From Chitinophaga pinensis (GTDB taxonomy: Bacteria; Bacteroidota; Bacteroidia; NS11-12g; UBA9320): a stretch of 44,697 bases of DNA. Of this stretch, positions 1-44,697 are shown piece by piece. Within the stretch, counting starts at the first letter, position 1. Every line of letters begins with the position of its first letter. The stretch spans positions 1 through 44,697 of the forward strand of contig CAMDSC010000019.1 of assembly GCA_945907065.1 (NCBI GenBank). The letters run 5' to 3'. The position numbers were made by a program, and so were the translations under genes. Below the pieces are notes generated by a model. It saw only the letters and a program-made list of their open reading frames with translations. It did not search any database and had not been told where the DNA came from.

Positions 1-426
1 AGACTGGTAACTCTTTTCATTAATTTCTTGCATTGTAGGATTATTTTTCAGTCTTGTTTTAATATCATTTGCTAAACAGAGTATACAAGGCTGAATAAAC
101 ATAATTCGATCCGAATATTCTTTGATGATTTTATTTTCAAAAACAAGACGACGCATGAAAATATATTCCTTATTGGGAATTCTACCAGTAACAATTTCTT
201 TGTTATCATTTGAAATTGTTTTAATATCTGTAAAGCCTGAATTATTTAAAAATTCATAGCTTTCATTTTGATTTAAATCTATCCAGTGTGGAGAAATAAC
301 AAAATTTAGGTATGATACCTCAGACTCTTGATTTATATAGAAATCTTGAGAAAATAAAGGATTTACCTTGAACAGTAAACAAATTGAAAAAATAAAGAAT
401 TTTAATTTTGTGTTGATTTTTTTCAT
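1..426 (-). CDS. Exported hypothetical protein, 3' end cut by window edge
   Basis: An open frame reads leftwards from an ATG at 426 and is still open at base 1, giving at least 142 residues. The first 27 residues form a signal peptide: Lys-rich start, hydrophobic stretch FFIFSICLLF, then a cleavage-like end at LFSQ/D. The rest is polar with a CILC motif (Cys114 and Cys117) that could bind metal or form a disulfide. I do not recognise a family. It lies on the same strand as, and downstream of, the tyrosine recombinase at 1106-2218, as does the small lipoprotein at 623-934, so it may belong to the same acquired segment. The C-terminus is unknown because the gene leaves the window. Confidence 0.7.
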   Translation of the reverse strand, partial: MKKINTKLKFFIFSICLLFKVNPLFSQDFYINQESEVSYLNFVISPHWIDLNQNESYEFLNNSGFTDIKTISNDNKEIVTGRIPNKEYIFMRRLVFENKIIKEYSDRIMFIQPCILCLANDIKTRLKNNPTMQEINEKSYQS

Positions 427-622
427 TCTAGGAACTTTTGTATTAATTTTTAAATGATTTATAGATTTTGTAAAAAAGATTATCTTTCTGATACTAACCA
501 ATAACTATAATGTTTCCCATTTGTATTTCCCTAAGAGATTTGAATCAAAAAGTTGCCTGAAAACTAAAATGCTTGGTATCCTTTCATTTCTGGTCTGCCG
601 TATTCGATTTTTGCTGTTTGAA

Positions 623-934
623 TTATCTATATCGTAAAAATTCATCTAATGATAATCGAGTATTATATTTCTCCACTTTATAAACTTTTTCATTTTTGTC
701 TATATACATAAATCCCACTACGCTTGGGTAGTGGTTTTGAGAATAATCTTCATAATAATAGACATAAATTTGATCACCATTTGAACTGTTAAGAATTCGG
801 CTTGGCGTACCAATTTTATTTAACATTTCGAATTTAGTATGACCCACTTGTTGCTTAAGCCCTAAGCATGAAGTTGCTGAAGCAATAAATAAAACAAGTA
901 TAAAAATAATAAATATTTTGATATTCTTTTTCAT
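623..934 (-). CDS. Small lipoprotein, possibly SmpA/BamE-like
   Basis: This 103-residue protein has a typical lipoprotein signal: a basic start, a hydrophobic run and the lipobox SATSC, so Cys23 would be lipidated. The mature part contains a VGHTKFEMLNKIGTPSRIL segment followed by YVYYYEDY. That pattern (a helix ending in a GTP or G.P turn, then beta-strands rich in Tyr) resembles the SmpA/OmlA fold of BamE-like lipoproteins. The similarity is by eye and weak. The gene is between the recombinase and the exported protein at the window edge, all on the minus strand, separated from each by 170-200 bases. It has no metabolic neighbours, which fits a cargo or cassette gene better than part of a pathway. 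Confidence 0.65.
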   Translation of the reverse strand: MKKNIKIFIIFILVLFIASATSCLGLKQQVGHTKFEMLNKIGTPSRILNSSNGDQIYVYYYEDYSQNHYPSVVGFMYIDKNEKVYKVEKYNTRLSLDEFLRYR

Positions 935-964
935 TTTTTTAAAATTTAGTTTGCTTACTCTGCT

Positions 965-1011
965 CGGTTTTCAGCTTTCCCCGTTTGCGGTTCGTTTTTC
1001 GAAGCTGACCG
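965..1011. repeat. Bulged inverted repeat (hairpin) beside recombinase gene
   Basis: Arms CGGT-TTT-CAGCTT (965-977) and AAGCTG-ACCG (1002-1011) pair over ten bases with a three-base TTT bulge on one side, and enclose 24 bases. A bulged stem of this type is the kind of structure recognised by some tyrosine recombinases (for example folded integron attC sites), but the integron consensus boxes are not matched. It could instead be a transcription terminator or a decayed repeat. Confidence 0.4.
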
Positions 1012-1017
1012 CTAACT

Positions 1018-1037
1018 TGTTTATACCCGATATAACA
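1018..1037. other. Candidate tyrosine-recombinase core site
   Basis: Arms TGTTTATA (1018-1025) and TATAACA (1031-1037) form an inverted repeat with one extra T, spaced by CCCGA. Short inverted arms of about seven bases around a five to eight base spacer is the usual core-site layout for tyrosine recombinases. It lies 69 bases beyond the recombinase stop codon. Assignment is inference. No second copy was found in the window. Confidence 0.35.
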
Positions 1038-1075
1038 CTTCGGTAAGCCTTCCAAATATAGGGAGATAACCGAAG
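1038..1075. repeat. Inverted repeat CTTCGGT/ACCGAAG, 24-base loop
   Basis: CTTCGGT (1038-1044) and ACCGAAG (1069-1075) are perfect inverted copies around 24 bases. The loop length equals that of the neighbouring bulged hairpin. It directly follows the core-like site and precedes the recombinase stop, so it could be a recombinase accessory site or a terminator. It lacks a U-rich tail on either strand. Confidence 0.4.
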
Positions 1076-1105
1076 GTTTGTATCGCATTACAAATGTATC
1101 TTTTT

Positions 1106-2218
1106 TCATAATAAATCAAATGGAGAGGTGATTTTTTGTAATTCCTTATTGCTTACATGGGTGTAAATTTCTGTGGTTTTACTACTGCTATGTCCAAGTA
1201 GTTCTTGTATATAACGTAAATCAGTGCCAGCCTCTAATAAGTGTGTTGCGAAGCTATGCCTCAGCCAATGTAATGTTACAGGTTTATTGATTTTGGCTTT
1301 TACTACACTTTGTTTTAAAACCAATTGCAAACTTCTTTCATCATATTTTTCCCCTAAATTTTGGCCTTCAAACAAATAATATTTTGGTTTAAATAACATA
1401 AAATAGTTTCTCAATAGAACTAATATTTTTAAGCTAAGGGGTGTTATCCTATCCTTTCTGCCCTTAGCTTGTTTAATTATTACCAGCCCTCTTTTTGAAT
1501 CAATATGTTCAGGTTTTAAATTTATTAACTCTCCACATCTCAATCCACAGCTATAAATCAAACTCAGCATAGCTTTATGCTTTATGTTCTTTGGAGCATC
1601 CAATATTGCTTTCACTTCCTCTTTGCTCAATACATTGGGCAACAGTTTTTCTCGTTTAGGCCTATGGATCAATTCCACATCCAAATTTCGGTTTTCTATT
1701 TGCCTAAAAAACAGTTTTAATGAATTGACGAACTGATTTTGGTAGGAGGATGATAGATTTTGCTTTAAAATATAGTCGGTATTAAAGTCAATAATATCTT
1801 GATTGGTTATTCCCTCTATTGGTTTTTGATAATGAAATTTCAAAAAAGTTTTTAAGGCTTCGGTATACGTATTAATAGTGCTTGGACTATACCGTTTGGA
1901 TTGCATCCATTTTATATAACTTTCAATTTTGGGCTTGGCAATGGTATTTATGTATTCATTTTTTGTGGCTTTGTCTTTTTCTGCATTCAATTGTGCCTTT
2001 AGTTGTTGGGCATCGATAACGCATAAAGGTGATAGCAATTTTTTTATTTCATGCAGTACCTCTATGCTATATGGTACATACCACGATTTTAAAGTTTGGC
2101 TCCACTTGCTAGTTTTGATAAGTTTTATAGCTTTAGTTAGCACAGTGTCGGCAGGGCTTTTTATAATTACAACCTGCTGCTGCCGGTGCAGGGATAAAGA
2201 AAGCTGGATAGTATGCAC
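1106..2218 (-). CDS. XerC/D-type tyrosine recombinase (integrase)
   Basis: Site-specific DNA recombinase of the phage-integrase family. From a GTG at 2218 it has 370 residues: an N-terminal segment with a WS.TLKSWYVP motif found in many Bacteroidota integrases, a SAM-like core-binding domain (about 97-190), then the catalytic domain. All catalytic residues are visible: R227 (GLRCGEL), K252 (KGRKDR), H317 and R320 (HWLRHSFAT), H343 (LLGH) and nucleophile Y352 (EIYTHVS). It ends SPFDLL, similar to the SPLD tail of integron integrases, but the extra IntI domain before HxxR is absent. The frame stays open upstream to 2371, but that extension is a low-complexity F/K/L-rich stretch, so I reject it. 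No tRNA or other known target is adjacent. The orphan genes to the left suggest a role in acquiring or rearranging them. Confidence 0.88.
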   Translation of the reverse strand: MHTIQLSLSLHRQQQVVIIKSPADTVLTKAIKLIKTSKWSQTLKSWYVPYSIEVLHEIKKLLSPLCVIDAQQLKAQLNAEKDKATKNEYINTIAKPKIESYIKWMQSKRYSPSTINTYTEALKTFLKFHYQKPIEGITNQDIIDFNTDYILKQNLSSSYQNQFVNSLKLFFRQIENRNLDVELIHRPKREKLLPNVLSKEEVKAILDAPKNIKHKAMLSLIYSCGLRCGELINLKPEHIDSKRGLVIIKQAKGRKDRITPLSLKILVLLRNYFMLFKPKYYLFEGQNLGEKYDERSLQLVLKQSVVKAKINKPVTLHWLRHSFATHLLEAGTDLRYIQELLGHSSSKTTEIYTHVSNKELQKITSPFDLL

Positions 2219-2222
2219 CTTA

Positions 2223-2230
2223 CAAACGTA
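2223..2230 (-). promoter_or_regulatory. Putative promoter -7 box of the recombinase gene
   Basis: The minus strand reads TACGTTTG, an exact match to the Bacteroidota -7 element TAnnTTTG, only four bases before the GTG start at 2218. If used, the transcript would be leaderless or nearly so. No good -33 TTTG was found at the usual distance. Confidence 0.4.
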
Positions 2231-2431
2231 ATTTTTTTTTGATACATAAATTTTGTGAAGGAAGAATTTTTTAAAAAAGATTGAATAACGAAAGAAGATA
2301 TTAAAAAGTTGGGTAGTATTTAGCGGCTTAGGTAAAAAAAATAACAAACTTATTTGAAATAAAAACCCCAATATTGCGTTTTTTATTTAAAAAAACTGTT
2401 AATTGCATCTCCTTTTATAAAAATTAGAAAA

Positions 2432-3334
2432 ATGATTATCCGTAAGGTTATATTTATTACAGCATTATTTATTGCAGCATATAGCGCTGAGGCACAACGC
2501 TGGATGCGCGAAAGTTCTCTTGATTTTGGGTTAATGGTAGGAGGAAGTAACTACACCGGAGAACTTACCAATTACAAATTTTTTGAGCCTAAGAGTACTC
2601 ATTTTGCGGCTGGACTTCTTACCCGCTATAATGTTGGGCAACGACTTACTTTTAAGTTAGCTGCTACCCGAGGCAGCATTAGTGGCGATGATCAATGGTA
2701 TTCGGATATTGAAGAAAATCGATTGCGTAATTTGCATTTCAAAAGTATACTTTGGGATTTTTCTGGTGGGGTAGATGTTAACCTTCGTATGATTGACCGA
2801 GGAAAACAAAGGGGATTTGTACCTTATTTTACCACAGGTATTTCTGTTTTTAAATTCAATCCTCAAGCCCAATTTTTTTATGATGTTAATAGTCCTCACA
2901 ATACCGGTGTCAATGGATACCAAAATTTGACTGGCCGCGATGGAGAATGGGTTAATTTGCAAGCACTAAGTACTGAAGGTCAGCAAACGGCTCAATACAA
3001 TGACTTGAAACGCTACAGTCTTACTCAATTGGCAGTGCCGGTTGGGTTAGGTTTAAAATGTTATATGAACAAACACTGGATTGTAGCCTTAGAATATACC
3101 GTAAGAAAAACATTCACCGACTATTTGGATGATGTAAGCGGAAAATATGCCGAGCCTTTTTATATTGAAAGTCAGTATGGGCCAATAGCATCTGCCATGG
3201 CTGATCCATCTAGCCCCTTGCATGAACCCGGAACACTAAGAGGAAATCCTAAAAACAAAGATTGGTATTCAATATTTGGACTTAGCCTTAGTTACCGATT
3301 GGTTGCTAATAAGGTAAAGTGCTTCCAGTTTTAA
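2432..3334 (+). CDS. DUF6089 family outer-membrane protein (copy 1)
   Basis: This 300-residue protein has a signal peptide ending AYSAEAQ/R and a body of alternating short strands (GLMVGGSNYTGEL, FAAGLLTRYN, WDFSGGVDVN, PYFTTGISVFKF) typical of a small outer-membrane beta-barrel. The gene-specific blocks SNYTGEL, RNLHFKS, YVPF-like TTGISVF, FNPQA and RKTFTDYLDDVSG are those of the DUF6089 family, which in Bacteroidota commonly sits upstream of uppS and bamA as here. Its exact function is not known. It is 98 bases upstream of a paralogue and diverges from the recombinase. It carries an insert (FYDVNSPHNTGVNGYQ) that the second copy lacks. Confidence 0.85.
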   Translation: MIIRKVIFITALFIAAYSAEAQRWMRESSLDFGLMVGGSNYTGELTNYKFFEPKSTHFAAGLLTRYNVGQRLTFKLAATRGSISGDDQWYSDIEENRLRNLHFKSILWDFSGGVDVNLRMIDRGKQRGFVPYFTTGISVFKFNPQAQFFYDVNSPHNTGVNGYQNLTGRDGEWVNLQALSTEGQQTAQYNDLKRYSLTQLAVPVGLGLKCYMNKHWIVALEYTVRKTFTDYLDDVSGKYAEPFYIESQYGPIASAMADPSSPLHEPGTLRGNPKNKDWYSIFGLSLSYRLVANKVKCFQF

Positions 3335-3368
3335 TAAATTACACCTTTTCAAACCGCAATTTTTTTAA

Positions 3369-3376
3369 TACTTTTG
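3369..3376 (+). promoter_or_regulatory. Promoter -7 box before second DUF6089 gene
   Basis: TACTTTTG matches TAnnTTTG and is followed by CCG, the usual look of a Bacteroidota start region. It is 57 bases before the ATG at 3433, so the second DUF6089 gene, uppS and bamA can be transcribed apart from copy 1. Confidence 0.6.
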
Positions 3377-3381
3377 CCGTT

Positions 3382-3397
3382 TTACACCAAGGTGTAA
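3382..3397. promoter_or_regulatory. Palindrome at predicted transcript start (operator candidate)
   Basis: TTACACC-AA-GGTGTAA is an inverted repeat with perfect seven-base arms and a two-base spacer. It begins six bases after the -7 box, covering the expected transcription start. The spacer is too short for a stable RNA loop, so a dimeric repressor site is more plausible than a leader hairpin. No regulator is identifiable here. Confidence 0.45.
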
Positions 3398-3432
3398 CTA
3401 TGAGTTATATAACATCGTATATACTATAAATC

Positions 3433-4272
3433 ATGCCGAAAAGCATTTTAAAATCACTTCTCTTTTTAGCAGTATTTCTTACCGCAAATTTTTCATTTTC
3501 ACAAAAATGGGAAGTTGGAGGAATGCTAGGTGCATCTAATTATAATGGAGATTTGGCTCGCGAAATTGTTTTAAAAGAAAGTCATTTGGCAGGCGGAGCA
3601 TTTTTTCGCTATAACTTGGGTAAATATTTTTCATTAAAACCAACAATTCAGGTAGGTACAATAAGCGCAAGTGATAAAAATTTTAAGGAAAATAAATATC
3701 GAAATTTAAGTTTTAAATCAAATATAGCTGAAGTGGCTGCCATGATGGAATATAATTTTAAACCATTTGGGGCTCAGGTAAGAACAGAAAGTTTCACTCC
3801 TTATATTGAATTAGGGGTGGCCTTGTTTCATTTTAATCCAAAAGTTAAATATAATGGCGATTGGTTTGAATTGCATGCCATGCATACCGAAGGACAAAGT
3901 GCCAAGCAAATGTATAAACTAAACCAAGTTTCAATTCCCTTTGGAATGGGGTTAAAATGGTCGGTTAATAATAATCTTAGCGTAGGTTTTGAATTTGTAT
4001 ATCGCAAAACATTTACTGATTATTTGGATGATGTAAGTAAAACCTATCCCGATTTGCCCGAACAAGCAAAAAAATATGGTTCATTAAGTGCCTCACTTTC
4101 TGATCGCTCTGCCGAGGTAACCGCTGATGGCAAGCCTTTAAGTACTGTTGGAGATATGCGCGGCGATCCTGGACTTAAGGACTGGTATGTGTTTTCAATG
4201 TTTTCCTTTGCTTATCGCTTTACACCAATAATTTGCTGGCCTAATAAGCCATCTACTGTATGGGATTATTAG
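3433..4272 (+). CDS. DUF6089 family outer-membrane protein (copy 2)
   Basis: A 279-residue paralogue of the preceding gene. It has a signal peptide ending NFSFSQ/K, then GGMLGASNYNGDLA, NKYRNLSFKS, PYIELGVALFHFNP, EFVYRKTFTDYLDDVS and DWYVFSMFSFAYRF, each alignable to copy 1. It is predicted to be an outer-membrane beta-barrel. Its last 13 bases overlap uppS, and uppS overlaps bamA, so the three are almost certainly one transcript, tying the protein to envelope assembly. Its molecular role is unknown. The two copies differ mainly in the middle, where copy 1 has a longer loop, and in the C-terminal tail, which here ends IICWPNKPSTVWDY. Confidence 0.87.
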   Translation: MPKSILKSLLFLAVFLTANFSFSQKWEVGGMLGASNYNGDLAREIVLKESHLAGGAFFRYNLGKYFSLKPTIQVGTISASDKNFKENKYRNLSFKSNIAEVAAMMEYNFKPFGAQVRTESFTPYIELGVALFHFNPKVKYNGDWFELHAMHTEGQSAKQMYKLNQVSIPFGMGLKWSVNNNLSVGFEFVYRKTFTDYLDDVSKTYPDLPEQAKKYGSLSASLSDRSAEVTADGKPLSTVGDMRGDPGLKDWYVFSMFSFAYRFTPIICWPNKPSTVWDY

Positions 4273-5003
4273 AAAAGATTGATAAAAAAAACGTGCCGAA
4301 TCATATTGCCATAATCATGGATGGCAATGGAAGATGGGCTAAGAAAAAGGGATTAATGCGGGTATTTGGACACGAAAATGGGGTGAAAGCCGTTCGTGAA
4401 GCCTGTGAAAGTTGTGCTGAATTAGGAGTATCTTATCTTACCTTGTATGCTTTTAGTACCGAAAACTGGAACCGACCACAAGCAGAGGTAAACGCCTTAA
4501 TGACGCTTTTAGTAAAAACAATTAAGGCTGAAACACCCACGTTATTAAAAAATAATATGAGCCTTCAAGCTATAGGTGATTTATCTCAATTACCAAAAAA
4601 TTGCTTGGAAGAACTTAACGAAGCTATTGATAATACAAAACATAACACCGGAACTACCTTAATACTTGCATTGAGTTATAGTGCAAAGTGGGATATTGTA
4701 AATTCAGTAAAAAAAATAGCACAAAGCGTAAAATCTGGTGAAATAGATATTGAAGATATTAATGAAAACCTTATCACAAAATCATTAACCACTGAACCAT
4801 TTCCTCATCCCGAACTATTAATAAGAACGAGTGGTGAATATCGGTTGAGTAATTTTTTACTTTGGGAATTGGCCTATAGCGAATTTTATTTTACCGATGT
4901 ATTATGGCCTGATTTTAGAAGAGAGCATTTGTACAATGCCATATTAGATTATCAAAACAGAGAACGAAGATTTGGAAAAACCAGTGAACAAATTTCAGCT
5001 TAA
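4260..5003 (+). CDS. uppS: Isoprenyl transferase (undecaprenyl diphosphate synthase)
   Basis: Cytosolic cis-prenyltransferase making undecaprenyl diphosphate, the lipid carrier for peptidoglycan and other wall polymers, from farnesyl diphosphate and isopentenyl diphosphate. At 247 residues it has normal length. Family motifs are in order: IAIIMDGNGRWA with catalytic Asp21, FGHENG, LTLYAFSTENW, PELLIRTSGEYRLSNFLLWE and YSEFYFTDVLWPDF. The usual E-Q/N-R in the RTSGE block reads EYR here. It starts at an ATG inside the end of the DUF6089 gene and overlaps bamA by 32 bases if bamA uses its first ATG. The coupling suggests coordinated synthesis of the wall-lipid carrier and the outer-membrane assembly machine. 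Confidence 0.96.
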   Translation: MGLLEKIDKKNVPNHIAIIMDGNGRWAKKKGLMRVFGHENGVKAVREACESCAELGVSYLTLYAFSTENWNRPQAEVNALMTLLVKTIKAETPTLLKNNMSLQAIGDLSQLPKNCLEELNEAIDNTKHNTGTTLILALSYSAKWDIVNSVKKIAQSVKSGEIDIEDINENLITKSLTTEPFPHPELLIRTSGEYRLSNFLLWELAYSEFYFTDVLWPDFRREHLYNAILDYQNRERRFGKTSEQISA

Positions 5004-7551
5004 CAAAACACTTACCAGCAAATTGAAACGAATACTATTTATTGTTACAGCTGTTTTTTTCTTTTCTTTTAAATCAATAGCGCAGGTTACCGATACTACC
5101 ATAGTTAATCTAAATTACCTATCCCCCAACAAATATACCATCGACAAAATTACTGTAACAGGAACTCTGTTTATGGATAAAAATATTCTGATATTAATCT
5201 CAGGATTGTCAAGAGATCAGGTTATAAGTGTTCCCGGAGATGAATTAAGAAAGGCCGTTGAAGTATTGTGGAAACAAGGATTGTTTTCAGATGTTAAGAT
5301 TTATTGCACAGGCATTAATGAAAACAAAATTAATTTGGATATTCAATTAGTTGAACGGCCTCGTTTATCAAAGTATGGAATTAAAGGATTATCCAAAGCT
5401 GAAACTAAAAATATCAAAGAAGAATTAGATCTTGAGTCAGGACAAATAATCACTGAAAATCTGACTACCAAATCACTTAATAAAATTAAAGCCTATTTTT
5501 ATAAAAAAGGATATTTTAATACAGCAGTTACTATTAAAACTGAACCCGATCCTGACCCTAAAAAGAGTGGGCAGCTTATAATGAGAATTTTGGTAAACAA
5601 AGGTCAACGAGTAAAAGTGTATAACATAAGCATTGAAGGCAATAACAAGGTTAGCGACCGCAAACTGTTAGCCTCAATGAAAAAACCGAAGCGTAAGAAA
5701 AACAAACTAAATATTTTTGCATCTTCCAAGTTTATTGAAGAAACATATGAAGAGGAGAAGCCGAAAATACTTGAAAAATATGCAAGTATGGGCTATCGTG
5801 ATGCACAAATAGAAAAAGATTCAATTTATAAAATAAGTTCTAATCTGTTAAATATAGTAATAAAGGTGAAAGAAGGTAAACAGTATTATTTTAGAAATAT
5901 TGAATTCATAGGCAATACAAAATACCCTAATACCGATTTAGCTAAAATTTTAGGAATTAAAAAAGGCGAAATATTTAACCAATCTAAATTAGAAAGTAGA
6001 TTATTTATGAACCCTTCCGGGTATGATATTTCAAGTTTGTACATGGATGACGGCTACCTGTTTTTTAATGTAAATCCGGTAGAAGTAAATGTAGAAAATG
6101 ATTCAATAGATTTAGAGATTAGAATTTATGAAGGCAAGCAGGCTACAATAAATAAAGTAATAGTTACAGGGAATGACAAAACCAGTGACCATGTAATTTT
6201 ACGTCAACTTAGAACAGTGCCCGGTGATAAATTTAGCAGAGCTAATATTCAAAGATCCATTCGCGAATTATCGCAGCTTAATTATTTTAACCCTGAAAAA
6301 CTTGGAGTCAATCCAATACCAAATCCACAAAACGGAACAGTAGATATTGAATACAAAGTGGTAGAAAAACCTTCCGACCAAATAGAAGCTTCAGGCGGAT
6401 GGGGTGGTCAAGGAGGATTTATTGGAACAATAGGACTTAGTCTTAATAATTTTTCAAGCAAACGAATGTTTACCAAAGGCGCCTGGGATCCATTGCCAGC
6501 TGGCGATGGCCAAAGGGTTTCTCTGAGAGTTCAAAGCAATGGGCCGGGTTATCGCACCTATAATTTTTCATTTAGCGAACCTTGGTTGGGAGGTAAAAAA
6601 CCTAATTCATTTACCTTTAGTATTTATCATTCAGTGCAAACAAATATTCAAATAAATGGATTTATTAAAAATAAGAATGATGCAGCATACCAATATCTTA
6701 GAACAACAGGAGTAACTCTTTCCTTGGGCAAATTTTTAAAATGGCCAGATGATTATTTTACAATAAGTAATAGTTTAAACTACCAGCATTATAAATTTAA
6801 AGATAATGGCTTTTTTGGTTTTAGCGGAACCACCGGGTTAGGGTTTTCGCAAGGAAATGCAAATAATGTGAATTTTCAAAATGTAATTTCACGAAGTTCA
6901 GTAGATGTTCCAATATTTCCAACTGAAGGTTCTACTTTTACTCTTACATCTCAATTTACACCGCCGTATTCATTGTTTAGGCCAAATACGAACTATAAAA
7001 CATTATCAGCAGTAGATAAATATAGATGGCTAGAGTATTACAAATGGAAGGTAGAGGCTATTTGGTTTCATAAAATCGTTGGAAAATTAGTATTGGCATC
7101 CTCCTTTAAATTTGGATTTTTAAACTATTACAATAAAGATATTGGTTACTCACCATTTGAACGCTTTAAGTTAGGAGGTACCGGCTTGGTAGGTTGGAAT
7201 TTATATGGTTCAGAGGTTATTTCTCAAAGAGGATATGATCAATATACAAAAGGAAGCGGAGCCGTAAATTTCAATAAATACACTTTGGAATTGCGCTATC
7301 CTATTAGTACTAATCCTTCGGCAACAGTATACGTTCATTCATTTTTGGAAGGTGGCAATGCCTTTTATACAATGAAAGAGTATAATCCTTTCAAGCTATA
7401 CAGAACGGCAGGAGTAGGAGTTCGTTTTTTCCTTCCAATGTTTGGATTACTGGGGCTGGATTGTGGATGGCGATTTGATGATGCTCCGCTCAATCAACCG
7501 GTCTCTCAAAAGAAATTTCTATTTCAGTTTTTCTTAGGGCCACAATTCTAA
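4972..7551 (+). CDS. bamA: Outer membrane protein assembly factor BamA (Omp85)
   Basis: Outer-membrane insertase for beta-barrel proteins. N-terminal signal sequence (FIVTAVFFFSFKSIAQ), then about five POTRA repeats, recognisable by openings such as YTIDKITVTGTLFMDKN, YNISIEGNNKV, YYFRNIEFIGNTKY and INKVIVTGNDKTSDHVI. The C-terminal half is a 16-strand barrel with the FKLGGTGLVGWN and KYTLELRYPIS segments and the barrel-end Phe (FFLGPQF). The 859-residue length counts from the ATG at 4972. That start leaves a long polar leader, so a TTG at 5023 giving a standard signal peptide (LKRILFIVTAVFF) is a serious alternative. It follows uppS as usual in Bacteroidota and ends at a shared terminator with the convergent gene. 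Confidence 0.95.
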   Translation: MEKPVNKFQLNKTLTSKLKRILFIVTAVFFFSFKSIAQVTDTTIVNLNYLSPNKYTIDKITVTGTLFMDKNILILISGLSRDQVISVPGDELRKAVEVLWKQGLFSDVKIYCTGINENKINLDIQLVERPRLSKYGIKGLSKAETKNIKEELDLESGQIITENLTTKSLNKIKAYFYKKGYFNTAVTIKTEPDPDPKKSGQLIMRILVNKGQRVKVYNISIEGNNKVSDRKLLASMKKPKRKKNKLNIFASSKFIEETYEEEKPKILEKYASMGYRDAQIEKDSIYKISSNLLNIVIKVKEGKQYYFRNIEFIGNTKYPNTDLAKILGIKKGEIFNQSKLESRLFMNPSGYDISSLYMDDGYLFFNVNPVEVNVENDSIDLEIRIYEGKQATINKVIVTGNDKTSDHVILRQLRTVPGDKFSRANIQRSIRELSQLNYFNPEKLGVNPIPNPQNGTVDIEYKVVEKPSDQIEASGGWGGQGGFIGTIGLSLNNFSSKRMFTKGAWDPLPAGDGQRVSLRVQSNGPGYRTYNFSFSEPWLGGKKPNSFTFSIYHSVQTNIQINGFIKNKNDAAYQYLRTTGVTLSLGKFLKWPDDYFTISNSLNYQHYKFKDNGFFGFSGTTGLGFSQGNANNVNFQNVISRSSVDVPIFPTEGSTFTLTSQFTPPYSLFRPNTNYKTLSAVDKYRWLEYYKWKVEAIWFHKIVGKLVLASSFKFGFLNYYNKDIGYSPFERFKLGGTGLVGWNLYGSEVISQRGYDQYTKGSGAVNFNKYTLELRYPISTNPSATVYVHSFLEGGNAFYTMKEYNPFKLYRTAGVGVRFFLPMFGLLGLDCGWRFDDAPLNQPVSQKKFLFQFFLGPQF

Positions 7552-7569
7552 ATTATTATGCAAAAAAAA

Positions 7570-7598
7570 GGGGATAATAATTTAGAATTATTACCCCC
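7570..7598. terminator. Bidirectional terminator between bamA and acyl-CoA dehydrogenase
   Basis: GGGGATAATAATT (7570-7582) pairs with AATTATTACCCC (7586-7597) with one A-C mismatch around a TAG loop. Read on the minus strand the stem is followed by eight T residues (complement of 7562-7569), so it is a classical intrinsic terminator for the dehydrogenase gene and can also serve bamA. Confidence 0.8.
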
Positions 7599-7618
7599 TA
7601 AAATCATTTAAAGTATTT

Positions 7619-8758
7619 TTATTTTAAAATATCCCTTGCTATTACAACCCTTTGTACTTCTGAAGTACCTTCATATATTTGAGTAATTTTGGCATCGCGC
7701 ATTAATCGTTCTACATGATATTCTTTTACATATCCATAGCCACCATGTATTTGTACAGCTTCAATGGTAGTTTTCATAGCTACTTCACTGGCAAATAATT
7801 TGGCCATACTGCTGGCACGGTCATAATTAAGGTGTTGGTCTTTCATCCAAGCTGCTTTAAGGCAAAGTAAACGGGCGGCTTCTATTTCAGTAGCCATATC
7901 AGCTAGTTTGAATTGAATGGCCTGATGATTTTTTATTTCTGTTCCAAAAGCTTTGCGTTCTTTCGAATAATTGAGAGATAATTCATAAGCTCCTGAAGCT
8001 ATTCCTAAAGCTTGCGCAGCAATGCCTATACGACCGCCGCTCAAGGTTTTCATGGCAAATTTAAATCCAAAACCTTCTTCGCCAATACGATTGGCTTTTG
8101 GCACTTTTACATCCTGAAACATAAGTGAATGGGTATCACTTCCTCTAATTCCTAATTTATCTTCTTTTTTACCCACAATAAAACCGGGCATATCTTTAGT
8201 AACGATAAGGGCATTAATACCTTTATGTTTCAGTTCAGGGTGGGTTTGAGCCATTACTATAAAAGTATCAGCACTACTTCCGTTGGTTATCCAGTTTTTG
8301 GTGCCGTTTAATAAATAATAATCGCCCATATCTTCAGCGGTGGTTCGCTGTGAAGTAGCATCTGAACCGGCTTCAGGTTCTGAAAGGCAAAAACCTCCGT
8401 GAATAATTCCTTGAGCTAATGGCACTAAATATTTTTGTTTTTGCTCTTCGGAGCCAAAGGTTTCAAGCCCCCAGCATACCAAAGAATTATTAACCGACAA
8501 TACTACTGACGCGGAAGCATCAATTTTAGAAATTTCTTCCATGGCCAATACATAAGAAATTGTATCCATTCCTCCTCCACCATATTCAGGCGAAACCATC
8601 ATTCCTAAAAATCCCAATTCGCCTAATTTACGAATCTGAGTCATTGGAAATTTTTGTTGGTTGTCACGCTCAATTACTCCTGGCAATAATTCGGTTTGTG
8701 CAAACTCACGTGCAGCCTGCTGAATCATTATGTGTTCTTCGGTTAATTCAAATTGCAT
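7619..8758 (-). CDS. Short-chain acyl-CoA dehydrogenase (butyryl-CoA type)
   Basis: FAD flavoenzyme introducing the alpha-beta double bond in an acyl-CoA, in fatty-acid or branched-chain amino-acid breakdown. The length of 379 residues is normal. Visible motifs are ALSEPEAGSD-type (CLSEPEAGSDA), WITNG, RIGIAAQALGIA, the FAD-binding EAVQIHGGYGYVKEY and the catalytic Glu363 in IYEGTSEVQR. Glu in this position, rather than upstream in helix G, is that of the short/medium-chain branch, so butyryl-CoA or a similar short chain is likely, though the exact substrate cannot be read. It is monocistronic, with its own promoter and terminator. No electron-transfer flavoprotein genes are nearby. Confidence 0.93.
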   Translation of the reverse strand: MQFELTEEHIMIQQAAREFAQTELLPGVIERDNQQKFPMTQIRKLGELGFLGMMVSPEYGGGGMDTISYVLAMEEISKIDASASVVLSVNNSLVCWGLETFGSEEQKQKYLVPLAQGIIHGGFCLSEPEAGSDATSQRTTAEDMGDYYLLNGTKNWITNGSSADTFIVMAQTHPELKHKGINALIVTKDMPGFIVGKKEDKLGIRGSDTHSLMFQDVKVPKANRIGEEGFGFKFAMKTLSGGRIGIAAQALGIASGAYELSLNYSKERKAFGTEIKNHQAIQFKLADMATEIEAARLLCLKAAWMKDQHLNYDRASSMAKLFASEVAMKTTIEAVQIHGGYGYVKEYHVERLMRDAKITQIYEGTSEVQRVVIARDILK

Positions 8759-9066
8759 TTTGATAGTATTTGTATTGCTGCAAAAATAATTAATTGAACA
8801 AGTATTTGTAAGTATTCCCTAATTTAATGATAATCTAAAATTGCAATTGGCTTTTAGCCTCTCCTTGAAACATACTTTTAAGGCTGAATTTGAGAAAATG
8901 GGTGTAAAAAAATGGTGTTATTAATAACTTTAAGCAACTAATTCAATAGTTATAACGTCTGATAAGAAAAGTTTTATTTAATTGATTATGACTAAAATCA
9001 TGCGTTAATAATCAGGTATGAAACTAAGAAACACAGATAATAATTATATTGCACAATATTTCTAAA
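8759..9066. other. Intergenic region, 308 bases, between divergent genes
   Basis: No gene is visible. It holds the acyl-CoA dehydrogenase promoter at its left end and presumably the protease promoter at its right end. Two short perfect palindromes occur: GTTATTAATAAC (8917-8928) and GTTATAAC (8949-8956). In sequence this AT-rich they may be chance. Confidence 0.5.
8781..8788 (-). promoter_or_regulatory. Promoter -7 box of acyl-CoA dehydrogenase gene
   Basis: The minus strand reads TATTTTTG followed by CAGCAA, matching TAnnTTTG. It is 22 bases before the ATG. A TTG-containing segment lies about 16 bases further upstream. Confidence 0.55.
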
Positions 9067-12000
9067 ATGAATCCATTTTTTAAGAGTAAAAAACTCTTCA
9101 TTTTTATTTTACTAAGTTTAATTGGGTCCAATTCAATCAAAGCCCAAATATATCAAGGTACAGAGGCAAACAATAAGCTTAAAAATTCTGAGATAGTAAG
9201 AATAAATGAAATTACAGGAAAAATAAAATATGCTTTATTAAACGATAGATTTTTAATAACAAAAGAACAAACAATCCCTTATCTATTAAAGGTTTTGGAA
9301 CTGTCGAGTTCTTATAAATTGCAGTTAATTAAAACTGAACATGATGAAATTGGGTTTGACCATTTGCGATATCAGATATTGTATAATGAAATTCCAATTC
9401 TTGGAGGTATTATAATAACACACATAAAAGACCAAAGATTACATTCCTTTAATGGAGAAATATTTGGGGTATCAGAAGAAATAAATCAAAATTTATATCC
9501 AGAAAAATTTTGTTTATCTAAAGCGCTTGAAACAGTTGGTGCCAAAATTTATAATTGGCAATTGCCCGAAGAAGAGGCTTTGATTAAGGTTATAAAAGAC
9601 AACAAAAATGCCACCTGGTTTCCAAAAGGAGAGTTGATGTATTGTCCTAAAAATCTTGATTTTGACCAAGGCCAATTTACGTTAACTTACAAATTTACAA
9701 TTTATGCTAACGAGCCACTTTCGGCTGAAAATATTTATATAAGTCCAATAAGTGGTGAAATTATTGCTCGAGAAAATTTATTGCATAATGTAGATGTACC
9801 GGGTGTGGCAGTAACTAAATACAGTGGTACACGAAACATAAAAACCGATAGCACAGCGCCATACAAATACAGGTTAATAGAAAATTCAAAAGGTGGGGGT
9901 ATTTATACTTTAAATTTAAAGAAGGGGACAAGTTATGGTGCCGCAGTCGATTTTTTAGATTCAAATAATTATTGGAATAATGTTAATACAAATAAAGATG
10001 AAATAGCTACGGATGCTCATTGGGGAGCCGAAGTTACTTATGATTATTATTACAATATTCATAACAGAAAAAGTTATGATAATAAGAACGCTCGAATTTA
10101 TAGTTACGTTCATTATTCCAATAATTATGACAATGCTTTTTGGAATGGGGTATGCATGACTTATGGTGATGGAAATAGTTTCAAACCCCTTACAGCAATA
10201 GATGTTTGCGGACATGAAATAACCCATGCAGTAACTTCAAATACGGCTAATTTGGTGTATAGTTATGAATCTGGGGCATTAAATGAATCCTTCAGTGATA
10301 TTTTTGGCAATACAATTGAGCGATTTGGAAGGCCTACTCAATACAATTGGAAAATAGGAGAAGACATTACAACTGGCGCTACTGGATTACGCGATATGCA
10401 AAATCCAAAATCTAAAGGCCATCCAAGGTGCTATAAAAGCACCAATTGGTATGCTGGAGCGGGTGATAATGGCGGAGTTCATACCAATAGTGGAGTTCAA
10501 AACTGGTGGTATTATTTAATTACTGAAGGTGGCACAGGTGTAAATGATGTAACGAATACTTATAAAGTAGATAGCCTTGGCATTATAAAAGCGGAACAAA
10601 TAGCTTATAGAAATTTATCAGTATATCTAACAACTTCTTCTAATTATTCTGATGCCAGATTTTATTCCATTCGTGCTGCAGTGGATTTATATGGGAATTG
10701 CGGTAAAGAAGTAATTGCTGTAACAAATGCATGGTATGCTTGTAATGTTGGTCCTAAATATGATAGTGGTTATGTAAAAGCAAATTTTACTGCTGATACC
10801 GTAATTTGCAATACTTCAAAAAAAGTTAATTTTAATAATTTAAGCTCAAATGCTGTAAGCGTAAAATGGTATTTTGGTGATGGCTCCACTTCAACTGTAT
10901 TTAGCCCGGGTTATAATTATTCGTCCTTTGGAATTTATACTGTTAAACTAGTAGCTAAAAGTTGTTTTCTAAATAAAAGTGATAGTATTACCAAAGCGGC
11001 ATATGTTAAAGTAGATTCAACATTTGATATTTGCAATTCTGTATTAATGCCGCAAAGCGGAATTGATAGTACTAGCAAGTGTCAATCATTTGTTTATGAT
11101 GATGGCGGTGAGGGAATATATAAAACTCTGAACAAAACTATTCTAAAAATTAATGTTCCAGGGGCAGATTCAATAGTGTTGAAGTTTTTAGATTTTGACT
11201 ATGAGAACAAATTTGATAGTCTTTATATCTATAAAGGAACTTATCCCGGAGGCACCAAACTTGGCGGATTTACAGGTTCTACTTTACCCTTTGCTGGTAA
11301 AAATTTTAAAGTTGTTGGCAGCTTAATAACACTCCGTCATTTTGCCGACCCATTGGTCACTGGCAGAGGATTTAAAATGTTTTATACTGCTTACAAGCAA
11401 CCGGTGGATTTATCGGTTTTTAAAGATACCACAATTTGTATTGGTAATTCAGTGTTATTGCATGCCGAAGGAACAGGTGGTTATTTTAAAGATTATGCAT
11501 TTTTATGGAAAACCATTTCCAGCAATGATTCAATTACCGTATCGCCTATTGTGCCAACAGTTTATAAAGCCTACCTAACTGATGTTTGCACCAAATCAAT
11601 TGATTCTGCACAGATATTTGTGGACGTTAGAAAACCACTTTCTATCACTTTAAACAAAGACACCACTATTTGTATAGGTCAATCAGTAATAATAAATGGC
11701 ACGGCTTCAGGAGGGCAAAATACAACCTATCAATACACATGGAATAATGGATTGGGAAATAGTAGCAGTCATATAGTATCACCATCAGTTACCAGTCAAT
11801 ATCGTGTAATACTTTCTGACGGCTGCACATTATTAAATGATACAGCCTACATAAATGTAACAGTTAGAAATCCGTTAAATGTGAGTATAAAAACAAATGA
11901 TACATTAATTTGCTATAATAAATTGGTTAGTTTAAATGCTAACAGTTCAGGCGGGCAAAGCAGTAATTATTTATATACTTGGAATAATGGATTAGGAACA

Positions 12001-13587
12001 GGATTGCCCAAAATTATTAATTTAACAACTAACACTTGGATAAAAGTAACTTTAACAGATGGTTGCACTTCATTGCCATCCATAGATTCGGTTTATATAA
12101 AAGTAAGACCACAACTTACCGTTTTATTAAATAAAGATACTGTAATTTGTAAAGGGACTAGTGTATTATTAAAAGCAAACCCAAGCGGAGGTGATATAAG
12201 CAAGTATACCTATTCATGGACTCAAGGCTTGCCCTCAACCCAAACAAATACTGTGAATCCCGTAGTTAAAACCAAGTATATTCTATCGCTAACTGATAAT
12301 TGCTCAACCAAATCAGTTGATTCGATTACCGTAGATGTTTTGCAAAGCTTAAAAATAACGGGATTAAAAGATACGACAATTTGTTACGGTGGTAAGGCTT
12401 CATTCAAACCAATTATTACCGGGGGCAAACCATTGCTTTATCAATATATTTGGGATAATGGCTTGAACGGCAATAAAAATCAAACAGTTTCACCATTAAC
12501 AACAACAAGTTATAAATTACTACTAAAAGATAATTGCACCGTTTTTAATGATTCAATTACTGTGAAAGTAACACTTAAGGCAGCGCTTGTGCTGGGAACT
12601 AATTTATCAAAAGCTGTTATGTGTGTTGGTGATTCATCACGATTGTTACTTAATTTTTCTGGCGGAGTTCCGGCACAATACAAGTGGTTTATTAATGGAA
12701 TTCAGGAAACAAACTCGGCTTTGTTTTTAAAACCTATAATTACCACTGCTTACAAAATAAATTTAAAAGATTATTGTTCCAATGAAGACAGTGCTTTATT
12801 AAATATTGTTGTAAATCCTTTGCCAGTGGTTGATTTTTCCGCTGATAAATTAGCAGTTTGCAGATTCAATGAAGTTCAGTTTACCAACACCACAAGTGGA
12901 GCATCCAATTACTTATGGAAATTTAGTATAAGTGACCAAAACACATTAATATCACCAAAATACCTTTATAAAAAGGCCGGACTATTTGATGTAAGTCTTA
13001 CGGCAACTTCATCCAATGGATGTGTAAATTCATTAACAAAATCGGGATATATCACAGTTGTTGAATTGCCAAATAGCGATTTTACTTTTACACCAGATGA
13101 ACCAACTTTACCTTTACCCGAAGTTAATTTTGCCAATCTTTCAAGTAATTACAGCACGTTTGAATGGGATTTTGGCGATTTGAAAAAAGAGACATCAATT
13201 GTTAATCCTATACATACATACCCTGATAAGGGCGATTATAAAGTACGATTAATTGCCTTTAACTCTTTGGGATGTGCTGATACCATTATTAAAAATGTAA
13301 CCGTAAGTGACATTTATTATTTGTGGGTACCCAATGCTTTTTCCCCTAATAATGATGGATTTAATGATTCTTTATCTATTGTTTCAAAAGGTGTGGCTAC
13401 TTCTGAACTGGCCATCTATAACCGTTGGGGCGAAAAGATTTTTGAATCAAACCTTAATTCAAAAGCATTTGACGGGAAAGATAAAGACGGAAAAACATTG
13501 CAAAGGGGAAGTTATATGCTTGAAATCAAACTCAGAGATTTTACAGAACGGTTTCATATGGTGAGAACCGTAATCGAGATTTTATAA
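9067..13587 (+). CDS. Secreted M4 (thermolysin-like) metalloprotease with T9SS sorting domain
   Basis: Zinc endopeptidase exported by the type IX secretion system. From the ATG at 9067 (preferred to a TTG at 9049) it has 1506 residues. In order: signal peptide ending NSIKA/Q; FTP/PepSY propeptide (about 30-230); M4 catalytic domain with zinc-binding H383-E-I-T-H, third ligand E407 in GALNESFSD and the closing EVIAVTNAWYACNVG; PKD domain (about 570-640, WYFGDGS); CUB-like domain (about 674-775); six Ig-like repeats of 75-80 residues, each opening with DTxIC-type strands (about 780-1250); two more PKD-type domains; and a CHU_C/type-B C-terminal domain (WVPNAFSPNNDGFND, IYNRWGEKIFES). The protease probably matures by propeptide removal and remains cell-surface-linked or released. 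It is flanked by large spacers and is likely monocistronic. Substrate unknown. Confidence 0.94.
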   Translation: MNPFFKSKKLFIFILLSLIGSNSIKAQIYQGTEANNKLKNSEIVRINEITGKIKYALLNDRFLITKEQTIPYLLKVLELSSSYKLQLIKTEHDEIGFDHLRYQILYNEIPILGGIIITHIKDQRLHSFNGEIFGVSEEINQNLYPEKFCLSKALETVGAKIYNWQLPEEEALIKVIKDNKNATWFPKGELMYCPKNLDFDQGQFTLTYKFTIYANEPLSAENIYISPISGEIIARENLLHNVDVPGVAVTKYSGTRNIKTDSTAPYKYRLIENSKGGGIYTLNLKKGTSYGAAVDFLDSNNYWNNVNTNKDEIATDAHWGAEVTYDYYYNIHNRKSYDNKNARIYSYVHYSNNYDNAFWNGVCMTYGDGNSFKPLTAIDVCGHEITHAVTSNTANLVYSYESGALNESFSDIFGNTIERFGRPTQYNWKIGEDITTGATGLRDMQNPKSKGHPRCYKSTNWYAGAGDNGGVHTNSGVQNWWYYLITEGGTGVNDVTNTYKVDSLGIIKAEQIAYRNLSVYLTTSSNYSDARFYSIRAAVDLYGNCGKEVIAVTNAWYACNVGPKYDSGYVKANFTADTVICNTSKKVNFNNLSSNAVSVKWYFGDGSTSTVFSPGYNYSSFGIYTVKLVAKSCFLNKSDSITKAAYVKVDSTFDICNSVLMPQSGIDSTSKCQSFVYDDGGEGIYKTLNKTILKINVPGADSIVLKFLDFDYENKFDSLYIYKGTYPGGTKLGGFTGSTLPFAGKNFKVVGSLITLRHFADPLVTGRGFKMFYTAYKQPVDLSVFKDTTICIGNSVLLHAEGTGGYFKDYAFLWKTISSNDSITVSPIVPTVYKAYLTDVCTKSIDSAQIFVDVRKPLSITLNKDTTICIGQSVIINGTASGGQNTTYQYTWNNGLGNSSSHIVSPSVTSQYRVILSDGCTLLNDTAYINVTVRNPLNVSIKTNDTLICYNKLVSLNANSSGGQSSNYLYTWNNGLGTGLPKIINLTTNTWIKVTLTDGCTSLPSIDSVYIKVRPQLTVLLNKDTVICKGTSVLLKANPSGGDISKYTYSWTQGLPSTQTNTVNPVVKTKYILSLTDNCSTKSVDSITVDVLQSLKITGLKDTTICYGGKASFKPIITGGKPLLYQYIWDNGLNGNKNQTVSPLTTTSYKLLLKDNCTVFNDSITVKVTLKAALVLGTNLSKAVMCVGDSSRLLLNFSGGVPAQYKWFINGIQETNSALFLKPIITTAYKINLKDYCSNEDSALLNIVVNPLPVVDFSADKLAVCRFNEVQFTNTTSGASNYLWKFSISDQNTLISPKYLYKKAGLFDVSLTATSSNGCVNSLTKSGYITVVELPNSDFTFTPDEPTLPLPEVNFANLSSNYSTFEWDFGDLKKETSIVNPIHTYPDKGDYKVRLIAFNSLGCADTIIKNVTVSDIYYLWVPNAFSPNNDGFNDSLSIVSKGVATSELAIYNRWGEKIFESNLNSKAFDGKDKDGKTLQRGSYMLEIKLRDFTERFHMVRTVIEIL

Positions 13588-13659
13588 TATTCAAAATACA
13601 AATTCAACCCTTTACTTTTTATAAGACTTTCTTTTTTACTTTTACAAAAAGTTTATCAG

Positions 13660-14484
13660 ATGAAAGAAATCTTTGGTTTTGATGCCTTTTCACCAAAAGA
13701 AATTGCTGAACGGGTAGAAAATGTTGGCGTTGTAAAGGCTCGACTTCCATTGTTATCTATGACAATGTTGGGAATTCTTGCAGGCGTTTTTATTGGATTA
13801 GGGGCTTTGTATTTTGTGCTAATCTCCTCTGATGCAAGCCTCAGTTTTGGATGGAGCAGGCTATTGGGCGGCATTGTTTTTTCACTAGGTTTGATATTGG
13901 TTGTAGTTGCCGGTGCCGAATTATTTACCGGAAATAATTTATTGGTGATGGCTTGGGCTGACGGAATAATTTCATTTGAAGAAGTATTAAAAAATTGGGC
14001 TGTGGTATGTTTAGCTAATTTTATTGGGGCTTTTGGTTTTGCTATTATCGTTTATTTATCCAAACACCCCGACATGAATGGAGGTGCAGTTGGGGCACAC
14101 TATGTAAAAATAGCTGCCGCCAAATGTAATTTGTCGTTTCAGCAGGCTTTTTTTAGTGGTATGCTTTGCAATGTGTTGGTTTGTTTAGCTGTGTGGATGG
14201 CACAGGCAGGAAGAAGTGTCATTGATAAAGTCATTGTTATAATTTTCCCTATCTCGGCATTTGTAGCAGCGGGATTTGAGCATAGTATTGCTAACATGTT
14301 TTTGATACCAATGGGCATTTTATTAAAATCCCAATATGCTTCTGTTCCGGGATCTGACATGATTTCCTGGGCCGGCTTTTTTGATAATATGGTGCCCGTA
14401 ATTTTGGGTAACCTGGCAGGAGGAAGTCTTTTTGTCGCTTTAATTTATTATGTAATCTATGGTAGAAATAATCAAAAATCATGA
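13660..14484 (+). CDS. Formate/nitrite transporter (FNT) family channel
   Basis: Inner-membrane pentameric channel for small anions such as formate, nitrite or hydrosulfide. At 274 residues with six predicted membrane segments it is normal for the family. Signature segments are AGAELFTGNNLLVMAW, GGAVGAHYVK-type loop, GFEHSIANMFLIP with the central pore histidine, and PVILGNLAGGSLFVAL. The sequence alone does not separate FocA, NirC and other subtypes. No pyruvate formate-lyase, nitrite reductase or sulfite gene lies nearby to settle it. The next gene starts two bases after its stop, so the two are co-transcribed. Confidence 0.9.
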   Translation: MKEIFGFDAFSPKEIAERVENVGVVKARLPLLSMTMLGILAGVFIGLGALYFVLISSDASLSFGWSRLLGGIVFSLGLILVVVAGAELFTGNNLLVMAWADGIISFEEVLKNWAVVCLANFIGAFGFAIIVYLSKHPDMNGGAVGAHYVKIAAAKCNLSFQQAFFSGMLCNVLVCLAVWMAQAGRSVIDKVIVIIFPISAFVAAGFEHSIANMFLIPMGILLKSQYASVPGSDMISWAGFFDNMVPVILGNLAGGSLFVALIYYVIYGRNNQKS

Positions 14485-14485
14485 C

Positions 14486-15049
14486 ATGAAAAACTTAAAA
14501 CCAATTCTTCTTATTTTATTAACCGGAATTTTAACAAATTGCTATGCCTGGAACAAAGATTCAATGTTAAAAAGACAACATTTTGAAGTAAGTTTTGGTC
14601 AATCCTTGTTGTTTATTTCAAACAGCAAGCAGATTAATATTCGAAATCAAGCGGCTGTGGTAATACCCACCAATGCCGTTTTATTTTTTGCAGAATTTCG
14701 TCCTCAAAAAAAAATAAGAATCCCTGTATTTTTTAATTTAGCTACCGAAACCAAGCAGTTTTTAGTCAATAATCAAATAATAAGTGAACGGGCTTCACCT
14801 ACTTTTGGCACCGGTTTTACATACAATCTTTTTAAAATACAACTAGACTCCACCTCTAAAATTGAATTTGAGGTCGGGCCACTGGCAAGTGTATTATTCA
14901 ATACCAATAAAAACCTACGGGTAGCACCAATTATAGCAGGAAGATTTAGAATAATGCGGGGCAAAAATTTTGTAATGTATGCTGGAATGAGCTATTCCAT
15001 TGGCATCAATGCGTTGGGATTACTATACGGAACAGGAACGATATTTTAA
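14486..15049 (+). CDS. Exported hypothetical protein, probable small beta-barrel
   Basis: From the ATG at 14486, two bases after the FNT stop, it has 187 residues. An in-frame upstream ATG at 14459 lies inside the FNT gene and lacks a signal-peptide context. The N-terminus (LKPILLILLTGILTNCYAW) is an export signal; the Cys is close to a lipobox but the -1/-3 positions are poor. The rest alternates hydrophobic and polar residues (FEVSFGQSLLFIS, IRIPVFFNLATETKQF, PTFGTGFTYNLFKIQL, EFEVGPLASVLF, NFVMYAGMSYSIGI), which suggests eight or so beta-strands of an outer-membrane barrel. I do not recognise a named family. The location behind an anion channel hints at no clear function. Confidence 0.75.
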   Translation: MKNLKPILLILLTGILTNCYAWNKDSMLKRQHFEVSFGQSLLFISNSKQINIRNQAAVVIPTNAVLFFAEFRPQKKIRIPVFFNLATETKQFLVNNQIISERASPTFGTGFTYNLFKIQLDSTSKIEFEVGPLASVLFNTNKNLRVAPIIAGRFRIMRGKNFVMYAGMSYSIGINALGLLYGTGTIF

Positions 15050-15143
15050 AAATAAAACCGAAAAATACTCTCGTATCTTTTTCAAACTTGATCTAAGTTG
15101 TTTCTTAATATTATTTAATATTGTATCCTTTATTTTAAAGCTC

Positions 15144-15926
15144 ATGCAACCCATAAAAACCGTAGCCGAATATATGGCCGAAGGCCGAAGTCCTGAAATA
15201 TTATTCTGGGTGGGCTGTGCCGGAAGTTTTGACGAACGTGCCCAAAAAATAACCAAAGCATTTGCCAAAATTTTACAGCATTGCTCCATTGATTTTGCCA
15301 TACTTGGCCCTGAGGAAAGTTGCAGTGGCGACCCTGCAAAACGAGCCGGAAACGAATTTCTTTTCCAAATGCAAGCTGCTAATAATATTGCTGTGCTTAA
15401 TGCTTACGAAATAAAAAAAATAGTAACTGCTTGTCCTCACTGTTTTAATACCCTGAAAAATGAATATCCTCAATTGGGTGGAAATTACGAGGTGGTTCAT
15501 CATACTCAATTAATTCAGGAATTGATTAACAGTGGTAAATTAAAATTTGAAGGTGGTGCTTTTAAAGGTAAAAAAATAACCTATCACGATTCCTGTTATT
15601 TAGGTAGGGCAAACGACGAATATGTAGCTCCTCGCCGGGTTTTAGAAGCTTTGGATACCGAATTGGTAGAAATGAAACGTTGCAAGCAAAATGGGTTATG
15701 CTGCGGTGCAGGTGGTGCCCAAATGTTTAAAGAAGCCGAACATGGAACCAAAGAAATAAATATTGAACGAAGCGAAGAAGCTTTAGAAACAGGAGCAGGA
15801 ATTATAGCATCCAATTGCCCGTTTTGCATGACTATGTTGCAAGATGGAGTGAAACATGCTAACCGTGAAGATAATGTGCAAGTGCTTGATATTGCTGAGT
15901 TGGTGGCACAAGCTCAGGATTTATAA
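15144..15926 (+). CDS. CCG-domain (Fe-S)-binding protein, HdrB/GlcF/LutA-like
   Basis: From the ATG at 15144 (MQPIKTVAEYMAEG; an upstream open extension into the previous gene is AT-rich noise) it has 260 residues. It carries two cysteine-rich domains: WVGCAGSFD, EESCSGD, CPHCFNT in the first; HDSCYLGR, LCCGAGGAQ, NCPFCMTM in the second. This is the CCG pattern of heterodisulfide reductase subunit B and of the C-terminal half of glycolate and lactate oxidase Fe-S subunits, where it binds a non-cubane or 4Fe-4S cluster and carries electrons. The expected partner with an N-terminal ferredoxin domain is not adjacent in this window, so its redox partner is unknown. It lies seven bases before the next gene. 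Confidence 0.88.
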   Translation: MQPIKTVAEYMAEGRSPEILFWVGCAGSFDERAQKITKAFAKILQHCSIDFAILGPEESCSGDPAKRAGNEFLFQMQAANNIAVLNAYEIKKIVTACPHCFNTLKNEYPQLGGNYEVVHHTQLIQELINSGKLKFEGGAFKGKKITYHDSCYLGRANDEYVAPRRVLEALDTELVEMKRCKQNGLCCGAGGAQMFKEAEHGTKEINIERSEEALETGAGIIASNCPFCMTMLQDGVKHANREDNVQVLDIAELVAQAQDL

Positions 15927-15932
15927 TTATCC

Positions 15933-17126
15933 ATGAAACCAATTCTACTTCGGCGAGGATTAATTGGTGTTTTAATTTGTTTCGTTGTCCTAAATATTTA
16001 TAAAACTAAGAATCTTTACAATCATCCTGACTATCCTTACGATGCCCGAAATGTATTTATTGCAGGCAATCTTTGGTTACAAGGTAAAAATCCTTACAAC
16101 GACAGTTTACTAAAAACCGAATGGCAAAATAGTGCTATTCAAAATAATTTAAATACCACCAAACCTCCAGGGTTTAAGGATTGCGGAATGATTTATCCGT
16201 TTTGGGCTATCCCAATTTTAGTTCCATATTATCTGTTTTCATGGCCGGTGGCTAAACAAATAATTTGGCTTTTAAGTTGGCTCTTTATTTTTTTTATTGC
16301 TTGGTTCGCAACCAAATTATTTAATATAAAAGCTTTAAATTTTTGGTTATGGTTACTTATGATCTTGGCTTTTAAATCATCATTGGTAGCAGTAGCTTTG
16401 GGTCAGCCTTTATTGATGAGTATGGCGGCTATTATGGCTTCATGGTATTTTTATACTAAAAACAAAGACACTCTTTCTGGCTTATTACTTGGGATAGCTA
16501 TGCTAAAAGTAACGCTCTGTATTCCATTTGTAATTCTATTTTTGGCTAATAAAAAATGGAAACTCCTCATATTTTCAAGCATTTTTCCCATACTGGCAAC
16601 TTTCAGCTTTTATCAGGTTTCAGGAAATTTATATATCCCTGAAATGCTTAAAAATATGGCTACGCAAATGCAAATAAACTATGCGGGACCAACACTCACA
16701 GCGGTAAATACAAACCTTACTGAATTGGGTATTTTGTTAAATTATTTCGGAGGGATAGATTATAAATTTATTTCGGTGTTTAATGTAATTATGCTGTTTT
16801 TGGGCATCATCATTTTGGCAGGTTTTTATTTAAAAGGTTTTGTTAAAGAGTATTCCTTTTTAGCATTGCTTATTCTTTGGAACTTTCTATTTAGTTATCA
16901 CCTTATTTATGATTGTTTGCTTCTCGTTTTTTTGGTTCCGTTGGTTAAAACCAATGACAATATGAAATGGATTTGGCTCGCAGTATTAGCCCCATTATTT
17001 TTACCAATCAATGGAATTTTTAAAAATACAGACTGGATACAATTTCACCTTCCTATTACATTATTAGCTTTATTTTTGTACTTAGTTTATGCTAGCTACC
17101 AACACATCTCAAGCCGACGTATTTAA
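15933..17126 (+). CDS. Glycosyltransferase family 87 (DUF2029) membrane protein
   Basis: A 397-residue polytopic inner-membrane protein with about ten hydrophobic segments. The N-terminal block YPYDARNVFIAGNLWLQGKNPYND, placed after the first membrane helix, is the GT87/DUF2029 signature with the acidic residue expected of GT-C glycosyltransferases that use polyprenyl-phosphate sugars. It is related to actinobacterial PimE mannosyltransferases, but substrate cannot be inferred. It ends by overlapping the next gene by 38 bases. No cell-surface polysaccharide cluster surrounds it. Confidence 0.8.
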   Translation: MKPILLRRGLIGVLICFVVLNIYKTKNLYNHPDYPYDARNVFIAGNLWLQGKNPYNDSLLKTEWQNSAIQNNLNTTKPPGFKDCGMIYPFWAIPILVPYYLFSWPVAKQIIWLLSWLFIFFIAWFATKLFNIKALNFWLWLLMILAFKSSLVAVALGQPLLMSMAAIMASWYFYTKNKDTLSGLLLGIAMLKVTLCIPFVILFLANKKWKLLIFSSIFPILATFSFYQVSGNLYIPEMLKNMATQMQINYAGPTLTAVNTNLTELGILLNYFGGIDYKFISVFNVIMLFLGIIILAGFYLKGFVKEYSFLALLILWNFLFSYHLIYDCLLLVFLVPLVKTNDNMKWIWLAVLAPLFLPINGIFKNTDWIQFHLPITLLALFLYLVYASYQHISSRRI

Positions 17127-17595
17127 AGGTTTTAATCCCGATTCAAAAGTTTGGATTTATTCATCCAGCCGATTATTAACTGAGGATGAAACTGTTAATA
17201 TTAATTACCAAATACAGGCATTTACAAAGCAATGGACTTCTCATAATAATGCACTAAAGGCAGCAGGAGCGGTACTTTATAACAGGTTTATTATTTTATC
17301 AGCGGATGATTCGATTGAAAATCCAGGAGGCTGCAGTATTGATAAATCCATTCATTTTATTCAGGATATAGAAACCCGTTATAAATTGAATCTTTTTGAC
17401 AGGCTTACCATTTATTATGCTTCAGGAAACGAAATGAAATCGTTTCACTTTAACGATTTGCAAAACAAAATTGCTTCGGGAGAAATATCAGAAAATACTT
17501 TAATTATGGATACCACCATTACTCAAGTGGGTGCTTTGCAATCAGAATTTGTAAAAGAAGCCGGCCAAAGTTGGTTGGCAAGGTTTATTAAATAA
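17089..17595 (+). CDS. Conserved small cytosolic protein of unknown function
   Basis: This 168-residue soluble protein has no signal peptide or membrane helix. Landmarks are KVWIYSSSRLL, WTSHNNALKA, FIILSADDS and GGCSIDKSIHFIQ. Similar Bacteroidota proteins are often labelled ABC transporter ATPase, but no Walker A, Walker B or ABC signature is present, so I do not use that name. The GGCSID motif with its single Cys suggests a conserved functional site. It overlaps the GT87 gene by 38 bases and ends 10 bases from the convergent purQ. Confidence 0.75.
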   Translation: MLATNTSQADVFKGFNPDSKVWIYSSSRLLTEDETVNINYQIQAFTKQWTSHNNALKAAGAVLYNRFIILSADDSIENPGGCSIDKSIHFIQDIETRYKLNLFDRLTIYYASGNEMKSFHFNDLQNKIASGEISENTLIMDTTITQVGALQSEFVKEAGQSWLARFIK

Positions 17596-17605
17596 AGATA
17601 TTTTT

Positions 17606-18310
17606 TTATACGGCTACGGATTCCTGAGCCATATTAATAATGCTTTCAAAAAGGATTCGTCCATCATTATTAAACAAATTTTCATCGGCACAACGCTCCG
17701 GGTGAGGCATCATTCCAAAAACATTTTTACCAGTGTTACACACACCGGCTATACTATTTAATGAGCCGTTATGGTTGGCATCTTCCACTACATCACCATT
17801 TTCATTGCAGTAGTAAAATAGTACCTGATTATTGTCCAAAATTTGTTTCATGGTAGCATCATCGGCATAATATCTGCCTTCGCCATGGGCTATCGGAATT
17901 TTTAAAACCGCTTCCTTTTTTATATGATGAGTAATAGGTAAATCTGTATTTGCAGGCTTTAAAAATACATTGTTGCAAATAAATTTACGGTTGGTATTTC
18001 GCAATAAGGCTCCGGGCAATAATCCTGCTTCGCAAAGAATTTGAAATCCGTTGCAAATTCCCATTACAAATCCTCCGTTGGCTGCAAATTCACTTATACA
18101 TTGCATAATTGGGCTGTAACGCGCAATAGCTCCGCTTCTTAAATAATCACCATACGAAAATCCGCCGGGTAAAAAGATAAAATCACAATTTTTAAGGTCG
18201 GTGTCTTTGTGCCAAAGTTCAACCACTTCAGCACCTTTCAAGCTTTGTAAAACACTTATTAAATCATGATCGCAATTGGATCCGGGAAATATTACAACTC
18301 CAAATTTCAT
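17606..18310 (-). CDS. purQ: Phosphoribosylformylglycinamidine synthase, glutaminase subunit
   Basis: Class-I glutamine amidotransferase that supplies ammonia to PurL in step four of purine synthesis. The start at 18310 (MKFGVVIFPGSNCDHD) gives 234 residues, normal for a stand-alone PurQ. An upstream in-frame ATG at 18361 adds 17 residues atypical of the family and overlaps the leader palindrome. Catalytic Cys86 is in GICNGFQIL, and the His-Glu pair is in MMPHPER near the end. GGFSYGDYLRSGAIA is also conserved. PurS and PurL are not in the window, so the genes are dispersed. The leader carries a promoter and a palindrome (see 18345-18379). Confidence 0.94.
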   Translation of the reverse strand: MKFGVVIFPGSNCDHDLISVLQSLKGAEVVELWHKDTDLKNCDFIFLPGGFSYGDYLRSGAIARYSPIMQCISEFAANGGFVMGICNGFQILCEAGLLPGALLRNTNRKFICNNVFLKPANTDLPITHHIKKEAVLKIPIAHGEGRYYADDATMKQILDNNQVLFYYCNENGDVVEDANHNGSLNSIAGVCNTGKNVFGMMPHPERCADENLFNNDGRILFESIINMAQESVAV

Positions 18311-18344
18311 GTGATAATTTACTTCTATTTTTAAATTTATGTTA

Positions 18345-18367
18345 AATGAAATGCGTAGCATTTCATT
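18345..18367 (-). promoter_or_regulatory. Perfect 10-bp inverted repeat in purQ leader
   Basis: AATGAAATGC (18345-18354) and GCATTTCATT (18358-18367) are exact inverted copies around GTA. It begins four to five bases past the -7 box, so it spans the transcript start and the first 20 bases of the leader, 35 bases before the start codon. It could be an operator for purine control or a 5' stabilising hairpin. No PurR-type gene is present. Confidence 0.5.
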
Positions 18368-18371
18368 GCTG

Positions 18372-18379
18372 CAAAATTA
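18372..18379 (-). promoter_or_regulatory. Promoter -7 box of purQ
   Basis: The minus strand reads TAATTTTG followed by CAGC, an exact TAnnTTTG match 62 bases before the purQ ATG. Confidence 0.6.
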
Positions 18380-18385
18380 AGTTAA

Positions 18386-18418
18386 AACTTTTCCAAAGTT
18401 TGAAACTTTGGAAAAGTT
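18386..18418 (-). terminator. 15-bp perfect hairpin after AhpD-like gene
   Basis: AACTTTTCCAAAGTT (18386-18400) and AACTTTGGAAAAGTT (18404-18418) pair perfectly around a TGA loop. On the minus strand it lies 29 bases after the stop of the AhpD-like gene and is followed by TTTAACTTAATTTTG, so it probably ends that transcript just before the purQ promoter. Palindromes of this style recur between genes in many Bacteroidota genomes. Confidence 0.6.
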
Positions 18419-18447
18419 AATGAAAAAAGCGACCCTAAAAATTCGGT

Positions 18448-18789
18448 TTACTTTTCCAGCTCCTCCCAATATTCAGCCGCTCGGCGTGTATGGGGTATTA
18501 CTATGGTTCCTCCTACAATATTTGCTACTGCAAAGGTTTCAAAAACCTCAGCTTTCGTTACACCGTTTTCATAGCATTTACCCAAATGGTATTTTATGCA
18601 ATCGTCGCAGCGCAATACCATGCTGGCCACTAAGCCCAAAAGTTCTTTGGTTTTTACCGGCAAAGCCCCTTCAGTATAAGTATTGGTGTCTAAATTAAAA
18701 AGGCGTTTTAACACTAAATTATCACCAGCCATTATGGCTTCGTTGCCTTTGGTGCGGCCTTCGTTGAATTCTTCTACTTGATTTTTCAT
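18448..18789 (-). CDS. Carboxymuconolactone decarboxylase / AhpD-like protein
   Basis: A 113-residue all-helical protein of the CMD/AhpD family. The key segment RCDDCIKYHLGKCYENG carries the CxxC pair and downstream His found in AhpD-type disulfide reductases, followed by EVFETFAVANIVGGTIVIPH. The redox CxxC makes peroxidase-related thiol chemistry more likely than a decarboxylase role. The length fits a single-domain family member. It is 21 bases downstream of the exported amidohydrolase-like gene on the same strand and may be read with it. No peroxiredoxin gene is adjacent. Confidence 0.85.
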   Translation of the reverse strand: MKNQVEEFNEGRTKGNEAIMAGDNLVLKRLFNLDTNTYTEGALPVKTKELLGLVASMVLRCDDCIKYHLGKCYENGVTKAEVFETFAVANIVGGTIVIPHTRRAAEYWEELEK

Positions 18790-18810
18790 AATTTTAAATG
18801 CGATGAGATT

Positions 18811-20088
18811 TTACTCTCCAAAATATTTACTCCTGAATTTTTTATCCAATTGCTTTTGGCTGTTATCTAAATTTATTTCCCGGCCATCAATCCATGCACG
18901 GGTAACTTTAGAGGTTTTCATATCCAAAATATCTCCTTCACTTATAAATAGGGTGGCACTTTTGCCTACTTCCAATGTTCCATAATTTTTATCAATCCCT
19001 AAAATTTCAGCGGCATTTTTGGTAATGGCCATCAGGGCTTGTTCGCGAGTAAGTCCAAAAGCCACGGCCGTTCCGGCTTGAAAAGGTAAATTGCGTTGTT
19101 GCCATGCTCCAACATCGGCTATGCAATACAAAACCCCTGAATCGTGAAGTATTTTTGGAAGTTTGTAGGGTAAATCCACATCATCCTCAGGTAAGGATGG
19201 TAAATTGTGGGTCCGAATTAAAACCAATGCAATTTTATTTTCTCTTAAAAATTTGGGTATTAAAAAACTTTCATCGCCGCCAACTATAATAGGTGTAATG
19301 CCATAACGCTGCATAAACTGCACTGCACTTATCATTTCCCTGGCCCCATCGGTATGAATAAATACTTTCTTTTTAGCTGAAAAAATATCTTTAAAGGCTT
19401 CCAATTTTAAATTGAGAATATCAGGTTTACTGCTACAGTATGTTTTGGCATTGCTAAAAATTTCATCCAACGCCTTTATTTCTTTATCCACCTGCAGTTT
19501 TTCTATATCTCCCGGTTCGGTCCACCAGCCTTTTTGTACATGCATTCTCGGCCAGTTCAGGTGCAAGGCATCATCCGTTTTTATTGCTGCATCTTCCCAA
19601 TTCCATGCATCCAATTGCACAATGGATGAATTACCCGAAATGCTTCCGCCCGTTGGGGTTAATTGGGCTAAAAGAATTCCATTGCTGCGAATAGTAGGGG
19701 TAATTTTTGAATCGGTATTGTAAGCAATTATACTTCGTATATTGGCATTGTTTTCCCCTACTTCATTATAGTCACGGGTAGAACGAATTGCATCAATTTC
19801 ATTAAGTCCAATGTTAGTATTAGGGGCTATTAATCCGGGATAAACGTGTTTTCCTTCGGTATTTATAATTTCATAAACTGTAAAATCCTGGTCTTTAAAA
19901 AATGTGTCTATTCTTTCAATTTGTCCATTTCTTAACATAACATCGGCATATTTAAAAACATATCCATTACCAACATGAACCGTTGCTCCTTTAATTAAAA
20001 GAGGTTTAACGGAAAGCTTGCTTGGGGTTGGCACTTGTGCTTTGGCTATGGTGGAGAATAATAATATTCCAATTAATATTTTTTTCAT
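18811..20088 (-). CDS. Exported amidohydrolase-family protein with lost metal-binding HxH
   Basis: A 425-residue protein with signal peptide (LIGILLFSTIAKAQ) and the composite beta-sandwich/TIM-barrel layout of imidazolonepropionase-like amidohydrolases: LLIKGATVHVGNG, MLRNGQIERI, YPGLIAPNTNIG, IFIHTDGAREM-type block, ALMAITKNAAEILGIDKNYGTLEVGKSATLFI. The canonical metal motif LIDxHxH reads LIAPNTN, with Asn90 and Asn92 in place of both histidines and the Asp gone. Catalysis by the usual binuclear site is therefore unlikely. It lies next to a second, larger amidohydrolase gene on the same strand, whose first half is also degenerate, so it may be a non-catalytic partner of that protein's active half. 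Confidence 0.86.
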   Translation of the reverse strand: MKKILIGILLFSTIAKAQVPTPSKLSVKPLLIKGATVHVGNGYVFKYADVMLRNGQIERIDTFFKDQDFTVYEIINTEGKHVYPGLIAPNTNIGLNEIDAIRSTRDYNEVGENNANIRSIIAYNTDSKITPTIRSNGILLAQLTPTGGSISGNSSIVQLDAWNWEDAAIKTDDALHLNWPRMHVQKGWWTEPGDIEKLQVDKEIKALDEIFSNAKTYCSSKPDILNLKLEAFKDIFSAKKKVFIHTDGAREMISAVQFMQRYGITPIIVGGDESFLIPKFLRENKIALVLIRTHNLPSLPEDDVDLPYKLPKILHDSGVLYCIADVGAWQQRNLPFQAGTAVAFGLTREQALMAITKNAAEILGIDKNYGTLEVGKSATLFISEGDILDMKTSKVTRAWIDGREINLDNSQKQLDKKFRSKYFGE

Positions 20089-20115
20089 TTTAATGAATTT
20101 CTTTTTTCTGTTGTT

Positions 20116-20132
20116 CGACCCCTACGGGGTCG
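20116..20132. repeat. Perfect palindrome CGACCCC-TAC-GGGGTCG
   Basis: Seven-base arms around TAC lie 28 bases upstream of the amidohydrolase-like gene. The arms are G+C-rich against an AT-rich background, and the motif resembles short palindromes dispersed through other Bacteroidota genomes. Only one copy occurs in this window. Confidence 0.5.
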
Positions 20133-20201
20133 TGTATTCTACATTATTTATTTCTACAAACATGTGATGCCTATAACATCCTTTTAATTTCATTTTTTGT
20201 T

Positions 20202-20219
20202 CGTCAGATAAATCTGACG
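20202..20219. repeat. Perfect palindrome CGTCAGAT-AA-ATCTGACG
   Basis: Eight-base arms around AA lie in the same 210-base gap as the GGGGTC palindrome. It looks like another dispersed intergenic element. The gap also has a weak imperfect hairpin (about 20277-20297) directly beyond the stop of the 977-residue gene, probably its terminator. Nothing coding is visible in the gap. Confidence 0.5.
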
Positions 20220-20298
20220 GCAATGGATAGGGTAGTTCATTTTCAAATTTCTACAATCTCTTTGGAAGAACACTCCCCTCTCCTTTTTGGGGTGAGGT

Positions 20299-23232
20299 CT
20301 AATCCTCACAATGATACTCCGCCTCCAAAGTTCTGATCGCCTTTTGGGTATTTTGTCCATCCTTTTTAGCTTTTCTCATCGCTACTATAAGCCGTTGTCT
20401 TTCCTTTGCTATTTCGGCTCTTTTCTTTAAGTCCTCATTTCTGTCAAAATATATTTTTCCTTCTACCCAGGTGGTAACAGGTTTTGAATAATTACTCAAT
20501 GGATTTCCATCCCAAAGCACTAAATCGGCGCCTTTTCCCTCAGCAATACTTCCAACCCTGTTATCAATATGAAGCATTTTTGCAGGATTAATGGTTACCA
20601 TATTCAAGGCATCAATTTCTGAAACATCACTGTATTTTATAGTTTTTGCAGCTTCCTGATTTAGGCGGCGGCCCATTTCAGGGTCATCACTATTTATACC
20701 TGTTAAAACACCTGCCTTATTCATAATTCCGGCATTGTAGGGAATGGCATCTGCAACTTCATATTTATAACCCCACCAATCCGAAAATGTGCTGGCAGCC
20801 ACTCCGTGTTTTTTCATTTTATCAGCCACTTTATAACCTTCCAAAATATGGGTAAATGTATTGACTTTAAATCCAAAAGTATCGGCCACATGCATCAGCA
20901 TATTTATTTCTGACTGCACATAACTATGGCAAGTTATAAATCGCTTACTGTTCAAAATCTCCAGCAATGCCTCTAATTCCAAATCGATTCTATAACCGGG
21001 CGTTTTTTTAAGTTCGCCATAAGCCTTGGCTCTTGAAAAACCATCGTAAAAAACTTGCTCCACACCCATGCGTGTTTGCGGAAAACGAACCGTTTGATAA
21101 TCGCCCCAATTACTTTGTTTCACATTTTCGCCCAAGGCAAATTTTATGAACCGATGGTCTGTTTGAAATTTTAATTTTTCAGGAGCTTCACCGTATTTTA
21201 GTTTTATCAAGGCTGTTTGTCCCCCAATGGCATTGGCTGATCCGTGTAATAAATGGGAGGTGGTAACTCCACCGGCTAATTGCCGGTAAATATTAACGTC
21301 TTTGGCGTTTATTACATCTTCAATCCTTACTTCGCTCGTAATGGATTGGGTGCCTTCATTCACTCCTTTTGAAATAGCAATATGACTGTGTTCATCAATA
21401 ATGCCAGGTGTTAGGTGCATTCCAGTTCCATCAATCTTATAAATATTTCTACCTAAAAAAGTTTTATTGTTATACAGTCTTTGAATTTTACCATTGCTAA
21501 CTATCACTTCAGCATTTTCCATTTTTCCTTGCTTATCACATGTCCAAACCGTACAGTTTGTTATAATAAATTCTTTAATTGAATTTGTATCATATTGCCA
21601 TGGCATCGAAAATTTTGGAACAACAGATTCTATTTTTTTCTTTATCGAATCTTCTTTTACATCAGCTTTCCCTAGGTATTTGGCTAAAATAGTAACACTT
21701 TTGCCAAGCGAATCATTCGAAATTAAGGTTATATCATTTCCCGTTTTATAACTTGTGCCAGAGTATGACTTTCCATTTTTAAGCAGTAATTGATAATTTA
21801 TAAAACCGTTTTTTAAAGCAATTTTTAATTCACCTTTTGATTTGGGTTGCAACTCAGCCTTTGGTTGCCAAGGCTTTCCGGTAATAGTTATCTTATAAAC
21901 CGAATCCTGAAAATTTATGGTGTATTTGCCAGTGTAATCAATGGTTTGCCAGTCAATAATACTATTTTGTTTCCCCAAAACCCAGTTTTCTAAAATGGCT
22001 GTTCCTTCTTTAAAAACATTGCCATCTGTAATAATAAAATTAGCTAATTTTCCAATATCCAGAGTTCCGCATTGCGTTTCTGATTTTAAAAATTTGGCAG
22101 GATTTGTGGTTAAGGCTTTTAATGCATATTCTTCGGGTAATCCATTTTCAATGGCTTTGCGAAGGTTTGGCCAAAACTTATCCCGCTTTTTCATTCCACT
22201 CAACGTCAAAGAAAATTCAATTCCGTTCTTATATAATATAGCAGGGTTGAAAGGAGCCATTTCCCAATGTTTCATTTCTGAAAGACTTATTAATCGAGCA
22301 TCCAGAGGATCTTCCACATCATAGGCATCGGGAAAATTTAGAGGTAGTATCAAAGATGCATTGGAGTTTTTCACCTCCTGAACAAATTGGTAATCATCGC
22401 CGTTTCCTTTGATAATATATTGTATGCCAAATTCATCACCTAATTTATCAACCCTCAAAACATCCTGAACATCTTCCGCTTCAAAAAAATGAGGGAGAAT
22501 GCTTGACAAATTATAAGCTTCCAGCGAAAGATTAACTTCGGTGGGTTTTGCCATTTTATACCATTTGGCATCATACTGAAATTGTCTAAGTAATGCAATG
22601 GCACCCATTAAACTGGAAGGATAATCCTGAGTTGAGTTGCCTTTGTTAAAAGAAAAATAATTTCCGGAATTAAGATTTACAATTTGCTTCTGATCTGAAT
22701 CATCACCCAAAGTGGCAAAAAATCCTGTTCCTCTGGCTATTCCATTTTGCTGATGGCTTGCCACCATTCCAAAGCCAATATCTCTTAAATATTTTGATTC
22801 TTCAGGATTAATACTAAATAGTTGGTTGGCACTAATTTCGGGATGAATCGCTTCGTTCCAATACCAAGCCCCTTTTTTGGAGGATAGAAACTGAGGGCCG
22901 GGATTATTGGTTTTATTTTGAACTTTAGGCACCCCATAATCCGACCAAACATCTATAAAAGACGGATAAATCCATTTGCCTTGCAAATCAATAACCTTTG
23001 CGCCAGCAGGAATTTTTATGCTTGATCCAACCGCCGTTATTTTTCCTTTTTGAATTATTAAAACCGCGTTGACAATTTTTGTTTGCGGATCCTTAACTAA
23101 AGTGCAATTAGTAAAAGCAGTAATCCTTTCATAATTATCAACAGCTCCATTCACCGGTGTTCCGGTCTGGGCAAAAATATTATAACTAAATAATATAAAA
23201 ATTATACAAAATAGGATTCTCTTTATTAGCAT
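20299..23232 (-). CDS. Tandem amidohydrolase: degenerate N-terminal plus intact C-terminal domain
   Basis: A 977-residue exported protein (signal peptide ending SYNIFAQ) with two amidohydrolase units. Unit 1 (about 30-450) has KITAVGSSIKI and ends with ALTTNPAKFLKSETQCGTLDIGK, but its metal motif reads FIDVWSDYG instead of IDxHxH. A linker beta-domain follows (about 450-580). Unit 2 (about 580-940) is intact: PGIIDEHSHI, GGVTTSHLLHGSANAIGGQ, ITCHSYVQSE, FTHILEGYKVA and INSDDPEMGRR supply the ligands, and it ends with MLHIDNRVGSIAEGKGADLVLWDG. It probably hydrolyses a cyclic amide or peptide bond in the periplasm; imidazolonepropionase and dipeptidase relatives are known, but the substrate is unknown. 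It is upstream of the degenerate homologue at 18811-20088. Confidence 0.9.
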   Translation of the reverse strand: MLIKRILFCIIFILFSYNIFAQTGTPVNGAVDNYERITAFTNCTLVKDPQTKIVNAVLIIQKGKITAVGSSIKIPAGAKVIDLQGKWIYPSFIDVWSDYGVPKVQNKTNNPGPQFLSSKKGAWYWNEAIHPEISANQLFSINPEESKYLRDIGFGMVASHQQNGIARGTGFFATLGDDSDQKQIVNLNSGNYFSFNKGNSTQDYPSSLMGAIALLRQFQYDAKWYKMAKPTEVNLSLEAYNLSSILPHFFEAEDVQDVLRVDKLGDEFGIQYIIKGNGDDYQFVQEVKNSNASLILPLNFPDAYDVEDPLDARLISLSEMKHWEMAPFNPAILYKNGIEFSLTLSGMKKRDKFWPNLRKAIENGLPEEYALKALTTNPAKFLKSETQCGTLDIGKLANFIITDGNVFKEGTAILENWVLGKQNSIIDWQTIDYTGKYTINFQDSVYKITITGKPWQPKAELQPKSKGELKIALKNGFINYQLLLKNGKSYSGTSYKTGNDITLISNDSLGKSVTILAKYLGKADVKEDSIKKKIESVVPKFSMPWQYDTNSIKEFIITNCTVWTCDKQGKMENAEVIVSNGKIQRLYNNKTFLGRNIYKIDGTGMHLTPGIIDEHSHIAISKGVNEGTQSITSEVRIEDVINAKDVNIYRQLAGGVTTSHLLHGSANAIGGQTALIKLKYGEAPEKLKFQTDHRFIKFALGENVKQSNWGDYQTVRFPQTRMGVEQVFYDGFSRAKAYGELKKTPGYRIDLELEALLEILNSKRFITCHSYVQSEINMLMHVADTFGFKVNTFTHILEGYKVADKMKKHGVAASTFSDWWGYKYEVADAIPYNAGIMNKAGVLTGINSDDPEMGRRLNQEAAKTIKYSDVSEIDALNMVTINPAKMLHIDNRVGSIAEGKGADLVLWDGNPLSNYSKPVTTWVEGKIYFDRNEDLKKRAEIAKERQRLIVAMRKAKKDGQNTQKAIRTLEAEYHCED

Positions 23233-23377
23233 TTTATAAATTTATATTTGTAATGGAAATTTTTAATAGTGTTGCAAAATAGCTTGTTATGAACAAACTT
23301 AATAATAATCAATATCAAAAATATTTTGGGTTCAATCCAAATGCAGAATTAACCTAAAGAATAACCTTAATATTTGT

Positions 23378-23408
23378 TTTGAACTTTTGTATAAAAATCA
23401 TACTTTTG
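23378..23408 (+). promoter_or_regulatory. Full promoter of the DUF177-rpmF-plsX operon
   Basis: TTTG (23378-23381), a 19-base spacer and TACTTTTG (23401-23408) match the Bacteroidota primary-sigma consensus TTTG-N19-TAnnTTTG exactly, followed by CAGCCC. The start codon is 19 bases beyond the -7 box. Confidence 0.8.
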
Positions 23409-23427
23409 CAGCCCTGTTTAAAAAACT

Positions 23428-23958
23428 GTGGATTCTTTAAAGAACTACGACATTGATTTCGTAAAGCTAAAATTAGGAGAACATAATTTTGATTATAAAA
23501 TTGATGATTCCTTTTTCAGTGTTAAAGAAAACTCACTAATTGAACATGGAAATGTTGACGTTCATTTAATTATTGATAAAAAGGATAGGTTAATGAACTT
23601 GGACTTCACAATTGAAGGAATAGTGAAAACCGAGTGTGATGTATGTTTAGATTCATTTGATTTGCCTGTTAAAAACGCTGAATCAATTATAATAAAAATT
23701 ACAGAAACACCAAAGGAAAGCGATGGTGAAATCATTTATCTTGGCCCAAATGCTATTTCGTTTAATGTGTATGACCACATTTATGAAATAATTTGTACAA
23801 GCATTCCAATGACCAAAGCATGTGAGGATAATGCAGAAAAACCGAAAAAGTGCAACCCCCAAATGTTAAAATTTTTATCAAAAAGTACGGACGAAAATAG
23901 TAATATTGACCCCCCAACTGACCCCAGATGGGATAAATTAAAAAACATAATAGATTAA
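23428..23958 (+). CDS. DUF177 (YceD) family protein, 23S rRNA accumulation factor homologue
   Basis: A 176-residue cytosolic protein beginning at GTG (no ATG fits). The central GIVKTECDVCLDSFDLPV motif with its CxxC is the DUF177 signature; a later CEDNAEKPKKCNP pair could complete a zinc site. The gene lies five bases upstream of rpmF, the standard arrangement. E. coli YceD is linked to 23S rRNA accumulation, and the role here is inferred from that and from context. It is the first gene of an operon with a consensus promoter. Confidence 0.88.
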   Translation: MDSLKNYDIDFVKLKLGEHNFDYKIDDSFFSVKENSLIEHGNVDVHLIIDKKDRLMNLDFTIEGIVKTECDVCLDSFDLPVKNAESIIIKITETPKESDGEIIYLGPNAISFNVYDHIYEIICTSIPMTKACEDNAEKPKKCNPQMLKFLSKSTDENSNIDPPTDPRWDKLKNIID

Positions 23959-23963
23959 AAAAT

Positions 23964-24146
23964 ATGGCACATCCCAAACGAAAAATTTCGAGAACCCGCA
24001 GGGACAAACGTAGAACCCACGACAAATTAGGGTTTAAACAAATATTTACCGATCCTAAATCAGGTGATACTTCATTGTATCATAGAATTAACATGGAAAC
24101 TGGTATATATCGCGGCGTTCAGGTTATTGAAGTAAAAACTTCTTAA
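23964..24146 (+). CDS. rpmF: 50S ribosomal protein L32
   Basis: A 60-residue basic protein, MAHPKRKISRTRRDKRR start, then RTHDKLGF and YHRINMETGIYRG. It is the cysteine-free form of L32, without the two CxxC zinc pairs seen in other bacteria, so it would not need zinc. It follows DUF177 by five bases and precedes plsX by 18. Co-transcription couples ribosome assembly to phospholipid synthesis. Confidence 0.96.
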   Translation: MAHPKRKISRTRRDKRRTHDKLGFKQIFTDPKSGDTSLYHRINMETGIYRGVQVIEVKTS

Positions 24147-24164
24147 AAAAAACACTCTAAAATT

Positions 24165-25109
24165 ATGTCACGTATCCGAATAGGATTAGATGCTATGGGT
24201 GGGGATTATGCCCCAACCGAGGCTATTAAAGGCGCATTTTTGGCTGCTGGTCATCCAGATTTTGCCAACGTGGACATAGTATTAGTTGGTGAAAAAGAAG
24301 TAATTGAAGAATCTCTTACCGCCCAAGGCATATCCCACACTTTTGAAATAATTGATGCGCCTGATACTATTGGTATGAGTGAGCATCCCACTAAGGCCGT
24401 TTCTTCCAAACGAAACTCAAGTATAATGATTGGGTTAAAAATGTTGGCGGAAGGAAAGCTGGATGGATTTGCAAGTGCAGGCAATACCGGGGCCATGATG
24501 GTTGGTTCACTATACACCGTAAGAACTATTGAAGGAATATTAAGGCCTGCTATTTCTACTATTCTTCCACGTCCGTCGGGCAATCATGGAGTAATGTTGG
24601 ATGCTGGTGCTAATGCCGATGTGAAGCCTGATATGTTGGTTCAATTTGCCAATATTGGTTCTATTTATGCCAATTCTATTATGGGTATAGAAAAACCAAG
24701 GGTAGGATTATTAAGCATTGGCGAGGAGAAGGAAAAAGGCAACATATTAACCCAAGCCACTTATCCACTTTTGGAGGATGATAGATATATTAATTTTATT
24801 GGTAATGTGGAAGGTCGTGACTTATTTAGCGATAAAGCCGATGTAGTAGTGTGTGATGGTTTTACCGGAAATATTGTTTTAAAGGCATGTGAAGGCATGT
24901 TCTATAACTTGATGAAACGCGGAGTGAAAGACGATTATCTTTCTCAATTTAATTTTGAAAATTACGGTGGCTCTCCTATTTTGGGTGTAAACAAACCAGT
25001 AATTATTGGACATGGCATATCTAAAGCCAAAACATTTGTTAATATGATAAAACTTACACAAGATGTAATTGTATCAAATCTTATTGACAGCATAAAGGCT
25101 CAGTTGTAG
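24165..25109 (+). CDS. plsX: Phosphate acyltransferase PlsX
   Basis: Peripheral membrane enzyme converting acyl-ACP to acyl-phosphate for phosphatidic-acid synthesis by PlsY. The length of 314 residues is close to normal. Conserved blocks: IGLDAMGGDYAP, SSIMIGLKMLAEGKLDGFASAGNTGAMMVGS, LDAGANADVKPDMLVQFA, VGLLSIGEEKEKGN, NFIGNVEGRDL, CDGFTGNIVLKACEG and GHGISKAK. It sits between rpmF and fabH, the widely conserved order. fabH starts 112 bases later with its own promoter, so it can be expressed separately. Confidence 0.96.
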   Translation: MSRIRIGLDAMGGDYAPTEAIKGAFLAAGHPDFANVDIVLVGEKEVIEESLTAQGISHTFEIIDAPDTIGMSEHPTKAVSSKRNSSIMIGLKMLAEGKLDGFASAGNTGAMMVGSLYTVRTIEGILRPAISTILPRPSGNHGVMLDAGANADVKPDMLVQFANIGSIYANSIMGIEKPRVGLLSIGEEKEKGNILTQATYPLLEDDRYINFIGNVEGRDLFSDKADVVVCDGFTGNIVLKACEGMFYNLMKRGVKDDYLSQFNFENYGGSPILGVNKPVIIGHGISKAKTFVNMIKLTQDVIVSNLIDSIKAQL

Positions 25110-25190
25110 TATACAACTTAGTTTTTTTAACTTTCATTTTCAGTAAATTTTCTTAGGTTTAAAAAGCTGCCATTATTTATTCTAAACAAT

Positions 25191-25198
25191 TATCTTTG
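25191..25198 (+). promoter_or_regulatory. Promoter -7 box of fabH
   Basis: TATCTTTG followed by CCGCC matches TAnnTTTG, 23 bases before the fabH ATG. No convincing TTTG was found at -33. Confidence 0.6.
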
Positions 25199-25221
25199 CC
25201 GCCTTATTTATAAAAACATAA

Positions 25222-26214
25222 ATGTCTAAAATTCAGGCTGCAATTACCGCTGTTGGGGGCTATGTTCCCGAAAAAATACTATCAAATAAAGACCTTGAAA
25301 AAATGGTAGATACCACTGATGAGTGGATAATGTCAAGAACAGGAATTAAAGAAAGAAGGATACTGGAAGACGGAAGAGCTACGTCAGATATGGCTGTAAT
25401 GGCTGTGAACGAACTCTTAAAAAAACGTGGAATTGGTGCCGAAGAAATTGAACTGGTTATTTGTTGTACCATTACCGGAGATTTAATTTTTCCGGCCACA
25501 GCTAATATAGTTTGTGATAAAATAGGAGCCAAAAATGCCTGGGGATTTGACTTAGCAGCTGCTTGTTCAGGATTTTTATTTGGTTTGGAAACCGGTTCTA
25601 AATTCATTGAATCGGGTATGTATAAAAAAGTGATAGTAATTGGAGGCGATAAAATGTCGGCCATTTTGGATTATACCGATAGAAATACTTGTATAATTTT
25701 TGGTGATGGTGCCGGTGCGGTATTGTTAGAACCAAATAATGAAGGGATTGGAATATGCGATAGTATTTTAAGAACGGATGGTTCAGGCCGTGAGTTCTTG
25801 CATCAAAAAGCCGGAGGGTCGTTAAAGCCACCAACTATTGAAACTGTTACTGCCCGCGAACACTATGTTTACCAAGAGGGAAAAACAGTTTTCAAATTTG
25901 CGGTGACCAATATGGCCGAAGTAAGCAAGGAAATAATGGATCGCAATAATTTACAGTCGGAAGATATTAATTATTTGGTGGCACATCAGGCCAATAAACG
26001 GATTATAGATGCAACGGCCGACAGAATGGGAGTGGGTTCAGATAAAGTATTGATGAATATTCAACGCTACGGGAATACTACCAACGGAACCTTGCCATTA
26101 TTGCTGTGGGATTATGAAAAGCAACTTAAAAAAGGAGATAATCTAATACTGTCTACATTTGGTGGAGGATTTACATGGGGCGCTATTTATATAAAGTGGG
26201 CTTATAATTCTTAG
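25222..26214 (+). CDS. fabH: 3-oxoacyl-ACP synthase III
   Basis: Initiating ketoacyl synthase that condenses an acyl-CoA (acetyl or branched) with malonyl-ACP to start fatty-acid synthesis. Normal length of 330 residues. The catalytic triad is visible: Cys115 in AAACSGFLFGLETG, His in VAHQANKRIID and Asn in YGNTTNGTLPLLLW. Other family blocks are TTDEWIMSRTGIKERRI, FGDGAGAVLLE and STFGGGFTWGAIYIKW. Bacteroidota FabH often primes with branched acyl-CoAs, but the primer preference cannot be read. It is last in the DUF177-rpmF-plsX-fabH cluster and is followed by a strong terminator. Confidence 0.96.
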   Translation: MSKIQAAITAVGGYVPEKILSNKDLEKMVDTTDEWIMSRTGIKERRILEDGRATSDMAVMAVNELLKKRGIGAEEIELVICCTITGDLIFPATANIVCDKIGAKNAWGFDLAAACSGFLFGLETGSKFIESGMYKKVIVIGGDKMSAILDYTDRNTCIIFGDGAGAVLLEPNNEGIGICDSILRTDGSGREFLHQKAGGSLKPPTIETVTAREHYVYQEGKTVFKFAVTNMAEVSKEIMDRNNLQSEDINYLVAHQANKRIIDATADRMGVGSDKVLMNIQRYGNTTNGTLPLLLWDYEKQLKKGDNLILSTFGGGFTWGAIYIKWAYNS

Positions 26215-26243
26215 AAGTTTGTAATATTTAGAAAATTTATATC

Positions 26244-26276
26244 AAACGTCCGAGGTTTTTAGAGCCTCGGACGTTT
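26244..26276 (+). terminator. Intrinsic terminator after fabH
   Basis: AAACGTCCGAGG (26244-26255) and CCTCGGACGTTT (26265-26276) form a perfect 12-bp G+C-rich stem with a nine-base loop, followed by TTATTTTTATTTT. It lies 30 bases after the fabH stop. Confidence 0.9.
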
Positions 26277-26341
26277 TTATTTTTATTTTGGGGGATTAAG
26301 ACTAATTTGGTGTCTTTTATTTATTACTAAAAAATTTACAT

Positions 26342-26926
26342 ATGAAAACACGAATTACTCTACTCATTGCTATCATTTTTGGTTTACCCCTGATATTTTT
26401 AGCTTGCGACCCGAACCTGTGTGGTCCATTTAAGGCAAGTTTTTTTACCTATTCAAAAGTTGAAAACCATTTAATGAAACAAAATTTCATTGACCCTTTT
26501 GAGCAAAATGATACTATTACAGAAGATACTATTCGGGTAAATATGGATTTAAGGCAAGACTTCGTAACAAATATTTTAAGAAAAGGCACATCATGCGGGT
26601 ATTCAGCATGGGCATGTTCACCGCCGGAACCAAGAGCAAAAAACAAGATTACAAATTTAATTTTTGGCCTTTTCTTGAATGGTGATACTCTGAATGCTAA
26701 TGAAACAATGTTAAACTCATTGGTTTTGAGAATTCCATTGAGGAATTATAGCTGGCCTATTGATAAAGAGGCATTTTTCTCACATTTCAATATTGCAAAT
26801 CCTTTTGGAATTAACGGAACTTTTCTCTCCCCTCATAATTCCAAATACGTTCAATTTGTTACTTGGGCCATAAAAGAAAATGGAGATACCTTAAAAGCTA
26901 TTAGCCAAAAAGTATTTTGTAAATAA
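26342..26926 (+). CDS. Hypothetical lipoprotein
   Basis: A 194-residue protein with a clear lipoprotein signal: MKTR start, hydrophobic run and lipobox IFLAC, so Cys22 would be acylated. The mature part has CxxxC-like pairs (CDPNLC, then CGYSAWAC), which probably form disulfides in the periplasm. The remainder is a beta-rich single domain (ITNLIFGLFLNGDTLN, NSLVLRIPLRNYSWP, YVQFVTWAIKENGDTLKAISQKV). I do not recognise the family. It is transcribed alone from behind the fabH terminator and ends eight bases from the convergent acs. Confidence 0.75.
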   Translation: MKTRITLLIAIIFGLPLIFLACDPNLCGPFKASFFTYSKVENHLMKQNFIDPFEQNDTITEDTIRVNMDLRQDFVTNILRKGTSCGYSAWACSPPEPRAKNKITNLIFGLFLNGDTLNANETMLNSLVLRIPLRNYSWPIDKEAFFSHFNIANPFGINGTFLSPHNSKYVQFVTWAIKENGDTLKAISQKVFCK

Positions 26927-26933
26927 ATTATAC

Positions 26934-28829
26934 TTACAACCTTCCCTTTTTAATCTCCTCAACCACCCCCGGATCAAGCAAAGTTGTCACATCCCCAATA
27001 TTTTCAAACTCTCCTTCGGCTATTTTTCTCAGTATTCGTCGCATTATTTTTCCTGAACGGGTTTTAGGTAACCCGTTAACAAACTGAATTTTATCGGGCT
27101 TGGCAAATGCCCCTATTTCTTTGGTAACAATGGCTAAAATTTCAGCTCTTAGTTTATTTTCATCCTCCGGAGGTTCCAGGCAAATAGCGTAGGCATAAAT
27201 TCCTTGCCCTTTAATATCATGCGGATAACCTACCACGGCAGTTTCCACCAAACCATGGTGCATATCAATGGCATTTTCAACCTCGGCAGTTCCTATTCTA
27301 TGCCCCGAAACATTGAGCACATCATCCACACGGCCTGTTATGCGATAGTGTCCGTCAGCATCACGCAGGCAGCCATCGCCAGTAAAATACAGATTGGGGT
27401 ATGCCGCAAAATAATTGGTTCGGCAGCGCTCATGGTCGCCATAAGTGGTTCTTAAAATACCGGGCCAAGGGAATTTTACACAAAGATTTCCGCTAACATC
27501 ATTACCCAAAATTTCTTCCCCTTTTTCATCCACCAAAACGGGTTGAATTCCTGGCAAAGGCAACATCGCATAGCAAGGTTTGGTAGGTGTTATCCCTGCA
27601 ATCGGGCTAATCATAATTCCACCGGTTTCGGTCTGCCACCACGTATCAGCAATGGGGCAATCTTTATGGCCAATATTATCCTGATACCAATGCCAAGCTT
27701 CTTCATTTATTGGTTCACCTACCGAACCTAATTTATTAAGTGAATTTAAATTTTTATTTTCTACATAATGATGTCCGGCCTGCATCAGTGATCGAATGGC
27801 TGTAGGAGCTGTATAAAGAATATTCACCTGATGTTTACCTACAATATCCCAAAGCCGTCCGGCATCAGGAAAGTTGGGAACTCCCTCAAACATGAGTGAA
27901 GTAGCCCCATTGGCCAAAGGCCCGTAAATGATATAACTATGTCCTGTAACCCAGCCAATATCCGCCGTGCAAAAGAAAATTTCATCCGGCTGGTATTGGA
28001 AAACATTGGAAAAAGTGTAACCTGCATACACCATATAACCACCGCAAGTATGCACTACACCTTTTGGTTTTCCGGTGCTGCCGCTGGTGTATAGTATAAA
28101 AAGTAAATCTTCGGCATCCATTATTTCCGCAGGGCAATAGGAATTTACTTTGGCTATTTCATCATGCCACCAAACATCGCGGTCGGTTATCATATTCACC
28201 TCACTTTGGGTTCTGGCCAATACGATAACTTTATTTACCGAAGGACACGATTTTAAAGCCTCATCAATGATGGGTTTTAATGGAATTTGTTTGGCTCCGC
28301 GAAAAGCACCGTCGGCCGTAAGAACTATATTGCATTGGGCATCCTGAATCCTATCGGAAATACTTTGGGCGCTAAACCCTCCAAAAATCACAGAATGAAT
28401 GGCACCAATCCTGGCACAAGCCAATACGGCGATGGCCAATTCAGGAACCATAGGCATATAAATACAAATGCGGTCGCCTTTTTTTGCACCGTTGTTTTTT
28501 AAAACATTGGCAAAGCGGCAAACCTCAGCTTGAAGTTGGTTGTAAGTAATATTTCTGGTTGGTTCATTCGGGTCGTTGGGTTCCCAAATCAGGGCGGTTT
28601 TGTTTCCTAAGGTTTCTAAATGTCGGTCGAGGCAATTTTCAGTGATATTTAATTTTCCTCCTTCAAACCATTTTATGTTCGGGTCTTTAAAATTCCAATC
28701 TAAAACGGTGTCCCATGGTTTTTGCCATTGAAAATGTCCGGCTACCTCAGCCCAAAACGCTTCAGGGTTTTCGATGCTGTATTTATAAACTTCTTCGTAT
28801 TCAGTAAAGGATTGGATTTGATAGTTCAT
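26934..28829 (-). CDS. acs: Acetyl-CoA synthetase (AMP-forming)
   Basis: Converts acetate, ATP and CoA to acetyl-CoA via acetyl-AMP in the cytosol. The 631 residues are near the usual 640-650. Landmarks: substrate-binding FGGFSAQSISDRI, P-loop YTSGSTGKPKGV, GPLANGATSLMFEGVPN, the acyl-adenylate motif TWWQTETGG, YFTGDGCLRDADGHY and the C-terminal PKTRSGKIMRRILR, whose Lys is the residue silenced by acetylation in characterised Acs proteins. It has its own promoter, 90 bases from the downstream MFS transporter on the same strand, which suggests uptake and activation of a short carboxylate. Confidence 0.96.
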   Translation of the reverse strand: MNYQIQSFTEYEEVYKYSIENPEAFWAEVAGHFQWQKPWDTVLDWNFKDPNIKWFEGGKLNITENCLDRHLETLGNKTALIWEPNDPNEPTRNITYNQLQAEVCRFANVLKNNGAKKGDRICIYMPMVPELAIAVLACARIGAIHSVIFGGFSAQSISDRIQDAQCNIVLTADGAFRGAKQIPLKPIIDEALKSCPSVNKVIVLARTQSEVNMITDRDVWWHDEIAKVNSYCPAEIMDAEDLLFILYTSGSTGKPKGVVHTCGGYMVYAGYTFSNVFQYQPDEIFFCTADIGWVTGHSYIIYGPLANGATSLMFEGVPNFPDAGRLWDIVGKHQVNILYTAPTAIRSLMQAGHHYVENKNLNSLNKLGSVGEPINEEAWHWYQDNIGHKDCPIADTWWQTETGGIMISPIAGITPTKPCYAMLPLPGIQPVLVDEKGEEILGNDVSGNLCVKFPWPGILRTTYGDHERCRTNYFAAYPNLYFTGDGCLRDADGHYRITGRVDDVLNVSGHRIGTAEVENAIDMHHGLVETAVVGYPHDIKGQGIYAYAICLEPPEDENKLRAEILAIVTKEIGAFAKPDKIQFVNGLPKTRSGKIMRRILRKIAEGEFENIGDVTTLLDPGVVEEIKKGRL

Positions 28830-28843
28830 TGGTAATCAAGAAG

Positions 28844-28851
28844 CAAATATA
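28844..28851 (-). promoter_or_regulatory. Promoter -7 box of acs
   Basis: The minus strand reads TATATTTG followed by CTTC, an exact TAnnTTTG match, 14 bases before the acs start codon. Confidence 0.55.
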
Positions 28852-28919
28852 AATGAAGTATGGGAACGCTGATAATGCTGATTTTTATAATAATTTATGT
28901 TAAAAAATCTTTTGAAATC

Positions 28920-30686
28920 TTAACTTTCTGTGTCATCTACGTTCTTATTATAAAATCCCTTAAACGCATACTTCCCAAAAATACACAAGCCAAACGCAAT
29001 AGGGGTAAAAATTCCAATGATAATTAACCATTGTAAAATATCATTAACGGTAGCAGTTGGTAAAGACAAGCGTTTGTAAGCAAAGTAAATAAGGGTGCAA
29101 ATAGCCAAAGGCCCTAAAAGCATTAAAATAATTCCTAACCATTTTTTTAAAGTTGGCCATAAAAGAGTATTTGATTTATTACTTAAAAACAAGGTGCCAA
29201 TAACTAAACAAACCGACGCCACACCTATGGGATACCATAATCCTGCCAATGGGTCGCCAATTGGATTGTCCTGGGTTTTGGTGTATTCAATAATTAAAAG
29301 TCCTATAAACGGAACCAGGCCACCAAACACCCCGTTGCCAATATGGTAGGGCAAACTCATGGATGTATATCGTATTCGGGTTGGGAATAATTCTACTAAA
29401 AAAGCGGCAATTGGCCCGTAAACCATTGTAACAAAAAATATTTGAATAAAAACTAAGAACACCATGAGCCAATAGTGAGTGTTGCCCACTAGTTTTTCAA
29501 CCTTTACAATGGGTTTTATCGAAAATTTACTCGCCGCATACCAAGTATCAATTTGAGAATATTTAAAAACGGCATCATCCTTATAAAATTTCAGAGTATC
29601 ACTTTTTACCACAAAATCGTAAGTTCCTTTTATTCGGGTTATCGTTCGTGAAACAGACGTTTTATCTTTAATAATTTCTTTAGTTGATGTATTCGTGATG
29701 TCTAAAAACTTTTGATAAATGGGCCGGTAACAAACAATTCCTAAAAACATCCCACCCAGCATTATCCATTTTCGTCCTAATTTATCGCTTAATGAACCAA
29801 ACATTATAAAAAATGGGGTAGCAAAAAGTATGGCCCAAAGTATAATCGTTCGTGATTGTTCAAAATCAACCTTGCAGGTGTTTTCAATAAATGATTGGGC
29901 ATAAAATTGGCCAGTGTACCAAATTACTCCTTGCCCCATAACCGCCCCAAACAAAGCCAGTAATACCATTTTTAAATTATCGCGTTTTGTAAAACTTTCT
30001 TTTAATGGATTGGCAGATGTTTTTCCTTCTTTTTTAAGTTCAGTAAATAAAGGCGATTCCTTCATTTTTAATCGGATAATGATGGAAACAACTACCAATA
30101 AAGAGGAAACTAGAAACGGAATTCGCCATCCCCAGGTATTAAAATTTTCGACACCCAAGGCATTTCGGGTTACTAAAATAACGCCCAGAGAAAGAAACAA
30201 ACCCAAAGTAGCTGTGGTTTGAATCCAGCTTGTAAAAAAGCCCCTTCGACCTTCCGGTGAATGCTCTGCTACATAAGTTGCGGCTCCACCATATTCTCCG
30301 CCCAAAGCCAACCCTTGTATCAATCTTAATATTAGAACCAAAATTGGTGCTGCAATTCCAATAGTATCATAGGTTGGAATAAGCCCAATTAAAAATGTAG
30401 AGGCTCCCATTAAAACCAAGGTTAATAAAAACGTGTATTTGCGCCCAATTATATCGCCCAATCTTCCAAAAACCAAAGCCCCAAACGGGCGAACAATAAA
30501 ACCTGCTGCAAATATGGCAAGGGTTGAAAGAAGTGCCGCTGCACCTTGTTCCTGAGGGAAAAATTGTTTAGAAATAATGGTGGCAAGACTTCCAAAAATG
30601 TAAAAATCGTACCATTCGATAAGCGTTCCAACGGATGAAGCGGTTATAACTTTCCAGATGCCTTTAGGGGAAACAGGTTTATTCAT
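28920..30686 (-). CDS. MFS transporter, metabolite:H+ symporter (MHS) subfamily, with long insert
   Basis: Inner-membrane symporter. The first half carries MHS features: SSVGTLIEWYDFYIFG, FGRLGDIIGRKYTF, LRLIQGLALGGEYGGAATYVAEHSPEGRRGF. At 588 residues it is about 150 longer than normal. The excess is a hydrophilic insert of roughly 90 residues (YRPIYQKFLDITN to IVKVEKLVGN) between membrane segments in the second half, and two extra C-terminal hydrophobic segments (WLGIILMLLGPLAICTLIYF, LQWLIIIGIFTPIAFGLCIF). Substrate is unknown; relatives carry organic acids or betaines. The neighbour acs hints at acetate or a related carboxylate. It lies 90 bases downstream of acs, and 48 bases from the exported protein at its 5' side. 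Confidence 0.85.
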   Translation of the reverse strand: MNKPVSPKGIWKVITASSVGTLIEWYDFYIFGSLATIISKQFFPQEQGAAALLSTLAIFAAGFIVRPFGALVFGRLGDIIGRKYTFLLTLVLMGASTFLIGLIPTYDTIGIAAPILVLILRLIQGLALGGEYGGAATYVAEHSPEGRRGFFTSWIQTTATLGLFLSLGVILVTRNALGVENFNTWGWRIPFLVSSLLVVVSIIIRLKMKESPLFTELKKEGKTSANPLKESFTKRDNLKMVLLALFGAVMGQGVIWYTGQFYAQSFIENTCKVDFEQSRTIILWAILFATPFFIMFGSLSDKLGRKWIMLGGMFLGIVCYRPIYQKFLDITNTSTKEIIKDKTSVSRTITRIKGTYDFVVKSDTLKFYKDDAVFKYSQIDTWYAASKFSIKPIVKVEKLVGNTHYWLMVFLVFIQIFFVTMVYGPIAAFLVELFPTRIRYTSMSLPYHIGNGVFGGLVPFIGLLIIEYTKTQDNPIGDPLAGLWYPIGVASVCLVIGTLFLSNKSNTLLWPTLKKWLGIILMLLGPLAICTLIYFAYKRLSLPTATVNDILQWLIIIGIFTPIAFGLCIFGKYAFKGFYNKNVDDTES

Positions 30687-30734
30687 TCAAATTTTTAAGC
30701 TTAAATTGTGGCTTTATGTTACAACAGTGATATC

Positions 30735-31757
30735 CTACAATTTTAACAATCTTTTATTCAATGTTCGTATCATTTTTCTCACCACTATCGGGTCTTCAAA
30801 AAAACTATCACCGGATAAGTTTCTTACAAAAAATGGACTGTCGGGCATCGGGTTTTGCATTTTGTAATCGTATACAATCAATCCCTGTGTGCTTGCTCTA
30901 TTTATATCATAAACAATAGCCCCAATTTTAGCAATAAAAATTTGATTAGCGTTTGGTAAATTAGAAAATGAATCCAATGATTTTGATAAATTGGAAGCTT
31001 TAATAAAATCAACTTTACTAAAATTATAATTCTCAGCAATCATTTTATGCAAAACATGTATTGAACTATCGGTGCCATCTTCAATAAAATAAAGGGTTCC
31101 AGCTCTCAGATTTTTTGTAAATACTTTTTCTGGTGTTGGGGTAGTGTCATTGTTCCAATTTTTTATGTCCTTGGTTGTTAATCGGTATTCTATTCCAAAA
31201 CTTAATGTGCCCGGAAGAGTTGGTTTTCCTATACTTTTTGATTGCGGAATTGGCTGAATGGTTGAAATATTTAGAGTTAAATTTGGTCGGGGTTTGAAAA
31301 TGATTCCTGCCTCAATGGATGGAACTAACTTTTGATTCGATTTTAAAGTGGCATATCCAGTGCCTGATGAGGAAGTAGCCGATAAAACAGTTTTGCTAAA
31401 TGTATAAATATAGTTGGCATTTATACCGGTATAAAACGAGGAATTAGTAAATTTTGGATTTATCCATTCGGTTCCAATATTTAAATCTACAGTTTCCCAA
31501 TTAATACTTGAAGACTCTTTTTTATAACTAAGCGCTACCTCTCTGTAACCGATACCTGCAACAAAATTCAGTTTAGTATTGATGGGTAAATAGAAATTAA
31601 TACATCCGCTGATAGCCGGTTTTCCTGAAAAAGAATCGCGCATTACCAATGGTATGGACTGTTGAAATCCGCCACGAATGCCAAACCCAACTTGTGCCTG
31701 GGCTTGAATATTTATTAATAAAAACATTAGTACAATTGCCTTTTTGGTCTCTTTCAT
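30735..31757 (-). CDS. Exported two-part protein: beta-barrel-like N-half, soluble C-half
   Basis: From the ATG at 31757 it has 340 residues. The first 20 form a signal peptide (AIVLMFLLINIQAQAQ/V). Residues 25-200 show outer-membrane barrel strands (GFGIRGGFQQSIPL, LNFVAGIGYREVALSY, WETVDLNIGTEWI, SFYTGINANYIYTF, LNISTIQPIPQ, GTLSFGIEYRL). After a linker (WNNDTTPTPEK) comes a soluble alpha/beta segment of about 120 residues (GTLYFIEDGTDSSIHVLHKMI, QIFIAKIGAIVYDI, FEDPIVVRKMIRTLNKRLL). I know no family with this combination. It may anchor a periplasmic domain to the outer membrane. The distance of 48 bases to the MFS gene could allow co-transcription, but no function follows from that. Confidence 0.7.
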   Translation of the reverse strand: MKETKKAIVLMFLLINIQAQAQVGFGIRGGFQQSIPLVMRDSFSGKPAISGCINFYLPINTKLNFVAGIGYREVALSYKKESSSINWETVDLNIGTEWINPKFTNSSFYTGINANYIYTFSKTVLSATSSSGTGYATLKSNQKLVPSIEAGIIFKPRPNLTLNISTIQPIPQSKSIGKPTLPGTLSFGIEYRLTTKDIKNWNNDTTPTPEKVFTKNLRAGTLYFIEDGTDSSIHVLHKMIAENYNFSKVDFIKASNLSKSLDSFSNLPNANQIFIAKIGAIVYDINRASTQGLIVYDYKMQNPMPDSPFFVRNLSGDSFFEDPIVVRKMIRTLNKRLLKL

Positions 31758-31877
31758 TTGTGTTTTCAAACTTAGCATATTAGCCATAAATATTAATGGT
31801 TGGTTTGGGAGATGAATTTTTCAGTTTAGCAAAGGAATTTTTATGGTTTTCTCTTTTAAAATTTGTTACTTCCCCTG

Positions 31878-32585
31878 TTGGAAATCTTTAAAAACGTGAC
31901 CCATATTTTTTGGGATTTAGACCATACCCTTTGGGACTATTCCACCAATGCACGTCTCACCATTTTTGAATTATATGAAAAACATAGCGTGAACAAAAGT
32001 ACCCAACACAGTCCTGATATTTTTCATAAAACCTATTGCAAGCACAATGACCTTGCATGGGAAAATTACAGAAATGGAATCATTGATAAAGCCGTTTTAA
32101 GGCAGCGGCGGTTTAAAGATACTTTTATTGAATTGGGTATGGAACCCGAAGGAATGTACCAGCTATTTGAAAAGGAATTTGTGGAAATATGCCCCACCAA
32201 AGGCCATTTGATGCCTGGTGCTTTAGATGCTTTAAATCATTTTCATTTAAAATTTGAACAACACATTATTACCAATGGATTTAAAGAAACCCAAGGTGTA
32301 AAAATGCAAACTTCAGGCATCCATCACTTTTTTAAAACTCTTACTAATTCAGAAGATGCGGGAGTTCAAAAGCCCCATCCCGAAATTTTTAAGATTGCTT
32401 TAAAATCTGCAGGAGCAACTACCGAAAATAGCTTGATGATAGGCGATAATTACGAAGCTGATATTTTGGGCGCTCATAATTTAGGGATGAAATGTATTTT
32501 CTATAATCCCGAATCAGTTGATATTAATAATATGCCGGAGGATATTATTGTGATTAAGGAGTTGGGGAAGTTGGTGGAATTGTAG
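31878..32585 (+). CDS. YjjG-type HAD-family hydrolase (noncanonical nucleotide 5'-phosphatase family)
   Basis: Cytosolic haloacid-dehalogenase fold phosphatase. Motif I FWDLDHTLWD has the two catalytic aspartates, motif II is IITNG, motif III QKPHPEIFKIAL holds the Lys, and motif IV is GDNYEADILGA. The WDY at the end of motif I and the overall length match the YjjG/YfnB group, which includes nucleotidases acting on non-canonical nucleotides. No ATG exists near the 5' end. The frame is open from a TTG at 31863 to the DLD motif; a TTG at 31878 (LEIFKNVTHIF) gives 235 residues and fits family N-termini best. The start is uncertain. Confidence 0.86.
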   Translation: MEIFKNVTHIFWDLDHTLWDYSTNARLTIFELYEKHSVNKSTQHSPDIFHKTYCKHNDLAWENYRNGIIDKAVLRQRRFKDTFIELGMEPEGMYQLFEKEFVEICPTKGHLMPGALDALNHFHLKFEQHIITNGFKETQGVKMQTSGIHHFFKTLTNSEDAGVQKPHPEIFKIALKSAGATTENSLMIGDNYEADILGAHNLGMKCIFYNPESVDINNMPEDIIVIKELGKLVEL

Positions 32586-32589
32586 TTCT

Positions 32590-34179
32590 TTACATCGCCC
32601 CAATCTCTTTCAAATACTCTTGGTATTCATCCATCAGAGTATTGTAAAGCATTTCACTAACATAGCGGGCTCCTTCGGTGCTAAAGTGCGTAAAATCTTT
32701 GGCAGCCAGTTTATTGCTTACCCAACTGCTCATACTGTTTTGGCCACCCATAGCGGTGTATAAATCCCAAAAAGCGCAGCCATTATCAAAAGCTGCTTTT
32801 TTCATCGCATCCCTTATAAGCGAAATATTTGGATAGGATTCATATCCATCAGCAGTTTTACGGCTCATATCGGATGGCCCAATGATAAGGATAGATGCAT
32901 TGGGTGAAGCGGCTTTAATAGTGGCCAATTGTTTGGCAAATGCTTTGGCATACCAATCATAATTGGTTCGCGGGTCGGGCACTAAATTAATTCCGTATTG
33001 CAATACAATTAATTTTACATTCATTTGGCTGTAAAGCTGTGTTAGCATAGGAATATTGATACCATCAAAACCTAAAGCTGAACTGCCTCGCATCGGAAAA
33101 TTATCAACCGCTATTCCAGTGTTTCCATCCAAGGCCACGCCATATAAGAAAGGACTTTTACCGGTAAAATTAAGATTAACCCCGGTGGTAACTTCTCCTA
33201 AATTAAAAGATTTGGCTGAAACCAAAGTATTGGGCAAAAATTCATTTATTTCAGTTCCTTCATTCACTTTTAATTTAAAATTAAAAGATTCATCTGCTGA
33301 ATAAAGCAATGTAAGTTTATTGTATTGCCTCACTCTTGGATAGCTTCCTGTGGCATTTATCAGTCTCATCCATGCCCCTCCAGCCATTTTTATTGGCGAT
33401 GTTTTGGTAGTTATACTGTCGTAATAAAATTTATTTGAATCTATCTCATAATAAATGCTATCATTGGCCGAAACCATTTTTTTCTTAAAAAACTTTTTAA
33501 TGATTTCTTTCTTTTCGCCGCCATCCGATTTTAAAGCAACTCCGCCGCTATATCTGTAGGATGAAGCCCCAATTCCATAATAGCCATTGGTTAATTTTGG
33601 AGTTTTACCATAAATAGCATATTTAACCCAATTATTACTTTCACTTTGTCGCACAGAAATACGTGAATTGGAAATATCATATGGCAAAATAATGCCTGGC
33701 CCCCAACCGCCAAATCGCAATTGTAAACGATTTCGCAAATAATCGCTGATTCTATCTCCTTCCAATTGCGAATCGCCATAATGTATAATCCGAATATGGC
33801 TCGTTTGTTTTTCTAATTCAGCTAAAGCACGAAAAAAAGTAGACATAGCTTTGCGGGTATTGTCGGGATATTGTATTTGCTTTTCTTCAGGAACTACAAT
33901 TTTTTCCTTTTTAATTTTGGCAAGAGTTTTACTGTCGAGAGTTACTAAGTTGGTATCAACCGTTTCTACATTGGCAATTACTTTTTTTGCATCTACTACT
34001 AATTTGGTTTCCTTTTCAAATATTTTTTTTAATGGTACAAAATCAATAGTGTATTTTCCAAAAGGGATTTTGCCGGAAGGAAATACAACTACAACCATAG
34101 CCAAAAGAAGATTTAAAAGAATTAATGCCCCAAATATTTTTACAGGCGATACTTTTGCTAATATCTTTTCCTTGTCCAT
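32590..34179 (-). CDS. SGNH/GDSL-type hydrolase, membrane-anchored
   Basis: A 529-residue protein with one N-terminal membrane segment (IFGALILLNLLLAMVVVVF) and an extracytoplasmic esterase domain. Block I is IIHYGDSQLEGDRIS with the nucleophile Ser; the C-terminal block is KDFTHFSTEGARYVSEML with the Asp-x-x-His pair. The middle also has VNLVLQYGINLVPD-type strands, the region of the family's Asn. Between them lies a beta-rich insertion of about 200 residues (TNGYYGIGASSYRYSGG to LNFTGKSPF), longer than in simple esterases. Similar proteins de-acetylate peptidoglycan or exopolysaccharide, but the substrate is not determined here. It is six bases downstream of the transglycosylase-like gene, suggesting a joint wall-related function. 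Confidence 0.85.
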   Translation of the reverse strand: MDKEKILAKVSPVKIFGALILLNLLLAMVVVVFPSGKIPFGKYTIDFVPLKKIFEKETKLVVDAKKVIANVETVDTNLVTLDSKTLAKIKKEKIVVPEEKQIQYPDNTRKAMSTFFRALAELEKQTSHIRIIHYGDSQLEGDRISDYLRNRLQLRFGGWGPGIILPYDISNSRISVRQSESNNWVKYAIYGKTPKLTNGYYGIGASSYRYSGGVALKSDGGEKKEIIKKFFKKKMVSANDSIYYEIDSNKFYYDSITTKTSPIKMAGGAWMRLINATGSYPRVRQYNKLTLLYSADESFNFKLKVNEGTEINEFLPNTLVSAKSFNLGEVTTGVNLNFTGKSPFLYGVALDGNTGIAVDNFPMRGSSALGFDGINIPMLTQLYSQMNVKLIVLQYGINLVPDPRTNYDWYAKAFAKQLATIKAASPNASILIIGPSDMSRKTADGYESYPNISLIRDAMKKAAFDNGCAFWDLYTAMGGQNSMSSWVSNKLAAKDFTHFSTEGARYVSEMLYNTLMDEYQEYLKEIGAM

Positions 34180-34185
34180 TAAGGA

Positions 34186-35427
34186 TTATCTAATTTTTTT
34201 GTACTTCTTTAATTTGGCTTTTGGAACATAAATTTTTAACTTTTGTCCTGGCCTGATATTATTTGATTTCATCTTGTTCCATTTTTTTATTTCAGTAATG
34301 GTACAATCGTATTTGTCAGCTATTCTTCCAAGTCCGTCTCCTTTTTTTACTGTATAAGTTAGGAGAGCTAATCCTTTTATGCTTTCTGTTTCTGGTTTTG
34401 GCTTTGGTTCAGGTCTAATATTATTATCATCGCTGGTTTGAGTTGAATCGTTGTTATTTGACGAGGTATCTGTCAATTGCGGTTTTGGCCTATTTTCAGG
34501 TATGGTTACTAAACCTGGTTCTTTGTCTTTAAATACATAAAGTGAATCCTCTAATTCTTTAAAAGTTTTGGCTTTGTTAGAAGGAATAGTGATGTAGTAT
34601 TTTTTTGGAGTATAAGGTATGATGAATTTTTTAAAAATCGGGTTATAATCCTTTAAAAAATCCAAATCAATGGCCATTACTTTTTGTATTTGTTCAAAGG
34701 TGGTCCAGTTTTTTATAGCCACAGTATCCGTTTGAATTGGTTTGAAAGCCTGAACAGATAATTTATGGTCTCTAAAATGGGTGAATAAATAAAAACTTGC
34801 AATGAACCGGGGAAGGGTTATTTGAAACTCTTCTGGCAAGTAGTTATGAATTTTCCAATAATCTAAATTACCCCCACTTTGCCGAATAGCTTTATTTACA
34901 TCTAAAGGAGAAGAATAAAATGCAGCGATTGTTAAATCCCAATCTTCATAAATTTTATAAAGGTCTTCAAAATATTTTACGGCAGCTTCTGTTGATTTTA
35001 TTGGATCCCGGCGTTCGTCTATGTATGAATTTATTTTTAACCCATAAGTTTTTGCAACATGGTATTTGAGCTGCCAAATGCCCGAGCCACCTTCTTCCGA
35101 AACTTTGCGGGAATCTAAATTACTAAGTGCTACAGCCACAAAACGCAATTCACCAGGAAGGTGATTTTTCTTCAATAATTTTTCTATTTCAGGTAAAAGG
35201 TAAAGTCCTTTTCCAATAAGAATATTGGTTTGCGAATTATCGTTTTTTAAAAACTCATTGATGTGCTGTTGAACATATTGATTGTATTCAATAGGGATTG
35301 TGGTTTTAATTTTTACAATTCGTTTGGCAATTGAATCATAATCATCAAAAAGATTAGCTGCCTCACCTTTTGAAATCGAAGGAAGCAAGCCAAGAGTAAG
35401 TAATAGAAAGAGTATTTTAAATTTCAA
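34186..35427 (-). CDS. Lytic-transglycosylase-like (SLT/MltD fold) protein with LysM, catalytic Glu lost
   Basis: A 413-residue exported protein: signal peptide (ILFLLLTLGLLPSISKG), SLT-like domain (about 65-200), a proline- and acid-rich linker (about 310-350) and one LysM domain (about 355-402, YTVKKGDGLGRIADKY). The SLT region aligns with the MltD family: LPGELRFVAVALSNLDS, EGGSGIWQL, TYGLKINSYIDERRDPIKSTEAAVKY, DWDLTIAAF. The catalytic Glu of the VES motif is Leu101 here, and the AAYN-x-G motif reads AAFYSSP. It should bind peptidoglycan but not cleave it by the usual route. It precedes the SGNH hydrolase by six bases, and gatA is 52 bases upstream on the same strand. Confidence 0.85.
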   Translation of the reverse strand: MKFKILFLLLTLGLLPSISKGEAANLFDDYDSIAKRIVKIKTTIPIEYNQYVQQHINEFLKNDNSQTNILIGKGLYLLPEIEKLLKKNHLPGELRFVAVALSNLDSRKVSEEGGSGIWQLKYHVAKTYGLKINSYIDERRDPIKSTEAAVKYFEDLYKIYEDWDLTIAAFYSSPLDVNKAIRQSGGNLDYWKIHNYLPEEFQITLPRFIASFYLFTHFRDHKLSVQAFKPIQTDTVAIKNWTTFEQIQKVMAIDLDFLKDYNPIFKKFIIPYTPKKYYITIPSNKAKTFKELEDSLYVFKDKEPGLVTIPENRPKPQLTDTSSNNNDSTQTSDDNNIRPEPKPKPETESIKGLALLTYTVKKGDGLGRIADKYDCTITEIKKWNKMKSNNIRPGQKLKIYVPKAKLKKYKKIR

Positions 35428-35479
35428 ATTTCTGTTATTAAGTTTATTTGGTAAATAGTTTTAACAATAAAACAAGTTA

Positions 35480-36961
35480 TCAATTTATCAGTTCTGAAAG
35501 ATATTTAGCAAAATCCAACATCTCCTTTTCTTTAAATAAATCGGTCATAACCTGAACGCCTATGGGCATTCCATTATTGTCTGTCCCAGCAGGAATATTA
35601 ATCGCCGGATTTCCTGCCAAAGGAGCTTGAACCGTAAAAATATCGGCTAAGTACATAGCAATTGGGTCTGTTATTTTTCCTCCTAATTCAAATGCTGTAG
35701 TTGGAGTAGTAGGATTTATAACAAAATCATATTGTTCAAAAATAGCGCTGGTTTGCTCAGCTATTTCACGCCTCACTTTTTGAGCTTTCGAATAATAAGC
35801 ATCGTAATAATCGGAACTTAATACAAATGTTCCGGCCATAATTCGGCGTTTCACTTCATCACCAAATCCTTCACTCCGCGATTTTTTTATAGTTGATTCT
35901 AAATCGCTACTGTTTGGGCTGCGATAGCCGAATAAAATTCCTGAATATCGGCTTAAATTTGAAGAAGCTTCAGCAGTTGTTAAAACATAATAACAAGGCA
36001 CCAAATAATCTAATAAATCAAAACTTACTGGATCTACCGTATGACCTTCTTTTCGTAATTGTTCAACAATTTCTAAAGTTTTATTTTTTATTTCAGGCTG
36101 AACGCCATCAGCATTTATATAATTGTCGAGGTATGCTATCCGTGCTGTTGGTTTAATAGGTAAAAAGGATGAATATATTTCTACAGGTTTATCAGAAGCC
36201 GTGGCATCCATTCCATCATCTCCGGATATTATTTCCATCAGCAAAGCCATGTCTTCAATAGTTGAAGTTACTGGCCCAATTTGGTCGAATGATGACGCAT
36301 AAGGTAATAAACCGTAGCGGCTTATTCTTCCATAGGTTGGTTTTATTCCAAAATTTCCGGTAAAAGCAGCGGGTTGCCTAACTGAACCACCTGTATCTGA
36401 ACCCAAAGTTGCAGTGCATAAATTGGCTTGAACTGCTACTGCTGCCCCACCTGATGACCCTCCTGAAACTTTTGTATTATCCTGATCATTAAGAACTGGG
36501 CCATAAGCTGAATTTTCATTGGAAGCCCCCATCGCAAATTCATCACAATTAAGTCGGCCAATAATTATTGCATCTTCAGCTAAAAGTCGTTCTGTAACCG
36601 TGGCTGAATACAAAGATTCAAAACCTTCTAAAATTTTGCTGGAAGCTGAAACTTTATGGTTTTTGTAACAAATATTGTCTTTTAGTCCGATGAACATTCC
36701 AGCAAGTCTTCCGGTTTTTTCACCACGATTAATACGGCCATCTAACTCAGCTGCTTGTTGAAATACTTCATCCTTATACACTTCTAAAAAAGCATTAAGA
36801 TGATGCTTTGCTTCAATATTTGAGATATAGAATTGAGCTAAATCGGTGCAAGAATATTTGCCCGAAGCCAACTCAGGTTTGATACTGTTAAATCCTTTTG
36901 GGTAAGTCAAATCTGAACTATTTTTCGTCAGTTGGTTTTTTAGGTTCGTCCATGCCTTCAC
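35480..36961 (-). CDS. gatA: Glu/Asp-tRNA amidotransferase subunit A
   Basis: Amidase subunit of GatCAB, converting misacylated Glu-tRNA(Gln) or Asp-tRNA(Asn) to the amide. The Ser-cisSer-Lys triad is Lys94 (GLKDNIC), Ser169 (SGGSSGG) and Ser193 ([12 protein letters not shown]), with the same spacing as characterised GatA. At 493 residues from the GTG at 36961 it is slightly long; a TTG at 36910, just after the tatA stop, gives 476 and fits family N-termini better. The long form overlaps tatA by 44 bases, an arrangement known in other Bacteroidota. gatB and gatC are not in the window. Confidence 0.95.
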
Positions 36962-37130
36962 GAATTTTTTCTTTCACATCGTTTTTGGCATTGTTGAATT
37001 CCCGGATTCCGGAGCCTAATCCTCTCATTAATTCAGGTATTTTTTTGCCACCAAATAATAAAAGAACAACAATGAAAATAAGTATCCATTCTGATCCACC
37101 AGGCATTCCAAATAAAAATATTGAGTTCAT
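36918..37130 (-). CDS. tatA: Twin-arginine translocase subunit TatA
   Basis: A 70-residue TatA/E protein: short N-terminus, single membrane helix ([14 protein letters not shown]), the [23 protein letters not shown] amphipathic-helix hinge and a charged tail. It forms the protein-conducting element of the Tat pathway for folded proteins. The gene is first in a minus-strand run with gatA and the pseudo-transglycosylase/SGNH pair. Its promoter is visible upstream. TatC is not in the window. Confidence 0.93.
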
Positions 37131-37143
37131 AATTAATTTTTTG

Positions 37144-37151
37144 CAAAATTA
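37144..37151 (-). promoter_or_regulatory. Promoter -7 box of tatA-gatA
   Basis: The minus strand reads TAATTTTG followed by CAAA, a TAnnTTTG match 13 bases before the tatA start codon. Confidence 0.5.
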
Positions 37152-37240
37152 AACTATTTCTGCAATGATATTTACGGTTTTACGCCATAATTTATTACAA
37201 TTCATCCCATTTCTTTTGTCTTATTTTGTAGAGAATTTAA

Positions 37241-38419
37241 ATGAGTATAAAAATATTTTTAAAACCAGGAAAGGAAAAGTCGTTAAATCGTTTTCATTTA
37301 TGGGTTTTTAGTGGTGCTATTAATTACAAGGAGGGTAATCCAATAGATGGTGATGTAGTTGAAGTTTTAACTTCTGACAAAAAATTTATTGCTCGTGGGC
37401 ATTATCAAAATGGGTCAATAATGGTTCGAATTCTTACGTTTATTGATGAACCGATTGATACCGAATTTTGGATTAAAAGACTAACAGAAGCTGTTACGCT
37501 AAGAAAAGCAATTGGTCTATTTGGAAACAAAAGCACTAATATTTTCAGAGTCTTTCATGGCGAAGGAGACCATTGTCCGGGTTTGGTAATTGATAATTAC
37601 AATAATACTTTGGTAGTGCAAACCCACTCAATAGGAATGCTAAGGCAAGTGGATATAATTGCAGAATCTTTAAAAAAAGTTTGGGGAAAATCGTTGGTTG
37701 GAATTTTTACCAAAGGCGATCAAACCCTTAAACAGAAAGATGGTTCAGGCGATTTAAAAAGAATTTTATATGGTGAAGTTGGAGAAACCGAAGTGTTGGA
37801 AAATGGTCATAAATTTAAAGTTGATATTTTAGAAGGTCAAAAGACAGGTTTTTTTATTGACCAAAGAGACAACCGTTTTTTGTTAGAAAAATATAGCAAA
37901 GGCAAAACCGTAATGAATTTATTCGGTTATACTGGCGGATTTTCGGTGTATGCATTAGGTGGCGGAGCTACTGAGGTTCATACCATTGACGTTTCTGCTA
38001 AAGCGGTAGAACAAGCTAATTCTAATATTGCTTTAAATAATTATAAAGGGAAGCACGAAGGAATCACCGCCGATGCCTTTGAATTTTTTAAACAATTGCC
38101 TTTGGATTATGATATTATGGTTCTAGACCCGCCAGCATTTGCAAAGCACCAAGGAGCATTATCAAACGCCCGTGAAGCTTATAGAAGATTGAACAAATTA
38201 GCTTTTGATACTATAAAACCGGGAGGAATAATTTTTACATTTTCATGTTCGCAGGTTATTACCAAAGACATTTTTAGAACAGCTGTTTTTTCAGCAGCGG
38301 CCCAAAGCGGCCGAACGGTGAGAATATTGCACCAATTAACGCAACCGGCCGATCATCCTGTAAATCTTTTTCACCCTGAAACTGAATATTTAAAAGGTTT
38401 GGTGCTTTATGTGGAATAG
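37241..38419 (+). CDS. rlmI: RlmI-type class I SAM-dependent rRNA methyltransferase
   Basis: Cytosolic 23S rRNA methyltransferase of the RlmI/YccW (COG1092) family. A PUA-type RNA-binding domain occupies residues 1-75 (HLWVFSGAI, GDVVEVL, FIARGHYQ), followed by a beta-hairpin linker and a Rossmann methyltransferase domain. SAM-binding motif I is MNLFGYTGGFSVYAL, the acidic end of strand 2 is HTIDVS, and the catalytic NPPxF-like motif reads LDPPAFAK. A FFIDQRDNR block precedes motif I, and FTFSCSQ contains the Cys typical of m5C chemistry in this family. The 392 residues are normal. The target base (m5C1962 in E. coli) is assumed by homology. Confidence 0.88.
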   Translation: MSIKIFLKPGKEKSLNRFHLWVFSGAINYKEGNPIDGDVVEVLTSDKKFIARGHYQNGSIMVRILTFIDEPIDTEFWIKRLTEAVTLRKAIGLFGNKSTNIFRVFHGEGDHCPGLVIDNYNNTLVVQTHSIGMLRQVDIIAESLKKVWGKSLVGIFTKGDQTLKQKDGSGDLKRILYGEVGETEVLENGHKFKVDILEGQKTGFFIDQRDNRFLLEKYSKGKTVMNLFGYTGGFSVYALGGGATEVHTIDVSAKAVEQANSNIALNNYKGKHEGITADAFEFFKQLPLDYDIMVLDPPAFAKHQGALSNAREAYRRLNKLAFDTIKPGGIIFTFSCSQVITKDIFRTAVFSAAAQSGRTVRILHQLTQPADHPVNLFHPETEYLKGLVLYVE

Positions 38420-38483
38420 TAATTTTTAAAATAATTAACCGTTAAGTAGAGATATTTGAAACCGTATTAATCTTTAATAAAAT

Positions 38484-38491
38484 TAGATTTG
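38484..38491 (+). promoter_or_regulatory. Promoter -7 box overlapping an apparent start codon
   Basis: TAGATTTG followed by CAGCC is an exact TAnnTTTG match. The TTG at 38489-38491 that begins the longest frame of the next gene lies inside it, so the transcript would start beyond that codon. Confidence 0.6.
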
Positions 38492-38500
38492 CAGCCTCGT

Positions 38501-39940
38501 TTGAATTTTTATAAAACCATATTAGCTCTTTTATTTTTGGCTTACATAGCCGGTTGCAAGCCTGAAAAGTTTACAACCAACTCAAGTGATAAATTAAATT
38601 TCAGTACCGATACAATAGTGTTTGATACCATTCTTTCACAATTGTATGTAGGAACGCCAAAGTCAGTTAATCGCCAGTTTGTAGTTAGAAATAGGCATGA
38701 TAAAAAAATAAAAACTACAATTTATTTGGCTGGAGGCGATAATTCTCAATTTAGATTAAACGTGGATGGAGACCCGGGGACTCGGTTTGAAGAAATAGAA
38801 ATACGGCCGCATGACAGTGTTTTTGTTTTTGTAGAAGCTTATGCCAACCCAAACCACGACCCTGCTGGAAATGCTTTAATTATTCATGATTCCATCGTTT
38901 TTTTAACGAATGGAAATTTACAAAATGTGCAATTAGCAGCGTGGGGGCAAGATGCAGTTTATTACATGACGGACTCGATAATGATAGATATGATTTGGGC
39001 TGACAAAACGAAACCGTATGTTGTATATGATTTTTTTAAAATAAAACCCGGAGCCACTTTGACTATTAAGGAAGGAGTTAAAGTGTATTTTGCTCCATAT
39101 TCTTACATTTGGATACAGGGAACTTTAAAAGTAGAAGGCACAGCTACCGAACCTGTAACCTTTGAAGGAGACCGGACCTCAGACAAGTATTCTGATAAAT
39201 TTTCAGTGTTTAAATATTTCAATATTCCCGGGCAATGGTTTGGTCTTTTGTTTGATTGGCCCACTAAGGGAAATACTATAAAGCATGCGAGAATCAAGAA
39301 TGCTACGTACGGTGTTTTTATTGATTCATCATCAGTAGATGGATTTCCAGTTGTAAATATTTTTAATACTTCTATTCAAAATATGTCTGCCCATGCTTTA
39401 ATTGGAAATCGATCAAAAGTTTATATCGAAAACAGCGTTTTGGCCAATTGTGGTTCGGCATGTCTTTATACGTTTAAAGGTGGAGATTATGATTTAAGGC
39501 ATGTTGCCATTTCGGGCTACTGTGATTTTGGAGGTGGAAACGATCCCGCATTGGCAGTTACCAATAGGCTCAGAGATGGTTTTGGAAGAATTATTGAAAC
39601 CTATCCTGGACTAAAATTTAAGATTCAAAATTCAATAGTTTACGGGGATTTGAAAGATGAAATATGGTTTGATATTGATGGAGCTGTTTTACCCGAACCA
39701 ATGACCATTCTCGGTTCTGTTTTAAAATCTTCGAATACCTCTCTTGGCCTAACAGGAACCAAAAATATTTTAAATAAAGACCCAAAATTTAAAGACTTTA
39801 AAAAATATAATTTTGATTTGGACACTCTTTCTCCTGCAAGGGATATAGGTTTTATTTTAAGTCCACCAATACCTAAAGATTATAGAGATAAACTTCGCGA
39901 TAGCAAGCCGGATGCGGGAGCTTTTGAACGAAAAGATTAA
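38501..39940 (+). CDS. Lipoprotein with probable right-handed beta-helix
   Basis: From the TTG at 38501 it has 479 residues. The longer frame starts at a TTG at 38489 inside the promoter, so I use the inner start. The N-terminus is a lipoprotein signal (TILALLFLAYIAGC), with Cys19 acylated. Residues 30-150 form a beta-sandwich-like region (TDTIVFDTI, VNRQFVVRN, GDNSQFRLN). Residues 170-400 have successive beta-helix turns (GATLTIKEGVKVYF, YIWIQGTLKVEGTATEPVTFEG, NTIKHARIKNATYGVFI, KVYIENSVLANC, KFKIQNSIVYGD). The closing SPARDIG, KDYRDK and PDAGAFER motif is that of pectin-lyase-fold secreted proteins of Bacteroidota. Its ligand is unknown; it is not obviously an enzyme. Confidence 0.82.
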   Translation: MNFYKTILALLFLAYIAGCKPEKFTTNSSDKLNFSTDTIVFDTILSQLYVGTPKSVNRQFVVRNRHDKKIKTTIYLAGGDNSQFRLNVDGDPGTRFEEIEIRPHDSVFVFVEAYANPNHDPAGNALIIHDSIVFLTNGNLQNVQLAAWGQDAVYYMTDSIMIDMIWADKTKPYVVYDFFKIKPGATLTIKEGVKVYFAPYSYIWIQGTLKVEGTATEPVTFEGDRTSDKYSDKFSVFKYFNIPGQWFGLLFDWPTKGNTIKHARIKNATYGVFIDSSSVDGFPVVNIFNTSIQNMSAHALIGNRSKVYIENSVLANCGSACLYTFKGGDYDLRHVAISGYCDFGGGNDPALAVTNRLRDGFGRIIETYPGLKFKIQNSIVYGDLKDEIWFDIDGAVLPEPMTILGSVLKSSNTSLGLTGTKNILNKDPKFKDFKKYNFDLDTLSPARDIGFILSPPIPKDYRDKLRDSKPDAGAFERKD

Positions 39941-41895
39941 ACTTTATCCTCTTTAACTGGAACAAAAAACTGCCGCTTGTTTTTATGCCATATTTTGCCA
40001 ACTGCGGATATAACTTCAGGTAATTTTGTAATACTAATACTTCGTGATCTTAATGCCACAAATAATGACATTACAAAACTTATTAAAAAGTTGAAACCTC
40101 CAATTAAAAATATTCCAATAAAAGTAAAAATCCAATCGGCCAATGATAATATATTGTCCAATCCTGCTAGGGCTACACCAAAAGTTCCAGCAGAAAAAGT
40201 GATGTGACGGATATCAATATTCAACCCTAAAAATTTGCCTATTATAAATGTGCTTCCTAAAAAGAAACCTAAAGAAATATTGCCAGAAATAGGCCCTGCA
40301 TGCACTCTAAAAAATTGACTCATTTTTTGAAGCTTTTCTTTGGTAAAATTTCTTCGTAAAAGTGGTTGTCTTTCTATGCGTTCCGGAATTTTATAATATA
40401 CACTTAGGTTTTCGGTGTACCCAGCAATAATACCTGATAAAAACAAATAAAATCCTGCAATGGAAGCATGCAAAAGGGCTAAGCTTATAAATGGATTTTG
40501 ATCATGAACGGAATGAATGGACTTATCTGGATCCATAATATGATTGCCAGTTAAGTAAAAATAAAAAGCCGAAACACAATAACTCACTGGAAAGGCTACA
40601 ATCACATTTCCAGTAAAAGCAATGGTTTGTGAACGGGAAACTTTAGCCACTAAGGAAGCAAATTTAGAAAAATCACCCCCTTTTTGAGCGGTTTGAAGGG
40701 CATGACTTAGGGTTGAGGCCGTCATAGCCGGTTGCTTAGTTGCCAATGTAAATCTCCATAAATAAATAGCCACAAAACCAATGGCATAATTAAGAGAATA
40801 AAGAAGTGTTGTTAAAAAAGGAGAAGCATGTAAATAATAAATCAAGGTTTTAAAAACCACTAAAAATCCGACTACCAAACCTGCTCCGCAGGCCGAGCGA
40901 AAAAGTCCCCAATACTCGCTACGGCTGCTGGTAATATATCGTTCGCCTGATTTACTATTGTGTTCGGTAATTTGGTGAGCTAATACTCCTAAATTATCAT
41001 TAATTATTTGTGAAAGGCTAAAGCGGCGACTGTGCCATGTTACCAATTCAATAAATAATTTGATAACTGGAATTTTAAAATCACCGCGTTTATCCAAACA
41101 ATTTATTAATAAAATAAGGCGTTTATTAAGTTGGTGCATTCGTTGCAACTTGTATGTTATACCTAAAGTAATTCCGAACTTTGCCCTGTTGCGACGAGCC
41201 AGAGCTGTAAAAAAATCAATCTGCCGATGTAGTTCCCGTATTTTATCAAAAACTGGCTCTATAGCGTCAGAAATATTATTTTTTCTATGCTTTATTATTT
41301 CATCAGTATAATCATTCAGCATAAAAAAAGGCGACTGAAGATTATTAAAATCTGGCACCATTCCTATAACTTGTGGCTCGTGACCTAGGTTACAAATACG
41401 GTTGGTAATAATTTCCAATGAAGCAATGAGTTGAATATCCAGAGATTCTTCAGTTTTAGAATCGGCATTACTCCAAATCAATTCTACTAAATTGTGCAAC
41501 AAGGATTCATCTAAATTAGAAAGCCATTGACCATCGCGTCGTAATGTAAATAGTTTATCAAAAACATATTCTAAAGAATCCTTTTCAAGTAATGGTGGCA
41601 ATATCCTGCGGCCTATTCGGTTTTTTAATTCTTTTTGAAAAGCCGTTGGGGGCAAAATCCCGTTTTCAGTAAGTATTTGGCGGGTATTAAGATGGCTAAT
41701 AAAAGTTGCTAATTCACTTGAAAACGCTTTTTTAAGTTGGGAGTCATTTTTAAGTATTTCAATTAAATTGGAAAGGTTTTTATTAGCAGTGACATTATCA
41801 GATGCATCTGCTGGTCGCAAAATTGTTATTAATTCAGCCAGCACATTCAGCCTATTTTCAGGTGCTTCACAAAAATTTCTTACTACCGATTCCAA
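39937..41895 (-). CDS. PF10136-family polytopic membrane protein
   Basis: A 652-residue protein. The first 330 residues are soluble and helical (LFTLRRDGQWLSNLDESLLHNLVELIW, LIASLEIITNRICNLGHEP), the rest has about seven membrane segments (ACGAGLVVGFLVVFKTLIYYL, YAIGFVAIYLWRF, HASIAGFYLFLSGIIAGYTE, ISLGFFLGSTFIIGKFLGL, IFTFIGIFLIGGFNFLISF). The layout and the conserved VHAGPISGNISLGFFLG and NLSVYYKIPERI blocks match the family named site-specific recombinase (Gcr, PF10136). There is no recombinase motif, and the membrane topology argues against DNA recombination. It begins at TTG (41895); an in-frame stop two codons upstream rules out a longer form. It overlaps the 3' end of the convergent lipoprotein gene by four bases. 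Confidence 0.78.
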   Translation of the reverse strand: MESVVRNFCEAPENRLNVLAELITILRPADASDNVTANKNLSNLIEILKNDSQLKKAFSSELATFISHLNTRQILTENGILPPTAFQKELKNRIGRRILPPLLEKDSLEYVFDKLFTLRRDGQWLSNLDESLLHNLVELIWSNADSKTEESLDIQLIASLEIITNRICNLGHEPQVIGMVPDFNNLQSPFFMLNDYTDEIIKHRKNNISDAIEPVFDKIRELHRQIDFFTALARRNRAKFGITLGITYKLQRMHQLNKRLILLINCLDKRGDFKIPVIKLFIELVTWHSRRFSLSQIINDNLGVLAHQITEHNSKSGERYITSSRSEYWGLFRSACGAGLVVGFLVVFKTLIYYLHASPFLTTLLYSLNYAIGFVAIYLWRFTLATKQPAMTASTLSHALQTAQKGGDFSKFASLVAKVSRSQTIAFTGNVIVAFPVSYCVSAFYFYLTGNHIMDPDKSIHSVHDQNPFISLALLHASIAGFYLFLSGIIAGYTENLSVYYKIPERIERQPLLRRNFTKEKLQKMSQFFRVHAGPISGNISLGFFLGSTFIIGKFLGLNIDIRHITFSAGTFGVALAGLDNILSLADWIFTFIGIFLIGGFNFLISFVMSLFVALRSRSISITKLPEVISAVGKIWHKNKRQFFVPVKEDKV

Positions 41896-41964
41896 TACTT
41901 ATAATTTACTACAATGATATTTAATTAAAACGCAACAAAAGGATTTATGAATTTCCTTTTTTGA

Positions 41965-42192
41965 CTATTTTTCTTCTGAGTTATAGTAAAAACTCAAGGC
42001 CTTACTTGGGCATTGGTTTATTTGATAAATTATGTCATTAGTATTGGCATTATTCTGTTTTATCCAAGGTTTTTGTCTTGGGTCAAACACTTGTGGAAGA
42101 CCCTTGAAACAAATTGCGGAATGAATACAAACTTCAGGTTTCCACTCAATTGTTATCTCTCCATTATCATATTTCTTAGTCATATTCTTCAT
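41965..42192 (-). CDS. YjdI-type divergent 4Fe-4S mono-cluster protein
   Basis: A protein of 75 residues from the ATG at 42192 (a second ATG at 42183 is possible). An open extension to 42321 is low-complexity and atypical. The pattern EVCIHSAICFKGLPQVFDP, then PWIKQNN and NQCPSKALSFYY is that of the Fer4_19 family, with Cys residues spaced for one cluster and the PW dyad after the second Cys. The protein is a likely small cytosolic electron carrier or Fe-S sensor. It diverges from mpl, and its promoter is visible upstream. Partner unknown. Confidence 0.8.
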   Translation of the reverse strand: MKNMTKKYDNGEITIEWKPEVCIHSAICFKGLPQVFDPRQKPWIKQNNANTNDIIYQINQCPSKALSFYYNSEEK

Positions 42193-42207
42193 GTGATTTA
42201 TATATTT

Positions 42208-42215
42208 CAAAAATA
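42208..42215 (-). promoter_or_regulatory. Promoter -7 box of the Fe-S mono-cluster gene
   Basis: The minus strand reads TATTTTTG (TAnnTTTG) 15 bases before the ATG at 42192. This supports the short start rather than the extension to 42321. Confidence 0.45.
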
Positions 42216-42320
42216 ATGAACTTTTTGCTTTTGCAGAAGTTCTAAACACAGCTGATGGAGATGAGAAGTAAAATAAAACACATCTCCCAATCTTCAAATT
42301 ATTCTTCCTAATTTTGCCCA

Positions 42321-43652
42321 ATGCGGGTACATTTTATTTCGATAGGCGGAGCGGTAATGCACAATATGGCTTTGGCCTTGCATAGCATGGGTTATAAGGT
42401 GTCGGGCAGTGATGATGAAATTTTTGAACCAGCACTTTCCAGACTTAAATTACTTGGTTTATTACCCGAAAAATTTGGTTGGGACGATAGTAGAATTACT
42501 TCAGATATTGATTTTATAATTTTAGGAATGCATGCCCGAGCGGATAATCCAGAATTGATAAAAGCCAAATCATTGGGCTTAAAAATTTACTCATTTCCTG
42601 AATATGTTTATGAACACAGCAAAAACAAAACCCGCATAGTAGTAGGTGGTAGTCATGGTAAAACCAGCACCACCGCCATGATTATGCATGTATTGAACCA
42701 CAAAAAAATGGATTTCGATTATTTGGTGGGTTCTCAATTGGAAGGTTTTGAGCGAATGGTGAAACTAAGTCATGCGCCAATTATTGTTATTGAGGGGGAT
42801 GAATATTTAACCTCGGCTTTGGATTTGAAACCAAAGTTTCATTGGTATAAGCCACACACCGCCATCTTAACCGGAATAGCTTGGGATCATATCAATGTTT
42901 TTCCAACGTATGATTTTTATGTGCAGCAATTCAAAATTTTTATTGAAAGTATAGAACCTAAAGGAACCCTTATTTATTGCAATGAAGATAAGGATTTGGC
43001 AAAATTAACCGTCGATGCCTCTTGCACAGCATTGCCTTATGATGTGCCAAATCATACAATAGAAAATGGTACTACCACCATTCATTTAAGCGGAACGGAT
43101 TATTCTTTGCAGGTATTTGGTAAACACAATTTATTAAATCTGCAGGCAGCTATGATGGCTTGCCAAACTGTTGGTATTACTGAAACTGAGTTTTGGAAAG
43201 CCATTTCAACTTTTACAGGAGCGGCCAAAAGGCTTGAAAAAATTAAAGATACTGATACTATAAAAATATTCAGAGATTTTGCCCATTCGCCATCCAAACT
43301 AAAGGCCACGGTAAAAGCAGCTATTGAGCAATTTGAAGGGTTTAATATTATAGGGGTTTTTGAACTGCACACGTTTAGCAGTCTCAATGCTGATTTTTTG
43401 AAGGAATATAAAGATGCTATGAAAGGCTTGGATACTGCAATTGTTTATTACAACAGCCACGTGTTCGAACTTAAAAAAATGCAAATGTTGAGTCCTGATT
43501 TTGTAAGTGAACAATTTGGTGGGGTAATGGTAATAAATAACAGCAATAATTTAAAAGAAACTATCCAGTCGAAACTTAGTGGTAGAAATGTTTTGCTATT
43601 AATGAGTTCTGGCAATTTTGATGGGATGGATATGTTAAATTTTGGCGAGTAG
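42321..43652 (+). CDS. mpl: UDP-N-acetylmuramate:tripeptide ligase (murein recycling)
   Basis: Cytosolic Mur-ligase family enzyme that joins recovered murein tripeptide (L-Ala-gamma-D-Glu-meso-DAP) to UDP-MurNAc. The 443 residues are typical of Mpl. It has the N-terminal MurC-like Rossmann motif FISIGGAVMHNMALAL, the ATP loop GGSHGKTSTTAM (109-120), GDEYLTSALDLKPKFHWY, the ITGIAWDHINVFP block and the C-terminal FRDFAHSPSKLKATV. The IGGAVMHNMA opening and absence of MurC-specific ends make Mpl more likely than MurC. The next gene is 21 bases downstream; with the SGNH/pseudo-transglycosylase pair it adds to the wall-related content of this end of the window. Confidence 0.9.
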   Translation: MRVHFISIGGAVMHNMALALHSMGYKVSGSDDEIFEPALSRLKLLGLLPEKFGWDDSRITSDIDFIILGMHARADNPELIKAKSLGLKIYSFPEYVYEHSKNKTRIVVGGSHGKTSTTAMIMHVLNHKKMDFDYLVGSQLEGFERMVKLSHAPIIVIEGDEYLTSALDLKPKFHWYKPHTAILTGIAWDHINVFPTYDFYVQQFKIFIESIEPKGTLIYCNEDKDLAKLTVDASCTALPYDVPNHTIENGTTTIHLSGTDYSLQVFGKHNLLNLQAAMMACQTVGITETEFWKAISTFTGAAKRLEKIKDTDTIKIFRDFAHSPSKLKATVKAAIEQFEGFNIIGVFELHTFSSLNADFLKEYKDAMKGLDTAIVYYNSHVFELKKMQMLSPDFVSEQFGGVMVINNSNNLKETIQSKLSGRNVLLLMSSGNFDGMDMLNFGE

Positions 43653-43673
43653 ATTTTTTTATATTTGTGAATT

Positions 43674-44123
43674 ATGGGTTTGCCAAAAATATTACAAGTA
43701 CTTTTACTGTTCGTGTTCTTTTTTGTTTTGGTTAATAGTGCTTGCAAAACCAAATCACACAGGCATAAATCTTTAGCAAAACAAAAAGATAGCCTTGAAA
43801 ATTACCCCCTTTGGATTGACATGATGAACGACCCGAATGTAAATTATTATAAGGCCGTAGAAGCCTTTAACAAATATTGGGAACATCGACCCAAACCAAC
43901 CGAAGACGATGGGGAAGGAAAGGGTATTTTTGGTAAAGACAAATTGAAAGAGGAAAAAGAAGAGGAAGCCAATCGATCTATACAATACGTTTATGAATAC
44001 AAGCAATTTTTAAATTGGATGCAAACCAACAAAAACCTAGTAAAACCTGATGGCACCATTATGACTCAGGAGGAAATATTAGAACAATGGAAAAAACAAA
44101 ACACCGATACATTGAAACGATGA
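43674..44123 (+). CDS. Small lipoprotein of unknown function
   Basis: A 149-residue protein with a lipoprotein signal (LLLFVFFFVLVNSAC, Cys24). The mature part is short, highly charged and helical, with many Lys and Glu (DKLKEEKEEEANRS, EILEQWKKQN). WIDMMNDPNVNYYKAVEAFNKYWEHRP is the most conserved-looking segment. Its stop overlaps the ATG of the next gene (ATGA), which implies translational coupling with a T9SS-type secreted protein and may make it an accessory factor. I know no family. It starts 21 bases after mpl and could be in the same transcript. Confidence 0.75.
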   Translation: MGLPKILQVLLLFVFFFVLVNSACKTKSHRHKSLAKQKDSLENYPLWIDMMNDPNVNYYKAVEAFNKYWEHRPKPTEDDGEGKGIFGKDKLKEEKEEEANRSIQYVYEYKQFLNWMQTNKNLVKPDGTIMTQEEILEQWKKQNTDTLKR

Positions 44124-44697
44124 ATAAAATATTCTTTTCCCTATTTTATATCTTGATATCAAAATTGGCCTTTGCGCAGAATTTGGCAAACTTTACACAA
44201 GTTGGTCCCGTTAAATTTCCAGACAATCCAAGTGTGCAAACTACAGGCATGGGAAGGGTTTCAAATATGGTTTACCATCCTAAGGACAGCAATATTTTGT
44301 TTGCAGTAACATCATCGGGCGGAGTTTTTAAATCCTCTAACGAAGGTGCCTCATGGCGGCCAATCAGTGATTTTTTACCGCAAACTTATTGTGCCTCTTT
44401 GGCTATTAATCCTCAAAACCCTAAGGTAATGTATTTAGGAACAGGGGATGCCAATTATGACTGGAATTACTACAGAGGTGGCATGGGTGTTTGGAAAACT
44501 TTAAATGGTGGCAACACCTGGTTTCAGTCGTCGTATGGCATTGGGAATAAACTGGTTTCTTATATACTTATGACGCCCGGTGATAGCACTACCCTAATAG
44601 CAGCTTGCTCAGATGGAATATATAAAAGTACAGATGCCGGTGCCTCTTGGACAAAAAAGACAACGGTTAATGTTAGTTATCGTGATTTAAAGTACCA
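44120..44697 (+). CDS. BNR/sortilin-like beta-propeller secreted protein, 3' end cut by window edge
   Basis: The frame is open to the window end, 192 residues visible. Signal peptide MNKIFFSLFYILISKLAFAQ, then repeats with Asp-box-type ends: GGVFKSSNEGASWRP, GVWKTLNGGNTWFQ, GIYKSTDAGASWTK. These S/T-x-D/N-x-G-x-x-W motifs mark a BNR/VPS10-like beta-propeller. Proteins of this kind in Bacteroidota usually end with a T9SS sorting domain, but that part lies outside the window. It is translationally coupled to the preceding lipoprotein gene. It is probably a cell-surface or secreted binding protein or glycosidase; substrate unknown. Confidence 0.82.
   Translation, partial: MNKIFFSLFYILISKLAFAQNLANFTQVGPVKFPDNPSVQTTGMGRVSNMVYHPKDSNILFAVTSSGGVFKSSNEGASWRPISDFLPQTYCASLAINPQNPKVMYLGTGDANYDWNYYRGGMGVWKTLNGGNTWFQSSYGIGNKLVSYILMTPGDSTTLIAACSDGIYKSTDAGASWTKKTTVNVSYRDLKY

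Follow-up and report, generated by a model that had tools for sequence, protein, structure and literature searches.

Sedentary chromosomal integrons, as described in Vibrio, Xanthomonas, and others, combine the integrase IntI with an attI site in which crossover falls at G^TT, and they hold cassettes of variable content in one orientation, each with a hairpin attC whose R'' and R' boxes pair. In the integrons of Treponema, the integrase is described as intI and is transcribed towards attI, in the direction of the cassettes, according to a passage of PMC3607928. An excerpt of PMC9024848 names an integron of Salinibacter ruber and a Bacteroidetes In0, both from the Bacteroidetes in the broad sense, as is the present genome; excerpts of PMC8618304 and PMC2426708 count Bacteroidota or Bacteroidetes/Chlorobi among the groups that carry integrons. 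According to the literature, cassette recombination needs an IntI-specific domain, the IntI insert, and survey tools recognize integrons by it: in the relevant passages, the archaeal-integron paper calls it necessary and IntegronFinder demands a match to it (both PMC9668308), and PMC2426708 retained only proteins that have it. Because these surveys require the domain, as worded in those passages (PMC9668308, PMC2426708), enzymes such as the ones described here are expected to be missed.

We analyzed a window of 44,697 nucleotides that covers contig C19 of its genome (G000) completely, with a contig end at base 1. The window very probably holds part of a chromosomal integron of non-canonical type, namely the end with the integrase, and, judging from sequence comparison, this type occurs in several Bacteroidota. 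Like the sedentary IntI integrons, it has an integrase with an attI and G^TT crossover, one-orientation cassettes, hairpin attC sites with pairing R'' and R' boxes, and variable content. Unlike them, its integrase lacks the IntI insert, stands apart from IntI-like proteins in a tree, and has an extra N-terminal domain; the integrase gene points towards attI, and the attC sites are spread over many contigs. The direction of the gene is shared with the Treponema integrons of the passage cited (PMC3607928), which differ in phylum and in the insert that is absent here. What appears to be new is the enzyme type, its occurrence in several Bacteroidota, and a set of stand-alone platforms; in the open literature, preprints aside, we recognized no report of insert-less integrases with cassettes in Bacteroidota. 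Insert-less enzymes on textbook cassette arrays make the insert rule testable, suggest that integrons are under-counted in Bacteroidota, and offer a possible second way of recognizing a folded single-stranded site.

Layout of the window

The original prediction described a complete tyrosine recombinase with two small genes downstream and core genes on the other side, and this arrangement holds. The recombinase, a putative non-canonical integron integrase of 370 amino acids, is encoded at 1106 to 2218 on the minus strand, from a GTG start that was chosen by comparison with relatives. It matches Phage_integrase and a SAM-like domain, and its catalytic residues are kept: in an alignment of 14 members, R227, K252, H317, R320, and H343 are invariant and Y352 is nearly so. 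In the same orientation follow a 103-amino-acid gene in the first cassette position (623 to 934, minus strand), whose N-terminus we read as lipoprotein-like, and an exported-looking gene that is open at the contig end (1 to 426, minus strand). Several cassette genes elsewhere in the genome's arrays also have N-termini that we read as export-signal-like. Beyond the integrase, on the side away from the small genes, the chromosomal flank begins with a leader and DUF6089 gene (2334 to 3334, plus strand; the leader is kept in G004 from about 2334); the DUF6089 genes at 2432 to 3334 and 3433 to 4272 are followed by open reading frames that we read as uppS and bamA. The stretch from 2432 to 4272 holds tandem DUF6089 outer-membrane-barrel paralogues upstream of a uppS-like gene, and the tandem pair is found in same-genus genomes too. 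No integrase match was found on the contig of the DUF6089 orthologue in any of five same-genus genomes (G001 to G005), and the sequence upstream of their DUF6089 loci differs from that of the window.

Both spacers between these genes had been predicted to be structured. This is true of the one beside the integrase, which folds better than its shuffles (935 to 1110; z -2.27 and -2.73), but not of the one between the small genes (502 to 640 folded; z +1.17). From cassette starts in related loci, the cassette of the 623 to 934 gene would begin at 1015. No attC was found between the two small genes, and the gene at 1 to 426 would lie either in the same cassette or in a later one whose attC is lost. 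Some features of the window count against the integron reading: no closed cassette is visible, the first being unclosed at the contig end, and this cassette would carry two genes with nothing structured between them. With filters off, no attC was found within the window (best E 0.29). Since the contig stops at base 1, the array is untraceable any further to the left, and among a set of the genome's own contig ends that were compared, none overlaps this end by at least 15 nt. By eye, the first attC of contig C29 agrees over 9 nt with the start of the window's cassette, which makes it a possible but unproven continuation.

The original prediction had named conservation of the small genes in relatives as an argument against cassettes. 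What we found across 28 other genomes was no intact match to the 623 to 934 gene, with two stop-ridden fragments only, and no match to the 1 to 426 gene; in addition, in the parts of their surroundings that were listed, the integrases of G003, G004, and G006 have neighbors unlike the window's, from a reading of translations. Neither this counter-argument nor the other one named in the original prediction, a single prophage or ICE without the repeat to the left, materialized. In the own genome, a weak, stop-ridden match to the 1 to 426 gene lies at G000:C33:9573-9788 (E 0.001).

attI, the putative cassette promoter, and the cassettes

The attI (about 1010 to 1078, minus strand), which lies beside the integrase gene, is an imperfect palindrome followed by CGGGTATAAACAAG^TTA, with a GTTRRRY-like core; the crossover, between 1016 and 1015, was deduced from cassette starts elsewhere. 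The core occurs once in the window, allowing up to 3 mismatches, and its exact 21 nt are in no viral_contigs record. The original prediction took the element at 960 to 1080 for a repeat between genes; that idea had to be dropped, as the element is the attI, an insertion site, present once in the window and once more in the genome. The second copy lies on contig C27 (97% over 95 nt; found nowhere else in the genome), behind roughly the final 20 codons of the integrase, with an in-frame stop among them. Downstream of it come a small lipoprotein-like gene, then CCGCTAAC, and then a long imperfect palindrome and GTTATG, where the contig ends. The 9-nt sequence ACCGCTAAC is reverse-complementary to the opening bases of the cassette after attI, which makes this a closed, attC-bearing cassette. 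The window and C27 match at 59/60 nt to the left of the core and, after about 11 shared nt, at 15/49; the window and G003 match at 54/60 nt and then at 25/56. In both comparisons, the homology of the platform falls off at the attI core.

A putative cassette promoter overlaps the end of the integrase gene. Its -33 box (TTTG; 1117 to 1120, minus strand) lies within the last integrase codons, those for SPFD, and its -7 box (TACATTTG; 1091 to 1098, minus strand) follows with 18 nt between boxes. The arrangement TTTG-N16-22-TAnnTTTG is a promoter type of Bacteroidota. With kin sites counted as independent and the stop position assumed for five of the 28 sites, it spans the integrase end in 10/28, window included (shuffle mean 0.1, maximum 2), and the -7 box by itself is found in 14/28 (shuffles 2.4, maximum 7). 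TAnnTTTG also occurs in passages of Flavobacterium papers. Such a promoter, overlapping the integrase 3' end, would drive the first cassettes.

The search for cassettes covered 29 genomes, own included. Fourteen have a strong integrase match (E below 1e-50), several of them at contig ends, and many C-terminal-only fragments occur besides. Scanning for R''/R' pairs without an attI anchor gave mostly chance-like matches among those listed and was replaced by an anchored test, in which the reverse complement of the cassette's first 9 nt recurs downstream ahead of a hairpin. This test was positive at 14 of 22 attI sites, two of which (L039 and L069) have weak arms. Eight attI sites have no attC partner: for six of them, the contig ends within 1.3 kb (the window, 1,016 nt; G003:C111, 1,224; G015, 1,271; G021, 141; G006:C7, 149; G027, 90), and two are partnerless despite room (G003:C176, 3,610 nt; G001:C30, 16,096 nt), which counts against the integron reading. 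Chaining from cassette to cassette brought the attC sites to a total of 22, of which some rest on 7-nt matches, and G006:C12 holds a full integrase gene, attI, and 4 consecutive cassettes. In platform copies and relatives, cassettes start at G^TT in attI and share one orientation, and each is closed by a folded attC with an R'' box that is reverse-complementary to the bases at the start of the same cassette; first cassettes differ between close relatives.

Beside integrase-like genes of the GTDB collection, an automatic version of the test was run on 79 of 80 loci, of which 68 had enough sequence (11 were under 300 nt). It passed 15/68 loci and, at the same thresholds, 12/459 random windows, the latter counted without sifting by eye. 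By eye, 13 of the 15 are clean, and L100 and L119 pass the thresholds and look like chance. Clean loci include those of Algoriphagus ornithinivorans DSM 15282, Flavobacterium aciduliphilum DSM 25663, and an Aquiflexum sp. In Flavobacterium enshiense DK69 (L115), missed by the automatic test, ten attC-model matches lie at 11723 to 19542, downstream of the integrase; this integrase falls in a neighboring tree group and is also without the IntI insert.

A consensus fold of 16 attC sites has compensatory changes in 16 of its 19 pairs. The unpaired stem positions are 1x1 mismatches here, whereas the attC sites of IntI systems have extrahelical bases in the stem. A covariance model was built from the 16 sites, which came from six of the 29 genomes, and was applied to at most 115 candidates per genome. 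It reports 19 sites in the own genome, including the C27 site that had been used to train it, and sites in 24/29 genomes, own included. All 14 genomes with a strong integrase match have attC matches (224 in total); 10 of the 15 without one still have such matches (46 in total), which counts against the integron reading. Rfam at gathering scores gave no match in four loci. Cassettes as a reading of the locus, proposed in the original prediction, are borne out by the second attI with its closed cassette, by the 19 own attC sites, and by relatives that have attI with chained cassettes; the cautious title of that prediction is correct.

In 5/7 pairs of neighboring attC sites of the own genome, R'' complements the preceding R' exactly, and in the remaining 2 pairs it does so at 7 of 8 bases; among pairs drawn between contigs, 9/316 are exact and 40/316 match at 7 or more bases. 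When all upstream sequence of the same stretch is considered, 10 of the 19 sites have an exact 8-mer partner, which for two of them is not at the neighboring site. One cassette is common to G000:C29 and G026:C41, which belong to different families of the order (90.6% identity over 1449 bp). Gapped identity is 110/121 columns to the right of the attC core and 50/126 to the left; the ungapped counts (17/60 left, 22/60 right) show no contrast because of an early indel. The shared cassette encodes a 1060-amino-acid exported-looking protein (L227, 704 to 4050, on G000:C29; L079 from 11712 onwards).

By analogy with IntI, the integrase would recombine double-strand attI with the folded bottom strand of attC, and such attI x attC recombination would allow cassettes to be captured and shuffled.

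The integrase and its N-terminal domain

The first 65 or so residues (2024 to 2218, minus strand) form a predicted bb-a-bb-a domain with a conserved KW...W motif (alignment of 14 members). Their HARP-like look was noted ahead of any fold search. As the best 50 matches of a whole-enzyme fold search were recombinases only, the N-terminus was folded by itself; residues 1 to 62 are predicted as strand-strand-helix-strand-strand-helix (mean pLDDT 87.4 for this isolated piece). The predicted fold of residues 1 to 75 resembles the XPB damage-recognition domain (2fwr; Z 6.3, 2.0 A over 57 residues) and SMARCAL1 HARP (4o66; Z 4.5, 1.7 A over 48), in a comparison in which Z under 8 may reflect merely a common arrangement. 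Foldseek places both among the best matches with E 0.13 to 0.38, none significant; unrelated folds (aIF1/eIF1, MotA, YciH) score about equally, with Z 5.4 to 6.0 for aIF1/eIF1 and MotA. Pfam HARP (PF07443) is listed for 2/14 members (best E 0.0058). The likeness to HARP and the XPB domain, which extends to the KW...W motif, is weak and suggestive only. Such a domain might help to bind hairpin or forked DNA, substituting for the absent IntI insert.

A tree of 86 proteins places the window integrase inside a 24-row group with support of 100/100 and outside the group formed by six IntI-like rows (96/99); with only these six IntI-like rows and a bootstrap that is not fully settled, the tree does not say how the two groups relate. 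Of 22 rows labelled cassette-associated, 5 fall outside the 24-row group, and the label "attC" was given to the window, L043, L044, and L045 from their attI only. Two integrase relatives are labelled outside Bacteroidota, L121 (a Spirochaetota MAG) and L114 (an Undinarchaeales MAG), through binning error or transfer; L121 also passes the attI/attC test.

In a rival reading, the locus is simply a canonical IntI integron in a new host; it shares the attI core, the attC rules, and the logic of its cassettes with such integrons, and Foldseek with the whole protein ranks IntI4 (2a3v) beside XerA at the top. The IntI-specific additional domain near patch III is absent by motif distance and by TIGR02249, as the original prediction had stated. 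In the window integrase, the LRH motif stands 94 residues from the first catalytic Arg motif, compared with 134 to 135 in five IntI-like proteins and 116 in the sixth; the distance is 93 to 94 in most attC-adjoining relatives (98 in L102), and in many Xer-like proteins as well. On TIGR02249 (cut-off 265), the window integrase scores 208 bits and five relatives score 206 to 217, against 394 to 479 bits for the five of six IntI-like proteins scored. Together with the parting of the two groups in the tree and the extra N-terminal domain, these differences make a known IntI in a new host unlikely. The missing insert could also suit an ordinary Xer-like or phage-type recombinase that neighbors unrelated small genes by chance, in keeping with a window that has no attC and with 217.1 bits on the XerA model NF040815, just under the curated cut-off of 220. 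That cut-off is passed by 4 of 5 other members tested, and the NCBI name of the model already reads "recombinase/integron integrase." For the catalytic part, XerA-type recombinases (NF040815; PDB 5hxy and 4a8e) are among the best matches in both sequence and fold, but the match starts at residue 96 to 98, past the N-terminal domain, and we know of no attC arrays for XerA. For the integrase family, a chance neighborhood is already contradicted by relatives that adjoin attI and chained cassettes, by the copy of the platform in the own genome with a complete cassette, and by the 224 attC matches in 14 strong-integrase genomes against 46 in the other 15 (with a model trained on some of them), and for the window it is very improbable. 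A non-canonical integron integrase remains our reading of the enzyme.

Integrase tails with attI

Eight copies of the integrase tail were found in G001 (on C31, C14, C30, C55, C8, and C51 and at both ends of C4), with unrelated sequences upstream and 83 to 100% identity to the query where aligned. In our reading they seem to fall into classes with a common left end, and the copies on C14, C30, and C55 (L036, L065, and L066) have about 75 nt upstream in common that look like an IS end (TTGTCCTAAAATAGGTTTACAC); because of these features, the G001 tails look copied. Five of them show attI, and at three of these five a closed cassette starts. In G019, an assembly of 7 contigs, attI-like sequence matches at five places. 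An integrase gene accompanies two of them, in one case with an internal stop; a third has an integrase remnant together with four chained cassettes; and the remaining two have no integrase sequence in the match, one of which chains weakly.

We read the tail-only loci as promoter-attI platforms that would be served in trans, and a promoter motif inside the integrase end may explain, as a plausible reason, why a tail would travel with attI. The same loci could be dead remnants of whole integrons with a decayed integrase gene, a serious contender that falls somewhat short of probable. Remnants would agree with the larger, stop-ridden integrase pieces in G004 and G016, with tail lengths that vary between genomes, with the in-frame stop in the C27 tail, and with attI sites that lack a partner on G001:C30 (16 kb) and at G019 C3:54921 (none in 9 kb). 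They fit less well with the look of copying in the eight G001 tails (unrelated upstream sequences, left ends shared within classes, three of them IS-end-like), with the closed cassettes that start at three of the five G001 tails that have attI, and with the C27 copy, in which promoter motif and attI are both preserved. A broader proposal combines the platforms with the enzyme: a separate integron type of Bacteroidota, in which a HARP/DRD-like N-terminus on a Xer-like enzyme replaces the IntI insert for folded attC and in which one integrase in trans serves several copied platforms, each made of integrase 3' end, embedded promoter, and attI. As a whole, we regard this proposal as tentative and rather doubtful.

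A 51-amino-acid "array-terminal gene" that we had considered proved wrong; its place is taken by a palindromic mobile element with CAAACTGTCTAAAAAC ends and CCGT flanks at attC crossover points. Such elements lie in L063 (G001:C31) at 9608 to 9731, 16695 to 16819, and 17498 to 17611, in L064 at 9524, and in L071 at 19654, where we read a putative IS1182-type transposase start behind a CAAACTGTCTAAAAAC end. These palindromes may be a mobile element with attC sites as its target.
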